NCBI RefSeq assembly: GCF_000331995.1
Contig: NC_020134.1
Coordinates: forward strand, 1,401,465 to 1,465,464
Direction of reading: 5' to 3'
From: Thermoclostridium stercorarium subsp. stercorarium DSM 8532
GTDB lineage: Bacteria; Bacillota; Clostridia; DSM-8532
DNA length: 64,000 nucleotides
The position numbers and the translations under genes were made by a program. Below the pieces are notes generated by a model that worked only from the letters and a program-made list of their open reading frames with translations, did no database searches and was not told the DNA's origin. Below, piece after piece: positions 1-64,000 of the stretch. Position 1 is the first letter of the stretch; each line of letters begins with the position of its first letter.

Positions 1-238
1 CCATTCGGTTAGATTAAAAAGCCGTTAAAAGTACTCTTTAACAGGCATGAAACCGTATGGGGAAGAAAGGCAAGCGTAAATTCCTCAGGTTAACGATGCC
101 GTTATAATGCCTTTTCTTTGGATTAAAATGAAAGAAATATGATATTTTTAAAAGTTTAGAAGTTAAATATATACTCATATATTTGGACAAAATATACAGT
201 TATGTTAACATAAAATGTGTTAGCTTAAAAAATAGATA
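1..238. other. Intergenic region upstream of the aro leader
   Basis: This AT-rich stretch holds no convincing gene. The only short frame (stop at about 77-79) gives a 16-residue tail with no recognisable motif. It may contain the 3' end of a transcript that starts outside the window. Nothing else can be supported. Confidence 0.4.
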
Positions 239-268
239 TTGACAGATTACCATTATTATGCATATAAT
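239..268 (+). promoter_or_regulatory. Sigma-A type promoter of the aro operon leader
   Basis: TTGACA at 239-244 and TATAAT at 263-268 are both exact consensus hexamers separated by 18 bp. Transcription would start near 275, just before the leader-peptide ribosome site at 283-287. It is the best promoter seen in the window and is placed to drive the leader and the seven aromatic genes behind it. Confidence 0.85.
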
Positions 269-299
269 ATTTAAAACCCAATGGAGGACAAAAACAGAT

Positions 300-404
300 A
301 TGGTTAGCATGCTCAGTGTGATTGTTGCTTTTATATTTTTTTACTTTTACTTTAGCCAGGCTTTTTACTTTTGGTACGGAAGCCCGGTTAAGTTAATATT
401 GTAA
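300..404 (+). CDS. Aromatic-rich leader peptide (34 aa) of the aro operon
   Basis: An ATG at 300 follows GGAGG (283-287), 12 nt away, which is long but usable. The 34-codon frame ends with TAA at 402-404. Residues 11-26 contain 12 aromatic residues: seven Phe, four Tyr and one Trp, coded from 330 to 377. Position, size and composition match an amino acid biosynthesis leader peptide of the trpL/pheL kind. The sense would be mixed: scarcity of any charged aromatic tRNA would stall the ribosome. The RNA around it can fold as attenuation requires (see the attenuator entry). The peptide itself probably has no function after synthesis. The function is inferred; the reading frame and its composition are read directly. 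Confidence 0.8.
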   Translation: MVSMLSVIVAFIFFYFYFSQAFYFWYGSPVKLIL

Positions 405-487
405 AAAAATATAAAACACAATCGCTGAGTACAATCCAATACAGGAAAGATATAACAGAGGCTCCGATTGTGAACCTCTTATTTTTT
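312..487 (+). promoter_or_regulatory. Transcription attenuator of the aro operon (segments 1-4)
   Basis: Four segments can pair in the classic order. Segment 1 (312-325, inside leader codons 5-9) pairs with segment 2 (418-429): CTCAG with CTGAG and ATTGT with ACAAT around a small bulge. Segment 2 also pairs with segment 3 (462-471, CTCCGATTGT): ten base pairs with a two-base bulge at 425-426. Segments 3 and 4 form the terminator at 457-487, which shares bases 462-471 with the antiterminator, so the two folds exclude each other. Stalling at the first aromatic codons (from 330) would cover segment 1 and free segment 2. A ribosome reaching the stop at 402-404 would let 1:2 or the terminator form. 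Confidence 0.75.
457..487 (+). terminator. Leader terminator (segment 3:4) of the aro attenuator
   Basis: AGAGG (457-461) pairs with CCTCT (475-479). After one mismatch, TC pairs with GA. A U-rich run follows (480-487, seven T with one A). The stem is modest, as expected for a regulated rather than constitutive terminator. It lies 30 nt before the aroF start. Confidence 0.65.
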
Positions 488-518
488 ATACGGATCAAAA
501 ATTAAAAGGAGGGGTAAT

Positions 519-1538
519 ATGGTGGTAGTATTGAAACCAAATACGCCTGTTGAGAAAAGAAACACGCTTATAGCCGAGCTCGAGTCGATGGGTGTTAAGG
601 TTCAGGTCAGCGAAGGAACCGAAACAACCGTTCTCGGCCTGATTGGGGACACTTCCCATATAAATCAGGACAGAATTTTGTCCAACGAAATTGTTGCGAA
701 TGTATTGAGGGTACAGGAGCCTTTCAAAAAGGCAAACAGGATGTTCAAACCTGAAAGCACGGTTGTCGAGGTTAACGGACGGAAAATAGGGGAAGGATAT
801 TTCTGCGTAATAACCGGACCGTGTTCTGTGGAAAGCGAGGAGCAGATACTGACCATCGCCGAGGAGGTGAAAAAAAACGGAGCAACATTTCTCCGCGGAG
901 GGGCATATAAACCCAGAACATCGCCTTATTCCTTCCAGGGGCTTGGGCTGGAAGGTCTTGAATACCTGAAACATGCCAGGGAAAAGACCGGTCTTCCGAT
1001 TGTATCGGAAATTATGTCTCCAGATATGGTGGAAAAGTTTGTTGAAGATGTAGACATAATTCAAGTGGGCGCAAGAAACATGCAGAATTTCGTTTTGCTT
1101 AAAGAGCTTGGTAAAACGAGGAAACCAATACTTCTCAAACGCGGGCTTGCGGCAACGATTGAAGAATGGCTGATGTCTGCTGAATACATTCTGAACGAAG
1201 GGAACCCGAACGTTATTCTTTGCGAGAGGGGTATTAGAACTTTTGAGACATATACGCGGAACACTCTTGATTTAAGCGCCGTGGTGGCAGTCAAAAAGCT
1301 GAGTCATCTTCCGGTGATAGTAGACCCGAGCCATGGTACCGGAAAGGCGTGGATGGTTGAGGCGATGTCGAAGGCCGCTGCTGTTGCCGGAGCAGACGGG
1401 CTGATTATTGAAGTCCATAACAATCCGAAAAAAGCACTGTGTGACGGTCAGCAGTCAATTACTCCCAACGAGTTTTCCAGATTGATGGAAAAACTTAGAA
1501 AACTTCTCGAAATTGAAGGCAAAAAGCTGGAGGGCTGA
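519..1538 (+). CDS. aroF: 3-deoxy-7-phosphoheptulonate synthase (DAHP synthase)
   Basis: First committed enzyme of the shikimate pathway; joins phosphoenolpyruvate and erythrose 4-phosphate in the cytosol. The 339 residues are a ferredoxin-like N-terminal regulatory domain (about 1-67) followed by the TIM-barrel catalytic domain. Visible motifs are GPCSVES (about 99-105), the RGGAYKPRTSPYSFQG phosphate/PEP region (about 125-140), IQVGARNMQN, LKRG and DPSHGTG. This is the type I-beta form, whose N-terminal domain in related enzymes mediates feedback inhibition by Tyr or Phe. AGGAGGGG (508-515) sets the ATG. It is the first gene after the leader attenuator and lies 2 nt before aroB. The symbol aroF follows Firmicute usage; aroG or aroA are used elsewhere for the same enzyme. 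Confidence 0.96.
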   Translation: MVVVLKPNTPVEKRNTLIAELESMGVKVQVSEGTETTVLGLIGDTSHINQDRILSNEIVANVLRVQEPFKKANRMFKPESTVVEVNGRKIGEGYFCVITGPCSVESEEQILTIAEEVKKNGATFLRGGAYKPRTSPYSFQGLGLEGLEYLKHAREKTGLPIVSEIMSPDMVEKFVEDVDIIQVGARNMQNFVLLKELGKTRKPILLKRGLAATIEEWLMSAEYILNEGNPNVILCERGIRTFETYTRNTLDLSAVVAVKKLSHLPVIVDPSHGTGKAWMVEAMSKAAAVAGADGLIIEVHNNPKKALCDGQQSITPNEFSRLMEKLRKLLEIEGKKLEG

Positions 1539-1540
1539 AA

Positions 1541-2614
1541 ATGCGGGAGATTCAGGTAAACACCCAGACGAAAAAATATTCGCTGAAGATCGGGAATGGC
1601 GTATTTGACGAAGAAAGTTCATATATTGCGTTAAAAGACAGAAAAAGCGTAATAGTAGCCGACAGCAATGTGGCGCCGCTGTACGGGGAAAAACTGATGG
1701 AAAAGCTGCGGAGTATGGGCATTGAGGCAGAACTTTACGTTTTCCCCGCAGGCGAGAGCAGCAAAAGCCATGAAGAACTGATAAAGCTTTATAATTTTCT
1801 GAGTGACGCAAATATCACAAGAAACGATTATATAATTGCCGTTGGTGGGGGTGTAACCGGTGATTTGGCCGGTTTTGCGGCTTCCACCTATCTGCGCGGA
1901 GTAAATCTGGTACAGGTACCCACTTCCCTGCTGGCAATGGTGGATTCAAGCATTGGCGGAAAGGTTGCCGTAAATCTGCCTGCAGGGAAAAACCTTGTGG
2001 GGAGTTTCTATCAGCCCGACGTGGTACTGATTGATCCAAGTCTTCTTTGTTCACTTCCCGACCGTCATTTCTCCGACGGCATGGCTGAGGTTGTTAAGTA
2101 CGGCTGTATCCGTGACAGTGAACTCTTTTCCATGCTTGAAACGATGAATAACAGAAAAGAGATTATGCAAAACATAGAAGAAATCATATTCCGCTGCTGT
2201 GTGGTCAAAAAGGATGTTGTGGAACAGGACGAAAAAGAAAAAGGCCTCAGGATGATTTTAAATTTCGGGCATACTTTCGGCCACGCAATAGAAAAATGTT
2301 TTTATTATAAAACATACACCCACGGTGAAGCCGTCGCAATGGGTATGGTATTTATATCAGAAATGTCATGTAAATTAGGGTTCTGTCAAACCGGGATTGT
2401 TGAAAGAATTAAGAATCTTCTTGCAAAGTTCTGTCTTCCGGTGAATTTCCCTGATCTAAGCGCAGAGGATGTTTATAATGCCGTTATTAAGGACAAAAAG
2501 GCAAGGACGAATCTTATAAACCTCGTTTTGATTGAGGATATCGGCAAAGTGAGAATAGAAGCCTTCAGTAAGGAAAAAATCGGGGGGATTGTATATGAAA
2601 TGCTTGGAAATTAA
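1541..2614 (+). CDS. aroB: 3-dehydroquinate synthase
   Basis: Second shikimate step: NAD- and metal-dependent conversion of DAHP to 3-dehydroquinate. The 357-aa product has the usual length. The NAD-binding GGGVTGDLAGF segment is near residue 101. The conserved PTSLLAMVDSSIGGK and NLVGSF stretches follow. Metal ligands are in MAEVVKYG (Glu), NFGHTFGHA (His) and HGEAVAMG (His). The ATG lies 2 nt after the aroF stop, and the 3' end overlaps aroA by 20 nt, so the operon is translationally coupled. Confidence 0.96.
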   Translation: MREIQVNTQTKKYSLKIGNGVFDEESSYIALKDRKSVIVADSNVAPLYGEKLMEKLRSMGIEAELYVFPAGESSKSHEELIKLYNFLSDANITRNDYIIAVGGGVTGDLAGFAASTYLRGVNLVQVPTSLLAMVDSSIGGKVAVNLPAGKNLVGSFYQPDVVLIDPSLLCSLPDRHFSDGMAEVVKYGCIRDSELFSMLETMNNRKEIMQNIEEIIFRCCVVKKDVVEQDEKEKGLRMILNFGHTFGHAIEKCFYYKTYTHGEAVAMGMVFISEMSCKLGFCQTGIVERIKNLLAKFCLPVNFPDLSAEDVYNAVIKDKKARTNLINLVLIEDIGKVRIEAFSKEKIGGIVYEMLGN

Positions 2615-3893
2615 ACCGTCAAAACTTGCCGGGGAAGTTAACATCCCTCCGTCGAAAAGCATGGCTCACCGGGCTATAATCTGTGCTTTTCTCGCCGACG
2701 GAAAAAGCGAAATTGACAACGTGGAATTATCAGAAGATATAATGTCAACATGTCATGCTGTAATGTCATTAGGTGGAAGGATAGACTTTCTTGAAAGTTC
2801 CGTACCAAATCGTAAAAAGCTTGTCGTATATGGAAACGGAACGGTTACGGTAAAAAACGGCAAAATAAATTGTGGCGAATCTGGAACCACTGCGCGATTC
2901 ATAATGCCTGTTTCAAGGCTTACTGAAGATACCGTCACAATCGACGGAAAGGGGAAACTGGTTTCAAGGCCTTTCAGCGTTTTTTTTCCTCTATTTGACG
3001 CCAGCGATATAAGTTTTGAAGTTACTGACGGTAAACTGCCCATGACGCTGAAGGGAAAACTGAAGCCCGGAAATTATTCAGTGAGAGGTGATGTCAGCTC
3101 TCAGTTCATATCAGGGATGCTGCTTGCGCTTCCTTTGCTTTCGGGCGATTCGACAATACAGATTACAACAAAACTTGAGTCCGAAGCATATATTGATATG
3201 ACCGTTTATATGCAAAAACTTTTCGGGGTTGAGGTATATTTTGACAAAGAGGAAAATAAACTGATTATTCCCGGAAAGCAAAAATACATGCCACGAAATT
3301 ATTATGTCGAGGGCGACTGGTCCCAGGCAGCGTTCTGGCTTGCGGCTGGAGTAATGTCCGGGCCTGTTTCGGTAAGCGGGTTAAACAGAAATTCTCTCCA
3401 GGGCGACAAGGTAATTGAAAATATAATAAAAAGCATGGGCGGTAAAGTATACTGGGAAAATAACAGGCTTGTGGCTGAAAAAAGCAATTTAAAAGGAATT
3501 TCGGTGGACATTTCCCAATGCCCTGACCTTGCACCGATTTTAGCCGTTTTGGGTTCTGTCGGTGAGGGAAAAACCGAAATTCTTAACGGATCAAGGCTAA
3601 GGCTTAAAGAAAGCGACCGGATTAAGGCAATAGTTACCGAAATGGGGAAATTGGGCGCAGACATTTCAGAAGAAGGCGACAATATTATTATAAACGGCAA
3701 AAAAATTCTTTCGGGAGGAAATGCAAGCAGCTGGAATGACCATCGTATAGTAATGTCTGTTGCGATAGCGGCCGTTTTATGTAAAAATAATGTCATTATC
3801 GAAGGTTTCAGCGCAGTGAACAAGTCATATCCCTCGTTCTGGGAGCATTATAAAATTCTGGGAGGGAACATTGTTGAGCAGTATTTGGGGTAA
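2595..3893 (+). CDS. aroA: 3-phosphoshikimate 1-carboxyvinyltransferase (EPSP synthase)
   Basis: Sixth shikimate step: transfers enolpyruvate from PEP to shikimate 3-phosphate. The N-terminal PPSKSMAHRA substrate loop, a CGESGTTARF loop (the GNAGT position of the E. coli enzyme), SSQFISG, LRLKESDRI and WNDHRIVMS are all present in order. I chose ATG 2595 rather than the TTG six bases earlier because a G-run (2582-2587) then has 7-nt spacing; this gives 432 aa. It overlaps the aroB 3' end and the aroC start. The GESG loop is typical of the divergent clostridial EPSPS branch; inhibitor sensitivity cannot be read from it. Confidence 0.95.
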   Translation: MKCLEIKPSKLAGEVNIPPSKSMAHRAIICAFLADGKSEIDNVELSEDIMSTCHAVMSLGGRIDFLESSVPNRKKLVVYGNGTVTVKNGKINCGESGTTARFIMPVSRLTEDTVTIDGKGKLVSRPFSVFFPLFDASDISFEVTDGKLPMTLKGKLKPGNYSVRGDVSSQFISGMLLALPLLSGDSTIQITTKLESEAYIDMTVYMQKLFGVEVYFDKEENKLIIPGKQKYMPRNYYVEGDWSQAAFWLAAGVMSGPVSVSGLNRNSLQGDKVIENIIKSMGGKVYWENNRLVAEKSNLKGISVDISQCPDLAPILAVLGSVGEGKTEILNGSRLRLKESDRIKAIVTEMGKLGADISEEGDNIIINGKKILSGGNASSWNDHRIVMSVAIAAVLCKNNVIIEGFSAVNKSYPSFWEHYKILGGNIVEQYLG

Positions 3894-4980
3894 ACATATA
3901 AAAATATCTGTGTTCGGGGAATCGCACGGCTCCTGTATAGGCGTTGTAATTGACGGACTGCCGCCGGGTATAAAACTGGACCTTGATAAAATCAGCACCG
4001 AAATGGCAAGAAGAAGGCCCGGACAGGACATATATTCCACCCAGAGAAAAGAAGCCGACAGGGTTGAAATTGTAAGCGGGTTTTTTAACGGGTATACCAC
4101 CGGATCGCCTTTGTGCGGAATAATAAAGAACACCGATAAAAGATCGGTGGATTATGACGATATTAAGGAGATAATGCGTCCGGGGCACGCGGATTACACG
4201 GCTTTTGTTAGGTATAACGGGTTTGCCGACTACCGCGGCGGAGGGCATTTCTCAGGAAGGCTTACTGCACCGGTGGTTTTTGCCGGTGCCGTTGCAAACC
4301 AGTACCTGGAACAGAAAGGGATAACGATAGGAACTCATCTATTAAGGATTGGAAAGATTCAGGACGAACCTATGGATCCTGTTAATATAACTGCACAACA
4401 GTTGATAAATTTCAGAAACATGAGATTTCCCGTCTTTTCCGCAGAAACAGCGGAAAAAATGAAGGAAGAAATAAATAGCGCAAGAATGGACTGTGATTCT
4501 GTCGGCGGGATTTTGGAAACGGCAATATTAAACCTTCCGGCAGGGCTTGGTTCGCCGATGTTCGATTCCGTTGAAAGCAGAATGGCGGCTTTTGTTTTTT
4601 CAATACCCGCCGTTAAAGGCATTGAGTTCGGAAGCGGTTTTAATCTGGCTTCAATGCGCGGAAGTGAAGCAAATGACGAATTTTATATTTCAGAAGACAA
4701 CGGCAGGAAAATCCCACGGACAAAAACAAACCATGCCGGGGGGATAAACGGCGGTATTACAAACGGCATGCCCGTTATTTTCAGAACATGCATAAAACCA
4801 ACTTCAACAATTTCCAAACCTCAGCATACCGTTAATATCCGGACAATGGAAGAAACTGAACATGTATTTAAGGGCAGGCATGATCCATGCATTGCGGTAA
4901 GAGCGGTGCCGGTAATTGACGCAGCGGCTGCCCTTGTGGTTATGGATTTATTTCTGGAGCATGGAGAACAGGTGGGGTAA
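3874..4980 (+). CDS. aroC: Chorismate synthase
   Basis: Last common step: FMN-dependent elimination of phosphate from EPSP to give chorismate. The conserved GESHG start, RRRPGQ, a short basic segment with STQRKEADRVEI, YRGGGHFSGR, GGINGGITNGMP and the C-terminal RHDPC signature are visible. GGAGGG at 3861-3866 favours the TTG at 3874 (7-nt spacing) over the TTG at 3871. The start lies inside the aroA 3' end. The product is 368 aa, the normal length. Confidence 0.95.
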   Translation: MSSIWGKHIKISVFGESHGSCIGVVIDGLPPGIKLDLDKISTEMARRRPGQDIYSTQRKEADRVEIVSGFFNGYTTGSPLCGIIKNTDKRSVDYDDIKEIMRPGHADYTAFVRYNGFADYRGGGHFSGRLTAPVVFAGAVANQYLEQKGITIGTHLLRIGKIQDEPMDPVNITAQQLINFRNMRFPVFSAETAEKMKEEINSARMDCDSVGGILETAILNLPAGLGSPMFDSVESRMAAFVFSIPAVKGIEFGSGFNLASMRGSEANDEFYISEDNGRKIPRTKTNHAGGINGGITNGMPVIFRTCIKPTSTISKPQHTVNIRTMEETEHVFKGRHDPCIAVRAVPVIDAAAALVVMDLFLEHGEQVG

Positions 4981-4983
4981 ACT

Positions 4984-6129
4984 GTGGAATATAGTATTGA
5001 GAATTTAAGGGAACGGATAAATTCAATTGATGAAAAGCTTGTTGCTCTGTTTGAAGAACGTATGGAAACGGTGGCGGAGATTGCTGAATACAAAAAGAGA
5101 CACGGAATGAGTATAATTGACCCGGAAAGGGAAAACGAAGTTGTGAAAAACGCTGTTTCAAGGCTTAAGAATAAGGAACTGAAGGATTATGTAACATTTT
5201 TCATTGAGGATTTAATGACGGTATCAAAGCAATACCAGATTGAGAAAGTAAGGGGACATATTAATCTGACTGATATTAAAAAAAGCAACCGGGTGATAAT
5301 TCCGGATACTCCGGTGGGATTTTACGGTCAGGCAGGCTCTTTCTCCGAAGAAGCGGCAATCAAGTATTTCGGATCGGACTGCCCGAGACGTGGATATGTA
5401 AGATTTGACGAGGTAATAACCGCGCTTCTTAACGGTGAAATATGCGCCGGTGTGTTACCGGTTGAAAATTCGTCCACAGGTACGATTGCCGAAGTCATGG
5501 ATCTGATCCGTGACAATGACGTATATATAACAGGTGAGCATATTGAGAAAATAAGGCATCATCTTCTGGTTATACCGGGTACGAAACTGTCGGAGATAAA
5601 AACAGTTTATTCGCACCACCAGGGAATGGAGCAATGCAGTCAGTTCTTAAAACAATATCCATTTGAACAGATTGTTTATAAAAGCACTGCCGACAGCGCA
5701 AAACTGGTAAAGGAACTCGGAGACAAATCAAAAGCCGCCATTGGTTCTGAACGCTGTGCGCAGATTTACGGACTTGAAATACTGGTGCCCGATATTCATT
5801 ACAATAAAAACAATTACACCCGTTTTATAATTATTGAAAGGGAAATGTCGGTTAACGACAGATGTAATAAAATCAGCATTATTATGGACATTAAACACCG
5901 AACGGGGGCACTTTTCAATGTTTTAAGGCTGTTTAAGCAAAGAAACGTAAACCTTCTTAAAATTGAATCACGGCCTATAATAGGCAGGCCGTGGGAATAC
6001 ATGTTCTTTTTTGACTTTGAAGGAAACATCGAAGAGGACAGGATAAAGAATTTGATTGAAAGCCTTAAGTGCCAGTGCAATAATGTAAGGCTGCTTGGAA
6101 ACTACATAGCCTGTGAAACCGGCAGATAA
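4984..6129 (+). CDS. pheA: Bifunctional chorismate mutase / prephenate dehydratase (P-protein)
   Basis: Takes chorismate to prephenate and on to phenylpyruvate for phenylalanine. Three parts are visible in 381 aa. The first is an AroQ-type chorismate mutase helix bundle (about 1-90). The second is the prephenate dehydratase domain (about 112-285) with GFYGQAGSFSEEAA, PVENSSTGTI and a STADSAKLV segment. The third is a C-terminal ACT domain (about 300-375) with the ESRP Phe-binding motif, implying feedback inhibition by Phe. The start is GTG, 6 nt after GGTGGGG (4971-4977) and 3 nt after the aroC stop. In many Firmicutes the mutase is fused to DAHP synthase instead; here it is fused to the dehydratase. 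Confidence 0.95.
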   Translation: MEYSIENLRERINSIDEKLVALFEERMETVAEIAEYKKRHGMSIIDPERENEVVKNAVSRLKNKELKDYVTFFIEDLMTVSKQYQIEKVRGHINLTDIKKSNRVIIPDTPVGFYGQAGSFSEEAAIKYFGSDCPRRGYVRFDEVITALLNGEICAGVLPVENSSTGTIAEVMDLIRDNDVYITGEHIEKIRHHLLVIPGTKLSEIKTVYSHHQGMEQCSQFLKQYPFEQIVYKSTADSAKLVKELGDKSKAAIGSERCAQIYGLEILVPDIHYNKNNYTRFIIIEREMSVNDRCNKISIIMDIKHRTGALFNVLRLFKQRNVNLLKIESRPIIGRPWEYMFFFDFEGNIEEDRIKNLIESLKCQCNNVRLLGNYIACETGR

Positions 6130-6204
6130 CGTGTTAAAACCTTTTTATGCCGATTGTTTATATTTATATTAGGTGACGCCGGAAAAGGACGGGAGGTCAG
6201 CCGG

Positions 6205-7008
6205 ATGAAGTACGGTTTGATTGGGGAAAAGCTGGGGCACAGTTTCTCACCTCGTATACACAAAACTATATTTGAGCTTTCGGGAATTAATGGTGAATAC
6301 GAGCTTATAGAGCTGAAAAGGGATGAAGTTGGGAATTTTTTCTGTAATGCCCGCAAGCAGGGATTTTCAGGCCTGAATGTAACCATTCCGTATAAAACCG
6401 ATGTCATTCCGTATATGCAAAAACTTTCGCCAGAAGCCGAAAAAATAGGCGCAGTAAACACAATAAGCCTTGAGGGTTATTTGGCCGGCTTTAATACCGA
6501 TTATTTCGGTATAAAATATACTTTTATGAAAAGCGGTGTCCGCGCGGCCGGAAAAACCGCTCTTATAGCCGGAAGCGGAGGGGCTTCCAGATCGGTTTTG
6601 GCATACCTTATGGACGAAAAGGCCTCGAAGATATATATTGCCAGCAGAAATCCGGAGAAAGTCAGCATCGGGCATGAAAGCATCATACCTGTCGGTTATA
6701 GTGAATTATCAAAGTATACACCCTTTGACATAGTGATAAATACAACCCCTGTTGGCATGTATCCCAATACGGCAGCCTCCCCGCTTAAACCAGAACATGT
6801 TGAAGGATCGGAGTTTTTGTTTGACTTGATATATAATCCTGCTGTAACCGAGCTTTTAGCAATTGGACAAAAATTGGGTATAAAAACAGTAAACGGGTTG
6901 TATATGCTTGTGGCTCAGGCTGTAAAAGCCCAGGAAATATGGAATGGAAAAGAATTCGGTATTGATTTTGTAGACAGTGTATACAGCAGGGTTGCCGGAT
7001 TAAAATAG
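6205..7008 (+). CDS. aroE: Shikimate dehydrogenase
   Basis: NADPH-dependent reduction of 3-dehydroshikimate to shikimate. The ATG at 6205 is fixed by GGGAGGT (6191-6197, 7-nt spacing) and gives 267 aa; the longer frame from 6154 would add a non-homologous stretch. GHSFSPRIH (shikimate site), GLNVTIPYK (catalytic Lys), NTDYFG, the GSGGASRSV nucleotide loop and NTTPVGMYP are present. It sits 75 bp after pheA and 101 bp before aroK, within the aro cluster. Confidence 0.94.
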   Translation: MKYGLIGEKLGHSFSPRIHKTIFELSGINGEYELIELKRDEVGNFFCNARKQGFSGLNVTIPYKTDVIPYMQKLSPEAEKIGAVNTISLEGYLAGFNTDYFGIKYTFMKSGVRAAGKTALIAGSGGASRSVLAYLMDEKASKIYIASRNPEKVSIGHESIIPVGYSELSKYTPFDIVINTTPVGMYPNTAASPLKPEHVEGSEFLFDLIYNPAVTELLAIGQKLGIKTVNGLYMLVAQAVKAQEIWNGKEFGIDFVDSVYSRVAGLK

Positions 7009-7109
7009 TACCAATACGTCGGAACTCATCTTTGCGGATAGTTTATAGTCTGTAAATTTTTTGCCGCAGTTTCTTGTTAAACAAAAATTAATCGGAAGGG
7101 TTTCTGGGT

Positions 7110-7619
7110 ATGAAATACAGCAATATAGTTCTGACCGGCATTATGGGATCAGGCAAAACAACAGTCGGCAGGATGCTGGCGGAAAAACTTAATATGGGTT
7201 TTGTGGACACAGACTGGTATATAGAGGGGAAGTATGGGAAAATTCACGAGCTTTTTGAAAAAGGCGAGGATTATTTCAGGGAAATAGAGCATAAAGCCGT
7301 ATTGGAAATAAGTGAAATGGAAGGCGTGGTTATCGCCACAGGAGGCGGGGTTGTAAAGAGACAGGACAATGTGTATGCGCTTAAGAAAAAGGGAATTATA
7401 TTTTTCCTTGACAGGCCTCTGAAAAATATACTTTCGGACATAGAAACATCGGGCAGGCCTTTATTGAAAAACGGGAAAGAGAAGCTCATTGAGATATATC
7501 ATGAGCGATACCCACTGTACACAGCCACATGCGACGTGCATATAAACAATTCGGCAACCCCTGATAAGGCGGTTTCAGAAATTATAGATTACTGGCTGAA
7601 CATTGGTAAAAACCGTTAG
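7110..7619 (+). CDS. aroK: Shikimate kinase
   Basis: ATP-dependent phosphorylation of shikimate. At 169 aa it has the standard size. A Walker A loop GIMGSGKTT (about 10-18), DTDWYIE, YFREIEHKA, ATGGGVV and LDRPL/GRPLL follow in the expected order. Last gene of the aro cluster, convergent with the L,D-transpeptidase at 7677. No strong terminator was seen in the 57-bp gap. Confidence 0.95.
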   Translation: MKYSNIVLTGIMGSGKTTVGRMLAEKLNMGFVDTDWYIEGKYGKIHELFEKGEDYFREIEHKAVLEISEMEGVVIATGGGVVKRQDNVYALKKKGIIFFLDRPLKNILSDIETSGRPLLKNGKEKLIEIYHERYPLYTATCDVHINNSATPDKAVSEIIDYWLNIGKNR

Positions 7620-7676
7620 AATATTCCCCCTGTACGGCCGGACAAAAAAAACATTGGGAAACAGAAACCGACCACC

Positions 7677-8432
7677 TTACTCAAGCAGGCTTTCCTCGTA
7701 TAGGTGCATTAACTTTTTCCACGTACTCATATTGACAATTCCTGTCCTGGCGAGATTATAGTCCTTTTGGAATGCCAGAACGGCTTTTTTCGTGTTTTCT
7801 CCGTATCTGCCGTCACACCAGCCCATGTAATATCCCAAAGCTTTCAGGGCCGTTTGTACTCTGTAAACATCGGAACCTATCATTCCGTCTTTCAGCTCTC
7901 TGAAAGGCTGACTTTCATGGATGATTGTCACTTTGGTACCATGAGGTATATACTCATAAAGCTCTTTTACGTCCTCGTTTTTCATTCTGATGCATCCGCC
8001 TGAAACGTTTTGCTGTCCTACTGCCCATGGTTTATTGGTGCCGTGAATTCCGTACTTTCCCCATGGCACATTAAGCCCCAGCCATGCGCCGCCAAAGCTT
8101 CCGCCCCATTTGGCTTTATGTATTATAATCCATTCCCCCGTAGGAGAAGGAGAGTTTTTTTTCCCGCCTGATACCGGATATGTTTTATAAAGTTCATTGT
8201 TTTTAAAAACATACATTATTTGTTCGTCCAGATTTATATAAATGCGGTACGGGCTTCCTTCGGCTATATAATAATAATTTACCGCCATCATTTCGTTTAT
8301 ACCGAAATTGGTCTGGATAATCAGGTTTTTGACCAGAAGAATTACCGTAAGTAAAACTCCGAGATAACGCAGATTGTTAAAAATTTTATGCTTCAGTCTG
8401 TAGTCGACAGGGATAATTCTCATGTCCCCCAC
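7677..8432 (-). CDS. L,D-transpeptidase (YkuD) with peptidoglycan-binding domain
   Basis: Probably cross-links peptidoglycan 3-3 or modifies it at the cell surface. The 251 residues begin with a short basic segment and one membrane helix (about 18-35). A YkuD catalytic domain carries the HGTNKPWAVG and SGGCIRM motifs, the latter with the catalytic Cys. The C-terminal 65 residues form a PG_binding_1 repeat (GSDVYRVQTALKALGYY). It is divergent from the D,D-carboxypeptidase gene, with a shared 160-bp promoter gap, which suggests joint wall remodelling. Confidence 0.9.
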   Translation of the reverse strand: MGDMRIIPVDYRLKHKIFNNLRYLGVLLTVILLVKNLIIQTNFGINEMMAVNYYYIAEGSPYRIYINLDEQIMYVFKNNELYKTYPVSGGKKNSPSPTGEWIIIHKAKWGGSFGGAWLGLNVPWGKYGIHGTNKPWAVGQQNVSGGCIRMKNEDVKELYEYIPHGTKVTIIHESQPFRELKDGMIGSDVYRVQTALKALGYYMGWCDGRYGENTKKAVLAFQKDYNLARTGIVNMSTWKKLMHLYEESLLE

Positions 8433-8592
8433 CTCTAATAACTAACTATATGTCCCGGAAACGTTATAAATAATCTTATCCGCAAATTTTACCGGTTTGT
8501 ACTATTCTTTCTTTAATATCATATATATTTTTTATAGACAGCTTTATGTTTTTCTTTTGGAAACGTGTTTTGTCCAGATGTTAAGTGGGTGG

Positions 8593-9777
8593 ATGAATTT
8601 GAAGAAGATACTCATCGTTACAGTAATACTAATGACTTTATTTGTTACAGTCATATATGCAGATGACATAAATGAAGAAGCACCGGCTTCATCGATATTT
8701 GAAGATTTGACGGTTGAGACATACAAAATTGAAGACCTGAACATTAATGCTCGTTCGGCAATTGTCATGGATTTTGAATCGGGCAGGGTATTGTTTGAAA
8801 AAAACGCATATCAGAAAAGACCGATGGCAAGCACAACCAAAGTAATGACCGCAATAGTGGCTATCGAAAACGGAAATCTTGACGATATGGTCACAGTCAG
8901 CAAAAACGCGGCATCGATCCATGGTTCGCTGATGCACCTGAAAGCCGGTGAGACACTGACATTAAGGGAACTGTTATATGGTTTATTGCTCTGTTCGGGA
9001 AACGATGCGGCAATTGCAATTGCAGAACATGTAGGCGGAAGCATGGAAAATTTTATCAAAATGATGAATGAAAAGGCAAAAGAAATAGGAGCGTTTGACA
9101 CAAATTTTACCACCCCGCATGGTCTTGATGAGGTCGGGCATTATTCCACGGCCTATGATTTAGCCCTTATTACAAGGTATGCTTTAAGGATACCGCTGTT
9201 TAATGAAATTGTAAAAACAACGTCAATACAAATAGGAGGAAGATACCTTCAGAATACGAATGAAATGCTGACAAGCTATCCTGGCGCAGACGGCGTAAAG
9301 ACAGGTTACACGGGAAAGGCAGGACGCTGCCTGATTACTTCGGCAACAAGGGACGGAAGACGATTTATTTCAGTGGTACTGTACTGTGACAGCCGTGCTC
9401 AGAGAGCCTTAAGCAGCAAAAAAATTCTGGATTATGCTTTTTCATTATACTACCCCCGTACAGTAATAAAAAGCGAATATTTGGGCACACTGCCCGTAAT
9501 TAAAGGCTTTGAAAAAACAGTTCCGGTTTATGTGGAAAAGACCGTAACAATACCATTGTCGGATGCCGAAATGGAAAATTTGTATACAAAAATATCCCTG
9601 CCGGAACAAATTTATGCTCCGGTAACGGAAAAGGCCGTCGTTGGTACCCTTTCTGTATATCTTGACGATCAAATTCTCTGCGAATCTCCGATAAGGGCCG
9701 GAAAATCGGTAAAACAGAAAACAATTCTGCAGTATTTTATAGATGTGGTTATTTCATGGCTGAAATTAATCAAATGA
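8593..9777 (+). CDS. D-alanyl-D-alanine carboxypeptidase (DacF/PBP5 type)
   Basis: Trims the terminal D-Ala from peptidoglycan pentapeptides. A signal peptide is followed by the serine penicillin-binding fold with all three motifs: STTK (SxxK), SGN (SxN) and KTG. A PBP5_C-like beta domain and an amphipathic C-terminal helix for membrane attachment come last. The start is uncertain. ATG 8593 gives 394 aa, but TTG 8599 has better spacing from GGGTGG (8587-8592). The open frame begins at 8497, where the extra residues have no ribosome site. Confidence 0.9.
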   Translation: MNLKKILIVTVILMTLFVTVIYADDINEEAPASSIFEDLTVETYKIEDLNINARSAIVMDFESGRVLFEKNAYQKRPMASTTKVMTAIVAIENGNLDDMVTVSKNAASIHGSLMHLKAGETLTLRELLYGLLLCSGNDAAIAIAEHVGGSMENFIKMMNEKAKEIGAFDTNFTTPHGLDEVGHYSTAYDLALITRYALRIPLFNEIVKTTSIQIGGRYLQNTNEMLTSYPGADGVKTGYTGKAGRCLITSATRDGRRFISVVLYCDSRAQRALSSKKILDYAFSLYYPRTVIKSEYLGTLPVIKGFEKTVPVYVEKTVTIPLSDAEMENLYTKISLPEQIYAPVTEKAVVGTLSVYLDDQILCESPIRAGKSVKQKTILQYFIDVVISWLKLIK

Positions 9778-9841
9778 TTGTATAACTCACCTCTTTAAAT
9801 CCCCGTGAATAATATAAAAATGAAATTTTATAATTTTGAAC

Positions 9842-9870
9842 TTGCAAAAATAATAAAAATATATTATGAT
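9842..9870 (+). promoter_or_regulatory. Promoter of the aminotransferase gene
   Basis: TTGCAA (9842-9847) and TATGAT (9865-9870) are separated by exactly 17 bp in an A-rich stretch, 60 bp before the chosen start. It matches the sigma-A pattern with one mismatch per box. Confidence 0.55.
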
Positions 9871-9929
9871 GTTGTAAAAATTGATTATAAACCGAAAATA
9901 ATGTGCGAATACATATGTGGAGGAATGGA

Positions 9930-11264
9930 ATGATGAAACAGTATGAGGGGTTTACGTGGGAACAGCTTGTAGAACGTAAAAAGAAAGTAGAACGGAAATA
10001 TGAAATATATAAGAATAAAAACTTCAATCTGGATATGTCGAGGGGAAAACCATGTGTTGAGCAGCTAAATCTCTCAAATGAAATGTATAAGCTGGGGGCA
10101 AGTCTTGACTTTATTTCCGAAGACGGTGTTGATTGCAGAAATTACGGGCTTGTTGACGGCATTGTTGAAATGAAAAGGATTTTCGCACAGATTCTGGGGG
10201 TGAGCGAAGAAGAAATAATACTGGGCGACAGCTCAAGCCTCAGTTTAATGTACGGTACCATTGAAAAAGCTTTTATTCATGGTCTGTATAACTGCGAGCC
10301 ATGGAAAAACCTTAAAAAAATAAAATTTTTATGCCCGAGTCCCGGGTATGATCGCCATTTTGCCATTTGTGAGCTATTTGGTATAGAAATGATAACAGTG
10401 CCGATGAAAGAAGACGGCCCTGATATGGACATGGTAGAGAAACTTGTGGCTGAAGACGAATCAATCAAGGGAATCTGGTGTACGCCCATATACAGTAATC
10501 CCACCGGAGTTACCTATTCAGACGAAGTGGTCAGAAGGTTTGCCACTATGAAAACAAAGGCAAATGACTTTAAAATATTCTGGGACGTGGCTTACATTGT
10601 CCACCATCTGTATGAAGAGCAAAAACTCCTGAACATCCTTGACGAATGCAAAAAGGCCGGTAACCCGGACAGAGTGTTTATTTATATTTCCACATCGAAA
10701 ATAACCTTTCCGGGGGCAGGCGTTGCGGCAATGGCCTGCAGCGTTGATAATGCACGGCATTTGAGAAAATTAATATCCATTCAGACAATCGGTCCGAATA
10801 AAATAAATCATCTGCTCCATGCCAGATTTTTCAGGAATGCTGACGGGGTTAAGGCTCATATGAGAAAACACGCCGAAATCCTCAGACCCAAATTTGAACT
10901 TGTGAACAGTATTTTTGAAAAGAATCTGGGCGGGCTTAACATAGCTCAGTGGACAAAGCCTAAAGGCGGTTACTTTATAAGCCTTGACGTTCCGGAAGGA
11001 TGCGCAATGGAAATTGTGACCAAAGCACAGGAGGCAGGGGTCAAACTCACCCCGGCAGGTGCTACTTTCCCTTACGGAAAGGATCCTTACGATAAAAACA
11101 TCAGAATTGCTCCGACTTACCCGCCGGTTGAGGAACTGGAACAGGCAATGGAAATTCTTTGTACCTGTATTGAGCTGGTTGTGCTGGATAAGATATTGTC
11201 AGACGGCAAAGACAGCATTTCAATTTCTTCTCAAAGTCCCGTATTTGCCGCTACCAGCCATTAA
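9930..11264 (+). CDS. PLP-dependent aminotransferase, class I-like (Asp_aminotransf family)
   Basis: Likely transfers amino groups between an amino acid and a 2-oxo acid. The fold-type I landmarks are present: IYSNPTG (Asn), DVAYIVHHL (Asp), STSKITFPG (PLP Lys) and RIAPTYPP (substrate Arg). The sequence resembles the family first labelled MocR/aspartate aminotransferase-like (PF12897), which has no DNA-binding domain. GGAGG at 9919-9923 supports ATG 9930 (or 9933). Product 444 aa. Its place after the aro cluster makes an aromatic or aspartate substrate attractive, but no residue proves it. It stands alone between a promoter and a terminator. Confidence 0.85.
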   Translation: MMKQYEGFTWEQLVERKKKVERKYEIYKNKNFNLDMSRGKPCVEQLNLSNEMYKLGASLDFISEDGVDCRNYGLVDGIVEMKRIFAQILGVSEEEIILGDSSSLSLMYGTIEKAFIHGLYNCEPWKNLKKIKFLCPSPGYDRHFAICELFGIEMITVPMKEDGPDMDMVEKLVAEDESIKGIWCTPIYSNPTGVTYSDEVVRRFATMKTKANDFKIFWDVAYIVHHLYEEQKLLNILDECKKAGNPDRVFIYISTSKITFPGAGVAAMACSVDNARHLRKLISIQTIGPNKINHLLHARFFRNADGVKAHMRKHAEILRPKFELVNSIFEKNLGGLNIAQWTKPKGGYFISLDVPEGCAMEIVTKAQEAGVKLTPAGATFPYGKDPYDKNIRIAPTYPPVEELEQAMEILCTCIELVVLDKILSDGKDSISISSQSPVFAATSH

Positions 11265-11304
11265 TTTCCGAGGAATAAAAACATAAACGATAAATAAATA
11301 CTCC

Positions 11305-11345
11305 AAGGTAAGAGCCGGTAATATCCGGTTTCTTGCCTTTTTATT
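11305..11345 (+). terminator. Rho-independent terminator after the aminotransferase
   Basis: AAGGTAAGAGCCGG (11305-11318) pairs with the complementary arm at about 11325-11339 (one bulge, two wobbles), with a 6-nt loop and a T-rich tail. It closes a single-gene unit. Confidence 0.8.
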
Positions 11346-11515
11346 TCTGTCCAGTAAAAAATGGTGTTAAGATATGGATTTTTATTCAAAATAATTATAT
11401 AATTATTTTCATGAAACATTGTTAAAATAACAGCAAAAATGGAGATAATGTAAGGATGGCTTAGTGTTTTTCCATCTCTTGCAGGTTTGTAATTTTAACT
11501 TCGGAGGATGGTATC

Positions 11516-12946
11516 TTGCAGAAAAGTACTTATGAAAGCCCACTGAATACAAGATATGCAAGTAAGGAAATGCAGGCTCTTTTCTCACCTGACACAAGAT
11601 TCAGAACATGGCGCCTGCTATGGATTGCTCTTGCGGAAGCTGAAATGGAACTTGGCCTGCCGATAACCCAGGAACAGATTGAGGAATTGAAAGAGCATCA
11701 GAATGATATAAATTATGAATATGCCGAAATGATGGAAAAAGAGGTAAGGCACGATGTAATGGCGCATGTTCATGCCTACGGTGCCCAGTGCCCAAAAGCT
11801 AAAGGCATTATTCATCTTGGCGCTACGTCATGTTTTGTTACCGACAATGCCGATATAATTATCTATTCAAAAGCCCTGAAACTTATAAGGACGAAAGTTC
11901 TTAATGTTATAAGGAAACTTTCGGATTTCGCATACAAGTACAGGGATCTTCCAACCCTCGGTTATACTCATTTTCAGCCTGCCCAGCTTGTTACAGTAGG
12001 AAAAAGAGCGTGCCTGTGGATTCAGGATTTGCTGTTTGATCTGGAAGAGCTTGATTTTGTACTGGAACACCTGTATCTTCTTGGCAATAAAGGAACAACG
12101 GGGACACAAGCAAGTTTTCTGAAGCTATTTGACGGGGATCATGAAAAGGTTAAAAAACTTGAACAACTTATAGCCGAGAAAGTAGGGTTTAAGAGGGTTA
12201 TCCCCGTTTCCGGCCAGACATATACAAGAAAACAGGATTCAAGAATTCTGAACGTTCTGAGCGCCATAGCCCAAAGTGCGTATAAATTCAGTAATGATTT
12301 GAGGCTGCTGCAGCATTTGAAGGAAATCGAGGAACCTTTTGAAAAAAATCAGATAGGATCGTCTGCAATGGCTTATAAGAGAAATCCGATGAGAAGTGAA
12401 AGAATATCATCGCTTGCGCGGTATGTTATAGTTAATGCGCTGAACGCTCCAATCACCGCTTCAACCCAATGGCTTGAAAGAACCCTTGACGATTCTGCGA
12501 ACAGAAGGATTAGCATACCCGAAGCCTTCCTCGCAGTGGATGCTATTTTAAACATTTACATAAATATAGCTGATGGAATGGTAGTTTATCCGAAAATGAT
12601 AGAAAAAAGAGTTATGGAAGAGCTTCCGTTTATGGCAACCGAAAATATTCTTATGGAAGCCGTGAAAAAAGGCGGGGACAGGCAGTCGCTTCATGAGAGA
12701 ATTCGCGTGCATTCGATGGCGGCAGCGGACAGAGTAAAAAAGGAAGGGTTGAATAACGATCTTATCGAAAGAATAGCTCAGGACAGTGCCTTTGGTCTGG
12801 ACATCAATGAACTGAAAGATGTGCTGAATCCAAGGAATTTTATAGGCCGAAGCGTGGAACAGGTGGAAGAGTTTTTGAAGGATTGCGTAAAACCTGTTTT
12901 GGATGCTAACCCCGTTGAAGAAATTCATGTAAGCTTAAATGTATGA
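11516..12946 (+). CDS. purB: Adenylosuccinate lyase
   Basis: Cleaves SAICAR and adenylosuccinate in purine synthesis. The product is 476 aa, longer than the roughly 430 aa of the Bacillus enzyme, and resembles the longer eukaryote-like branch. The fumarase-superfamily signature appears as [16 protein letters not shown]. Catalytic-region motifs include [22 protein letters not shown] and [15 protein letters not shown]. The start is TTG, 8 nt after GGAGG (11503-11507). It is not in a pur operon here. No purine riboswitch was recognised in the 170-bp leader. Confidence 0.95.
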
Positions 12947-13015
12947 TTTCCATTATTTTTTACTTGATTTTTCATGTGCGGAATAATATGCTTTTGTACC
13001 GATAGTGCTTTTACC

Positions 13016-13044
13016 TTGATTTTTTTCTTTAAAACAGTTATGAT
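13016..13044 (+). promoter_or_regulatory. Promoter of the gntR-type gene
   Basis: TTGATT (13016-13021) and TATGAT (13039-13044) with 17-bp spacing, about 100 bp upstream of the GTG start. A palindrome directly follows the -10 box. Confidence 0.5.
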
Positions 13045-13060
13045 GTAATCATGTAATTAC
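13045..13060. promoter_or_regulatory. Candidate GntR-family operator
   Basis: GTAATCATGTAATTAC is a 16-bp imperfect palindrome (12 of 16 symmetric positions) right after the -10 box. HutC-type GntR proteins bind short palindromes of this size and often repress themselves. Binding is inferred from position only. Confidence 0.4.
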
Positions 13061-13141
13061 GACATTACTAAAAGCCGGGCAATATCATAAGCTGCTGCCG
13101 GATTAACAGTCACTACATTTTGAGAACTGGGGGTATATGCA

Positions 13142-13888
13142 GTGGCAGGCATAAACAGGTACAGCAATATCCCGCTGTATTGTCAGTTGAAAAATATAAT
13201 TCTTGAAAAGATTGAGTCAGGTGAATACAAGGAAGATACAAAAATCCCGTCCGAACAGGAATTGTGTGAACAGTACAACATTAGCCGTCCTACGGTAAGG
13301 CAGGCCATAAATGAGTTAACAAGCAACGGTTACCTTTATAAGCTGAAGGGTAAGGGAACATTCGTAGCAAGGCAGAAATCCTGTATCATAGATATAAGAA
13401 ACTATACCGGTTTTACAGATTCCGTTCTTGACAGCCCTGAACCGGAAAAAAAGGAGATTGTTTCGATTTCTACCGTTACGCCCAGGGAGTTTGCAAAATT
13501 AACCGAAGTATTCAATCTTAAATCCGATAATCTGCAGTTTACATGCATTGCCTATTTGAATATTAATAACGGTGAAATATGTTCCATTAACGTTTCTTAT
13601 ATCCCGCAAAACCTGTTTCCCAACCTGGAAGAGGATATTAGAAACAAGAAGCCTTCATATGAGATTCTGAGGGGTAAATATCCGCTTGTCCCGTATACTT
13701 CCAAGAGCACTATAGAAGTCAGTTATGCTGATGCTATGGACGCTTCTCAGCTTCAGGTACAGCCAGGACAGGCGTTGATTGTGGTATATAATATCCTTTA
13801 TTCAAAAAGCGGGCAGCCGGTGGAATACATTATAGCCAAATACAGGGCTGACAAATGCAGATTGATGTTTGAAAACCATAAACTGTAA
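13142..13888 (+). CDS. GntR family transcriptional regulator (HutC/UTRA subfamily)
   Basis: DNA-binding repressor or activator that senses a small molecule. The winged helix-turn-helix spans about residues 8-75, with the hallmark IPSEQELCEQYNISRPTVRQAI. The rest (about 90-245) is a UTRA effector-binding domain ending with IIAKYRADKCRLMFE. The start is GTG at 13142 after GGGGG (about 13129-13133). It is followed by its own 260-bp gap and then the ABC importer, so it may control that importer, but no direct link is visible. Product 248 aa. Confidence 0.9.
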   Translation: MAGINRYSNIPLYCQLKNIILEKIESGEYKEDTKIPSEQELCEQYNISRPTVRQAINELTSNGYLYKLKGKGTFVARQKSCIIDIRNYTGFTDSVLDSPEPEKKEIVSISTVTPREFAKLTEVFNLKSDNLQFTCIAYLNINNGEICSINVSYIPQNLFPNLEEDIRNKKPSYEILRGKYPLVPYTSKSTIEVSYADAMDASQLQVQPGQALIVVYNILYSKSGQPVEYIIAKYRADKCRLMFENHKL

Positions 13889-13959
13889 TTTGAAACCTGT
13901 TTATGCAAACATGACAACTGAATTTTATAAATTTGGATCTAAATAGTGAAAATACTGGA

Positions 13960-13988
13960 TTGTATTGAAATTACTCAAATGTTAAAAT
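13960..13988 (+). promoter_or_regulatory. Promoter of the ABC importer operon
   Basis: TTGTAT (13960-13965) and TAAAAT (13983-13988) are 17 bp apart. This would give a leader RNA of about 155 nt containing the attenuator at 14080-14136. Confidence 0.4.
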
Positions 13989-14079
13989 GATAATACCGTA
14001 AAGTCAAATAGTTATCTGAGTTGTAATTATTTTAATTGCAACGAAGATTTCTATTTTACATACCTGAATTCATGGAGAA

Positions 14080-14136
14080 ATCCGTGAGGAGGGGAATGTA
14101 AATCAACGTTACCCATCCGTCAGGAGGGGTTTTTTT
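14080..14136 (+). promoter_or_regulatory. Attenuator with duplicated GGAGGGG element
   Basis: A 15-nt sequence, ATCCGT(G/C)AGGAGGGG, occurs at 14080-14094 and again at 14115-14129. CCCATCC (14112-14118) can pair with the downstream GGAGGGG through a GTCA loop, followed by seven T, which makes an intrinsic terminator. It can equally pair with the upstream copy as part of a longer helix (14088-14099 with 14106-14118, two mismatches and one wobble). The two folds exclude each other. No known riboswitch core was recognised; the ligand is unknown. Confidence 0.6.
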
Positions 14137-14151
14137 ATGGAGGTTTTTAAT

Positions 14152-15147
14152 ATGAATAAAAGGTTTTTCATTTTCGTCTGCCTGGTTTTAGCTGTTTTTG
14201 TGCTGTCATCATGTTCGGCCGGCAATGTTACCGAGCAGAATAACGCCGCAAAAACCAGGCAAATAAAAGTGGTGGCTCCGTCTGGGGCAACAGCCATAAG
14301 TATTTCGAAAGCCATGAAGGATACTGCTGAAATAGACGGAACAAAAGTGGAGTATGAAATAGTTCCTACAACTGATTTGATTGTAGCCCGTCTTACGGCT
14401 CAGGAAGCCGATTTCGCTGTCGTGCCGGTGAACCTTGCCGCTCAGCTGTACCAGAAAAAAGTCCCTTACAAACTCACGTCGGTCGTAACATGGGGAAATT
14501 TGTTTATTGCATCGTCCGAAAAAATTGAAGGCTGGGAAGCCCTGAAAGGCCAGGACATTTACCTTATGGGCAAGGGGCTTGTTCCCGATATAGTATTCCG
14601 GACTTTGTTACAGAAAAACGGGCTGGATCCCGACAAGGACGTGAACCTGATATATCTTTCGGGGGCAACCGAGCTTGCTCCAAATTTCCTTAACGGAAAG
14701 GCAAAAATCTCTATGCTGCCCGAACCTGTCTTGTCAACCGTTTTAAGCAAAAAACCTGACACAAACGTTTTCCTGGACTTGCAGGAAGAATGGAAAAAGG
14801 CTTTTGGGCTTTCAAAGGCCGGATATCCGCAGGCCGGTATTCTTGTAAAAGAAGACCTGATTAATAACGATCCGCAGCTTGTTAAAGATTATATAAATGT
14901 ACTGGCCGAAGGAATGGACTGGATTAATGAAAATCCTAAGGAAGCAGGTGCAATGGCCGAAGAGCTTGAACTGGGCCTGACTGCCGACATTGTGGAAAAA
15001 TCAATGCCCGGTAATAATATACGGCACGAATACGTGAAGGATGTCAGAAAAGAACTGGATCAGATTTTTGAAATCATGTATGAATTCAATCCTGAGACGG
15101 TTGGCGGGAAACTGCCCGACGACGGATTGTATTACGAAATAAATTAA
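14152..15147 (+). CDS. ABC transporter substrate-binding lipoprotein (NMT1/SsuA-like)
   Basis: Extracellular solute receptor of an importer. The ATG at 14152 lies 8 nt after TGGAGG. The 331-aa product starts with a lipoprotein signal ending in LSSC (Cys about 20). The mature part has the two-lobed NMT1/SsuA/TauA look: IKVVAPSGATAISISKA, a middle DFAVVPVNLAA segment and LPEPVLSTVL. The substrate cannot be told; relatives carry sulfonates, nitrate, thiamine precursors or other small organics. First gene of a three-gene operon behind an RNA attenuator. Confidence 0.88.
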   Translation: MNKRFFIFVCLVLAVFVLSSCSAGNVTEQNNAAKTRQIKVVAPSGATAISISKAMKDTAEIDGTKVEYEIVPTTDLIVARLTAQEADFAVVPVNLAAQLYQKKVPYKLTSVVTWGNLFIASSEKIEGWEALKGQDIYLMGKGLVPDIVFRTLLQKNGLDPDKDVNLIYLSGATELAPNFLNGKAKISMLPEPVLSTVLSKKPDTNVFLDLQEEWKKAFGLSKAGYPQAGILVKEDLINNDPQLVKDYINVLAEGMDWINENPKEAGAMAEELELGLTADIVEKSMPGNNIRHEYVKDVRKELDQIFEIMYEFNPETVGGKLPDDGLYYEIN

Positions 15148-15918
15148 GTGAATGAATTTTATACAAAAGCGGGTACCTTTGTGAAAAAACACGTTCAGGA
15201 CATATTACCGTCTGTATTTTTAATCGGATTAATCCTTATATGGCATATTTGGTCTATGGGAAGGAAATCGCTGATATTTCCTTCCCCTTATGAGGTTATT
15301 ACCTCTTTATGGTCTGTTATAAAAGACCCTTCTTTTTTTCCTACGGTATTTAACACAGTGAAAGCCGTTTTCTTCAGTTTCGCCGCTGCATTTATTCCTG
15401 CCCTTGTTTTCGGTATTGTCAGCAAGCTTGTTCCAGGCATATACAGATTGATGGAACTCGTTACAGGTTTTATCAGGGCAATTCCCACTGTCGCAATCAT
15501 ATTGATAGCGCTGCTGCTTCTTCCGCTGTCGTATACTCCGGTTATTATCTGCTATTTTGTTGTATTTCCGGTACTTTATACAAACATTTCTGAGGGGCTT
15601 CGCAACGTGGACGGGAAACTTCTCGAAATGGCGCGGATTTACAAGTTCACCAACGCAAAGATTATACGCAATATATACATTCCTTCCTTGAAGCCTTATA
15701 TAGTCGCAGGTTCACGTTCGGCTCTGGGATTGAATTTCAAGGTCATGGTTACGGCTGAGGTGTTTAATTTTGCAAATCATCAGTCTATAGGGGCACAGAT
15801 GTATATGCACAGAATCCAGATTGACCTTGCGGGGATCATGGCTTGGGCGTTGATAGTGGTATTTATTTCGGTTGTTTTTGACCTGCTGATAAAAATATTG
15901 TTCAGGGAGAAAACTTGA
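15148..15918 (+). CDS. ABC transporter permease (SsuC/TauC-like)
   Basis: Integral membrane subunit of the importer. The 256-aa product has about six hydrophobic helices and the inner-membrane component signature EMARIYKFTNAKIIRNIYIP (EAA loop that docks the ATPase). The GTG start directly abuts the receptor stop codon, so translation is coupled. Confidence 0.9.
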   Translation: MNEFYTKAGTFVKKHVQDILPSVFLIGLILIWHIWSMGRKSLIFPSPYEVITSLWSVIKDPSFFPTVFNTVKAVFFSFAAAFIPALVFGIVSKLVPGIYRLMELVTGFIRAIPTVAIILIALLLLPLSYTPVIICYFVVFPVLYTNISEGLRNVDGKLLEMARIYKFTNAKIIRNIYIPSLKPYIVAGSRSALGLNFKVMVTAEVFNFANHQSIGAQMYMHRIQIDLAGIMAWALIVVFISVVFDLLIKILFREKT

Positions 15919-15919
15919 A

Positions 15920-16633
15920 ATGATAAAGCTTCTTAACATAGAAAAAAGTTTTAACGGCACAAAAATATTAGATAAAATAAGTATGGAATTTGAAGAAAAA
16001 ACAATAACGGCCATATTGGGGCCGTCGGGATGCGGAAAAACAACCCTGCTTAGAATTGTGGCGGGGCTGATCAATGCCGATTCAGGAGAAATTACCGGCA
16101 ACGACGGGAAAACTCTGTCCTTTCTTTTCCAGGAACCGCGGCTGTTACCATGGAAAAATGCCTGGAAAAATTTAGAGATTGTTCTTCCGGACAGTGTCGA
16201 CAGATTAACACGAAAAAAAATATGTTTTGAAATGATTGAAAAAGTCGGGCTTAAAGGCTATGAAAACCACATGCCTGCGGAATTAAGCGGCGGAATGCGA
16301 CAGCGCCTTGCAATGGCAAGGGCTTTTATTGTACAGGCAGATATCCTGTTAATGGACGAACCTTTCCAGTCTCTGGATCTCAGAAGAAAGGGACAGATGA
16401 TAAATCTGTTTAAGGAATTATGGAAAAAACAAAGGCCTCTGGTAATCATGGTCACTCATGATGTGCAGGAGGCCCTCCTCCTTTCTGACAAGATATACGT
16501 CCTTTCTGACAAACCTACGGGAATATTGAAAGAAATACACAATCCCATGGCTTTTGATGAACGGAACGTTAAAAATGAGCGTTTTTATGCTCTTGAAAAA
16601 GAGATAATAAGTGAGTATGTAATTGGGGAATAA
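15920..16633 (+). CDS. ABC transporter ATP-binding protein (SsuB/TauB-like)
   Basis: Energises the importer. Walker A GPSGCGKTT (about 35-43), Q-loop FLFQEPRLLPWKN, signature LSGGMRQRLAMARA, Walker B ILLMDEPF and the switch His in VTHDVQEALLL are all present in 237 aa. The QEPRLLPW Q-loop is typical of the nitrate/sulfonate/taurine group. The start is 1 nt after the permease stop. Confidence 0.93.
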   Translation: MIKLLNIEKSFNGTKILDKISMEFEEKTITAILGPSGCGKTTLLRIVAGLINADSGEITGNDGKTLSFLFQEPRLLPWKNAWKNLEIVLPDSVDRLTRKKICFEMIEKVGLKGYENHMPAELSGGMRQRLAMARAFIVQADILLMDEPFQSLDLRRKGQMINLFKELWKKQRPLVIMVTHDVQEALLLSDKIYVLSDKPTGILKEIHNPMAFDERNVKNERFYALEKEIISEYVIGE

Positions 16634-16759
16634 TCATTAATGCTACCCCTTGTAAGCGCTGAAAAATTTCTGTATTATAGCATATGGCACCATGGGGAAC
16701 GCTGTTTGCGTAAACCTCATGAACAAGTCCGTATTTTTATACAAAAGGAAATGATCAAT

Positions 16760-17785
16760 ATGCAACTGAAGGATTTTTATTATGAACTGCCTAAAGAACT
16801 GATTGCCCAAAGCCCTCTGGAAAAAAGGGATATGTCAAGACTTCTTGTTCTTGACAGAAAAACGGGAAAAACAACTCATCTGCATTTCCGTGACATTAAA
16901 GACTATTTAAATCCCGGTGACTGCCTTGTAATAAATAACACAAGGGTTATTCCCGCGCGCCTTCTTGGCGTGAGAGAGGACACCGGAGGGAAAATTGAAT
17001 TTGTGCTTCTGAAAAAACACGACAAGGATATTTGGGAAGTAATGTTAAAGCCCGGAAGAAGGGCAAAGGTAGGAACGAGATTTGTATTCGGTGACAATCT
17101 GCTTAAGGCCGAAGTGCTGGAAATAGTGGAAGGCGGGAACCGCATTGTGAAATTCACTTATGACGGAATTTTTGAAGAAGTACTTGATAAAGTGGGCATT
17201 ATACCCCTTCCGCCGTATATTACGCAGAAACTAAAGGACAGGGAACGATATCAGACGGTTTACTCCAAATATAACGGCTCCGCCGCAGCACCTACGGCAG
17301 GTCTTCATTTTACCGAAGAACTTATAGAAGAACTGAAAAACAAAGGCGTACGGTTTGCTGAAGTGACACTTCATGTCGGTATTGGGACTTTCAGGCCGGT
17401 GAAAACAGAAAATATTGAAGACCATAAAATGCATTCCGAATACTTTAAAATAGACGCGGAAGCCTGTAACATTATAAACAAAACGAGAAATGATAAAGGA
17501 AGGGTTATTGCGGTCGGGACGACAAGCTGCCGGGTTCTGGAGTCGGTTGCGGATGAGAACGGCTTTGTCAGACCGACCGAGGGAGAAACCGACATTTTCA
17601 TTTATCCGGGTTACAAATTTAAAGCCATAGACGGGCTGATCACAAACTTTCATTTGCCTGAATCAACACTCCTTATGCTTGTCAGCGCTTTTGCAGGCAG
17701 AGAAAAAGTCCTTAATGCCTATAAGGAGGCAATAGAGCTGAAATACCGGTTTTACAGCTTCGGTGATGCCATGTTTATAATTTGA
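16760..17785 (+). CDS. queA: S-adenosylmethionine:tRNA ribosyltransferase-isomerase
   Basis: Queuosine pathway: transfers the ribosyl part of SAM to preQ1 in tRNA to form epoxyqueuosine. The conserved start [38 protein letters not shown] and the C-terminal [13 protein letters not shown] are visible. I chose ATG 16760 (341 aa), about 9 nt after AAAGGAA; the frame is open from 16640 but the extra 40 residues are not conserved. It lies 126 bp after the importer ATPase. tgt and queH also lie in the window. Confidence 0.95.
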
Positions 17786-17810
17786 TTTTTCGTGTGAGGG
17801 GGAAATAAGG

Positions 17811-18641
17811 TTGATTAACAGGAAAATTAAAATCTGGGACGGAATATTGACAAAAAATGAACTGAACGGATTTGAACCCTGTATGGAAACATATATTCTT
17901 TCAGGTGAAAAAAAGAGGGGCGCTGTTTTAATATGTCCCGGCGGCGGATATACCCATACTTCACCAAGGGAAGCAGAGCCGATTGCAATGCGGTTTACAG
18001 CCAAAGGATACCACGCTTTCATTCTTTATTACAGTGTGGCTCCGAACCGTCACCCTCAGCCGCTTTTGGATGTTTCCAGAGCGATGTGTATTATAAGGGA
18101 AAATGCCGATGAATGGAATGTAGACAGAAATAAAATCGCCGTATGCGGATTTTCGGCCGGCGGACACCTGGCTGCGAGTCTTGGCGTACATTACGACAAA
18201 CCGTACCTAAAAAGGGAAGGGATTGTTTTGGGGGAAAACAGACCCAATGCACTGATTCTCGGTTATCCGGTAATAACGATGAAGGAATTCGCCCATAAAG
18301 GCTCAAGGGACAATTTGCTGGGTGAAAATCCTGATGATGCTTTAATAAATGAAATGTCGCTTGAAAACCACGTATCGGAAAAAACACCTCCGGCGTTTAT
18401 ATGGCATACCGTTGAAGACAGGTCAGTCCCGGTGGAAAACAGCCTGCTTTTTGCAATGGCGTTACATAAAAATAAAATCCCTTTTGAACTTCATATTTAT
18501 CCATACGGGCCGCATGGGCTGTCACTGGCAAATAAGGAGACCGATAACGGAAATATGGGTGAATACCCGCATGTGTCGGGATGGATTGATTTGTGCATTG
18601 AGTGGCTTGACGGTATTTTTTCACAAAACGAAAAATTTTAA
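17811..18641 (+). CDS. Alpha/beta hydrolase, acetyl-esterase (BD-FAE/AXE) type
   Basis: Probable cytosolic carboxylesterase, possibly deacetylating xylan- or carbohydrate-derived esters. The 276-aa product has the oxyanion region CPGGGYTHTSPREAEP, the nucleophile elbow GFSAGGHLAAS, an Asp in TVEDRSVPVENS and a His in YPYGPHGLSLA. No signal peptide. The start is TTG after GAGGGGG. The family match is by motif; the substrate is inferred from relatives in plant-polymer degraders. Confidence 0.82.
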   Translation: MINRKIKIWDGILTKNELNGFEPCMETYILSGEKKRGAVLICPGGGYTHTSPREAEPIAMRFTAKGYHAFILYYSVAPNRHPQPLLDVSRAMCIIRENADEWNVDRNKIAVCGFSAGGHLAASLGVHYDKPYLKREGIVLGENRPNALILGYPVITMKEFAHKGSRDNLLGENPDDALINEMSLENHVSEKTPPAFIWHTVEDRSVPVENSLLFAMALHKNKIPFELHIYPYGPHGLSLANKETDNGNMGEYPHVSGWIDLCIEWLDGIFSQNEKF

Positions 18642-18729
18642 TTAAATTCTAATGAACGGCTAACGGCTTTTTCATAATACCGTTATACAATGTTATCCAT
18701 AGAAATTGACCTTACGGAGGGTTGGAAAT

Positions 18730-19257
18730 ATGGATAACAGAAAAAACGGGAAATTCGGACTTGGAGTTACGCTGATATGTATAGGGATTTTACTTACTCT
18801 CAGTACTTTCGGTGTAATTCCAAGTATAGGTGAGCTTTTGGCAAAATTCTGGCCGCTGATATTCATATTTGTATCAGTGCTCTTCCATGCCGGTTATTAT
18901 TCCGACAGGAAAAACGTGGGGCTTTTGGTTCCAGGAGGTATTTTTCTAACACTGGGTATTGTTTTTCAAACATCTGAACTGTGGGATATTTACAACGTAA
19001 TGTGGCCTGGAGTTTTTCTTGCGCCTGCGGTAGGACTTTTTGAACTGTATTATTTCGGAAACAGAGAAAAAGGACTGTTGATCCCGGTCGGTATTCTGAC
19101 ATGTTTTTCATTGTTTTTATTCACTTTTACAATAAGGAATTTAAGAGGTTTTTCGAAATTTATTCTGCCAATTGGTTTAATTATCGCCGGGGTGATAATA
19201 CTAATTAACGACAGGAAAAACGGTCATGAATCCAATCAGAACTATGGCGATTTTTGA
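18730..19257 (+). CDS. Multi-pass membrane protein (LiaI/LiaF-like, DUF5668-like)
   Basis: A 175-aa protein with about five or six hydrophobic stretches and few charged residues between them. The start GLGVTLICIGILLTLSTFGV, WPLIFIFVSV and WPGVFLAP repeats resemble the membrane halves of LiaF-type envelope-stress proteins. There is no cytosolic or extracytosolic domain. GGAGGG (18716-18721) sets the ATG at 18730. Function unknown; it may sense or tune the envelope. Confidence 0.7.
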   Translation: MDNRKNGKFGLGVTLICIGILLTLSTFGVIPSIGELLAKFWPLIFIFVSVLFHAGYYSDRKNVGLLVPGGIFLTLGIVFQTSELWDIYNVMWPGVFLAPAVGLFELYYFGNREKGLLIPVGILTCFSLFLFTFTIRNLRGFSKFILPIGLIIAGVIILINDRKNGHESNQNYGDF

Positions 19258-19348
19258 TTTTTAATAATTGACCGCAATGAAAAACTTGGCTAATATATAA
19301 TACATGCAAGTTATTTCTGCAACGAAGTTTTTGGCAAAGGAGTATTAA

Positions 19349-20482
<1,134 letters not shown>

Positions 20483-20568
20483 TTTGGAGGGATGCCTCAT
20501 TTTCAGAGGATTCCTGGTTAAAGGTATGGTTCATGTCAGAGCGCGGAAGGGCTGAAAGCAATAAATGG

Positions 20569-20597
20569 TTGAATTGGTGAGACTAATTGTGTATAAT
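20569..20597 (+). promoter_or_regulatory. Promoter of yajC
   Basis: TTGAAT (20569-20574) and TATAAT (20592-20597) are separated by 17 bp, with TG two bases before the -10 box (extended -10). It lies 84 bp upstream of the yajC start. Confidence 0.6.
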
Positions 20598-20680
20598 GTT
20601 TCTGTATTTACGGGACTGAGCTTTGTATGCCTTTTTTACAAAAGCATGCATATTTTTATATTATTGAAAGGAGAAATAAC

Positions 20681-21031
20681 ATGAACTGGTTGTTAACAGC
20701 ATTTGCCGAGAGTGCTGCAAACACTGCCGCAGAAGAAGTACCTGAAGTAAGCAGTTTTTATCTGTTTTTAATCCAATTCGGTCCGCTGATTTTGATGTTC
20801 GTGCTTATGTATTTTATCCTTATCAGGCCTCAGCGCAAAAAGGAAAAGGAAACCCGCGAAATGATCAATAACGCCATCGTCGGCGACAGAGTTATCACCA
20901 TCGGAGGTATTACAGGTAAAATTATAAACATCAAGGATGATGAATTTACCATTGAAAGCGGAAACGAAAGGACCAAAATAACAATAAAGAAATGGGCTGT
21001 TAAAGAAGTAATAAAACCAATCTCTGAATAA
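20681..21031 (+). CDS. yajC: Preprotein translocase subunit YajC
   Basis: Small membrane partner of SecDF in protein export. The start at 20681 follows AAAGGAG and gives 116 aa; the frame open from 20627 adds unrelated residues. One membrane helix (about 25-47) ends with IRPQRKKEKE, then the typical cytosolic GDRVITIGGITGKI barrel. SecD and SecF are not next to it, and a terminator follows. Confidence 0.92.
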   Translation: MNWLLTAFAESAANTAAEEVPEVSSFYLFLIQFGPLILMFVLMYFILIRPQRKKEKETREMINNAIVGDRVITIGGITGKIINIKDDEFTIESGNERTKITIKKWAVKEVIKPISE

Positions 21032-21035
21032 TGGC

Positions 21036-21069
21036 AACCCCGGCCGCTCGACAAGGTCGGGGTTTTATT
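21036..21069 (+). terminator. Rho-independent terminator between yajC and rimM
   Basis: AACCCCGGCC (21036-21045) and GGTCGGGGTT (21055-21064) form a 10-bp stem with one G-U pair and a 9-nt loop, followed by TTA then TT. It probably separates yajC from rimM, whose ribosome site starts 8 nt downstream. Confidence 0.75.
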
Positions 21070-21086
21070 GACGGAGGGAGAATAAA

Positions 21087-21596
21087 TTGGTTGAATATCT
21101 TACCGTTGGAAAAGTGGCAAATACTCATGGTGTGCATGGTGAGCTGAAAGTTATACCCACAACTTCGGATATTAGCCGTTTTGATTATCTGAAAATAGTC
21201 TGGGTTGAAAAGAACGGCAAACTGACCGAATATTTCGTTGACAGTGTGCGGTATCACAAAAATTTCGTGCTGATTAGGCTCCATGGTATTGACACAATGG
21301 ATAAGGCCGCCGAATTGAAAAACTGTGAGCTTAAGGTCAACAGGAAAAATGCCCGTCCTCTTGATGAAAATGAATTTTTCATAGCCGACCTTCTGGAATG
21401 CGAGGTTTATGAGGGAGACGAGTATCTCGGTAAAATAACCGATGTATTGCAGACGGGAAGCAATGACGTATATGTGGTCAATGGCGGTAAATACGGAGAG
21501 ATACTGATACCCGCTCTGCTGAATGTCGTTCTGAAAGTGGATATTGAAAACAAAAGAGTTCAGGTGGTCCTTCCGGAAGGATTGATAGAACGATGA
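21087..21596 (+). CDS. rimM: Ribosome maturation factor RimM
   Basis: Assists 30S subunit head assembly by binding S19. The 169-aa product has the N-terminal RimM barrel ([18 protein letters not shown]) and the C-terminal PRC-barrel (LLECEVY...LIPALLNVV). The TTG start is 6 nt after GGAGGGAG (21073-21080). Overlaps trmD by 4 nt. rpsP and rplS, the usual flanking genes, are absent. Confidence 0.94.
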
Positions 21597-22306
21597 TTTT
21601 TGATGTTTTGACTCTTTTTCCCGAAAGCGTTGATGCTTTTTTATCCGAAAGCATCATAGGCAGGGCACGGGAAAAAGGCATTATAACAATAAGAACTCAT
21701 AATATAAGGGATTTTTCAAAGGATAAGCATAAAAAAACGGATGACTATCCGTACGGCGGCGGCACGGGAATGGTTATGACACCGCAGCCCATTTATGATG
21801 CATGGCTGAATGTGGTCAAAGATCTTCCTTATAAGCCGCTTACCATATATATGAGCCCGCAGGGGAGAATTTTAACCCAGGATATTGCGAAAAAACTTTC
21901 CCGGGAAAAACATATTGTAATCCTTTGCGGTCATTATGAAGGTGTGGACGAACGCGTTATTGAAGAGATCGTGGACGAAGAGATATCCATAGGTGATTAC
22001 GTCCTTACAGGCGGCGAGCTTCCGGCAATGGTGCTTATTGACTGCGTAAGCCGTCTTGTTGAAGGAGTTCTGCCACCGGGTGCGACGTCAGACGAATCCC
22101 ATACCGACGGGCTTTTGGAATACCCACAGTATACTCGCCCGCCGGTGTTCCTGTCAAGAAAAGTACCTGACGTCTTATTGTCAGGACATCATGCCAATAT
22201 TCAGAAATGGCGTTTTGAGCAGAAACTGGAGAGGACTAAACGGAAAAGGCCCGACTTATACGAAAAGTATATGAAGAAAATTACAGAAGGAAAAACTGAA
22301 ATTTAG
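21593..22306 (+). CDS. trmD: tRNA (guanine(37)-N1)-methyltransferase
   Basis: SPOUT methylase that makes m1G37 and guards the reading frame. The 237-aa product starts with [14 protein letters not shown], carries the knot motifs [21 protein letters not shown] and [15 protein letters not shown], and ends in the basic C-terminal domain with RPDLYEKY. It starts inside the rimM 3' end (ATGA overlap). Confidence 0.96.
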
Positions 22307-22368
22307 CAAAATTGATCATTTGCTGTGCGCTTTTTTTGCAAATACCGGTAAAAAGAAAGGTGGTTTAA

Positions 22369-23673
22369 TTGCCGAGGGATAAAAAGAGAGAACCGCTGGC
22401 CTACAGAATGATGCCAAGGACCCTTGACGAATTTGTCGGCCAGGAGCATATCGTAGGAAAAGGCAAACTGCTGTACAGAATGATACAGGCAGATCAGATA
22501 TCTTCCATTATCCTTTTCGGACCTCCGGGCACAGGAAAAACATCTCTGGCGAGAGTCATAGCCAACAGCACAAAATCGGTTTTCAGGCAGCTTAATGCCG
22601 TAACTGCCGGGGTAAAGGATATAAAAGATATTATAGAAGAGACCTCAAACGAGTTTTTAAACCCGTCAGGACGGTGCGTTCTTTTTATAGACGAAATTCA
22701 CAGGTTCAACAAGGCCCAGCAGGACGCTCTTCTGCCTTACGTTGAAAACGGCCGTATTGTTCTCATAGGGGCGACAACCGAAAATCCGTTTTTTGAAGTA
22801 AACAAGGCGCTTATTTCAAGATCTACGGTATTTATGCTTAAACCCTTAACCGAAGAAAACATTATAACCATATTAAGGCGTGCTATCAGCGATCCCGAAC
22901 GGGGCTACGGAAATCTCAAAATTGACATATCTGATGAAGCGCTGCGCCTGCTTGCCGCGTTATCCGAAGGAGACGCAAGGATAGCGCTGAATGCCCTGGA
23001 ACTTGCGGTTCTTACTTCCGAACCCGACAATCGCGGAGTATATGTGATAGACAAAAACGTAGTTGAAGACTGCGTTCAGAAAAAGGCAATACGTTTCGAT
23101 AAATCGTCCGAAGCCCATTACGATAACATAAGCGCGTTTATTAAATCAATGCGGGGAAGCGATCCCGATGCGGCGCTGTTTTACCTCGGCCGGGCCCTTT
23201 ATGCCGGTGAAACACCGGAATATCTTATAAGAAGGATAATCATATGTGCCGCCGAGGACGTGGGAATGGCAAATCCCAGTGCGCTTACCGTTGCAGTGGC
23301 AGCAGCGCAGGCAATAGAGCGCATAGGTATGCCCGAAGCAAGGATTATACTTGCAATGGCCGCTGTGATGGTTGCCACGAGCCCGAAATCCAATTCATGT
23401 TATAAAGGAATAGAAAAAGTTCTTTCCGATGTAGCAACGAAGTATACGGGTGAAGTTCCAATGCACCTCAGGAATGCGCCTGTTGAAGGCATGGCCGAAC
23501 TGGGATATGGAAAAGGTTATTTATATGCCCATGATTTTCCCGGAAATATCGTTGACCAGGAATATCTGCCCGAAGAGATGCGCGGTACCGTTTACTATGA
23601 GCCCACCAGAAACGGCTATGAGGCAAAAATTCACGACTGGCTTTTAACCCGAAGGGAAAACAAAAAGAAATAA
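22369..23673 (+). CDS. rarA: Replication-associated recombination protein A (AAA+ ATPase)
   Basis: MgsA/WRNIP1 family ATPase acting at stalled forks. In 434 aa it shows LDEFVGQEHIVGKG, Walker A GPPGTGKTS, Walker B LFIDEIHRFN, sensor 1 GATTENP, EGDARIALN and the C-terminal tetramerisation domain with AAEDVGMANP. The start is TTG at 22369, 6 nt after an AAAGGTGG site. It lies 62 bp after trmD. Confidence 0.94.
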   Translation: MPRDKKREPLAYRMMPRTLDEFVGQEHIVGKGKLLYRMIQADQISSIILFGPPGTGKTSLARVIANSTKSVFRQLNAVTAGVKDIKDIIEETSNEFLNPSGRCVLFIDEIHRFNKAQQDALLPYVENGRIVLIGATTENPFFEVNKALISRSTVFMLKPLTEENIITILRRAISDPERGYGNLKIDISDEALRLLAALSEGDARIALNALELAVLTSEPDNRGVYVIDKNVVEDCVQKKAIRFDKSSEAHYDNISAFIKSMRGSDPDAALFYLGRALYAGETPEYLIRRIIICAAEDVGMANPSALTVAVAAAQAIERIGMPEARIILAMAAVMVATSPKSNSCYKGIEKVLSDVATKYTGEVPMHLRNAPVEGMAELGYGKGYLYAHDFPGNIVDQEYLPEEMRGTVYYEPTRNGYEAKIHDWLLTRRENKKK

Positions 23674-23710
23674 TTTTTACCTTTAGAAATAATGGTGGAG
23701 TGGATGAGCG

Positions 23711-23941
23711 TTGAGAAAAAGAATCCTTGCATGGATAGCGCTTGTAATATTTATTTTGATAATGGTTAACATGATGTTTATACATTACAGGGTTACGGAA
23801 TCCATTACGGTTTTTTTGCTTTATGTGCTGTTCTTTTTTTATTACGATAAAAGGCAAAGGAACGGTGAGTTTTATACATCCGGCAGTCCTGAAAACAACG
23901 GCGATCCCGATGACAAAAGCGAATCGGATACCTTGGAATAA
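23711..23941 (+). CDS. Small hypothetical membrane protein (76 aa)
   Basis: Two adjacent hydrophobic segments (about 5-22 and 28-45) with a basic first loop, then a highly acidic, disordered tail of 25 residues. The start is TTG with a GGAGTGGATG-type upstream site. It follows rarA by 37 bp and is closed by the terminator at 23970. No family recognised. Confidence 0.55.
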   Translation: MRKRILAWIALVIFILIMVNMMFIHYRVTESITVFLLYVLFFFYYDKRQRNGEFYTSGSPENNGDPDDKSESDTLE

Positions 23942-23969
23942 CCTAATAAAGTGAAATCACGTAAATAAA

Positions 23970-23995
23970 AAAGCCTCAGAAGGCTTTATTTTTTT
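23970..23995 (+). terminator. Rho-independent terminator before spoIVA
   Basis: AAAGCCT (23970-23976), a 4-nt loop, AGGCTTT (23981-23987) and an A plus seven T. A compact, clear terminator of the rarA/small-protein unit. Confidence 0.88.
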
Positions 23996-24084
23996 GTAAT
24001 AAATAGTGGACTTGTTCAATATATTATAAAAGAAAGGACCGGGTGACCCGTTATAACAATTCTTTCTTAAGAGGGGGATACGCC

Positions 24085-25566
24085 GTGGAAAGAGATTACA
24101 GGATTTATGAAGATATAGCCGAAAGGACGAACGGAGACATTTATATCGGTGTAGTCGGGCCGGTAAGGACCGGTAAATCCACTTTTATCAAAAGATTTAT
24201 GGAGGGGTTGGTAATTCCGAACATACAAAATCCTTATGAAAGGGAGCGGGCTATTGACGAAACGCCACAAAGCGGTTCGGGACGCACGATAATGACGACA
24301 GAACCCAAATTCGTTCCTAATGAAGCGGTAAAAATCGTAATGGACGACAACGCCACAATGAATGTAAGGCTGGTTGACTGCGTCGGATATCTGGTAAAGA
24401 GTGCGATAGGGTATATGGAAGGTGAAATGCCGAGAATGGTCCATACACCATGGTTTGACGAACCAGTACCCTTTGAGGAAGCCGCCGAAACTGGCACCAG
24501 GAAAGTAATCCGCGAACATTCAACAATTGCGGTTGCCATTACCAGTGACGGATCGTTTACAAATGTACCCCGGGAAGAATATGAAGAAGCTGAAGAAAAG
24601 GTTATAGCAGAACTGGAAAACAGCAAAAAGCCGTATATAATTATCCTGAACTCGGCTTTCCCCGAACAGCCTGAAACAAGGCAACTTGCTGAAAGACTCT
24701 CCCAGAAATACAACAAGCCTGTTCTGCCGATGGACTGCCTGAATATGACCATAAGGGATATTCATGATACAATGCGGACAATCCTTTACGAGTTCCCTGT
24801 CAGGGAAGTAGCAGTGGATGTTCCGCGCTGGGTTACAAGGCTTGATCCGCAGCACTGGCTCAGAAACGATATTATAAATGCCCTGCGCGAGGTTTTGGAT
24901 GACAATGCTACAATAAGGCAAATTAATAACAATGTAAACAACCTTAATAATTACGAGTTTGTCAAGAACGGAAGGATAACCGAAATGCAGCTGGGCAGCG
25001 GGCGTATAAACATAGAAATAAATATGGCCGACGGTCTGTTTTATCAGATTCTCAATGCCGAGACCGGGCTTAATATACAGGGCGAGCATGAGCTGTTCAG
25101 TGTTCTGAAAGAACTTGCGGCGATAAGGAAGGAGTATAAGAAAGTTGAATACGCGTTGCATGAGGTAAGAACCAAAGGTTACGGCGTAGTTGCGCCGCAA
25201 CTTGATGAATTGACCCTCGAGCCGCCTGAAATAATCCGCCAGGGCAGTAGGTTCGGAGTAAAACTCAGGGCGAGTGCGCCGTCAATACATATGATACGCG
25301 CGGACATTGAGACCGAAATAGCACCTTTGGTGGGTTCTGAAAAACAATCCGAAGAGCTTGTAAACTATCTGCTGAAGGAGTTTGAAGGGCAGCCTGAAAA
25401 ACTTTGGGATTCCAATATATTCGGCAAATCACTGTATGAACTTATAACCGAAGGTTTGCAGAATAAACTTTACAAAATGCCTGAAGATGCCCAGATGAAA
25501 CTTCAGGAGACGCTGCAGAGAATAATCAACGAAGGAAGCGGAGGACTTATCTGCATTATCCTGTAG
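24085..25566 (+). CDS. spoIVA: Stage IV sporulation protein A (spore coat scaffold ATPase)
   Basis: Forms the ATP-dependent basement layer of the spore coat around the forespore. The product is 493 aa against 492 in B. subtilis. A Walker A-like GPVRTGKST (about 27-35), a VDCVGY switch region, the long middle domain and the conserved GGLICIIL C-terminus are present. I chose GTG 24085, 7 nt after GAGGGGG (24071-24077), over the longer frame from 24043. A sigma-E promoter could not be assigned with confidence. Its presence shows the organism can sporulate. Confidence 0.96.
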   Translation: MERDYRIYEDIAERTNGDIYIGVVGPVRTGKSTFIKRFMEGLVIPNIQNPYERERAIDETPQSGSGRTIMTTEPKFVPNEAVKIVMDDNATMNVRLVDCVGYLVKSAIGYMEGEMPRMVHTPWFDEPVPFEEAAETGTRKVIREHSTIAVAITSDGSFTNVPREEYEEAEEKVIAELENSKKPYIIILNSAFPEQPETRQLAERLSQKYNKPVLPMDCLNMTIRDIHDTMRTILYEFPVREVAVDVPRWVTRLDPQHWLRNDIINALREVLDDNATIRQINNNVNNLNNYEFVKNGRITEMQLGSGRINIEINMADGLFYQILNAETGLNIQGEHELFSVLKELAAIRKEYKKVEYALHEVRTKGYGVVAPQLDELTLEPPEIIRQGSRFGVKLRASAPSIHMIRADIETEIAPLVGSEKQSEELVNYLLKEFEGQPEKLWDSNIFGKSLYELITEGLQNKLYKMPEDAQMKLQETLQRIINEGSGGLICIIL

Positions 25567-25615
25567 AAGACGTCGTAAATTAATCCTGAACTGAAATTAA
25601 TATAAGAAAATTTTT

Positions 25616-25640
25616 CCCGGATTTCTTATCCGGGTTTTTT
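25616..25640 (+). terminator. Rho-independent terminator after spoIVA
   Basis: CCCGGAT (25616-25622), a 5-nt loop, ATCCGGG and six T. A clear single-gene terminator. Confidence 0.9.
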
Positions 25641-25787
25641 CATAATAGTTTAACGGTATTGCCAGATGAGTGATTAAAGATTCATTGCGGATGTCCTCTG
25701 TTTTTCTGGTATTTATGCTGTATGGGTGGTATAATATGAGTGATTTAAATTTTACCAATATTTTTGACCGGAAAGGAGTATTTTGCA

Positions 25788-27224
25788 GTGGAAGAAGTAA
25801 AGGAAAAAAGCAAGGGACAGAAACTGATGGATGAAATTGGCTATAAAACCTCAAATGCGTGGGAAAAAATCGGGGACAAAGAGAAAATATTCAGCTACTG
25901 TGAAGGTTACAAGAACTTTCTGAACATTGGAAAGACAGAACGGGAATGTGCAAAGGAAGTTATTAAGCAGGCTGAAAAATTGGGGTATAAAAATCTGGAC
26001 AGGATTATTAAAGAAAAGCAAACTTTAAAGAGCGGAGACAAGGTTTACAGAAATATCCGAAATAAAGCGGTAATTTTGGCCGTAATAGGGAAAAAGCCTC
26101 TGGAAGACGGAACGAGAATGATTGGTGCCCATATAGATGCGCCCAGGATTGATATAAAACAGAATCCTCTGTATGAGAATACGGATATGGCTTTCTTCAA
26201 AACCCATTATTACGGCGGAATTAAGAAATACCAGTGGCTTGCCATCCCGCTGGCGCTGCATGGTGTAATAATAAAAAAGAACGGTGAGGCTGTGGAAGTT
26301 GCCATTGGCGAGGATGAAAACGATCCCGTGCTTACTATAACCGATTTGCTTCCGCATCTTGCAAAAGACCAGATGGAGAAAAAACTCAGCGAAGCTATCA
26401 GCGCCGAAGCAATGAATGCCCTTGTGGGCTCAATGCCGTATGACGACAAGGAGGTTAAGGACAAGGTTAAACTTAATATTCTTAACCTGCTTCATGAAAA
26501 GTACGGTATAACCGAAGAAGACTTCCTCACGTCAGAGCTTGAGCTTGTACCTGCGTTTAAGGCAAAGGACGTAGGTCTGGACAGGAGCATGATCGGTGCT
26601 TACGGACAGGATGACAGGGTTTGCGCGTATACTTCCGTAACCGCTCTTTTTGACGTAAATGATCCTGAGTTTACGGCCGTATGCATTCTGACCGACAAGG
26701 AAGAGATTGGAAGTGTCGGCAATACCGGCGCTGAGTCGAAAATTCTTGAAGATTTTATCGCAGATCTGTGTTATTTGACCACAGATAACTATTCGGATAT
26801 TATTTTAAGGCGTTGCCTAAACAATTCAGTTATGCTGTCGGCTGACGTAAATGCCGCAGTGGATCCGAATTTTGAAGGAACCCATGACAAATTTAATGCC
26901 GCTTACCTGGGCAAAGGGCTTGCAATCCTTAAATTCAGCGGCTCGCGCGGAAAAGCCGGGGCGTCGGATGCTCACGCAGAGTTGCTGGCAAAGATTAGAA
27001 AAGTGTTTAATGAAAACGGTGTTGTATGGCACACCAGTGAGCTTGGCGCAGTTGACAAAGGCGGCGGCGGTACAATAGCAATGTATATCGCAAGTCTCGG
27101 CGTGGACGTGGTCGACTGCGGGGTGCCCGTATTAAGCATGCACGCTCCGTTTGAAGTGACGAGCAAGGCGGATGTGTACGCCGCGTATTTGGGATATAAA
27201 GCTTTTTATGAAAAATTGGACTGA
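25788..27224 (+). CDS. M18 family aminopeptidase
   Basis: Zinc exopeptidase of the aspartyl aminopeptidase family, likely in cytosolic peptide turnover. Metal ligands and catalytic residues appear as GAHIDAPRID, TDKEEIGSVGNTGAES, LSADVNAAVDP and SMHAPFE near the C-terminus. GTG 25788 lies 9 nt after GAAAGGAG (25771-25778) and gives 478 aa. Single-gene unit closed by a terminator. Confidence 0.93.
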   Translation: MEEVKEKSKGQKLMDEIGYKTSNAWEKIGDKEKIFSYCEGYKNFLNIGKTERECAKEVIKQAEKLGYKNLDRIIKEKQTLKSGDKVYRNIRNKAVILAVIGKKPLEDGTRMIGAHIDAPRIDIKQNPLYENTDMAFFKTHYYGGIKKYQWLAIPLALHGVIIKKNGEAVEVAIGEDENDPVLTITDLLPHLAKDQMEKKLSEAISAEAMNALVGSMPYDDKEVKDKVKLNILNLLHEKYGITEEDFLTSELELVPAFKAKDVGLDRSMIGAYGQDDRVCAYTSVTALFDVNDPEFTAVCILTDKEEIGSVGNTGAESKILEDFIADLCYLTTDNYSDIILRRCLNNSVMLSADVNAAVDPNFEGTHDKFNAAYLGKGLAILKFSGSRGKAGASDAHAELLAKIRKVFNENGVVWHTSELGAVDKGGGGTIAMYIASLGVDVVDCGVPVLSMHAPFEVTSKADVYAAYLGYKAFYEKLD

Positions 27225-27247
27225 TGGGTATATCGCCACTCAGCCGG

Positions 27248-27276
27248 AGAACCCTTTGAGGGGTTCTTTTTTTTTA
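27248..27276 (+). terminator. Rho-independent terminator after the M18 aminopeptidase
   Basis: AGAACCC (27248-27254) pairs with GGGTTCT through a short loop, followed by about nine T. Confidence 0.9.
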
Positions 27277-27373
27277 TTGCCAGTTGTCTCCATAAAGTGT
27301 ATTATATTTGTTAGATAATAAATTTATTGAGTTTTGTTAAATGCCGGAAAAATGTAAAAAAGCGGAGGCCGGA

Positions 27374-30300
27374 ATGTTAAAGAATGCTGTGAAAAAATTT
27401 ATTGGAATTCTCCTGATTTTCCTTGTCATAATCGCCTTTCCTTTTCATGTTACCGCGCAGAAAAGCACTGAAGGCCCTGAAATTAGGGTTTATGTCAACG
27501 ATACAGAGGTTGCTGTTGACGTACCTCCGTTTTTTGTAAAAAGTTTCACACTGGTTCCTGTACGGGCGGTTTTTGAGGCTCTTGGCGCAAAGGTTCAATG
27601 GGACGATTCTGCAAAAACGGTGGTTATTACAAGGGGAAATGAGGTTCGTGTCCAGCCCGGAAACCGTATTGCGATGGTGAATAATGTGCCGTATATTATG
27701 GAAGTCCCGGCAGTGGGCGTGAACGGGAGGGTAATGGTTCCCGTGCGTTTTGTAAGTGAAGCTCTTGGCGCAAGGGTGGACTGGGTAAACGAGACGAAAA
27801 CGGTTTTTATTTATGATTTAAAAGAGCAGAAAGAACAGGGTAATGTTCAGAACGGCGGGAGATTCGCGTCCGACGGTGATTATTATTATCACGTGCTTTC
27901 CGACGGAGTTCTGATAAAAGAAAATATAACTACGAAACAGAAGGAAAAGATATCCGACAATATTACAGGCGATTTATACATTATCAACGACTGGTTATAC
28001 TGTATTGGCAGGGAAAAGGGCGTAACCAGGGTTATCAGGATGAAAAAAGACGGCTCGGAAAAACAGGTTATTGTAAATAAGCCGGTAAAATCAATTCAGG
28101 TGGTTAATGGCTGGATATATTACAGTGAGGCGGATAATGAAACAATTTTATACAGAACGAGAACCGACGGATCTGCGACCATGAAAATTGTGGAAAACGG
28201 TGATTTCTCACCCAAAAACTGGCTTGTTCATAACGGATGGATTTATTATTTTGATAACCGTAATGGAACGGTTTGCCGGGTAAGGATAGACGGGTCGGAT
28301 AAAAGAAATCTCACAAGTAAATTGAGCGGAAACTATAATGACGGGAAAATTTACGGTTTAAAACTGACTGATGGTGAATTCCTATATTTCGTGATTTATA
28401 AGGAGATAACCGATATTAATAAAGGCAAATACGCGTCCGGACTGTATCGTGTGCCTGTTTCGGGCGGCAGAATTACCAGAATCACCGACAAAATTCCTTT
28501 GGCGATAAATATGGAGGGCGAAGGGCTTTACCTTGCCGTTGAAAACCGAGAAAATAGTTACAGCCTTATCAGGTGCAAAAAGGACGGTTCCGAGGTATTA
28601 ACGATAAATGAATATAAGAAAGGGGATATACCTCAAAGTATTTATCTTGATAATAAGTTAATTTTGTATACGGTCATCAGAGGGGAGGGGAAAAAGGAAG
28701 AACTTTTGTTCAGCATGGGGCAAAACGGTAATAATATACAGCAGTACAACTGGATTTACGGAAGGGATTATCATAAGGCCAAAAAGATACTTTCGGACGC
28801 CTTTTCAGCCCACAAATCCCTTAACGTTTTACATACTGTACAAACTTCGTCAGTAGATAAAAACACCGGTATGCCAAGTGTTATTTATGAGACTACTATA
28901 AACCGCTCCAGAGCTTTATTTCATAAAAAAATTTCGGTAGAAAACATGTCCTTTTTTGAAATTTGGCTTGACGGGGAGAATCTGTATTCAAAAAGAGATG
29001 ACGAGGTTCACTGGGATATTGCAAAAATTAGCAAATCCGAAGCCGCTGAAATGAAAAAATCGGTATTTGACTACGTCCGGCCCACCGATGAATTATGCAA
29101 TAATCTTAATGTCCATGAAACCGAAAACAGCTATATACTTAAAGGCTCGGGCAATTTTAATTCCTTTGTTTCGGAAATCTTCCCGCTGTTGGGTCTGGAC
29201 AAGGGTATTAATATACACATTGCCGAACTTGAACTGAAAATTGACAAAAAGAAAAAATATATTGAAGAATTCGATATTATGCTGAAATATGATACTGGCA
29301 TTGAAGAAAAGGGTGAAATAAAGGAACTTGTCAATAAATATCATTTTATAAACAGCCAGTTCAATACGGCTTTTCTTACCCTTCCGTATACTGTAAGCCA
29401 GTCAATAAAAGCAAAGGAAAGTGCTGAAAAAAGCATTACGGAAGGGCTGAAAAAGTTTGAACAGGGTAAATACGAAGAGGCCGTTAAATTGTTTGATACT
29501 GCAATAGGAATGTATAATAAATTATTTACCGCTTATCTGTATAAGGGGAATTCTCTTTATAACCTCGGAAGGTATCAGGAGGCAATACTGGCATACACCC
29601 GGTATAATGAAGTGAATCCGTCGGATAAGGAAGTCTTTGCTTTAATGGGCATGTGTTACTTTAAGACTGGTGATTTTTCAAAAGCTGAAGAACTGGGAAA
29701 AGAAACACTGAAATACACTCAGAGTGTCAAAGCTTATAATTTGCTCGGCAGTATAGCTTCGGCAAGGGAAGAATACAAAACTGCGGTGGATTACTTTAAC
29801 AGGGCGGTCTCCCTTGACAGCTTGGATTATACATCAAATATGAACCTTATTTCCGTTCTTTATTCAATGGGAGATTACAACAAATGTATTGATGCGGTGA
29901 ATAATTCACTTAAGTATTTTCCAAAGAACAGGGAACTTCTGTATGTAAAAGCCCAGTGTCTGGCCGATCTTGGAAAACATGACCGGGCAATTGAAGTCTA
30001 TGAGGATATACTGGCCGGCAATCCCAATGATTTTGTAACGATGACTTATATGGCAAGAGAATACGAAAAACTGCAGAATTACCAGAAAGCAAAGGAATAT
30101 GCCGAAATGGCAAAAGCCATTTACCCTGATTACAGTCTGCTGAAATACCTCTCTGAGAGACTGAATTATGATTTATCCACCACTGCCGGCGAAAAACTGG
30201 CTAATTTTATAAAGGAGAATTACCTGTATTATAAAGAGACCGAGAATGTTAACAGGGAAATGAAGTCAGTTATTGAAAAGGGTGATCTTTTTACAGTGGA

Positions 30301-30976
30301 AGATGTACGTAAACTTCTCAGTACAGTTAGAAGCCAGGATGACAGTTTAACCAGGCTGATATCAGGTTATGAATACGACTTTTACTTTAACAATGGCAGT
30401 GTCAATCAAATTGAAACAAGGCAGGAAGAAAAGTATGTTTATGTAAGGCTTAAAAATCTGTATCCGGGAATTTCGGCGCAATTCATAGAATTTATCCAGA
30501 GCGTGGAAAATCCCGGAGAAAAAATTCTTATTGTGGATCTCAGGGATAATAGCACAGGGCTTACGTATGAAGCAAATAAAATACTCGATGCTCTGCTTGG
30601 GGAATGTACACCGGGCTATGTGATTGACCGGAATGGTTTTGTAAATATTTATTCATCTGGTAAATGGCATACTTCGTTCAAAAAGACAGGAATACTTGTT
30701 AACGAAAAAACAGCAGGCGCTGCGGAATTTTTTACCCTTGGCCTGAAAACATTCGGTAACGATGTTTCGGTAATCGGCACGAAAACGGCAGGGAAGGGAA
30801 CAGGGCAGGTTATTTATACCGATCGGGGCAGGAAATTCGCGGTATTTCTTGTAAACCATTACTGGAATGTCATGCAGATTAACATTGAAGGAACCGGAAT
30901 AAAAGCCGACATTACCGTCGACCAAAACGACAAGGATTATTCAAACGCAGTCAAAAAATTCATTGAAGGCAAATAA
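27374..30976 (+). CDS. Large exported protein: stalk domain, DUF5050-like propeller, TPRs and inactive S41-like domain
   Basis: A 1200-aa surface or secreted protein of unknown role. After a signal peptide comes a copper-amine-oxidase-N stalk domain (about 35-145: FTLVPVRAVFEALGAKVQWD, then a matching PVRFVSEALGARVDW half). Next is a DUF5050/WG-like propeller (about 155-450) with repeated GWIYY and KKDGS units, then a region of unclear fold. Tetratricopeptide repeats follow (about 690-940, AYLYKGNSLYNLGRYQEA). Last is a domain like the S41 C-terminal processing peptidases (IVDLRDNSTG, TAGAAEFF, TAGKGTGQ). The serine position is Gly1115 while the lysine (Lys1141) is kept, so it is probably not a protease. 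The start follows GGAGG at 27364-27368. Confidence 0.8.
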   Translation: MLKNAVKKFIGILLIFLVIIAFPFHVTAQKSTEGPEIRVYVNDTEVAVDVPPFFVKSFTLVPVRAVFEALGAKVQWDDSAKTVVITRGNEVRVQPGNRIAMVNNVPYIMEVPAVGVNGRVMVPVRFVSEALGARVDWVNETKTVFIYDLKEQKEQGNVQNGGRFASDGDYYYHVLSDGVLIKENITTKQKEKISDNITGDLYIINDWLYCIGREKGVTRVIRMKKDGSEKQVIVNKPVKSIQVVNGWIYYSEADNETILYRTRTDGSATMKIVENGDFSPKNWLVHNGWIYYFDNRNGTVCRVRIDGSDKRNLTSKLSGNYNDGKIYGLKLTDGEFLYFVIYKEITDINKGKYASGLYRVPVSGGRITRITDKIPLAINMEGEGLYLAVENRENSYSLIRCKKDGSEVLTINEYKKGDIPQSIYLDNKLILYTVIRGEGKKEELLFSMGQNGNNIQQYNWIYGRDYHKAKKILSDAFSAHKSLNVLHTVQTSSVDKNTGMPSVIYETTINRSRALFHKKISVENMSFFEIWLDGENLYSKRDDEVHWDIAKISKSEAAEMKKSVFDYVRPTDELCNNLNVHETENSYILKGSGNFNSFVSEIFPLLGLDKGINIHIAELELKIDKKKKYIEEFDIMLKYDTGIEEKGEIKELVNKYHFINSQFNTAFLTLPYTVSQSIKAKESAEKSITEGLKKFEQGKYEEAVKLFDTAIGMYNKLFTAYLYKGNSLYNLGRYQEAILAYTRYNEVNPSDKEVFALMGMCYFKTGDFSKAEELGKETLKYTQSVKAYNLLGSIASAREEYKTAVDYFNRAVSLDSLDYTSNMNLISVLYSMGDYNKCIDAVNNSLKYFPKNRELLYVKAQCLADLGKHDRAIEVYEDILAGNPNDFVTMTYMAREYEKLQNYQKAKEYAEMAKAIYPDYSLLKYLSERLNYDLSTTAGEKLANFIKENYLYYKETENVNREMKSVIEKGDLFTVEDVRKLLSTVRSQDDSLTRLISGYEYDFYFNNGSVNQIETRQEEKYVYVRLKNLYPGISAQFIEFIQSVENPGEKILIVDLRDNSTGLTYEANKILDALLGECTPGYVIDRNGFVNIYSSGKWHTSFKKTGILVNEKTAGAAEFFTLGLKTFGNDVSVIGTKTAGKGTGQVIYTDRGRKFAVFLVNHYWNVMQINIEGTGIKADITVDQNDKDYSNAVKKFIEGK

Positions 30977-30981
30977 ATTAA

Positions 30982-31962
30982 TTATATTTTCTTTTTAGGT
31001 ACACTGAAAGTGGCGAGAGGATTACTGTCCACGGCATTTTTAAGCTGCTGTTCGTCAAGATGAGTGTATATTTCGGTTGTGGCTATGCTTTCATGTCCCA
31101 GTAATTCCTGAAGGGCACGTATATCCACATGGCCGTATTTATACATCAGTGTGGCAGCGGTATGCCTCAGTTTATGGGTTGAATAGCGTTTCGGGTCCAA
31201 TCCGGCGGAAATTATGTATTTCTTTACGATATGCTGCACTGTAGCCTTGCTTATACGCTGTTTACGCTCACTTAAAAACAGGGCGTTTTTGTCAATAACC
31301 CCTTCCACAGGGCGGACTTTCATATATTCGTTAATTGCATCAATACACGCGGAATTCAACGGTATAATACGCTCTTTATTGCCTTTTCCTATAACTCTCA
31401 GAGTATTATTTTGTATGCTGTTCAGATTGATTCCCACCAGTTCTGACAGACGAAGGCCGCAATTCAGGAACAGGGTAAGGATTGCGTAATCGCGGGCACT
31501 GTATTTGCCATCGACCGATGAAAGAAGCTTTTTGCTTTCTTCTATATTCAGATACCTTGGAAGGCGCTTGACTATTTTAGGTGATTCCAGCTCCTGGGCA
31601 GGATTTATATCCAGCACTTTGGCTTTAGTGGTAAGGTATTTGAAAAAGGACTTTAAGCTCGCAACCTTTCTGGCGCGGGCATATACCGAATTGGAACGGT
31701 TATTGCTTACGAAAGACATAAAAGAATACAAATCGCTTAACGTCACCGTTCTTAAAAAATTTTCATCGACGTCGGAAATATCTATGGAATCAAAATCGGT
31801 ATCCTCAGGGACCAGTTTCTTATGAATTTTTAAAAAACGCATAAAAACGCGAAGGTCATAAAGATAGACCTGAACAGTATTGGCTGATTTACCTTTTATG
31901 GTCTGCATATAGTTTAAAAAATCTTTCAATAAAACCGGAGCGTCTTCCAAGCCATTTATCAT
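30982..31962 (-). CDS. Tyrosine recombinase, XerC/XerD type
   Basis: Site-specific DNA recombinase of 326 aa. The SAM-like N-terminal core-binding domain (about 8-115) is followed by a catalytic domain with Arg171 (GLRLSEL), Lys in IGKGNKERIIP, the HKLRH box (His263, Arg266), His290 (LLGHESIATT) and Tyr299. All catalytic residues are intact. No phage or integron genes accompany it. It could be the chromosome-dimer resolvase or a local integrase; family size and sequence favour the Xer group. Convergent with the large exported protein, with only 5 bp between. Confidence 0.88.
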   Translation of the reverse strand: MINGLEDAPVLLKDFLNYMQTIKGKSANTVQVYLYDLRVFMRFLKIHKKLVPEDTDFDSIDISDVDENFLRTVTLSDLYSFMSFVSNNRSNSVYARARKVASLKSFFKYLTTKAKVLDINPAQELESPKIVKRLPRYLNIEESKKLLSSVDGKYSARDYAILTLFLNCGLRLSELVGINLNSIQNNTLRVIGKGNKERIIPLNSACIDAINEYMKVRPVEGVIDKNALFLSERKQRISKATVQHIVKKYIISAGLDPKRYSTHKLRHTAATLMYKYGHVDIRALQELLGHESIATTEIYTHLDEQQLKNAVDSNPLATFSVPKKKI

Positions 31963-32516
31963 ATGTAAAACCCCAACGTAATGTAAATTATTCCATTAGA
32001 ATACCTGATTTAATGATATAGGATTTATTCATTAAAATCAAGCGTAAATGCAGCAATAAAGCTTGCAGAAGAGATTATCTGAAAGCATGTTCGAGTATGT
32101 TTTTACTTTCAATGTTTCCTGTAACTTCTTGACGGTCTTAATGTTGTACTCTTAACAAAATGAATGTCTCTGAGATTATAAAATATATAGAAAATAAATA
32201 CATTCCAGCTATCTATGATGTTTATTGCTGCTTCCTAAAGAAGTAGATATTAATCAACATTAAACAATTCTCAATAAACGACAACTGTATAATGTATATG
32301 ATATGGAAAAATGATATTACAAACGATATAGCAAAATGATGAATGTTTCCGGCTGTGACAACTTATTAAAAAGGCTGGGATTAAACTTTCCAGATTGTTA
32401 TTATGAACACTTGTTAAGTTGAAATTCTGAAATTTTGGTGAATTACTAAAAATCTGGTTTATAGATTGAATTTACCGGAACCAGCCATAATAATACTATA
32501 CTCAAATCCTTACACT
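31963..32516. other. AT-rich intergenic region upstream of the recombinase gene
   Basis: About 550 bp, more AT-rich than its neighbours, presumably containing the recombinase promoter. A 28-codon frame on the + strand (32336-32422) has no recognised relative. A stretch at about 32283-32310 with the core ATAATGTATAT resembles the centre of bacterial dif sites but matches poorly outside it. No other gene was found. It could be the scar of an element. Confidence 0.4.
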
Positions 32517-32552
32517 CCACATTCAACGAAATTTTTATTTCGTTGAATGTGG
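32517..32552. repeat. Perfect 16-bp inverted repeat with TTTT loop
   Basis: The arm starting CCACATTCAACG (32517-32532) and its exact complement (32537-32552) are separated by TTTT. No U-tract follows on either strand, so it does not read as a terminator. It lies about 15 bp from the acyltransferase terminator. Confidence 0.75.
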
Positions 32553-32557
32553 TAAAT

Positions 32558-32589
32558 TAAAAAATAAGGAACGGTTATATTCCGTTCCT
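32558..32589 (-). terminator. Terminator of the acyltransferase-like gene
   Basis: On the - strand AGGAACGG, a 7-nt loop and CCGTTCCT are followed by TATTTTTT. It starts 12 bp past the stop codon. Confidence 0.88.
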
Positions 32590-32600
32590 ATTGCTTTTGT

Positions 32601-33755
32601 TTAATTTTTGTCGGAATTCAGTTCGGGGTTTTCGTTCAAATGCTTGATGTAACATCTTCTTCTTCTGTGCGGACGGGCCTCAAAAAAGCGCCATAATGAC
32701 TGAACCGCATGGTTGTATTCAAGCTGTGGTGAAGCAATGGCTTTTTTGACGCCGTTTTTGTGAGCATTTCTCAGGCAGCGGCTCAACATTGCCGCCGGGA
32801 CTCCGGTCATTTTATATTCGGGCCTTACGGCAACCAGGTATAAATCAAGAGTGTCATTTTTCTTGATAGCTTTGAGAATATCGATAAACCCAAACGGAAA
32901 AAGCCTTCCGTTATTTTTCTTCACTGCTTTCGACAGTGACGGGATAACAACCCCAAAGCCAACAAGCCTGTCGTCCTTATCAACTATAAGGCAGATATAA
33001 TCAGGGTTTACATAAGAAAAATACATATCAATGTAACCCTGGATTTGTTTATCGGTCAGTGTAACATATCCGTAAAGATCATTATACGCAATGTTTATAA
33101 TCTCAAACACTTCCCGTGCATAAGGCTTAATCTGCTTTTTATTTTTCAGATCAAGCATGCGGAGACCATATTTTTCAAAGGATCGGCTTGCTATTTTATT
33201 AATCCTTTCAATTTCGCTGCTTTCAGGCACAATAATTTCATGTTCAAGCCAGTCGACGTCCTTTACATAACCTAATCTTTCCAGGTGTTCTTTATAATAC
33301 GGATAATGATAATATGTTATAATTGTGCCCATTTCATCAAAACCTTCAACCAAGAGACCTTGGTGGTCCATATCACAGAAACCCAACGGTCCGTGAACTG
33401 CCTCCATCCCATTTTCTCTGGCATAGTTTTCCACAGTTCTGAACAATGCTTCCGAAACTTCGGGATCATCTATAAAATCCACCCATCCAAAACGGGTATA
33501 CTTATTTCCCCATTTTTGAACATAGGCATGATTCTGTATTCCGGCAATCCTCCCTACAAGTTTCCCGTTTTTATAGGCAAGCCAGTATTTGGCATCACAA
33601 TATTCAAAAGCGGGATTTTTTTTCCTGTTTAAAGTATTAAACTCATCCATTATGAGCGGAGGGACCCAGTACGGATTGTCCTTGTACAATTTAAACGGAA
33701 ACATAATAAAATCCTTTAATTGTTTTCTTGTTTTGACCTCAACTATTTCAACCAT
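32601..33755 (-). CDS. GNAT-like N-acyltransferase (hypothetical)
   Basis: A 384-aa protein resembling the YghO-like acyltransferase group. The N-terminal part shows FPFKLYKDNPYWVPPL and YWLAYKNGKLVGRIAGI, with the beta-4/beta-5 look of a GNAT fold. The C-terminal part has VGFGVVIPSLSKA and VRPEYKMTGVPAAM, which recalls the acyl-CoA pyrophosphate loop. The substrate is unknown. AGGAGGGG precedes the ATG. It is a single-gene unit with its own terminator. Confidence 0.7.
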   Translation of the reverse strand: MVEIVEVKTRKQLKDFIMFPFKLYKDNPYWVPPLIMDEFNTLNRKKNPAFEYCDAKYWLAYKNGKLVGRIAGIQNHAYVQKWGNKYTRFGWVDFIDDPEVSEALFRTVENYARENGMEAVHGPLGFCDMDHQGLLVEGFDEMGTIITYYHYPYYKEHLERLGYVKDVDWLEHEIIVPESSEIERINKIASRSFEKYGLRMLDLKNKKQIKPYAREVFEIINIAYNDLYGYVTLTDKQIQGYIDMYFSYVNPDYICLIVDKDDRLVGFGVVIPSLSKAVKKNNGRLFPFGFIDILKAIKKNDTLDLYLVAVRPEYKMTGVPAAMLSRCLRNAHKNGVKKAIASPQLEYNHAVQSLWRFFEARPHRRRRCYIKHLNENPELNSDKN

Positions 33756-33954
33756 CTTGTACCCCTCCTGAAAAAAATAGCCCCTAACGATATTAAGGCT
33801 CTGCTATTGTTGTATATTGCAAAAATATCTATTAAACCAATTATATCACATAAAATATGAATATAAAAACAGTTTATTTAAAACCAATAATAAGTGGATC
33901 TGGCTTAAAAAGGGAAAAATAAGCCCTTGAAATCGGCAGATTTTGGATATATCT

Positions 33955-34650
33955 TTACTCTGTGTGAGAAATGCTATGAAAGGTTGCTGAAACGAGCCGC
34001 GCCTGGACAATCAGCCTGTGAGTTGCCTTATATAGAGGATGACATGTAATAAGAGTTAATATACTTTCTGTCTTGCTTTTTTTAAGAACCGATACATCGT
34101 CAGGTTCGACAATCTGAATATTGAATACTTTGTATGTGTAATCAGCGTCAGCGGTGGATATTACTACAATGTCCCCTTCCTCCAGTTCGCCCAGCCTGTT
34201 AAAATTTCGCCCGTAAGCATGGCTTCGGTGAGCAGATATGGCGGTATTCCCTATCTGACCAATATCGGTTGTGCCTGTCAATTTCCCTGCACCAATTTTT
34301 AATATTTCGGGAGTGGCACCATCAATCACCGGCAAAAGCAAATTGATTTTTTCTATTTTAATCACACCCAGTACAGTATGGGATTTTTCATTTTCATTCA
34401 TCGTGTCTTCTGTCTCGCTTTCATTTAAATGAGAGAATATTTCATCAAGAGTAAGATAAGAATTTATCGCATCTTCATCCGTTTCAGAGGTATTTGCGGC
34501 GAACACACCGCTAAGTCGATGTGTTTTTGTCTCCTCTTCCCACTCTTTAAGAAGTTTTTTTTGCATGTATATCGTGTAAATATCCTTTACCACAGGATAC
34601 ATTGCAATTAATACACCTATAATTATCAGTAACACTGATTTAAACCTCAT
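33955..34650 (-). CDS. Sortase, class D-like
   Basis: Membrane transpeptidase that cleaves an LPXTG-like signal and links the protein to the wall or to another subunit. The 231-aa product has an N-terminal membrane anchor (about 5-22), a spacer, then the sortase barrel with His141 (AISAHRS), Cys203 (LITCHP) and Arg212 (THRLIVQ). The TLITCHP form fits class D or E sortases. Its likely substrate, the LPKTG protein, is the next gene upstream. A terminator hairpin lies between the two. Confidence 0.92.
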   Translation of the reverse strand: MRFKSVLLIIIGVLIAMYPVVKDIYTIYMQKKLLKEWEEETKTHRLSGVFAANTSETDEDAINSYLTLDEIFSHLNESETEDTMNENEKSHTVLGVIKIEKINLLLPVIDGATPEILKIGAGKLTGTTDIGQIGNTAISAHRSHAYGRNFNRLGELEEGDIVVISTADADYTYKVFNIQIVEPDDVSVLKKSKTESILTLITCHPLYKATHRLIVQARLVSATFHSISHTE

Positions 34651-34686
34651 TTTAACTCTCCCAACCTTATCTCAAGACAAATGATT

Positions 34687-34718
34687 AAAAAAACCAGCCG
34701 GAGTTTTGATACTCCGGC
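34687..34718 (-). terminator. Terminator between the LPXTG gene and the sortase gene
   Basis: On the - strand GCCGGAGT, a 6-nt loop and ACTCCGGC are followed by TGG and seven T. It is a strong hairpin inside an otherwise collinear cluster, so the sortase is either expressed at lower level by read-through or has its own promoter. Confidence 0.8.
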
Positions 34719-34726
34719 CAAGTGAA

Positions 34727-35632
34727 TCATTGTTTTGCTTTATTTCGATTAAGTCTTATTCCCGCGTATATTATACAAGCTCCAACCCCGAAGAATACTA
34801 TTGGAGGCAGTTCACCCGTTTTTGGAAGTCCTTTGGGTATTTCCCCGTCTTCGATAATTATTATCTCGGTTTCATTTGCATCATTACCCGGTTCGTCATT
34901 ATCATAACCGTCGGGTTCGCCGAAACTCGCAGGGATTTCTTCATCTTCTATTTCCACTGTTTCAGGCGTTTCCTGAGATATATCGGGCTGGTTTTGCTCC
35001 CCGGCTTCATCCGGTGGTGGTTGGGAAGGTACTGGTGTTACGCTCTGTGAAGGCGGTTCTATAGTTGGGGAAATGGGCGGCACCGTAGGTGTGTCGGATG
35101 GCCGCCTGTCATATTGCGCAGTAAGTATCCATCTTACTTTTAATGACGCTCCCTGATATTCGTTTCCAGTAGTTTCACCGGGGAGGTGAACGGTAAATGT
35201 CAGATCAACCGGCTCACCTTTTCTTATATCACCCACCAGAATATTTTCGTTAAATTTGCTAATCGGACCGTTGTGTAATACTCTCCCGTCTTCGTGAGTT
35301 ACCGTCAGTATAAGTCTGTCATCAAGGTTACCAATGATACCGTTTACGTCCTTTCCCGGTATTGATTCAACTATCTCGGAACGTATCCAAACACGAAGAG
35401 AGGATGCGCCACTTTCAGGCTCTATGGATATTGTCATCATGGAAGTTTTTGTATCCCCAGGTGTGAGATTCCCGGTGGGCACAGGGTTACCTGATAACTC
35501 CACTCTTAAACCGGTATCAGTTCCCACCACTTCTATGGCGTTTACCTGAATAATACAGAACGTACATAAAGCTGCCAGGGAAAAGGCCGTTATTAATACC
35601 GCTTTTGCCACAAGGTTTTTTTTGTTTGACAA
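34727..35632 (-). CDS. LPXTG cell-wall-anchored surface protein
   Basis: A 301-aa exported protein. A signal peptide (about 1-32) is followed by a beta-rich domain (about 35-170, ASSLRVWIRSEIV and LTFTVHLPGETTGNEYQG), which resembles the TasA/camelysin beta-sandwich found in its neighbours. A Pro/Thr/Glu-rich spacer (about 175-265) then leads to LPKTG, a hydrophobic helix and a basic tail. The last three elements are a complete sortase sorting signal. The next gene is the sortase, so this is the predicted anchored subunit. Confidence 0.9.
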   Translation of the reverse strand: MSNKKNLVAKAVLITAFSLAALCTFCIIQVNAIEVVGTDTGLRVELSGNPVPTGNLTPGDTKTSMMTISIEPESGASSLRVWIRSEIVESIPGKDVNGIIGNLDDRLILTVTHEDGRVLHNGPISKFNENILVGDIRKGEPVDLTFTVHLPGETTGNEYQGASLKVRWILTAQYDRRPSDTPTVPPISPTIEPPSQSVTPVPSQPPPDEAGEQNQPDISQETPETVEIEDEEIPASFGEPDGYDNDEPGNDANETEIIIIEDGEIPKGLPKTGELPPIVFFGVGACIIYAGIRLNRNKAKQ

Positions 35633-35670
35633 AAGACCACATCCTCTCCTGAGCCGGTTTTGACATATTT

Positions 35671-36764
35671 CTAATTAGCAAGTTTTATAACTCTCGTGGT
35701 ACCCGAAGTGATGGAGTAATTTCTGTCAACACTCAAAGTATATTCTCCTTTTCCGTTATTAAAAGATACCGTTATTTCAGCGGAAGCATACTCATCCGGG
35801 AATGGCCAGGGATAATCTGCTATTCTGTATTCCACTTTAAATCTCTGTTCGCCGGTAAATAGCTTGTTATCGCCGCCTCTTGCATTGGTAAAGCTTATTT
35901 TTATATGCGTTTTCTTATTTCCACCGCTTCTGTCAGAATCATGCTCAACTTTTACGTTATAATTAAACTTCTCCAATGTGGGTGCAGGTGTAGGGGTCGG
36001 AGTTGGTTCAGGCGTTGGTTCGGGTGTTGGCTCAGGCGTCGGTTCGGGTGTCGGTTCAGGAGTTGGTTCAGGAGTTGGTTCAGGTGTTGGTTCGGGCGTC
36101 GGTTCAGGTGTCGGTTCAGCGTCAGGGTTGTGATTGTAGCATTTGATATCATTTGGATTAATATTTAACCAATTTTTATACGGGAATTCATAACCTTCCG
36201 TGTTTACCTCTTCCCAGCCTTCTTCGCCCCATACAGCTGCAGGAGCGTTATTGGAGGACTGAACGGCTTCAGCTTTACCTTCTATTGTAAACTTAGCTCC
36301 CTGGTAATCATTTCTCCATCAAAGTATACAACCAAGCGAAGCTTTACAATATCTTCCGGTGATACGGGTCCGCCCATGTAATACACATATACCGGGTGTT
36401 CCGGACCTGTTTCATCTTCAGGCTGGTATAATACCCAGTTCGTGGTCGGGTGGGGTATAATAAATACATTATCGAGTTCCAGGTCATTATTCCATGACAG
36501 ATCAAGTATCGTACGCAATTCAACATCCGTTGTTCCTGTATTTTCAATATCATATTCCACAATGAAGCAGTCACCGGGGGTAATATTGTTGTAGTTTTTC
36601 TTTCCAAGTATTGTCGCACCATTGGCTTTAATATTAACCGTTCCTGCAATGAATACCGCATCGGTGGCTTCGGATTCATTGGTGAACCATGCCATCGTAG
36701 CACCGCCGATCAATGCAACGCATACCGCAATTGAAAGCATTATAAGTAACGTTTTCTTTTTCAT
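35671..36764 (-). pseudogene. TasA/CalY-like SipW-dependent exported protein, interrupted by a 1-nt frameshift
   Basis: Frame A (36764 to 36282) begins with a SipW-type signal (IGGATMAWFTN) and a TasA-like beta domain and stops early after LVVYFDGE. The -1 frame then continues with NDYQGAKFTIEGKAEAVQ, the normal ending of this domain, an SSNNAPAAVWGEEGWEEV segment, ten Glu-Pro units of a PEPT repeat and a 100-residue C-terminal domain ending in IKLAN at 35671. The change lies next to an AAA run on the - strand (36313-36311); adding one A restores a 364-aa frame. It could be a true mutation, phase variation, recoding or a sequencing error. The frame-A product alone would be 160 aa. The downstream part is open but has no good start. 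Confidence 0.85.
35982..36120 (-). repeat. PEPT (12-bp) tandem repeats in the TasA-like gene
   Basis: The unit GGnTC(A/G)GGnGT(T/C) repeats about ten times and codes Pro-Glu-Pro-Thr on the - strand. It makes an extended linker between the TasA-like domain and the C-terminal domain. Such runs can change length by slippage. Confidence 0.9.
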
Positions 36765-37002
36765 ATATTAGCACTCTCCTTGTAAATATATTTTTATTTG
36801 GAACATTTTACAGGCAGTTGCCTTAACCGCAGGTCCGTCATGTTTTTTGCACTTCGTATACAGCAAAAACACATCTGTTAATAAGTAATATACCAATGTG
36901 CATTCCTTTTCTTTTGCCTTTGCCCTGGTGTTGAGGCTGCCATCATCATTTCATACTCTCATTTTTCACCCCCGTTTTCATGTCTTTTATAACTTCCAAA
37001 CC
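36765..37002. other. Gap between two TasA-like genes
   Basis: About 240 bp inside the surface operon. It holds the ribosome site AAGGAGAG for the downstream gene. No terminator, promoter or small gene stands out. Confidence 0.35.
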
Positions 37003-37491
37003 CTAATCCCAATTCAGCTGAGAAGCTTCCAGAGTAAGTTTAATCGTATACTCCGCCGAATTGTAACTTTCGTCGATACTATCCATCTTCAGCCAGACAT
37101 CAAAGTCTATATCAACGGATTGATTTGGAGAAACAGCTTCCTGGTAAAAATAATATTCTCCCTGTTTATACCAGCCACTATGTTTCTGTTCCCAGATTGC
37201 TATATCGTTCAGAAATTCTGGGTTCCATTCGCCTTCGATTTTTATCCGTACCCATGCTGGATGGTTTCCGACATTTTTAAAAGACCACTTAATTTCTTTT
37301 GCGTTTTGTCTGCCAGGAAGCCAGTTATCTGTGTCTTCCGTAAGATTGTCCAGTTCCATTTCCAGAACGCCCGTGGTAAAGAACACTTGGAATTTATCAG
37401 ATCTGTCATAAAAATATGATATGGTTAAACCGCTTAACATTATGAATACTGTCAAGCACAGCAACATGTATACTATTATCGTTTTTTTCAT
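37003..37491 (-). CDS. TasA/camelysin-like SipW-dependent exported protein
   Basis: A 162-aa protein starting with a SipW-type signal (MKKTIIVYMLLCL, then a short linker to ISYFYDRSDKF) and a single beta-sandwich domain (TTGVLEMELDNL, FKNVGNHPAWVRIKIEGEW, DFDVWLKM). In B. subtilis such proteins form matrix fibres or regulate them. ATG 37491 is preferred to the TTG ten codons upstream, although GGAGG is 14 nt away. It sits between sipW and the frameshifted TasA-like gene. Confidence 0.85.
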   Translation of the reverse strand: MKKTIIVYMLLCLTVFIMLSGLTISYFYDRSDKFQVFFTTGVLEMELDNLTEDTDNWLPGRQNAKEIKWSFKNVGNHPAWVRIKIEGEWNPEFLNDIAIWEQKHSGWYKQGEYYFYQEAVSPNQSVDIDFDVWLKMDSIDESYNSAEYTIKLTLEASQLNWD

Positions 37492-37528
37492 GGAAAACCG
37501 GAAAACCTCCTTACACGACAAGTACGCC

Positions 37529-38122
37529 TCAGGTACCTGGTTTTATATTCCCGTCAACTTCAGATTTGTATTTTTTTCTTACTTTTAACAGCCCGGCAAT
37601 CTGAGTAACCAAAATAATAAACACAGGGATTAACATTACAGTGAAAATCCCGTTTTTAGTTCTTATAAATGCCATCACATATCCCAGCTTTGGAATGGAA
37701 AGAACAACCTTGCCAATTAAAAAATTCTCAGCAACGGGAGTGGGATCATTCATGTTGTTTGCGTCCCCTTTTGTTATGAACTGTCTTGTATTGTTTTCCT
37801 CAATTATTTCTACAACCCTGTGTGTGGTTGGTACCGAGTCATTTTTCTTTTTGAAGGTAATAATATCCCCCACCTTGACGGATTGCGGATTGATGACTTT
37901 AACGATTATAACGCTGCCGGTTTTAAATGTCGGACTCATACTGTCACTTTGAACGATGTATATCTGGTGATTAAAAACGGTTGGCTGTTCATTGTTTCTC
38001 ATTCCGGTAAAAATCAAAAACAGCATATATATGACAAAAAACAATAAAAAAAGTGATACGACAGTGCTTAACGCATTAAGAACTGTCTTTGCCGCCGGTT
38101 TTTTCTCTCTTTCAGGTGCCAT
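37529..38122 (-). CDS. sipW: Signal peptidase I, SipW (ER) type
   Basis: Cleaves the special signal peptides of TasA/CalY-like proteins. The 197-aa product has a membrane helix near each end (about 20-40 and 160-180). The catalytic Ser61 is in SDSMSPTF and His101 in VPTTHRVV; the histidine in place of lysine marks the SipW/ER subgroup. D is in KGDANN. The second ATG (38122) is chosen because GGGGGAG lies 6 nt upstream. Its substrates are the flanking genes. Confidence 0.94.
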   Translation of the reverse strand: MAPEREKKPAAKTVLNALSTVVSLFLLFFVIYMLFLIFTGMRNNEQPTVFNHQIYIVQSDSMSPTFKTGSVIIVKVINPQSVKVGDIITFKKKNDSVPTTHRVVEIIEENNTRQFITKGDANNMNDPTPVAENFLIGKVVLSIPKLGYVMAFIRTKNGIFTVMLIPVFIILVTQIAGLLKVRKKYKSEVDGNIKPGT

Positions 38123-38161
38123 ACAGAGCTCCCCCATTTCCTTGTTTATTTCATCTGAATG

Positions 38162-38467
38162 TTAATTCTGAATGTTAAAATCAGTTACGACATCCTCTTG
38201 CGGAACATAAAGCAAAGTGTCGCCGTAAACGTCATCGGATACGGTATGGGGTATCTTTGTATCGGTACGAGGGAGCAGCTGCTCAATGATACTTCGGTAT
38301 ACATCATCAGTGACGGTCAGTTTGATTATGTCATGCTGACGAGTGCTGAAATATGCTTTTGTATTCATAACTGTCGTCAACAGTCCTACTGAAGCCGCAA
38401 CCAAGGAAATAACCACAATAACCGATTTTTTACAAAAACCGGCTTTAATTTTTTGTTTTAGTGTCAT
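38162..38467 (-). CDS. Small CalY/TasA-like exported protein (101 aa)
   Basis: Begins with a basic segment, a hydrophobic helix and TKAYFSTRQHD, the pattern of SipW-dependent signals. Only about 60 residues follow, too short for a whole TasA domain, so it may be a truncated or minor subunit. GGGAGGG lies 5 nt before ATG 38467; the frame stays open to 38614 but the extra residues are not exported-protein-like. First confident gene of the surface operon, 39 nt before sipW. Confidence 0.75.
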   Translation of the reverse strand: MTLKQKIKAGFCKKSVIVVISLVAASVGLLTTVMNTKAYFSTRQHDIIKLTVTDDVYRSIIEQLLPRTDTKIPHTVSDDVYGDTLLYVPQEDVVTDFNIQN

Positions 38468-38623
38468 GAATTCCCTCCCCCGGCTCAAATCCCGTTGTCT
38501 CCGGTATTTCCATTTCATTGATAAATTCTTCAGGTCTGTTCCCTTGAAGCAGCTTCGCCGATTGAAAAAATCAATTCCATTAAACTTCGGAAACACACAG
38601 TTTTTATTTTTCAATCCATTGTA

Positions 38624-38740
38624 TTATTTGCTGGATGATATAATTTTGACGGTATATCTTGACAAAAAAGAGGTGTTTTCTGTTTTCTCGTCTGAATAAT
38701 TGGCAGTCTGCCCAACAGGTTGTTTCAATGTCACAATCAT
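38624..38740 (-). CDS. Possible small peptide (36-38 aa) in the surface operon leader
   Basis: A short frame starting at ATG 38740 or GTG 38734 and ending with TAA at 38624-38626. CCGGGAG lies about 8 nt before the GTG. The peptide is polar with many Ser, Thr and Lys and no signal or membrane segment. No relative recognised; it could be chance. Confidence 0.3.
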   Translation of the reverse strand: MIVTLKQPVGQTANYSDEKTENTSFLSRYTVKIISSSK

Positions 38741-38858
38741 CTCTCCCGGTTTTTAATGTATAATACTGGTCATAATTCACTCATTCAGCGCTTACATCTC
38801 AGTCAGACCAAAATCAAACAATTATTTAAGCGTTGCAGATTTTTTAATCATACTTTAA

Positions 38859-38912
38859 ATTATATTGAGGACACTCACAATTTATTCTTTTTTCAGTCAC
38901 ATTTCAGTCATA
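38859..38912 (-). promoter_or_regulatory. Candidate promoter with 11-bp-register direct repeats
   Basis: On the - strand TATGACTGAAA (38912-38902) and TGTGACTGAAA (38901-38891) are direct repeats in perfect 11-bp register, and TGTGAGTG begins again two registers later (38879). Seven bases after that comes TATAAT (38864-38859). No good -35 box is present. This is the layout of SARP/BTAD activator promoters, where heptameric repeats 11 bp apart end about 8 bp before the -10 box. Confidence 0.5.
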
Positions 38913-39020
38913 CTTTTTACCGGTAATTTTAGACTTAAAAAGGGTGAAATTGATTTAATTTGTAATATAGTTATATGAAAACAGAATTAAAATCATGGAT
39001 AATAAAAATAAATCTAAGGG

Positions 39021-39049
39021 CAAAAAAAACACCCCTACCTTCGGGGTGT
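39021..39049 (-). terminator. Terminator of the DUF1538/P-II operon
   Basis: On the - strand AACACCCC, a 7-nt loop and GGGGTGTT are followed by a run of T. It lies 40 bp after the P-II stop. Confidence 0.92.
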
Positions 39050-39088
39050 TCGCAATTTAAAGAATAGCCTAAAAATTATTGCCACAAT

Positions 39089-39781
39089 TTATTCTTTTTC
39101 ATTATTGGTTTTATTGTGTGAATCGGCAAGGCCTCTGACCTCTGCCACCGGTTCTACAAATAAAATCCCGTTCCCGGGAACGTCCAACTGAAGTTCCCTG
39201 TATAATTCATCGGCAACCTTACTTACCAGGTCGCTGGGCATAAGGATTATAACCAGTTCCTTTTCAGGCACTATTTCAACACCAAATAATTTTTCGGTAA
39301 ACTCCGAACCCGTTCCACGACCGTGTATGACAGTTCCTCCTTTGACACCGGCTTTTCTTGCAATTTCCATTACACTGTCGGCCATACCGCGATTCACAAT
39401 GACGGTCATTTTTTTATACATACTGTCTCCCTCCATATTTTGGGCTATATTCAATGTATCCTGCTTACCGTTAATTATCTGCTCTGCCAATGTTGCATAT
39501 GTTACATATGCAATTCCATGCCCGGGTTCATTGAGCTGGAGTTCTTCCGCAAAGTAATCAAGCAGCTCTTTCGCCCTTTCTTTTTCCACCATTATGCTTA
39601 CAATTTCTCTTCTCTGGCTTTTTATTCCAAACAAATTCAAAGTCGCACTGTTAACAGTACCTTTACCGATTATTGCAGTTCCTCCGTGGATATCCTTATC
39701 CCTGGCGATACGACTGAACCTATGACACTGTTGTTCGCTTAAAATCAGCGTAATAATTTGAAACTCGTATTCACTTGTCAT
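39089..39781 (-). CDS. Tandem P-II family regulatory protein
   Basis: A 230-aa protein made of two P-II-like halves. Each has the alpha-beta core and a G-x-G-rich strand: IHGGTAIIGKGTVNSA with LNEPGHGIAYV in the first (about 5-100), and VKGGTVIHGRGTGSE with LDVPGNGILFV in the second (about 118-215). No conserved uridylylation tyrosine was seen in the loop region. P-II proteins sense nucleotides and 2-oxoglutarate and gate transporters. The ATG directly follows the stop of the DUF1538 membrane protein, so the two are almost certainly partners. Confidence 0.88.
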   Translation of the reverse strand: MTSEYEFQIITLILSEQQCHRFSRIARDKDIHGGTAIIGKGTVNSATLNLFGIKSQRREIVSIMVEKERAKELLDYFAEELQLNEPGHGIAYVTYATLAEQIINGKQDTLNIAQNMEGDSMYKKMTVIVNRGMADSVMEIARKAGVKGGTVIHGRGTGSEFTEKLFGVEIVPEKELVIILMPSDLVSKVADELYRELQLDVPGNGILFVEPVAEVRGLADSHNKTNNEKE

Positions 39782-41299
39782 TTATTTATTACCTCCGATT
39801 GATCGCTTTTTTGAAACCGAAAGTTTCGATGCCTTTTTTGATTTTGCCTGGTAGAGTGCACCAAGTAATTCTATCGCAATTATGGGCATCATTGCAACAA
39901 TTGCTATCATTCCAAATCCGTCAGCGACCACATCAGCAGTTGGAATTTGTGCGGCAATTCCCTGAACAAAAGCAAGCGAAAAAGTGGCCGTCATCGGCCC
40001 TGAAGCAACCCCTCCCGCGTCAAAAGCCATGCCTACGAAAAGATCAGGAACAAAGAAAGCCAATAAAACCGAAAGTCCAAACCCCGGAAGCAAATACATC
40101 CAGAGCTGTATATCGGGTATCAGGATTCTGAGTGCTGACATAAAAATTGACAGACCTACAGCCACTGAAAGGAATATAAGTACCAGAATACGTCTGACAG
40201 AACCACCGGTAATTTCCTCAACATCGCTTGTTAATACGTGGACTGCAGGCTCAGACAGAACAGTGGTAAGCCCGAGCAGTAAAGCCACAATCAGAACCGG
40301 GCCCCTGGATTCCATTGAAGCAAGCTGCATTCCAAGCTGGGCGCCAACTTCCATAAACCCGCCGTTAACACCAAGAAGGAATATAACAAGGCCGATATAT
40401 GTTAACACCAAACCGCGGACGATATCTATTACCTTGCTTTTTTTATGTTTGAAGAAAAATATCTGAAAAATTATGTATGTCACAATAATCGGGAGCAGAG
40501 TAATAAATGAATCCCATACAATTGTTAAAAATTTGGAACGGTATATTTCCCACAATGTGGCATTTGTTAAGTCGGTTGCCGGGAGGATCCCATTCAGTTT
40601 GCCGCCCTTGATAAAAAGGCTGGTAATCAGAACTCCCAATATGGCTCCCGTTGAAGAGATGCCTACAAGTCCGAAACTGTCGGCTTCACTCATTTTGCTG
40701 TCTTTTTTCATTGCCGAAAAACCTGCTGCCATGGCCAGCATAAAAGGAACGGTGATGGCACCTGTGGTGGCTCCTGAAGCATCAAAAGCTATAGCAAGAA
40801 AATCAGATGTTGAAAATAACGCAATAATGAAAATAAGTCCATACGCGCCAGCAAATACATATTTCAAACGTATATTTGACAGAATGCGCAACAATCCGAG
40901 AGTCATCATGACTCCGATTCCGACTGAGACAACAACAACCATGAGAATATTGTCAAACTGCCCTGACGTTACACTATCCACCTGTTTTGCGAGTATGTGC
41001 ACGTCGGGTTCTGCATAGGAAATGAAAAATCCTAATATCAGCATAACAAATATTATTACCGCTAAGTTATTACTTTTTGTGACAGCGTTTCCCACGCCAT
41101 GACCTATAGGCTCAATTCCCTGGCTTATTCCGAACAGGAAAACGGTAAGTCCGACAATAACAAGGGCGGAACCTATCAGAAATGCATACAACATATTAGG
41201 TTCCAGAGGACATATTGTGAAATGCAGTATTAAAACAATTGTTGTGATTGGCAGCACTGAAGCAAGTACTTCTTTCAGTTTTCCTGTTAACTCACTCAA
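39782..41299 (-). CDS. DUF1538 membrane protein (duplicated), probable P-II-regulated permease
   Basis: A 505-aa protein with many hydrophobic helices, made of two related halves. SYAEPDVHIL and AIAFDASGATTGAITVPF in the first half correspond to LSEPAVHVLT and GMAFDAGGVASGPMTATF in the second. The inverted or tandem repeat layout is typical of transporters. The ion or solute is unknown. The start is TTG at 41299 after AGGGTGA. Its stop abuts the tandem P-II gene, which probably controls it. Confidence 0.85.
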   Translation of the reverse strand: MSELTGKLKEVLASVLPITTIVLILHFTICPLEPNMLYAFLIGSALVIVGLTVFLFGISQGIEPIGHGVGNAVTKSNNLAVIIFVMLILGFFISYAEPDVHILAKQVDSVTSGQFDNILMVVVVSVGIGVMMTLGLLRILSNIRLKYVFAGAYGLIFIIALFSTSDFLAIAFDASGATTGAITVPFMLAMAAGFSAMKKDSKMSEADSFGLVGISSTGAILGVLITSLFIKGGKLNGILPATDLTNATLWEIYRSKFLTIVWDSFITLLPIIVTYIIFQIFFFKHKKSKVIDIVRGLVLTYIGLVIFLLGVNGGFMEVGAQLGMQLASMESRGPVLIVALLLGLTTVLSEPAVHVLTSDVEEITGGSVRRILVLIFLSVAVGLSIFMSALRILIPDIQLWMYLLPGFGLSVLLAFFVPDLFVGMAFDAGGVASGPMTATFSLAFVQGIAAQIPTADVVADGFGMIAIVAMMPIIAIELLGALYQAKSKKASKLSVSKKRSIGGNK

Positions 41300-41420
41300 G
41301 TCATCACCCTTTTCCCTTGAATATTTATGTAAATTACAGCCGACGATATTTTATCATTAAAAATTAAAAATTTTTAGTAGATATTTGTAAATTTTTTTTT
41401 AATTTTTTATAATACATGTA

Positions 41421-42605
41421 TTACGCCGGTATCGACGTATGAATTTTTACATCAATATCATATATGTGTATGTTTTTGTTAAAGCGTCTGATTATTCTGT
41501 CCATTATTGCATGAATTTGCTTATAATCCATTCCCAGAAGCAAAATAAGTATCCTGTTAGTGTCCCAGGTAGTGACTACATCCCCCTTTCTGAGCGATTT
41601 TATCAGGCTTTTCCTGAATTCATCGAAAATTTCTGAACTCTCGTTTACCGTTATCGAAACAACATATACCTGTTGACTTGTTCTTTCGCTGCGCCTTTTT
41701 TCAAGAATGAAGAGCGAATGGAACATGTTTCTGTCACAGTAAAATGCCCCTTCGGAAATTTCATCGGCAGGACATTTCTCGGTAAAAACACTGGTATTTA
41801 CTTCATCTACGATATTTCTTAACTGCTTATAGATCTGTTGCAGTTCATAAGTCGGTTTTATTCCAAACTGTCTGTATAGCATTGAAGTATATAATTCATA
41901 ATGATTCTGTGCCTCTTTAATCCTCCCTTTTCCTATCAGATTTTCCATAAGACTGATATGTAAATCTTCTTCATAGGCTTCTATCTGTATTGCCCTTTCA
42001 CAAATTTTTATACCGCTGTCGTAATCCTTTTTCTGCCTGTAGAGTTTTACCAGTTCAAGTACTGACTGAATATACAGTCTTCGATAGTAGTTCCTTTTGG
42101 GAATTACCCAATCTGCATATACAAGTTCGGGGAAATAATCACCGTGGTAGAGTTCCAGTGCCTTTTCATAGTAATTTATGGCTTCATCGGGTTTTTCATT
42201 TTTCAGGAGTTCCGCTTTCTGTATGCATTCCTCGAAAAAATCGGTGTCAAGGAAGAAATTATCGTTAAAGTAAAGGGAATAGCAGCCGTTATTATATACA
42301 ATATTACAGCCTAAGTTGCTGAAAAATTCTTCGTGAGATAAAATCTTACGCAGACGGTATATAATGTTTTGCAGTGTGTTTTTCGGATTTTCATATTCTT
42401 CATTCGGATACAAATTTTCAAGGATGGTTTCAGGCGGTATTCTTTTTCCCTTGTTTAAAAGAAGGTATTTGAAAAGACACCACAGTTTGGTTGACCTGCC
42501 GGATATATTGTAAAATCCTTTTTCCTTATGGTAAATTTCAAACCTTCCCAGAGTAAAAATCATAAGCCTGCACGGGTCTTTTCCCTTAGCTGCTTCCGTA
42601 AGCAT
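41421..42605 (-). CDS. BTAD (SARP-type) transcriptional regulator
   Basis: A 394-aa DNA-binding protein. An OmpR-like winged helix (about 12-95, FEIYHKEKGFYNISGRSTKLW) precedes the bacterial transcriptional activator domain (about 100-250, TPR-like, with LELYHGDYFPELVYADWV). The last 120 residues contain SLRKGDVVTTWDTNRILILL, which has the shape of a degenerate GGDEF or cyclase core (LRxxDvvtRwGxDxFlvlL) without the signature. Activators of this group bind direct repeats. Candidate targets are the surface operon and the adjacent dockerin-like gene, but this is inference. Confidence 0.85.
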   Translation of the reverse strand: MLTEAAKGKDPCRLMIFTLGRFEIYHKEKGFYNISGRSTKLWCLFKYLLLNKGKRIPPETILENLYPNEEYENPKNTLQNIIYRLRKILSHEEFFSNLGCNIVYNNGCYSLYFNDNFFLDTDFFEECIQKAELLKNEKPDEAINYYEKALELYHGDYFPELVYADWVIPKRNYYRRLYIQSVLELVKLYRQKKDYDSGIKICERAIQIEAYEEDLHISLMENLIGKGRIKEAQNHYELYTSMLYRQFGIKPTYELQQIYKQLRNIVDEVNTSVFTEKCPADEISEGAFYCDRNMFHSLFILEKRRSERTSQQVYVVSITVNESSEIFDEFRKSLIKSLRKGDVVTTWDTNRILILLLGMDYKQIHAIMDRIIRRFNKNIHIYDIDVKIHTSIPA

Positions 42606-42670
42606 TGTTTTCCCTCCAGATTAAAGCTGTAAGGTTAAAAATTTCCTATGTTTTTAATATTACTCAGTAT

Positions 42671-42710
42671 ATTATACCATATTTATGATAAATTACGGGT
42701 AATTATTACC
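42671..42710 (-). promoter_or_regulatory. Candidate promoter and operator of the BTAD gene
   Basis: TATAAT (42676-42671 on the - strand) is preceded, 21 bp upstream, by a perfect palindrome GGTAAT-A-ATTACC (42698-42710). No -35 hexamer is visible, so the palindrome probably marks a regulator site. Confidence 0.4.
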
Positions 42711-42775
42711 ATAACTTGTTTATTTAACGTAAACTGTACCGATTTGTAACAAAATATAATACCGATACGGGAAAT

Positions 42776-42804
42776 ATAAAAAAATAATCACCCTGGCGGG
42801 TGAT
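42776..42804 (-). terminator. Terminator of the dockerin-like gene
   Basis: On the - strand ATCACCC, loop GCCA and GGGTGAT are followed by TATTTTTTTA. It lies about 65 bp past the stop codon. Confidence 0.88.
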
Positions 42805-42869
42805 AAACAAAACATTTATCATCTTTTCAGGTGGATTTTATTTCCTTAATACCTTATAAATTATCAAGA

Positions 42870-44360
42870 CTAAAAACGTTTGCGCCATTCCTTCATAAAT
42901 TTTTCACAGTCAAAATCATCAAAGTCAAAATCAAACCAGTTATGGTTATTGAACCATCTTATCTTAAAATGATTAGCGGTAAACGGGTTAAAAACTTTCC
43001 ACAGTGTCTCCAGATCTTTCATATCAAGCTTTCGGTTTTTGAATTCGTCGGGGTTTATGTTAAACCCTTCTTTTTCATACCTTTCCGCAATTACCTTTGC
43101 CAATTCAATTAAATCAAAAATGTTAACATATCCGTCTTCGTTGAGATCGTATTTTTTAGGGATATCAACACCGGATTTTGGAACGGGAGTAGGTTTCTGC
43201 CCCGCTTTTTTGCCGATAAGCTCAAGATCCACTGCATTAATGTTTGTATTGCTGGTTTTGACCGGTGTTGCATTCTTTATATCCCTTTCGGTGCCGTTCT
43301 TATTGTAATAACCTTCATTAATATACTCCGTATTCTTTGTAACAATTTTGTATGAAACAATGTAACTGGTCGATGTTACAGGTACTGTCAGAGCATAGTC
43401 TGCTGAATTGGAATTGGCTGGGATTGTTACCGTTTTACTGAAACTGAAATCATCGGAAGCTGACGATTTTACATTGTTGTTGTAAGCCGTTATTGTAATC
43501 TCGATACCGTTTTTCGGGGCTTTTTCATTATTTGGAAGGTAAACCCTGCCGGTAATGTTTGTAAACGGCAAAGTAGTTAAATCAATATTCTCGGCTGTAT
43601 TGGCCACGTCTATAAGTGTTACTTTTTCCCCGTTCCTTGAAGTCCCGTTTTTGTGGAAATAACCTGTTTCCTTATATCCTTGATTTTCATAGGTATAATA
43701 AACCTTATACCCTTTATTTACGTCGTTGATGGGAACAACAAGCTCGTATGGAGCATTGCTGCTGTTTGCCTTCAGTATTATTTCTTTACTGATAATTATG
43801 TCGTCATCGGTTGAGTTTGCCTTTGGGCCCTCCTGAACTGCGGTTACGACGAATTTTAAGTCATTCATGGGTTTTGTTGACGGATTACCGTGAATGATCT
43901 TCCCTGAAATAGTTCTCCCGGGCAACAGTTCAATATTAACGCCTGAAACGTCGCCTCCGTTTACGTCAATTAATGTTCTGTTTTCCTTTATTGCGGTGGT
44001 TTTTTCTTTGCTGTACCATCCAAAAGGTGCATATCCCTTTTCAACAGTATAGTATACGTAGTATTTTGCTTTTGCGTTCTGACTTTTTGGAACCTGAACG
44101 CTGTATGCAATAGATTTTTGGCCTTTAGGAATTATAATTTCGGTTGTAACTAATTTATCGTCATTTTTATTTTCGGGGGTATTATTGTCGGTGCCAATGG
44201 TCAGTTTTACCTTAACCCCGCCCGAAGGAGCGGTATCATTACCGGGTAATGAAATAACACCGCTTACGGCAGAATGACTGCTTGCTGCGACACTCCTGAC
44301 CTGGAACAACGGCATTAATAAACATGCGATTAACAGTAATGACACAATTTTCTTATCCAT
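42870..44360 (-). CDS. Exported three-repeat protein with dockerin-like EF-hand segment
   Basis: A 496-aa exported protein with no recognised catalytic domain. A signal peptide (about 1-26) is followed by three related beta-rich repeats of about 110 residues starting at AVSGVISLP, TISGKIIHG and NITGRVYLP. Each ends near GWYSK, GYFHK or GYYNK and a TLIDV-like turn. Residues about 403-450 form a dockerin-like region: DLNEDGYVNIFDLIELAK is a complete calcium loop plus helix, while the second copy (KLDMKDLETLWK) has lost most loop ligands. A Trp/Phe/Asp-rich tail follows. GGAGG, 5 nt upstream, fixes ATG 44360. Cellulosomal docking is possible but a single-loop dockerin would be weak. Confidence 0.75.
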   Translation of the reverse strand: MDKKIVSLLLIACLLMPLFQVRSVAASSHSAVSGVISLPGNDTAPSGGVKVKLTIGTDNNTPENKNDDKLVTTEIIIPKGQKSIAYSVQVPKSQNAKAKYYVYYTVEKGYAPFGWYSKEKTTAIKENRTLIDVNGGDVSGVNIELLPGRTISGKIIHGNPSTKPMNDLKFVVTAVQEGPKANSTDDDIIISKEIILKANSSNAPYELVVPINDVNKGYKVYYTYENQGYKETGYFHKNGTSRNGEKVTLIDVANTAENIDLTTLPFTNITGRVYLPNNEKAPKNGIEITITAYNNNVKSSASDDFSFSKTVTIPANSNSADYALTVPVTSTSYIVSYKIVTKNTEYINEGYYNKNGTERDIKNATPVKTSNTNINAVDLELIGKKAGQKPTPVPKSGVDIPKKYDLNEDGYVNIFDLIELAKVIAERYEKEGFNINPDEFKNRKLDMKDLETLWKVFNPFTANHFKIRWFNNHNWFDFDFDDFDCEKFMKEWRKRF

Positions 44361-44699
44361 GGCTACCTCCAATTCCATTTTTATACAGTTATTAATTTGA
44401 AAATTTTATATTGTAATGGAATTCCTTATACATATTGTAATTAGAAAAAGTTAATATTAATATTAAATTTTGGTTTCAGATGAATTAAATTTAATTATCA
44501 CCTCCCAAAATTTACTCCGCACATTTCCGATATATATCTTTGACACGGGGAATTTAACAATAGTTCCCAAGAAAACTAAATTGAAATAAAGAATGAATAT
44601 AATTGTAAAAAAGCAAAAAGGGAATTGAATGAGAGATGTCTTATTTTGCTTTTTTCTTATATCCAGAATTTTCAGCCTTTTTATTGGTATCAACGGAGT
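44361..44699. other. AT-rich gap upstream of the dockerin-like gene
   Basis: About 340 bp. It contains the 12-bp inverted repeat at 44607-44655. A 76-codon open frame on the - strand (44463-44693) is AT-driven and lacks a ribosome site, so I do not call it. Promoter boxes are not clear. Confidence 0.35.
44607..44655. repeat. 12-bp inverted repeat, possible bidirectional terminator
   Basis: AAAAAAGCAAAA (44607-44618) and TTTTGCTTTTTT (44644-44655) are exact complements 25 nt apart. The stem is very AT-rich and the loop long, so termination activity is uncertain. It lies 45 bp past the prepilin peptidase stop. Confidence 0.4.
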
Positions 44700-45494
44700 T
44701 TATAAAAGCATTCCGACGTACCAGGCAAAAAATTCATTGCCGAAAAGAATGGACAGAAATGTCCCCATCACAATGAAGGGCCCGAAAGGGATATGACTTT
44801 TCCGGTGCTTGAGTCCCGTTATTATCAGAAAAAGACCCGTAATACCGCCGATAAATATTGAGAATACCAGTGATATCACTGAGAGTTTCAGGCCAAGAAT
44901 TAACCCTATAGGGAGGAAGATTTTCACATCACCCATACCGAAAGCGTCTGTACCGTATATCGCCAGACCTATAAGCGCAACCAGAAGAAGGAATCCTGAA
45001 GTAGCAAGCATTCCGAGAATGGGTGAATACCACTGGGAATCGCCGACAAGTGCGTCATCAAACCAAAACCGCAGCACGAAAAGCGCAATACCGCCGATCA
45101 GACCAGCAATTACCAGTTCATTTGGAATTATCATATGTTCCAGATCAATAAAAAACACCATCAGAAGTATGGACATGAGGAAGACGGTAAAAATAAATTC
45201 AACGGATAATCCAAATTTAATGTATAAGATAACGAAAACAACACCTGTAACAAGTTCGACGAGAGGATAGCGGAAAGAAATTTTACAGCCGCAATAACGG
45301 CATTTTCCCCTTAAAAATATGAAACTGAAAACCGGAATTAAATCATATGCTTTAAGTTTGGCGCCGCACGAAGGACAGAAAGAACGGGGCGCTATTATTG
45401 ATTTACCCTCCGGCAGCCGATAAATAACCACATTAAAAAAAGATCCGAAAATAAGACCTGTTATGAAAATTAACAACGGTACTAATACATTCAT
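44700..45494 (-). CDS. Type 4 prepilin peptidase (A24 family)
   Basis: Membrane aspartic peptidase that cleaves and N-methylates prepilins. The 264-aa product has an N-terminal domain with two CxxC pairs (CPSCGAKL and CRYCGCKI, likely zinc) and multiple helices. The catalytic Asp pair is in FFIDLEHMIIPNE and GMGDVKIFLP. ATG 45494 is chosen; the frame begins seven codons upstream at GTG. No pilin, PilB or PilC gene is near, so its substrates are elsewhere. Confidence 0.9.
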   Translation of the reverse strand: MNVLVPLLIFITGLIFGSFFNVVIYRLPEGKSIIAPRSFCPSCGAKLKAYDLIPVFSFIFLRGKCRYCGCKISFRYPLVELVTGVVFVILYIKFGLSVEFIFTVFLMSILLMVFFIDLEHMIIPNELVIAGLIGGIALFVLRFWFDDALVGDSQWYSPILGMLATSGFLLLVALIGLAIYGTDAFGMGDVKIFLPIGLILGLKLSVISLVFSIFIGGITGLFLIITGLKHRKSHIPFGPFIVMGTFLSILFGNEFFAWYVGMLL

Positions 45495-45609
45495 AGAGCT
45501 AACCCAAAACCTCACTTTTTAATTCTCACTATTCTAATCTAATAATCGGAACATTTAATGGTATATTTTACTGCCGGGCAAAAATAATATATTTTTTAAC
45601 AAACATGGT

Positions 45610-46599
45610 TCATTTTGATTTACTGACTTTATATAATTCATCGGATTTCGGAGGGGAAATATTTATATTTTCTGTATTAGTTGACAGTAAAATACTTTTA
45701 TCAGCGGTAATTTTGCCGATAATACCCGCTTTTATACCGTTTTCGGATAATTCACGTACCATTTGCTCCCCGTCTTCACAGGCAATCAGCATGCATCCGC
45801 TGGAGATCAGCCTTAAAGGATCAATATTGAAATAATCACAAATGAGTTTGGTTTCCCTGAGAACAGGAATGCTGTCTTTAAAAATCACCGCCCCGCAGCA
45901 GGACGCATGGCACATCTCCCAAACCGCGCCCAGTACCCCGCCTTCTGTAACGTCGTGCATTGCATGGGCCCCGAACTTTGCCGAAATAATTCCCTCTTTA
46001 ATCACACTTATATTGTTTATCAGCCGTTTCGCGTTATCAACCAGTTCTTTACCAAATTTTTCAGCCAGCTCTTCTTCATAGTCATATGCCAGAATTGACG
46101 TGCCTTCAAGGCCCGCATACTTTGTAAGTATCAAATCGTCTCCGGGTTTTGCCCCCGAAGTTGTCACAACATTTTTGTTTATTGTTTTTCCAATAGCGGT
46201 AATGCTTAATACAAATCTGCTAACCGCATCGGTCACTTCGGTATGCCCGCCGATGATATCCACATTCAGCTTTGAAGCTTCCGAGACCAGCTGGTTTATT
46301 ACATTTTCCACGTCCGACATTGAGGCATCGGGAGGAATAAGCAATGTAACCGTTATTCCTACCGGTTCTGCGCCGCTTGAAGCCAAATCATTCAATGCGA
46401 CATTAACACCGATCGTTCCAATCTGATTTTCGGTGCCTGTTATAGGGTCTGTCGATATAATACATATTTCCCGGCCAAAGTCTACCGCGCTGCAGTCTTC
46501 GCCGATTGAAGGCCTTAATAGAACTTCGCTTCTCCTATTCTGCAGTTTGCCCAAAATCAAGGAATTCAGCACATCATTCGGAAGTTTCCCTATTTCCAT
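45610..46599 (-). CDS. AIR synthase-related / HypE-like protein
   Basis: ATP-binding protein of the PurM/HypE/ThiL/SelD superfamily, 329 aa. The N-terminal half has SIGEDCSAVDFG and a DLASSGAEPVG dimer motif; GGHTEVTDAV and TTSGAKPGDDLILTK mark the second half. HypE proteins end with a Pro-Arg-Ile-Cys tail that carries the carbamoyl group; this one ends in KVSKSK and lacks it, so it is probably not the hydrogenase enzyme. AGGGTG sets ATG 46599. Last gene of the rph-to-HypE-like run. Confidence 0.8.
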   Translation of the reverse strand: MEIGKLPNDVLNSLILGKLQNRRSEVLLRPSIGEDCSAVDFGREICIISTDPITGTENQIGTIGVNVALNDLASSGAEPVGITVTLLIPPDASMSDVENVINQLVSEASKLNVDIIGGHTEVTDAVSRFVLSITAIGKTINKNVVTTSGAKPGDDLILTKYAGLEGTSILAYDYEEELAEKFGKELVDNAKRLINNISVIKEGIISAKFGAHAMHDVTEGGVLGAVWEMCHASCCGAVIFKDSIPVLRETKLICDYFNIDPLRLISSGCMLIACEDGEQMVRELSENGIKAGIIGKITADKSILLSTNTENINISPPKSDELYKVSKSK

Positions 46600-46657
46600 T
46601 TGATTCACCCTGCCAAGCCTCAAAATATATCTTGTGTTTCTTCCCAAATTTATCGAA

Positions 46658-47371
46658 TTATTCGCTTTTCTCCTCTTCATCGTTTATTACATTTTTCAGC
46701 AGCTGTATCTGTTCTCTGGCATTTTCCAGAATAAAAGGCTTTATTTTGTCCTTTTCTCTCGGATCAATCGAGAAGGATATAAGCCTGCTGAACCATAATT
46801 TTGCTTCGCTTATTAAATTAAGTTTTTTTGCAAGGACACCAATCATATACATACATGTATACTCATCCATTGAGCTGTCTTTCAGATTTTCCCGCGTATA
46901 AACCTTTTTATAGTAATCATAGGCATATTTCAAAAACCGTTCTTCTTCGCCCTGATTTCCCATGTATCTGTAGATCCACGCAATTCTAAGACAAATCTTG
47001 GCAAATTCGGAATAAGGCGCTTCCCTGACCTGTAAATTATACAGTACAAGCTTAAAAGCTTCAAGGGCTTTTTCATAGTTTCTCTCGCCCGTGAATTCAC
47101 GGCTTGTCCAGTTTGGGGTTATTTTTTCAAGAACGGCTTTGCGTCCGGCTGTCGTTATATGTTCATAAACCGAGTTATGGGCTGCATACCCGCAAAAGCT
47201 GCACACCCATGCTTCATAAAGGACAGGATTTATCGTTTCATAGTGGGGACAAAAATCTTCGTCATGCTTCAGAAGCCTGACAAATTTCGAACGCACTTTT
47301 GTGACTTTGATTGTTTTATCGCATACCGGACATGTGATTTCAGAATCATAAAAAGGTTTTATTTCCGTCAT
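46658..47371 (-). CDS. DUF2225 family protein
   Basis: A cytosolic 237-aa protein of the DUF2225 family. The N-terminus has CPVCDKTIKVTKVRSKFVRL, then CPHYETINPVLYEAWVCSFCGYAA; the four Cys and His look like a zinc site. The rest is helical with TPR-like character (EKALEAFKLVLYNLQVREAP). Function unknown; often found next to cell-envelope or stress genes in clostridia. Confidence 0.85.
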   Translation of the reverse strand: MTEIKPFYDSEITCPVCDKTIKVTKVRSKFVRLLKHDEDFCPHYETINPVLYEAWVCSFCGYAAHNSVYEHITTAGRKAVLEKITPNWTSREFTGERNYEKALEAFKLVLYNLQVREAPYSEFAKICLRIAWIYRYMGNQGEEERFLKYAYDYYKKVYTRENLKDSSMDEYTCMYMIGVLAKKLNLISEAKLWFSRLISFSIDPREKDKIKPFILENAREQIQLLKNVINDEEEKSE

Positions 47372-47395
47372 AATACCACCTGCTGTTTTTAATTT

Positions 47396-48745
47396 TTATC
47401 TTTTTATTCCTTTTTTAACCTTTTTCTTTTGTGGCAGATATGTGTCAACAGAGATTTTCTCGGTTTTGACAACCGTTCCTGAAGTATCAAGGAAATCTCT
47501 GTATACTTCAACTTTATATCCCGGTTTCGCTTCGCGGACAATTCTCGTTTCGCCGGCTTTAAGAGAACTGTCTGTTTCTTCCTCTATTCCTTCAGGCTCT
47601 ATTACCTCGACAATCTGGGTTCTGATTCTTGCAGTTGTTTTAACTTCAGGTTCGCGACCCCATATCGTAATTATAACCCTGTTTCCGGCTGTTTTTGCTT
47701 CTATCAGGATGGCATAATCTGTATTGTTTCTGAACCTGAAATCAATATAACCATGGGATATTGTGGCATCGCGTCCCATTTCTATGTACGAAGGGGGAAT
47801 GGAGTGATTCCTTCTTTCCAGCACTTCAAGTCCGGATAGAAGAACCGAATTGTACATTGTAGAAGCCACCTGACATATTCCTCCGCCAAGCCCGTCAACA
47901 TATTCATTATTAACTATCACCTTGGCAATTCTGTATCCGTTTTTTTCGGTCCTGTCACCAAGGGCTTTGTCCAGTGAAAATTCTTCTCCGGGCAGCAAGA
48001 GCTTCTGATTTATTTTGCTGCAGGCTGTTATTATATTGTGTGCCCTTGCCTCATTGCCGGGATTGAATACCGTCTCAAACTCGCCAAGTTTGTATGTTAT
48101 GTTTTCCACCATTTCGGTGGTTATTGAAGGAAGAGTTTCCTCAAAACAGAGCTCCACGTCTTCCCATACACGATTAGTTAAGGAATTATCAATCCTTTTC
48201 AGACTTTCGTTTATGTTGATTGAAAATCCCGTTTTATGCGGTAACAAATCCACTTTGCCGTTAAAAATATTAATTTTCGCATTCTGAGGTTCCGTGTATG
48301 TCTCTTTGTGAATACCGTCCAGTATTTTTAATACTTTTTCGGCATTATAATACATTGGCGGAGTAATAAACAAAGCCTTTTTACGGGTTTTCCATATTTC
48401 TTTCAGCCTTTCGGCAACATTTCCCCTTCTTCCTGTTTCAAACGCAACAGCCACCGCCTTTTCATAATCGGGAACATAATCTATATCTTCAAAGTAGAGC
48501 TTGTACCGTCTTTCAGATATTGTAAGCGTCAAGTATTCACTTTGATATGTTCTGTCCAGATTGCCGTCCAGAAGTGCAATAGCCTCTTCACGTCTAAGCC
48601 CCCCCACATAAATTCCGTCTATATAAATATTAGGATAAATTGTGGTTAAATTCAAAATGTGACGTATATATAAAAAACATGATAAAAAAAATAAAAACAA
48701 TAAAAACAAAGGTAAAATCAAAATTTTAACAGCCCGTTTTACCAT
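47396..48745 (-). CDS. VanW family protein with peptidoglycan-binding-like domain
   Basis: Probably a surface protein acting on or binding peptidoglycan. The 449-aa product has an N-terminal membrane helix, a PG_binding_4-like domain (YVGGLRREEAIALLDG, about 40-170), a VanW domain (about 225-350, FSLDKALGDRTEKNGYRIA, GLGGGICQVAS, RRNHS) and a G5-like or charged C-terminal part with VKTEKIS. The ATG at 48745 is 5 nt after GGTGG. The VanW name comes from vancomycin clusters; no resistance genes are present. Confidence 0.88.
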   Translation of the reverse strand: MVKRAVKILILPLFLLFLFFLSCFLYIRHILNLTTIYPNIYIDGIYVGGLRREEAIALLDGNLDRTYQSEYLTLTISERRYKLYFEDIDYVPDYEKAVAVAFETGRRGNVAERLKEIWKTRKKALFITPPMYYNAEKVLKILDGIHKETYTEPQNAKINIFNGKVDLLPHKTGFSININESLKRIDNSLTNRVWEDVELCFEETLPSITTEMVENITYKLGEFETVFNPGNEARAHNIITACSKINQKLLLPGEEFSLDKALGDRTEKNGYRIAKVIVNNEYVDGLGGGICQVASTMYNSVLLSGLEVLERRNHSIPPSYIEMGRDATISHGYIDFRFRNNTDYAILIEAKTAGNRVIITIWGREPEVKTTARIRTQIVEVIEPEGIEEETDSSLKAGETRIVREAKPGYKVEVYRDFLDTSGTVVKTEKISVDTYLPQKKKVKKGIKR

Positions 48746-48783
48746 ATACACCACCTGTATATAGTTATTCGGGCTGTAATAAA

Positions 48784-49956
48784 TTATTCTATATCAATTA
48801 CTTCTGTCCCCTCCAGCGCTTTCTGAATAAGTTCATCGGCATTTAATACCGATTCATACTCGATTGTCTTTTCAAGTTTGGGCTTTGTCACCGGATGTCT
48901 GGCGACAAAAACCGTACAGCAGTCTTCGTAAGGGAGTATGGAAGTTTCAAAGGTCCCTATTTTTCTTGCTATGTCAACCACTTCACTTTTATCCATGCCT
49001 ATACACGGCCGGTATACCGGAAGCGTCACTGCGCTGTTCGTTACCAGGATGCTTTCAGGAGTCTGGCTTGCCACCTGTCCCACCGCTTCCCCTGTTACAA
49101 GGGCCAGCGAACCGTTCTTTACCGCGATTTTTTCAGCAATCCTCATCATAAATCTGCGCATGATAATAGTAAGGTATTCGTGAGGACAGTTTTGGTTAAT
49201 TGCCAGCTGAATATCGGTAAAAGGCACTATATAAAGCCTCATTCCCAGATTATATTCAGACAGTATTTTGCAAAGGCGGATTACTTTTTCCTTTGATTTT
49301 TCACTGGTATAAGGATAGCTGAAAAAATGCACTCCTTCGATCTTTACCCCTCTTTTTGCCATCATCCACCCTGCAACGGGGCTGTCAATACCGCCGGAAA
49401 TAAGAAGCGTTGCCTTTCCGCTTGAACCGACAGGCAAACCTTTAACTCCTGGTATGATCTCGGAGTAAATGTACGTATTATCTCTTATTTCTATATGCAC
49501 GACAAAATCAGGATTATTTACGTCCACCTTTAAGCCGCGGACATTGCGAAGGATTGCGGCGCCTGCTTCTCTTGAAACTTCCATTGAAGACAGCGGAAAT
49601 TTTTTATCGGCCCGCTTTGTTTCAACCTTAAAAGTTTTGTAACCCGATTCCGACCTGATTTTTCTTGAAAGCTCCACTGCTTTGTCATATATCGCGTTAA
49701 TATCGGATTCAATTTTGTATACAGGACTTACCGAGGCAATGCCGAACACCTTTGTAAGGCGTTTTATCGCCTCATCGACAGGATAATCATCGGTTTCGGG
49801 TTCCACGTATATTCTGCTTTGGGATCGGGTGACCGATACCGGCCCCAGCCCCTTTAAAACATGCTTCATATTTTTTACAAGTTTGGCCTCAAAGGAAGGC
49901 TTATTTAAGCCTTTCAAAAATATCTCCTCATACCGAACCAGTATTATTGTCTTCAT
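48784..49956 (-). CDS. thiI: tRNA 4-thiouridine synthase ThiI
   Basis: Adenylates U8 of tRNA and inserts sulfur. A 390-aa protein with a THUMP-containing N-terminal half (about 60-165) and the PP-loop SGGIDSPVAGWMM (about 185). TGEAVGQVASQT and the CRPCIG-like RPCIGMDKSE segment follow. The rhodanese domain of the E. coli enzyme is absent, as in Bacillus, so the partner desulfurase hands over sulfur directly. That desulfurase is the next gene upstream. Confidence 0.95.
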   Translation of the reverse strand: MKTIILVRYEEIFLKGLNKPSFEAKLVKNMKHVLKGLGPVSVTRSQSRIYVEPETDDYPVDEAIKRLTKVFGIASVSPVYKIESDINAIYDKAVELSRKIRSESGYKTFKVETKRADKKFPLSSMEVSREAGAAILRNVRGLKVDVNNPDFVVHIEIRDNTYIYSEIIPGVKGLPVGSSGKATLLISGGIDSPVAGWMMAKRGVKIEGVHFFSYPYTSEKSKEKVIRLCKILSEYNLGMRLYIVPFTDIQLAINQNCPHEYLTIIMRRFMMRIAEKIAVKNGSLALVTGEAVGQVASQTPESILVTNSAVTLPVYRPCIGMDKSEVVDIARKIGTFETSILPYEDCCTVFVARHPVTKPKLEKTIEYESVLNADELIQKALEGTEVIDIE

Positions 49957-49993
49957 ACCTATCTCCGCTTTTTTATTGTTTTTTACTTTTATT

Positions 49994-51142
49994 TTAATAC
50001 CTTATTACAGGTATAATTTCCTTAACCGCATGTACAAAACACAAAGCTTCATCAACGGTATTCATGCCCGAAAAACTGAGCCTTATGGCACCCTCAACGC
50101 GTTCTTTCGGCAAATTCATAGCAGTAAGAACATGACTTTGTATGTTCTTTCGAGAAGAGCATGCAGAGCCCACAGAAACAATAATATTTTTTGTTTCCAG
50201 ATGGTGCATTAATACCTGCGCCTTTACCCTTGGAAATGCAATATTGAGTATGCCCTCATACCCATTTTCGGGAGAGTTTACATAAAAATTCTCCTCAAAC
50301 TCTTCGCGAAGCCCATGAAGTATTGCATTTCTTATCTCTCTTATTCTATTTCGGTTATCTGTCATTTTTTCATGAATAATTTCGGCCGCTTTTGCAAATC
50401 CGTATATTGCAGGCAGGTTTTCAGTACCCGAACGGTATTTGTTTTCCTGTCCTCCGCCATGCAAAATTGGTATTATATGGGTATTCTTTTTTATATATAA
50501 CGCCCCGCAGCCCTTCGGACCGTGTATTTTATGTGAGCTTACAGACATTAAATCTGCATCCAGTCTTGAGAGATTAATAGGGATTTTTCCGTATGCCTGC
50601 ACTGCATCTATATGAATGATAGTTTTCGGATTTTTCAAACGAACTTCCCTTATGATTTCTTCTGCGTTTTGGATGACACCTGTCTCATTGTTTACAAGTA
50701 TGAAACTGAAAAGTATGGTTTTATCGTCAACTTTGTTTCTAACTTCATCCATGTTGACAAGCCCGTTGGAGTCCACATTCAGATAAACAGGCGAAAAACC
50801 TTCGTTCTCAAGATACTTGAAGCACTCCAGCACCGACGGATGCTCAATTCTTGTGGTTATTATCCTGTTCCCTTTTTTCCTGTTTGCTCTTGCTACCCCT
50901 TTTATAGCCCAGTTATTTGATTCAGTTCCACCGGAGGTAAAATAAATACAGCCTTCATCCACATTCAGGGTCTTGGCAACTGTTTCCCTGGATTTCTGCA
51001 GCAATTTGTCTGCTTCATTCCCAAGTTTATGCAGGGACGAAGGATTACCGTAACAGTTCAGATATACTTCATTCATTGCCGATAATACTTCAGGATATAC
51101 CGAAGTTGTTGCGCTGTTGTCAAAGTATATAATATCCGACAA
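49994..51142 (-). CDS. Cysteine desulfurase (NifS/IscS family), likely ThiI partner
   Basis: PLP enzyme that takes sulfur from cysteine. Motifs: FDNSATTSVYPEV, GGTESNNWAIKG, HIDAVQAYGKIP, SVSSHKIHGPKGCGALYI (PLP Lys), and the sulfur-carrying Cys in VGSACSSRK. The 382-aa length fits the group that pairs with ThiI in Firmicutes (NifZ/YrvO-like). The gene lies 37 bp upstream of thiI on the same strand, which supports this role over Fe-S assembly. Confidence 0.92.
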   Translation of the reverse strand: MSDIIYFDNSATTSVYPEVLSAMNEVYLNCYGNPSSLHKLGNEADKLLQKSRETVAKTLNVDEGCIYFTSGGTESNNWAIKGVARANRKKGNRIITTRIEHPSVLECFKYLENEGFSPVYLNVDSNGLVNMDEVRNKVDDKTILFSFILVNNETGVIQNAEEIIREVRLKNPKTIIHIDAVQAYGKIPINLSRLDADLMSVSSHKIHGPKGCGALYIKKNTHIIPILHGGGQENKYRSGTENLPAIYGFAKAAEIIHEKMTDNRNRIREIRNAILHGLREEFEENFYVNSPENGYEGILNIAFPRVKAQVLMHHLETKNIIVSVGSACSSRKNIQSHVLTAMNLPKERVEGAIRLSFSGMNTVDEALCFVHAVKEIIPVIRY

Positions 51143-51195
51143 TACTGTCAGTGCTCCTTTCCTTTAATATTTTAGCACAGGAATGCTGAAAAAGT

Positions 51196-51681
51196 TTAAA
51201 CCGCGTTTTTCATTTCCACATCGATTTTCTCGTTATCAATTGTAACAACGGCATACGACTTTTTATCATTACCCCTGGGCTCGGAAATGCTTCCCGGATT
51301 GAGAAGTATATATCCCGGTCCGTAGGTAACATGCTGAATATGGGTATGCCCGAACAAAATCAAATTGATATTTTCATTATTAGCTTTCTCGACAAGTTTT
51401 TCAATACCCCATTTTACCGAATATCTGTGCCCATGGGTAAGTAAAACACGCTGCCTTTCTATTTCAAGTATTTTTTCCGCCAAAACATTACCAGTCATAA
51501 AATCGCAGTTACCGTAAACATATTCGAAATGAAAATTAGGATGTAACTGCTTTAATTTATCTGCATCCCGGTAATAATCTCCAAGGTGAATGACGATATC
51601 AACGTCGCTGTTCTTTTTCAGCACTTTGTCGGCAAGCAGTATATCGCCATGGGTGTCGCTTATAACAAGTAACTTTGTCAT
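51196..51681 (-). CDS. YfcE/MJ0936 family metallophosphoesterase
   Basis: Dimetal phosphodiesterase of 161 aa. All calcineurin-like motifs are present: ISDTHGD, HLGDYYRDAD, GNCD, LTHGHRY and FGHTHIQ, plus NPGSIS. The physiological substrate is unknown. It lies between rdgB and the cysteine desulfurase in one transcription unit, in the order common to clostridia. Confidence 0.92.
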   Translation of the reverse strand: MTKLLVISDTHGDILLADKVLKKNSDVDIVIHLGDYYRDADKLKQLHPNFHFEYVYGNCDFMTGNVLAEKILEIERQRVLLTHGHRYSVKWGIEKLVEKANNENINLILFGHTHIQHVTYGPGYILLNPGSISEPRGNDKKSYAVVTIDNEKIDVEMKNAV

Positions 51682-51715
51682 TACGGCTTTTCAACTCCTG
51701 AGTCCAGTTGTAAGT

Positions 51716-52324
51716 TTATGTGAAATCCCTGCCTTCATAAACGGCCGACAACTTCTGCTTCAGTTTCTGAAGTGCTCTGGCCCTGTGGCTTATTTTATTT
51801 TTAATCTCCTCGGGAAGTTCTGCGAAGGTTTTGCCGTATTCGGGTACAAAAAAAATCGGATCATAACCAAAGCCACCGGTGCCGAGGGGCTCTTCGGCTA
51901 TAAGCCCTTCAACTGAATCTTCCACGGTAAAGTTGATTTTTTTGGAAACAACGGCGATTGCACATACGAATCTTGCCGTTCTGTATTTTTTCTCAATGCC
52001 CTTAAGCAGGTTTATTATTTTAATGTTCTTTTCTTCCTGGCTAGTATTTTCTCCGGCGAAACGGGCTGTAAAAATTCCAGGCGCGCCGTTCAGAAAATCA
52101 ATTTCAAGTCCGCTGTCATCCGCCATGACGATGCCGTCAACAACACCGCTTAAAGTTTTGGCTTTAATCAGCGCATTTTCACTGAATGTGGCACCTATTT
52201 CTTCAAATTTAATATCAATACCAAGCTCCTTCATTGAAACAACATTCAGCGGAAGATCGGCCAGAATCTCCTTTATTTCCTTTATCTTTCCGCTGTTTCC
52301 CGATGCAATAATCAATTGTTCCAT
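51716..52324 (-). CDS. rdgB: XTP/dITP diphosphatase (non-canonical purine NTP pyrophosphatase)
   Basis: Removes ITP, dITP and XTP from the nucleotide pool. Motifs: IASGNSGKIKEI, DDSGLEIDFLNGAPGIFTARFAG read in parts, GFGYDPIFF and SHRARAL. The chosen ATG at 52324 gives 202 aa and fits the family start; an earlier ATG at 52339 overlaps the rph stop (TAATG) and would couple translation. Neither has an ideal ribosome site. Confidence 0.93.
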   Translation of the reverse strand: MEQLIIASGNSGKIKEIKEILADLPLNVVSMKELGIDIKFEEIGATFSENALIKAKTLSGVVDGIVMADDSGLEIDFLNGAPGIFTARFAGENTSQEEKNIKIINLLKGIEKKYRTARFVCAIAVVSKKINFTVEDSVEGLIAEEPLGTGGFGYDPIFFVPEYGKTFAELPEEIKNKISHRARALQKLKQKLSAVYEGRDFT

Positions 52325-52338
52325 ATACCAGAACGTCA

Positions 52339-53061
52339 TTACCCCTTCAATAAAATATTTTTCTGTATCGAAATCAATTCGGATATTCCTTTTTCTGCCA
52401 TGTTCAATAACTGATTTAAATCGTCACGCGAAAAAGGGGATAATTCCCCAGTGGCCTGCAGTTCAATCAGCTGGCCTGAATCGGTCATTACAACGTTCAT
52501 ATCCACGGTAGCGTTTGCATCTTCTTCATAACACAAATCCAGCAGCTTGTTTTCATGCACAATTCCTACACTGACAGCGGCTACAAAATTTTTGATTGGC
52601 ATCTCGGTAATTATGTTTTTATCAAGGAGGTAGCTGCACGCATCCATCAGCGCGATAAAACCGCCTGTGATTGATGCCGTTCTGGTACCGCCGTCGGCCT
52701 GAATAACGTCGCAGTCTATAATTATTGAACGTTCGCCAAGGGATTTGAAATCAACCACCGAACGCAGCGAACGCCCTATTAGGCGCTGGATCTCGTACGC
52801 TCTTCCGTTTAGTTTAAGTTTGTTTATATCCCGTACATTCCTGACCTGTGTTGCACGGGGGAGCATACTGTATTCGGCCGTTACCCAGCCTTCACCCGTA
52901 CCTTTTCTGAAAGGAGGAACCTTATCGTCAACAGATGCGGTACAGATTACTTTTGTATTGCCAAATTCAATTAAGACCGAACCTTCGGCATGATAAATAT
53001 AATTTCTTGTGATGTTAATTTTTCTCAGCTCATTATGTTTTCTACCGTCTACACGTTGCAT
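52339..53061 (-). CDS. rph: Ribonuclease PH
   Basis: Phosphate-dependent 3' exonuclease that trims tRNA precursors. The 240-aa product has [28 protein letters not shown], the phosphate site RTASITGG and [15 protein letters not shown] 53061 follows AAAGGAAC. It forms the usual rph-rdgB pair, and yfcE follows. Confidence 0.95.
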
Positions 53062-53175
53062 ATTTCTGTTCCTTTCATAATAAAAATAAACATGCAATCT
53101 GCAAGCATTTTAACCTTTACGATTTTTTATCTTGAGAAAATTGCTTACTATAAATATTATCACAATGTTAAACAT

Positions 53176-53216
53176 AAAAAAATCAAAAGAATTAATGAAT
53201 TCCTTTGATTTTTTTA
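53176..53216. terminator. Bidirectional terminator between rph and the amidase gene
   Basis: ATCAAAAGAATT (53182-53193), loop AATG and AATTCCTTTGAT (53198-53209), with one mismatch, are flanked by A-runs on the left and T-runs on the right. It can end transcripts on either strand; the amidase gene (- strand, stop at 53259) is the obvious user. Confidence 0.75.
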
Positions 53217-53258
53217 TTTACTTTTTATGTATGTTTAATTTCAAAGCATTTTATTAAA

Positions 53259-56054
53259 TTATTGCGATATTATTTTCAGTATACTTTCGCACAGGGATTC
53301 CGCCGCTTTTTGCCTGTATTCCTCGGTATTCAGTTTTGCGAGTTCCCCGTCATTCGTCAAACATCCTATTTCCACGAGTACAGCCGGCATTTTTGTTTTT
53401 CTCAAAACTACGAAATTCGCCGTCCTTATTCCCAAATCATTGCTTCCCAGATTTTTTATCAGATCGTTATGAATAATTGTTGCATATTCCTTACCTTTAT
53501 AACTGGTAGGGTAATAGAACGTCATCGTACCGTGCATGGATTTCATAAGGGCATTATGATGAATACTGATAAAGACGTCGGCCCCCCACTCATTGGCCAT
53601 TTCCGCCCTTTCGTCCAGGCCGACAAACACATCGGTGGATCTTGTAAGTTTTACGTTAACCCCCTTTTCTTTCAACAACTTCTCAAGCCTTAACGTTATA
53701 TCAAGGTTATACCATTTCTCATCCATTCCGTAAGTTGCCCCCGGATCAGAGCCCCCGTGGCCTGCATCCAGTACAACCAGTTTTCCGCTTGCCACAGGCG
53801 TTGTTGTATTGGCTGAATCAGGTCTTGAAACAGTACCCGAGCCTGTACTGTTTCCCGTGCCTGAACCTTTTCCGGCAACAGGTTCAATGATGACTTCGTC
53901 GCTGCTTCCTGTATAACTGATGCTGTACTGTACGTTACTGTTATTGCGGGCTATCGACAGATAACTGCTTTTACCGGAAGTCAGTGTCTGTACCGACTTT
54001 ATTACACTGTCACCGATATCAAGCTGGCCAGTGCCCAGGTCGATAATCCCGTTCGGAAACACAAAGGTAAAAGTATTTGATTCATTATCGTCCTCAATGA
54101 CTATGTCTTCTATGTTCTGCTGGATTTTTTCCCGTATACCTTGCCCGGTCAGTTTTATTATGAAACTGCCCAAATCACCGGTTAATGTTATATTTTTTAT
54201 TCCTGAATAATATAGAGTTAAGGTTAACCTGTTACCGCTGACTTTCTCCTCAAAATTCACATTGTCAGGAATTTCAAGTACAATGCGTGCAGTTGATTTG
54301 TCGAACTGCCCTGTACGGATTTTTGTATAAAGAGCACCGTCAGGCGCGGAAGCTTCCCTTGATTCAATAACATTATCGTAAATATCCACTACCAACCTCG
54401 ACGGGTTTGTCAGTCTGAAAATCTTATAATTTTTCAACGAGGCGGCATCTATAATAATTTTGTCGGAAGCTGCAGCATAAGAAACAGTTCCCGAACGCAC
54501 TTCGCCTCCACGGCTTACAAGCTCGCCCGGTGAGGAGGTCGGAGAGGGCGTCGGTGTAGGCGTCACCGGTTTTGGGGTTGGGGTGGGCGTCACCGGTTTC
54601 GATGACGGCGTTGGTGTCGGTGACTGAGTTGCTGGTTTCGGCGTCGGAGTAGTAGTAATTACCTTGCCGTTCGCGGCTGTTATAATTATTTTTGTACCGG
54701 TATTTCCGTTTGAAGAAAGCACCCAGTTAAAATCGTCTTTTCCTGAAATGCGGATATTTACCTCACCGTACAGCTTATTCACTGATGAAATTATTCCGTA
54801 AACTATCGAGTTGCCCGGAAGAACTTCATTTCTGAATTTGTCATTCAGCGGCAACCGTATATGCAATATTTTTTCTATATCACGGTATTCCACTCTGTAT
54901 TTGTCCGGATTGTTCTTTATTTCCTTTTCAAGGTTTACACCGTCAATCATGACGGTTATTGTGTCTCCGTCCACAGTATAGTGTAAAACACCTGTGCCGA
55001 CTTCGGTTACTGCCGGCGTCGGCGTGGGGGTTGGCATAGGGGTCGGTGTCGGCGTTACGGTTGGTACCGGCGTGGGCGTTGCGGTCGGTGTTGGTTTCGG
55101 AGTTGGCGAAGGAGTTGGCGAAGGAGTTGGCGTTGACGTCGGAATCGGCGTAGGCGTAACAGAGACTTTCGGAGTTCCTTCAGGCTTTTGATTTACGTTT
55201 TCTGATGTGCCTGAAGACTTTATGGTAATCTTTATGCCGTTTGATACAACTTCCGCCGAGTATTGCGGATTCCGGTTAACTTCTATGACCACGCTGACTG
55301 TTTTATTTGCGGTATCAGCCTGTGCATAACGGATTTGCTGAACAGAACCCGAATAAACGTCCAGACTGCCGGGTTTGTCCACATTGGCATCCCCGAACTG
55401 GATGCATAGTCTGTAATACGGATTGCCATCTCCCGGATTTAAAACATACTGTTTAATTATCCTGTTTGCGGATGTTTCAATAAAAACAATTTCCTTGCCG
55501 TTTTCAGTATAGTATGTAATTTTGCTTACCTTTCCCGACAGCTTAGCTTCTTTTACTATTGCCGAATTTTCTTCGTTGTTTGTCCACTGGATTGCAATGG
55601 TTTTATTGCTGTCCTTTACAGATACGGTATAACCAAAATATCCCGCTGTTAAGGAAAGAGGAACCATGGTATTGCCGTTAACGGCAGCCACCGGCAAACT
55701 TGTATTCACTTTCACACCGTTTTGATAAATAGTCTGTTTGGCGATATTAAAATCCATTCTCTTAGAACCTTTCTGAACATACGCTGTCTGAGTGCTGCCG
55801 TCATACCCAACCGTCATTCCCAGATAATCCTGGAAAACTTCCCTTAAAGGTACATAAGCGACGCCTGAAACAACAATACAGGGAGTCTCTGTAGGAACCC
55901 AGATACCATTCAACTCAAGATTGTATATGTTTCCCTTATAGGTGGATTTCTGACCTGCAATGTCAACTATTATATCAAGGGAAAATGACAAACCAGTCAG
56001 CCATATGCAGACAGTCAGAATTAAAGCCAAAGATGCAATTAGTTTTTTTTTCAT
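53259..56054 (-). CDS. N-acetylmuramoyl-L-alanine amidase with stalk and multiple AMIN domains
   Basis: A 931-aa secreted peptidoglycan hydrolase. Order: signal peptide (about 1-25), copper-amine-oxidase-N stalk domain (about 30-145), AMIN domain (about 155-275), a Pro-Thr linker (about 285-345), a second AMIN-like domain (about 350-450), a second linker (about 455-515), a third AMIN domain (about 520-615) with a further AMIN-like stretch to about 710, and Amidase_3 (about 745-930). Zinc and catalytic residues are visible: DAGHGG (His), a Glu in [14 protein letters not shown] (His) and VEIGCLTN (Glu). AMIN domains target amidases to wall or septum. The size is unusually large. Confidence 0.93.
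54541..54660 (-). repeat. Pro-Thr linker repeat of the amidase (second linker)
   Basis: Short GGnGTnGGnGT units code a (Pro-Thr-Pro)n, Pro-Val-Thr-Pro-rich linker on the - strand between the second and third AMIN-like domains. Confidence 0.85.
55010..55170 (-). repeat. Pro-Thr linker repeat of the amidase (first linker)
   Basis: A 160-bp run of near-identical 6-bp units coding Pro-Thr and Pro-Ser repeats ([12 protein letters not shown]-like). It is prone to length change by slippage. Confidence 0.88.
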
Positions 56055-56442
56055 TTGTAATCCCCCAAACAGATTTTTATATATCTATTTTTCGTCATTT
56101 TTATATACATTTCTGATAACAAATTGGTTAATTTAACATAACAGTAATATTTCTTTACTAAATTTAAGAAAAAAGCAAACTAAAAGAAAAAAATCGACCG
56201 TGAAAATTATGCGAAAATATTTCATAAACACATTTTAATGCTTCAAAATGACGAAAAACCGCTCTGCATATAAAATCTTATCAGAAGATAAATAATGTTG
56301 CAATCCACGGGATTTCTCAATACTGCACTCATACCAATGGATCGTTATCTGACAAGTACCGGCAACTGGTTCTGACGACTTTCGTCCATTTCATTTGAGG
56401 GTGAAAATTTAAATTGTGATGCTGCATTGAAAATGCAAAAGT
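56055..56442. other. Intergenic region upstream of the amidase gene
   Basis: About 390 bp between queH and the amidase. It must hold the amidase promoter. No clear -35/-10 pair, terminator, small gene or RNA was recognised. Confidence 0.4.
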
Positions 56443-57009
56443 TTAGTCCCAGTGTGTGTATATGGGTTTCTTTTTATGATCGGATTCATTGTACGAGAAA
56501 ATGCATCCGCAGTATTTTTGCAAATAATAGCCCCTTCTGTAGGCTTCATTCTTGCCTTGCCTGTAAAAAGGCCTGAAATCCTGGTAAACAAATTCGATCC
56601 CATATTTTTTACATGCAGTTTCGGCTATTCGCCTCACCTTCTCATGATCTTGCCACGGACTTATAAGAAGTGAGGTCGAAAATGCCTCAAATCCGTTTTC
56701 CGCAGCGGTTTTTGCAGCCTGGTTAATTCTGATTGAATAACAAAAGTTACAACGGCGTTCCTTTTTACCTTCAAGATTTTCTTTCCAGTAGTTAACCATA
56801 ACCAAATCACTATAAATAACATGGATGTTTTCGTCCTCGGCAAGCGCCTTAACCGAATTTCTCCTGGCGTTGTTTTCTTCCGTGGGATGAATGTTCGGAT
56901 TATAATAATAGCCCGTTATTAAGAAACCACCATCGTTTTTTAATTTCTGAATGACTCCCGTGGCGCACGGCGCACAGCATATATGAAGCAGCAGTTTTTT
57001 GTCTGACAT
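56443..57009 (-). CDS. queH: Epoxyqueuosine reductase QueH
   Basis: Final step of queuosine synthesis: reduces epoxyqueuosine in tRNA. The 188-aa product has the QueH cysteine set: HICCAPC near the start (Cys11, Cys12), RRCNFC (Cys87, Cys90) and YCGCIFS (Cys167, Cys169), which bind the metal and [4Fe-4S] site. It replaces the unrelated cobalamin enzyme QueG. With queA and tgt in the window, three of the tRNA-level steps are present. Last gene of the priA-to-queH run. Confidence 0.93.
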   Translation of the reverse strand: MSDKKLLLHICCAPCATGVIQKLKNDGGFLITGYYYNPNIHPTEENNARRNSVKALAEDENIHVIYSDLVMVNYWKENLEGKKERRCNFCYSIRINQAAKTAAENGFEAFSTSLLISPWQDHEKVRRIAETACKKYGIEFVYQDFRPFYRQGKNEAYRRGYYLQKYCGCIFSYNESDHKKKPIYTHWD

Positions 57010-57033
57010 ATCGTTTTTCGCTTCCTTTCAATA

Positions 57034-58125
57034 TTACTTATTTTCAACATATACATTGACGGCGGGTATCGCAATTTCAATCCCAAGCTCATTCAAAATA
57101 TTCATAAGCTTTAAGTTTATGTCCTCCTTAACCGCAAGATAATCCCGATACTCCGCCGTTCTGGTGTAAAAAATTAAAAGAAGTTCCAGTCCGTTTGTTC
57201 CAAAGGCGTCCAAATATACATAAATTGACTCATTGTGTATGTCCGGATGGTTCTCAAGCATTTCTCTGATTCGCCTCAGCAATTGCTCAAGCTGTTTTGC
57301 TGTTGTGCCGTATTTTATTGGAAAACTGAATTTTACCCTTCTTCTGTCCCTGCGGGAACAGTTTATAATATTTGCTTTGGCTATTGTTGAATTGGGGATT
57401 GTCACAATGGTTTTATCGGGAGTGCGGATTCGTGTGCTTCTGAAACCTATGTCTTCCACAGTTCCCTCCATGCCGTCAAACTGAATATACTCACCAACAT
57501 TAAATGGCTTGTCCAGCATTATTGCAAGTCCGCCAAACAAATTGGAAAGTGTTTCCTGAGCGGCAAGGGCAAACGCAAGACCTCCAAGTCCAAGCCCTGC
57601 CAATAATGCGCCGAGGTCATACTTCCATTCCTTTGCTATGACATTTATTGAAATCACTACTACAACGGCCTTGATCCCTTTGTTTATGACGGGTATCAAA
57701 ATGTCATCCAAATGTGTATGGGTTTTTTTTGAAACCCTGTAAAACATACGCGCTATAATTTCCGCGGTGCGGTAAATCGCCCAGAATAATGAAAATATTA
57801 TCAATGACCGTATTATATGCCCTGAAAAGGATTCATCCGTGACTTTAAAACCCAGAATCCTGGCTGAAAAATAAATGCTGATAATTAAAACCATTAATTT
57901 AACAGGTGGTTCTACGGCTACAATCAGTTCATCATCAATAACCCATTTTGTTCTGACCGAAAATTTTTTTATTAGCAGCGCTGCTGTATTTACCAAAATT
58001 TTGCGAACCGCAATGGTTAAAATAATAATTATACCCGCAACAGCAATTCGCCATATTTCAATATCCAGAAATTTATTCGAAAGAATATCGGAAAATCTTT
58101 CAATAACGGAATTCCACAATTCCAT
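57034..58125 (-). CDS. Mechanosensitive ion channel, MscS family
   Basis: Tension-gated membrane channel protecting against osmotic shock. The 363-aa product has about four hydrophobic segments and then the conserved pore and linker LGGLAFALAAQETLSNLFGG. A beta domain with KPFNVGEYIQF, VEDIGFRSTRIRT and IPNSTIAKANIINCS follows, then an alpha/beta tail. One extra N-terminal helix relative to E. coli MscS. Confidence 0.93.
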   Translation of the reverse strand: MELWNSVIERFSDILSNKFLDIEIWRIAVAGIIIILTIAVRKILVNTAALLIKKFSVRTKWVIDDELIVAVEPPVKLMVLIISIYFSARILGFKVTDESFSGHIIRSLIIFSLFWAIYRTAEIIARMFYRVSKKTHTHLDDILIPVINKGIKAVVVVISINVIAKEWKYDLGALLAGLGLGGLAFALAAQETLSNLFGGLAIMLDKPFNVGEYIQFDGMEGTVEDIGFRSTRIRTPDKTIVTIPNSTIAKANIINCSRRDRRRVKFSFPIKYGTTAKQLEQLLRRIREMLENHPDIHNESIYVYLDAFGTNGLELLLIFYTRTAEYRDYLAVKEDINLKLMNILNELGIEIAIPAVNVYVENK

Positions 58126-58157
58126 GCTCTGCCTCCTCTTTTTTCCGACGGAATTGT

Positions 58158-59441
58158 TCAGTTACCGAAATTTCTCACTCTTTCGGCCAGTTCGGTATGC
58201 TCATTGCATCCCAGTACTTCCTCGGGGTCTTCCCTGTTTTGCTCACTGAAAAGACCTCGTTTATATTTAACTTTAAGGATTCTTTCCACCGATTCATTAA
58301 GCCTGTCAAGGGTTATCAAGCCGTCAGCATATGCTTTTTTTATTCCTGAAAACGCAAGCTCAGGGTCTTCAGGCATCAGCAAAATATCCGCACCGGCGAG
58401 AAAAGCCTTTACAGCTGCTTCATCGGCCGTGTAATGGCTGGTTATGGCTTTCATGTTCAATGCATCGGTAATTATAAGTCCTTCAAACCCCAGTTCATTT
58501 CTGAGAATCTTTGTCAAAATCTCGGCTTTAAGTGTCGCGGGTACATTCTCACCGGGGATATTCGGCGTTAATATGTGAGCGGTCATAATACCGTCAGCAC
58601 CTTCCCTGATACCGGCAATAAACGGCAAAAGCTCTGTGCTGAACAGCCGTTCCCTTGTATGGCTCACGACAGCCGTCCCGTAATGTGTGTCAGTGCCGGT
58701 ATCGCCATGGCCGGGAAAATGCTTTAAAACCGCAGAAACTGAACGGCCTTGGATACCGTTAACAGCGGCCGCGACCATTGAACTGACCTCTTCCGGATCA
58801 TTTCCGTAGGCCCTCGGACCGATAACGGGATTATCAGGATTGGTATTTACGTCAGCAACGGGTGCAAAATTCATATTAAAGCCCAGAGATGCGATTTCTC
58901 TGGCTATTGCTGAAGCTACCTGCCTAGCAATATCGGGATTTCCGGTTTTTCCTATTTCCGAATTACCTGGAAAAACCGTTGCATGCATGGCTGAACTCTT
59001 CGTTATACGGCTAACCGTTCCGCCTTCCTCATCAACAGCAACAAAAAGGGGAATTTCAGAAAGCTTTTGGAGTTCATCTATAAGTTTGGTGGTCTGGGAA
59101 ATGGTTTTTATATTTTCGGCGAAAAGTATGACTCCGCCCGGTTTATACGTCTTTACAGCATTTTCAATGTTTTCGTTTATTTCAAGTGCCACATTGGTTG
59201 CGTCGAGATTTCTCATGGACAGGATAAAAAGCTGACCGATTTTTTCATCAATTGTCATGTTTTCCAATATTGTTTTGACAGGATCGGCTTCAACCGGTTC
59301 AGGAGCAGGCGACACAGTATAAATAATTTCGCCGTCGGTTTTGCTCTCGTTTTCAGTCGGAAAATTTTCATGTTCATTATGTTTACTGCAGGCTGTGGCA
59401 AAAAATAAAAATACTGCAAGCAAAATTGCCCGTTTTCTCAT
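58158..59441 (-). CDS. Glycoside hydrolase family 3 lipoprotein (beta-N-acetylhexosaminidase type)
   Basis: Probable wall-recycling N-acetylglucosaminidase on the outer membrane face. A lipoprotein signal ends in FATAC (Cys about 18). The GH3 barrel shows KIGQLFILSM, VDEEGGTVSRI, NMNFAPVADVNTNP and the NagZ-type catalytic loop KHFPGHGDTGTDTHYGT with its His/Asp pair. Only the TIM-barrel domain is present in 427 aa, as in NagZ-like enzymes. It could instead act on other GlcNAc substrates. Confidence 0.9.
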   Translation of the reverse strand: MRKRAILLAVFLFFATACSKHNEHENFPTENESKTDGEIIYTVSPAPEPVEADPVKTILENMTIDEKIGQLFILSMRNLDATNVALEINENIENAVKTYKPGGVILFAENIKTISQTTKLIDELQKLSEIPLFVAVDEEGGTVSRITKSSAMHATVFPGNSEIGKTGNPDIARQVASAIAREIASLGFNMNFAPVADVNTNPDNPVIGPRAYGNDPEEVSSMVAAAVNGIQGRSVSAVLKHFPGHGDTGTDTHYGTAVVSHTRERLFSTELLPFIAGIREGADGIMTAHILTPNIPGENVPATLKAEILTKILRNELGFEGLIITDALNMKAITSHYTADEAAVKAFLAGADILLMPEDPELAFSGIKKAYADGLITLDRLNESVERILKVKYKRGLFSEQNREDPEEVLGCNEHTELAERVRNFGN

Positions 59442-59447
59442 ATGTTA

Positions 59448-60218
59448 TCATTCCTGTTTCTGCAAAAAATGCTTTAACGCCCATTCCAGTTCTTCGGTGT
59501 TAACCCAGGTATCCCTGCATGGGCCGTGGGGTCTTTTGTTAATTATACCGTAAACGGGGATTTTTTTCACATCAATAATCCCTGACGCTAGATCTCTTTC
59601 GCAGGCAACGGCCACAACAAGGTCAGGCTTTAAGTCCTTTATGGCTTTTCGCGCAGAGGTTCCTCCAGTGGCAATCGCTATATTGACTCTGAACTTCCTG
59701 ACCAAATCCTTTATTTTTCCGAGGGTACACCTGCAACACTGCCTGCATTCATTAAGCCCTTCACGGATGCGATGAGCACATTCCGACCATTGCAGGCAAT
59801 GAGGCAGTATAACAAGCAGTTTCTCAGGCAATACTTTTTTGTCAAGGGATAAAACATATTTGTTGTTTGCCTTTATGAAAACTTTTCGTATTTCATCCTT
59901 CCTGTAACTGAAAACGTCGCTTACGAACAGCAAAAAAGGCATATAAACTCTTAACGCGACGTTCATGAAAAACCGGGTGAAAGCGCCGTTATTTTTTTTG
60001 TCACTTTTCCGGTCGTTAACAAGGCTTGTGTTAACGGTAAAAAATCCAGCCAAAAGCAATGCCAATACAATAAAAAGTAAAAATGCGGTACAGACAAAAA
60101 TAATTTTAAAAAACTCGGCACCCAGGAATACCGCAGAAGTCAATATTGATGCAGAAAGCACAAAAAAAACCAAAATAACGCCTAATGAAAGGTTTCTAAA
60201 GTGGCTGTTCCTGTTCAA
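59448..60218 (-). CDS. DUF116 membrane protein with cysteine cluster
   Basis: Two N-terminal membrane helices (about 15-65) precede the DUF116 domain. A cysteine-rich core (CLQWSECAHRIREGLNECRQ read in parts, then CCRCTLGKI) suggests a metal or Fe-S site. IAIATGGTSARKAIKDLKPD and VVAVACERDLASGI follow and resemble a nucleotide or substrate pocket. I chose TTG 60218, 6 nt after GGGGG (60229-60225); ATG 60242 is the alternative. It overlaps the fmt 3' end. Function unknown; the link to fmt is common in clostridia. Confidence 0.82.
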   Translation of the reverse strand: MNRNSHFRNLSLGVILVFFVLSASILTSAVFLGAEFFKIIFVCTAFLLFIVLALLLAGFFTVNTSLVNDRKSDKKNNGAFTRFFMNVALRVYMPFLLFVSDVFSYRKDEIRKVFIKANNKYVLSLDKKVLPEKLLVILPHCLQWSECAHRIREGLNECRQCCRCTLGKIKDLVRKFRVNIAIATGGTSARKAIKDLKPDLVVAVACERDLASGIIDVKKIPVYGIINKRPHGPCRDTWVNTEELEWALKHFLQKQE

Positions 60219-61146
60219 ATCGATCCCCCGGTTTGATTTCATGTCCGCACAAATATTGCTCCACTGTCATCCTTTTGCCGTTGTCACACTGAATTTCCAA
60301 AACATTAACCGCACCTTTCCCCGCCTGTACCGTAATAAAACTTTTCCCCACCTCTATTATTGTTCCCGGCTTATTACCCGATATTAGTCCAGCATCCCGC
60401 ACTTTTGTTTTCCAGATACGCATCCGCTTGCCGTTAAGGTATGAATATGCCCCGGGCCATGGATCGGTACCGCGTACCAGGTTATGTATGGCCGTGGCAT
60501 CTGCATCCCAGTTTATTCTGCCCGTTTCACGGACAATACGTGGAGCATACGTGGCTTCTGCCTCATTCTGCGGTATAGGTGTAATGGTTCCCTTTTCAAT
60601 CCGGCGGATTGTTTCAAGCAACAGTTCGGCTCCGATTATGGACATCTTATCGTGAAGTTGTCCTGCTGTCATGTCATCATCAATTGGAATTTCCCTTGAG
60701 AGCAGTATGTCCCCTGCATCCATTTTCAGAACCGTCAGCATTGTTGTTACGCCTGTTGTTTTTTCACCGTTTATTATTGCCCATTGAATCGGGGCGGCGC
60801 CACGGTACTTCGGAAGTAACGAGCCATGGACGTTAACGGTTCCGTATTTTGGGATATCCAATACCTTCTGGGTTAAAAACTGTCCAAAAGCGCATGTTAC
60901 AAAAAGGTCAGGGGCCATTTCCTTAAGTTGCTGAACCGAATCGCTGCTTCCTATTTTTTCAGGCTGCATTACAGGTATATTATATTTAAGTGCACATTCC
61001 TTTACCGGAGAAAATGAAACCTTGTATCCTCTTCCTCTTGGCTTGTCGGGCTGCGTTACCACGGCTACGACATCCATTCCGTTATTAATCAAAATTTCAA
61101 GGCTTGGAACGGCAAATTCGGGTGTCCCCATGAAAACAATCCTCAT
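60196..61146 (-). CDS. fmt: Methionyl-tRNA formyltransferase
   Basis: Formylates initiator Met-tRNA. The 316-aa product has FMGTPEFAVPSLE, the catalytic signature region NVHGSLLPKYRGAAPIQWAI (read in parts), GVTTMLTVLKMDAGDIL and the C-terminal tRNA-binding domain. It is 15 bp downstream of def on the same strand, the usual pair. Confidence 0.96.
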   Translation of the reverse strand: MRIVFMGTPEFAVPSLEILINNGMDVVAVVTQPDKPRGRGYKVSFSPVKECALKYNIPVMQPEKIGSSDSVQQLKEMAPDLFVTCAFGQFLTQKVLDIPKYGTVNVHGSLLPKYRGAAPIQWAIINGEKTTGVTTMLTVLKMDAGDILLSREIPIDDDMTAGQLHDKMSIIGAELLLETIRRIEKGTITPIPQNEAEATYAPRIVRETGRINWDADATAIHNLVRGTDPWPGAYSYLNGKRMRIWKTKVRDAGLISGNKPGTIIEVGKSFITVQAGKGAVNVLEIQCDNGKRMTVEQYLCGHEIKPGDRFEQEQPL

Positions 61147-61161
61147 ATCAACACCTTCTCT

Positions 61162-61629
61162 TTAATTTTCATTGTCCATATCTACATACCGTATTACTTT
61201 ATCCTCAAACAGTATTCCGTCAAGATGATCCATTTCATGGCACAATGCCCGTGCAAGCAGGCCCGTCCCTTCGATTGTGAAGGATTCACCTTTCCTGTTA
61301 AGAGCCTTTACAACCACGCGTTCCGGTCGCTTCACTTCTCCGTATACCCCGGGGATACTCAGGCAACCTTCAATATCCACAACCTGTTCGGCCGATTCTT
61401 CGATTTTTTCCGGGTTAATCAGGACAATCGGCCCTTCGCCGACGTCTATGACGCATATTCTTTTAAGAACGCCAACCTGCGGCGCGGCAAGACCTACTCC
61501 GTTCGCGTCATACATTGTGTCGAGCATGTCATCGATCAGTTCATTTATTCTGTCGTTTATTTCCTTTACAGGTTTACTCTTTTTTCTTAAAATTTCATCA
61601 CCTTTTTTACGAATTTGTCTAATTGCCAT
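61162..61629 (-). CDS. def: Peptide deformylase
   Basis: Removes the formyl group from nascent proteins. In 155 aa it shows [18 protein letters not shown] (metal Cys) and HEMDHLDG (HExxH-type metal site). ATG 61629 follows GGGAGG with 7-nt spacing. It lies between priA and fmt. Confidence 0.96.
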
Positions 61630-61695
61630 TAAGTTGCCTCCCAACGAAAATAATTTTGCTTAAAACATAATATTATTTACCCCGCAATGATGTCA

Positions 61696-64000
61696 TTATA
61701 TCATACTATACGGATTAATATCCACCGAAACGGTCCATTCTTTTTTCCGTGAATTGTTATATTTATCGTAGATCCATTCAAGAATATTTGTCATGTTTTT
61801 AATCCTCGGATGTTTCAGAACGATGCGCCACCGGTACTGATTCCTGAGTTTTGCCAGTGGTGACGGGGCAGGATCGGAAACAAACATCCCTTCATTCAGG
61901 TTCATGTTATTTATTATATCTGAATGGATTTTTTTTATAATTTCCATAGCTGCTTCGCTTTTTTTCGATGAAACCTGAACCAATCCCAGCTGGTAAAAAG
62001 GTGGAAGTTTCAGCATTTTGCGAAGTGCGATCTCCTGCCTGTAGAATTCTTTATAATCCTGCTTTATTGCAGCCTGGATGCTGAAATTGTCGGGATTATA
62101 CGTTTGAAGGACGACTCTGCCGTGCCTGCCTGCCCGCCCGGCTCTTCCCGCTGCCTGTGTTATGAGTTGGAATGTTCTTTCGGTCGCTTTATAATCTCCG
62201 CTGCCGAGGAGACTGTCCGCCGAAAGTATGCCTACCAGTGTAACATCAGGAAAATCATGCCCCTTGGCTATCATCTGCGTTCCCACCAGTACGTCAATTT
62301 TGTTGTTTCTGAAGGTATCAAGGATTTTTTCGTGACCGCGTTTACCGGTGGTGGTATCCATATCCATACGGATTACCGATATGTCGGAACGAATTTGAGG
62401 GATCTGCTCCTCCACTTTTTGAGTCCCGATACCATGAAGATCAATGTTATTACTTTTGCATTCCGGACAAACCGATGGTTTTGCCGTTACAAAACTGCAG
62501 TAATGGCATACCAGTTTCTTTTCCGCCTGATGGTAGGTAAGCGAAACACTGCAGTAAGGGCATAATACTATATACCCGCAGTTTCTGCATTGTACGAAAT
62601 TTGAATATCCCCTTCTGTTAATAAAAATTATGGACTGCTCGCCTGCTTCCTTGTTTTTTATAAGTTCACGGGTAAGAACAGTACTTATTCCGTTCTTTGA
62701 GCCCATGTCAGGTTCCTTCCTCATGTCCACAGTAATAATTTCGGGAAGCGGCAGATTGTTCGTTCTTTCATTCATTTCAACAAGTTTTATTTTTCCGGTT
62801 CTGGCTCTGTAATAATTTTCTATCGACGGTGTTGCTGAACCGTAGATGAGAAGGGCATTGTTGTATCTGCATCTGAATGTGGCTATGCCTCTTGCATCAT
62901 ATTTGGGAGTTCTGTCGGATTTATAGGATGTTTCATGTTCCTCGTCTATAACGATAATTCCAATATTGTCCAAAGGCGCAAAAACAGCAGAACGCGCTCC
63001 GATAACCACTCTGGCTTCCCCGTTTTTAATTCTCCGCCACTGATCAAAACGCTCGCCTATTGAAAGACGGCTGTGGAGCAGTGCAATCTGATTTCCGAAC
63101 CTTCCTTTGAAGCGGCGTACGGTCTGAGGAGTAAGCCCGATTTCAGGCACTAATAAAATAGCGTTTTTTCCCTTTTCAATGGTCTTGGCTATGGCCTGCA
63201 TGTAAACTTCAGTTTTTCCACTGCCTGTTACGCCGTGGAGCAGAATCTCCTGAAATCCCCCTGTTTCCATGGCTTCGTAAATAATGTCGAGGGCTTTTTT
63301 CTGGGATGGTGTGGGCGGCAAGGGGAGTGTTTCAGGAGCGTCGTCATATTCAAACGGATTCCGTTCAACTTCAGCGTCATAAAAGGCAATATATCCCTTT
63401 TTTTTCATGTTATTAAGTGTGTTCTGGGAAAAACCCAGAGCGTTAAGTTCGGCCACGGATATGCTTCCTTCTTCGTAAAGTATTTCCATGATACGTATAT
63501 AATTCAGATTTTTAACGTTGTTATTTTCTACCAATTCCCAGAATTCTTCCTCATCCATCGCAGGACATGCGTTTTTTTCAGTTTTGGCCCTGGCTTTCAT
63601 TTGGACATGGCTTTTTATTCTTACAACATTTTTTTCTATAAGCTGATTAAGAATTTTTCTTACAGGTCTGTTGACAATTTGCGTAAGATCTTCCACCGAT
63701 ATTTTTCCGTTGTTGTCAGACAATACTTTAATAATTTCCTGTTCATCCCTGTCAAGGTCTACCCGGTCAGCTGACATAAGTATAACATCTTCCCGGAATA
63801 ACAGCCCAAGTCCGGTGGGAAGCATGCATCTTATAGCCATATCATAGGTGCATACATACCTTTTTCTCATATATTTGCTTAATTCTATAAGTTCATCTGA
63901 CAAAACGGGAGTTTCGTCAATAATCTGGGAAATTTCCTTTAAACCTGAAAATTCGCTTGTTTCCTTTACAGCCATTACAAAAGCTTCACACAGCCTGTTC
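61696..64000 (-). CDS. priA: Primosomal protein N' (PriA helicase), 5' end beyond window
   Basis: Restarts stalled replication forks. The frame runs off the right edge: upstream of the first ATG (63975) it stays open and reads NRLCEAFVMAVKETSEF, matching the interior of the N-terminal domain, so about the first 60 residues lie outside. Visible are Walker A GVTGSGKTE, DEEH (with IVIDEEHE), GSATPSIENYY, four CxxC-type zinc pairs (CRNCG, CPYC, CHYC, CPEC), and the helicase C-terminal motifs GTQMIAKGHDF and QAAGRAGR. First gene of the run to queH. Confidence 0.95.
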   Translation of the reverse strand, partial: NRLCEAFVMAVKETSEFSGLKEISQIIDETPVLSDELIELSKYMRKRYVCTYDMAIRCMLPTGLGLLFREDVILMSADRVDLDRDEQEIIKVLSDNNGKISVEDLTQIVNRPVRKILNQLIEKNVVRIKSHVQMKARAKTEKNACPAMDEEEFWELVENNNVKNLNYIRIMEILYEEGSISVAELNALGFSQNTLNNMKKKGYIAFYDAEVERNPFEYDDAPETLPLPPTPSQKKALDIIYEAMETGGFQEILLHGVTGSGKTEVYMQAIAKTIEKGKNAILLVPEIGLTPQTVRRFKGRFGNQIALLHSRLSIGERFDQWRRIKNGEARVVIGARSAVFAPLDNIGIIVIDEEHETSYKSDRTPKYDARGIATFRCRYNNALLIYGSATPSIENYYRARTGKIKLVEMNERTNNLPLPEIITVDMRKEPDMGSKNGISTVLTRELIKNKEAGEQSIIFINRRGYSNFVQCRNCGYIVLCPYCSVSLTYHQAEKKLVCHYCSFVTAKPSVCPECKSNNIDLHGIGTQKVEEQIPQIRSDISVIRMDMDTTTGKRGHEKILDTFRNNKIDVLVGTQMIAKGHDFPDVTLVGILSADSLLGSGDYKATERTFQLITQAAGRAGRAGRHGRVVLQTYNPDNFSIQAAIKQDYKEFYRQEIALRKMLKLPPFYQLGLVQVSSKKSEAAMEIIKKIHSDIINNMNLNEGMFVSDPAPSPLAKLRNQYRWRIVLKHPRIKNMTNILEWIYDKYNNSRKKEWTVSVDINPYSMI

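Follow-up and report, generated by a model that had tools for sequence, protein, structure and literature searches.

The B.subtilis tapA-sipW-tasA locus encodes the signal peptidase SipW together with SipW-type TasA-fold subunits, which carry aromatic residues just after the cleavage site and have donor-strand-like N-termini. Of the TapA protein, the N-terminus alone suffices, according to published work. TasA fibres are donor-strand polymers and not cross-beta amyloid (PMC9674648). In C.perfringens, the sipW-bsaABCRSD cluster comprises SipW, a BsaA-family subunit and, adjoining sipW, the sortase gene srtB; BsaA has no LPXTG motif, no LPXTG-bearing TasA-fold anchor is described, and regulation is by a two-component system (PMC7395162). 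Deletion of srtB left BsaA polymers and pellicles unchanged (PMC7395162). The TasA-CalY-CapP system of B.cereus consists of TasA-type subunits and a wall-associated helper, CapP; LPXTG is mentioned nowhere in the paper, and TasA/CalY assembly is termed sortase-independent (PMC13082335). Current papers call the assembly of TasA-type fibres sortase-independent.

Here we describe a locus in 64,000 nucleotides of the Thermoclostridium stercorarium subsp. stercorarium DSM 8532 genome (the window). It shares SipW and SipW-type TasA-fold subunits, with the aromatics and donor-like N-termini, with B.subtilis, and it too contains a small donor-like protein. It differs in that a TapA Ig domain is lacking, additional subunits have C-terminal or inserted domains, and there is an extra LPXTG-tailed TasA-fold protein, often with a sortase. 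With C.perfringens it has SipW, the BsaA-family subunit and the neighbouring sortase gene in common, and with sortase-assembled pili, which are built by class C sortases, a class C-related enzyme and presumptive sortase-mediated wall attachment. The best explanation, in which we have moderate confidence, is that this SipW/TasA-type fibre locus brings along a covalent cell-wall anchor. No description of such a SipW, sortase and LPXTG cluster was found in the open-licence literature searched. The proteins that combine a TasA fold with an LPXTG tail and recur beside sipW form an uncharacterised family. They would be a specific and testable answer to the question of how TasA-type fibres are retained on the cell, and if it is correct, two surface systems that have been described separately become linked.

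Gene content and condition of the locus

On the minus strand, from 38467 to 33955, the first gene encodes a small SipW-type protein. The genes for SipW, for two TasA-like proteins with SipW-type signals and for an LPKTG protein follow collinearly, and that of a sortase comes last. All members of the gene set named in an earlier note on this DNA are present. In order of transcription the features are:

38536..38646, minus: remains of a small gene, cytoplasmic by its product, which relatives have ahead of the locus (tblastn; frame breaks and a stop)
38162..38467, minus: small SipW-type exported protein, 101 aa (N-terminus TKA|YF..., two DDVY-type motifs)
37529..38137, minus: SipW-type signal peptidase (motifs SxSMSPxF and TTHR conserved)
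37003..37491, minus: BsaA/TasA-like SipW-type protein (donor-like N-terminus SYFYDRSDKFQVFFTTG; alignable with three relatives)
36765..37002, minus: empty slot, filled in relatives' loci by one more TasA-like gene into which a discoidin-like domain is inserted
36282..36764, minus: main TasA-like protein, first part (donor N-terminus AWFTNESEATDAVFIAGTV)
35671..36312, minus: main TasA-like gene, out-of-frame remainder (frame-2 translation)
34727..35632, minus: TasA-fold wall anchor, 301 aa (family alignments, structure and fold matches)
35093..35545, minus: modelled TasA-fold ectodomain of the anchor
34730..34828, minus: LPKTG sorting signal with LPKTG, membrane span and basic tail (LPKTGELPPIVFFGVGACIIYAGIRLNRNKAKQ)
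34694..34721, minus: hairpin resembling a terminator, in the gap from the anchor gene to the sortase gene (scan and RNA folds)
33955..34650, minus: sortase, class C-related (motifs TLITC and THRL)

The peptidase is confirmed as SipW, of the archaeal/ER type, by TIGR02228 (120.7 bits, cut-off 51.85); with the Bacillus SipW model NF046067 it scores 120.5 bits, under the cut-off of 190. Three SipW-dependent TasA-like proteins had been proposed. Two of these stand, one of them frameshifted, and the third is the small SipW-type protein, in which a short tail follows the SipW-type signal. It has no Pfam or NCBIfam match and no TasA domain, and leaves little space for the Ig domain of TapA. Alignable homologues flank sipW in three relatives (G026, G024 and G018; tblastn against the G026 homologue, E 2e-18). 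A TapA-like role of this protein is possible, and possibly it is a donor-only initiator. The gene at 37003..37491 has an alternative in-frame TTG start upstream, at 37521; the resulting 172-aa protein (37521-37003) matches TIGR04090 with an E value of 7e-6, which is under the model cut-off.

The first part of the main TasA-like gene (36764-36282) matches PF12389 (TasA/M73) with 50.9 bits (cut-off 22.5, E 2e-13) and TIGR04088 with 19.9 (cut-off 19). A 10-nt deletion near 36312 brings the frame to an early stop, and the ORFs 36764-36282 and 35976-35671 are the two halves of a single gene split by it. The out-of-frame remainder encodes the last TasA strand (NDYQGAKFTIEG), a proline-rich repeat linker (tandem repeat at 35999-36119) and a C-terminal beta domain. 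In G026 and G015 the gene is intact and undivided. A sequencing error is the less likely cause, the lesion being a 10-nt deletion and not a homopolymer slip.

The copy of the locus in this strain is degraded and, with a frameshift in its main fibre gene, probably impaired in function. It may be a decaying relic from which a fibre is no longer made; we advance this tentatively, and it would be compatible with our explanation for the relatives. Besides the deletion, two losses point in this direction: the discoidin-type TasA-like gene, which the relatives' loci L030, L031, L033 and L034 carry, is missing, tblastn having found no separate copy in this genome, and the small upstream gene is reduced to a remnant. 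On the other hand, four genes are intact, namely those of SipW, the 172-aa TasA-like protein, the anchor and the sortase, and the 172-aa protein could still polymerise.

An LPXTG protein with a predicted TasA fold

The LPKTG protein has all features of an LPXTG wall protein. An ordinary signal peptide of the AxA type, followed by IEVVG and thus not a SipW-type cleavage site, precedes a TasA-like ectodomain, an acidic and proline-rich linker and the LPKTG sorting signal with its membrane span and basic tail. The tail itself gave no PF00746 match, those of relatives exceeding the PF00746 and TIGR01167 cut-offs; at E 3e-16 it is the only confident LPXTG tail detected in the genome, the next-best match (E 0.39) lacking the motif columns.

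The earlier suggestion that the ectodomain looks TasA-like is borne out by its predicted fold. A first model of the full protein, from 5 sequences, had a mean pLDDT of 56 and was superseded by an AlphaFold model of the ectodomain from a deeper alignment (pLDDT 91.3, pTM 0.84). Its best PDB match in VIA-align is the TasA fibre 8aur (Z 9.6, 136 aligned residues, rmsd 2.7), followed by 5of2 (Z 8.0) and other rows at 7.7 or less. Foldseek also ranked 8aur first (E 2e-5), and a profile search of the PDB returned TasA at the top (5of1, E 4e-4; 8aur, E 6e-4). Homology links the anchor with the TasA-like subunits next to it, and the anchor of one relative (L051) exceeds the Pfam M73 cut-off (25.3 versus 22.5). 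The family of TasA-fold LPXTG proteins to which the anchor belongs is unnamed.

The association of sipW, TasA-like genes and the anchor is well supported. Four relatives from within the family (G024, G015, G018 and G026) have the same gene order, two of the loci being cut by contig ends. As it recurs in these and in about 20 further loci, the arrangement is not due to chance. The order sipW, one or more TasA-like genes, anchor was seen in about 25 loci, mostly from Clostridia, with one Bacillaceae genome (Alteribacillus); the cluster thus occurs in numerous Gram-positive anaerobes. In a survey of 243 genomes of the class, SipW (E<=1e-25) was detected in 31. All nine genomes with a strong anchor (>=76 bits), from eight families, belong to this set, with the anchor within about 5 kb of sipW. 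A sortase is present in each of the nine, compared with 136 of the 243 overall. In relatives, sipW, TasA-like genes, the TasA-like LPXTG protein and sortase do co-occur, and the earlier note's reading withstands the check that it had set for itself.

The anchor differs from the subunits at its N-terminus. The donor-like signature is found in 38 of 45 TasA-like subunits versus 2 of 27 anchors; the anchor here has no canonical N-terminal donor sequence of TasA, and its alignment with 8aur begins at TasA residue 43, beyond the donor strand. A more far-reaching reading, which we regard as doubtful, is a donor-strand fibre that needs no chaperone and has a specialised protein at either end. The small protein, as donor only, would start it, TasA-like subunits serving as donor and acceptor alike would extend it, and an acceptor-only TasA-fold protein, fixed to peptidoglycan by a partner sortase, would terminate and anchor it; such fibres would be widespread in Clostridia and occur in some Bacilli. 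Self-complemented FimA structures align with the anchor model from model residue 1, so in the model a short N-terminal strand may occupy the anchor's groove and keep a donor out.

Such self-complementation would also fit an anchor that stands alone as a wall-bound TasA-fold receptor or adhesin, co-regulated with a secreted TasA matrix but outside the fibre. Its ordinary signal peptide, unlike the SipW type of the subunits, agrees with this, as do the C.perfringens and B.cereus fibres, which have no need of a sortase (PMC7395162, PMC13082335). However, the anchor is homologous to the adjoining subunits, its neighbours were sipW and TasA-like genes in all strong cases examined, and we consider a role outside the fibre unlikely.

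The sortase and proposed tethering of the fibre

For a tethered fibre, the favoured reading, we infer the following course. SipW would process the small protein and the TasA-like subunits at their SipW-type signals. Outside the cell the subunits would polymerise in the manner published for TasA, each lending an N-terminal strand to the next. The LPKTG protein would be exported via ordinary signal peptidase and bind the fibre through its TasA-fold domain, and the neighbouring sortase would link its LPKTG tail to peptidoglycan. Of the earlier proposal of a sortase-attached fibre base, the genetic association holds, and binding of anchor to fibre is inferred; its amyloid-like character is not retained, published TasA fibres being donor-strand polymers. 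Against a tether speak the lack of an adjoining sortase in the majority of anchor loci, the hairpin that splits anchor and sortase genes here, the frameshift in the main subunit gene and the possible self-complementation of the anchor model. So do the srtB deletion in C.perfringens, which had no effect (PMC7395162), and the B.cereus TasA/CalY assembly, termed sortase-independent (PMC13082335).

The enzyme is a sortase (PF04203, 115 bits, E 2e-33; PDB match 7cg9, E 5e-25), but not of class D as had been thought: the class D model gave 86.9 bits (cut-off 165), which rules this assignment out, and the LPxTATN SrtD model 102.1 (cut-off 140). The best score came from the class C model NF033745 (143.5 bits), which is under its cut-off of 160. 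The chain stops soon past the last strand, without the C-terminal membrane span typical of class C, and formally it lies outside that class. By its model scores it stands closer to class C than to class D.

No other sortase was found in this genome, and the enzyme could therefore be a general one, placed here by accident, with a merely positional link to the fibre. The hairpin 5' of its gene, which leaves a single transcript, and with it the one operon of the earlier note, unsupported, would suit this, as would the many anchor loci that must depend on a sortase encoded elsewhere. Yet in this genome (G000) and in G024 the one sortase and the one LPXTG tail detected both lie in the locus, no second LPXTG protein having been found in either; in nine loci from different families, Alteribacillus included, the anchor gene is directly followed by that of a sortase; and in the tree the anchor-locus sortases cluster apart from others of the same family, with moderate support (86/80). 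We thus hold an accidental placement to be quite improbable. A sortase-polymerised pilus we reject as unlikely, since the TasA-like subunits read in the window and in relatives' loci carry no LPXTG tail, unlike pilus subunits, so that the sortase would anchor and not polymerise.

An Rfam scan of 32500-43000 gave no named RNA family at gathering score, and promoter matches in the locus did not outnumber those in shuffled sequences. In RNA folds of the window, L030 and L033, the stem of the hairpin recurs in the two relatives; the T-run is confined to the window copy.

The block and its copy in the window

The SipW/TasA-LPXTG-sortase block, which the earlier note had proposed as an operon for a sortase-anchored TasA-like fibre, is real and recurrent; the window copy itself is damaged. 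What the analysis shows are the parts of the locus, their order, their recurrence and the predicted fold of the anchor. The genome holding the window is complete (2.97 Mb), and the genes run 5' to 3' as follows.

Genes of the locus in the window
38467-38162, minus: 101-aa SipW-type protein, first of the block
38137-37529, minus: SipW, second of the block
37491-37003, minus: BsaA/TasA-like protein (in-frame TTG start at 37521)
36764-36282, minus: TasA/M73 protein, upstream of its own out-of-frame remainder
to 35671, minus: out-of-frame remainder of the TasA/M73 gene
35632-34727, minus: LPKTG protein (the anchor), before the sortase gene
34650-33955, minus: sortase, after the LPKTG gene

In three-frame translation, the broken TasA-like gene continues in another frame from NDYQGAKFTIEG, and this part encodes a proline-rich repeat and then a beta domain; compared with the sequence of the relative G018, 10 nt are missing from the window at about 36312. 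All four relatives with the block have an extra gene, absent from the window, for a TasA-like protein into which a discoidin-like domain is inserted (a weak match to F5/8-C). Upstream sequence is available for three relatives, G018, G024 and G026, and all three keep a small upstream gene of which only a broken remnant is left in the window (38646-38536). The frame break, the missing gene and the remnant thus mean that the earlier observation concerns a partly degraded copy. G024 carries the locus intact, and so do G026, G015 and G018 within the limits of their contigs; the family is of greater interest than the single damaged copy.

Genes in loci fetched from relatives
L030:5883-7082, L031:4827-5957, L033:1050-2234, L034:2762-3865: TasA-like subunit whose first strands are followed by an inserted discoidin-like domain
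L030:4087-4362, L031:2886-3263, L034:1001-1300: small, conserved cytoplasmic protein encoded ahead of the locus (SIQGxIQWxExKKTxxFRSxMELI)

The discoidin-like insert is possibly a binding domain displayed on the fibre. The small cytoplasmic protein had no Pfam or NCBIfam match in its L030 copy and no NCBIfam match in its L031 copy.

A TasA-fold anchor tied to sipW

As modelled, the LPKTG protein adopts the TasA fold. The ectodomain model, built on a 25-sequence alignment, reached pLDDT 91.3 and pTM 0.84. The two best PDB matches of the ectodomain profile were the TasA crystal and fibre structures (E 4e-4 and 6e-4), and the sole Foldseek match of the model below 1e-3 was the TasA fibre 8aur (E 2e-5). 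VIA-align placed 8aur at Z 9.6 (136 aligned, 2.7 A) and 5of2/5of1 at Z 8.0, the remaining rows scoring 7.7 or less. The aligned part of TasA starts at residue 43, past the donor strand (residues 28-38; PMC9674648); accordingly, a donor-like signature is common in subunits (38/45) and rare in anchors (2/27), counts that are descriptive since the regular expression was made for this analysis. Anchors are not bare of an N-terminal arm, since each retains its own short strand there, which is conserved (e.g. IEVVG). The anchor has a glutamate where the subunits and the 101-aa protein share another feature. Because self-complemented FimA rows align from residue 1 of the model, there are hints that the anchor model fills its own groove.

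Of 80 named SipW loci, window relatives not counted, about 22 held a family member by the ectodomain HMM; as the 80 were fetched by SipW, they give the anchor frequency among SipW loci and not the reverse. The order sipW-(tasA-like)n-anchor was nearly constant across anchor loci, with the sortase directly 3' of the anchor in nine. In the reverse test, with the anchor as sole query of 243 class genomes, nine genomes from eight families scored at least 76 bits (weaker matches, ordinary TasA-like proteins among them, were left uncounted). SipW was present in all nine (31/243 overall), its gene within about 5 kb of the anchor gene; all nine genomes also contain a sortase (136/243 overall). The anchor is therefore a family tied to sipW. 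No NCBIfam or Pfam model covers the ectodomain as such, one relative passing Pfam M73, and no LPXTG-tailed TasA-fold protein turned up in the literature searched by title, abstract and word counts.

Sortase and possible mechanism

A single sortase and a single LPXTG tail could be detected in the window genome, and likewise in G024, in each case within the locus; unusual sorting motifs could have escaped detection. The sortase is class C-related, below the class C cut-off and without a second membrane span. Anchor-locus sortases group with one another, apart from the same family's other sortases; support for this is moderate, and some branches are long. A hairpin precedes the sortase gene, its stem recurring in two relatives and its T-run in the window only; it may reduce expression of the sortase, unless that gene is transcribed from a promoter of its own, which is also possible.

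TasA-type signals are cut by SipW and TasA polymerises by donor strand, according to published work. The anchor would bind the fibre, possibly by accepting a subunit strand, and the sortase would fix it to the wall. A guess about the 101-aa protein, made from its own N-terminus, is that it might do what TapA's N-terminus does; work cited by PMC9674648 is given there as finding a fraction of TapA's N-terminus sufficient for biofilm structuring. In C. perfringens a sortase gene also lies beside sipW; BsaA is without LPXTG there, and neither BsaA polymers nor pellicles changed when the sortase gene was deleted (PMC7395162). For B. cereus, a 2026 paper described the assembly of TasA/CalY as sortase-independent (PMC13082335). 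Two further genomes resemble C. perfringens in having a sortase gene adjoining sipW (G064:C57:91821-93125, G062:C17:85028-86965); no LPXTG TasA-fold anchor was detected in either.

Neighbouring genes

A GNAT gene past the sortase is a conserved neighbour. A BTAD/SARP-type regulator (41421-42605, minus), separated from the locus in the window by a DUF1538 and a P-II-like gene, may control it, since in G018 (L031:1346-2656) and G026 (L034:62-580) the locus is immediately preceded by a gene for a similar protein. A 502-aa ORF (42870-44378, minus) matched nothing in Pfam or NCBIfam at the thresholds applied, and a type IV prepilin peptidase gene (44700-45515, minus; PF06750/PF01478) also lies near the locus.
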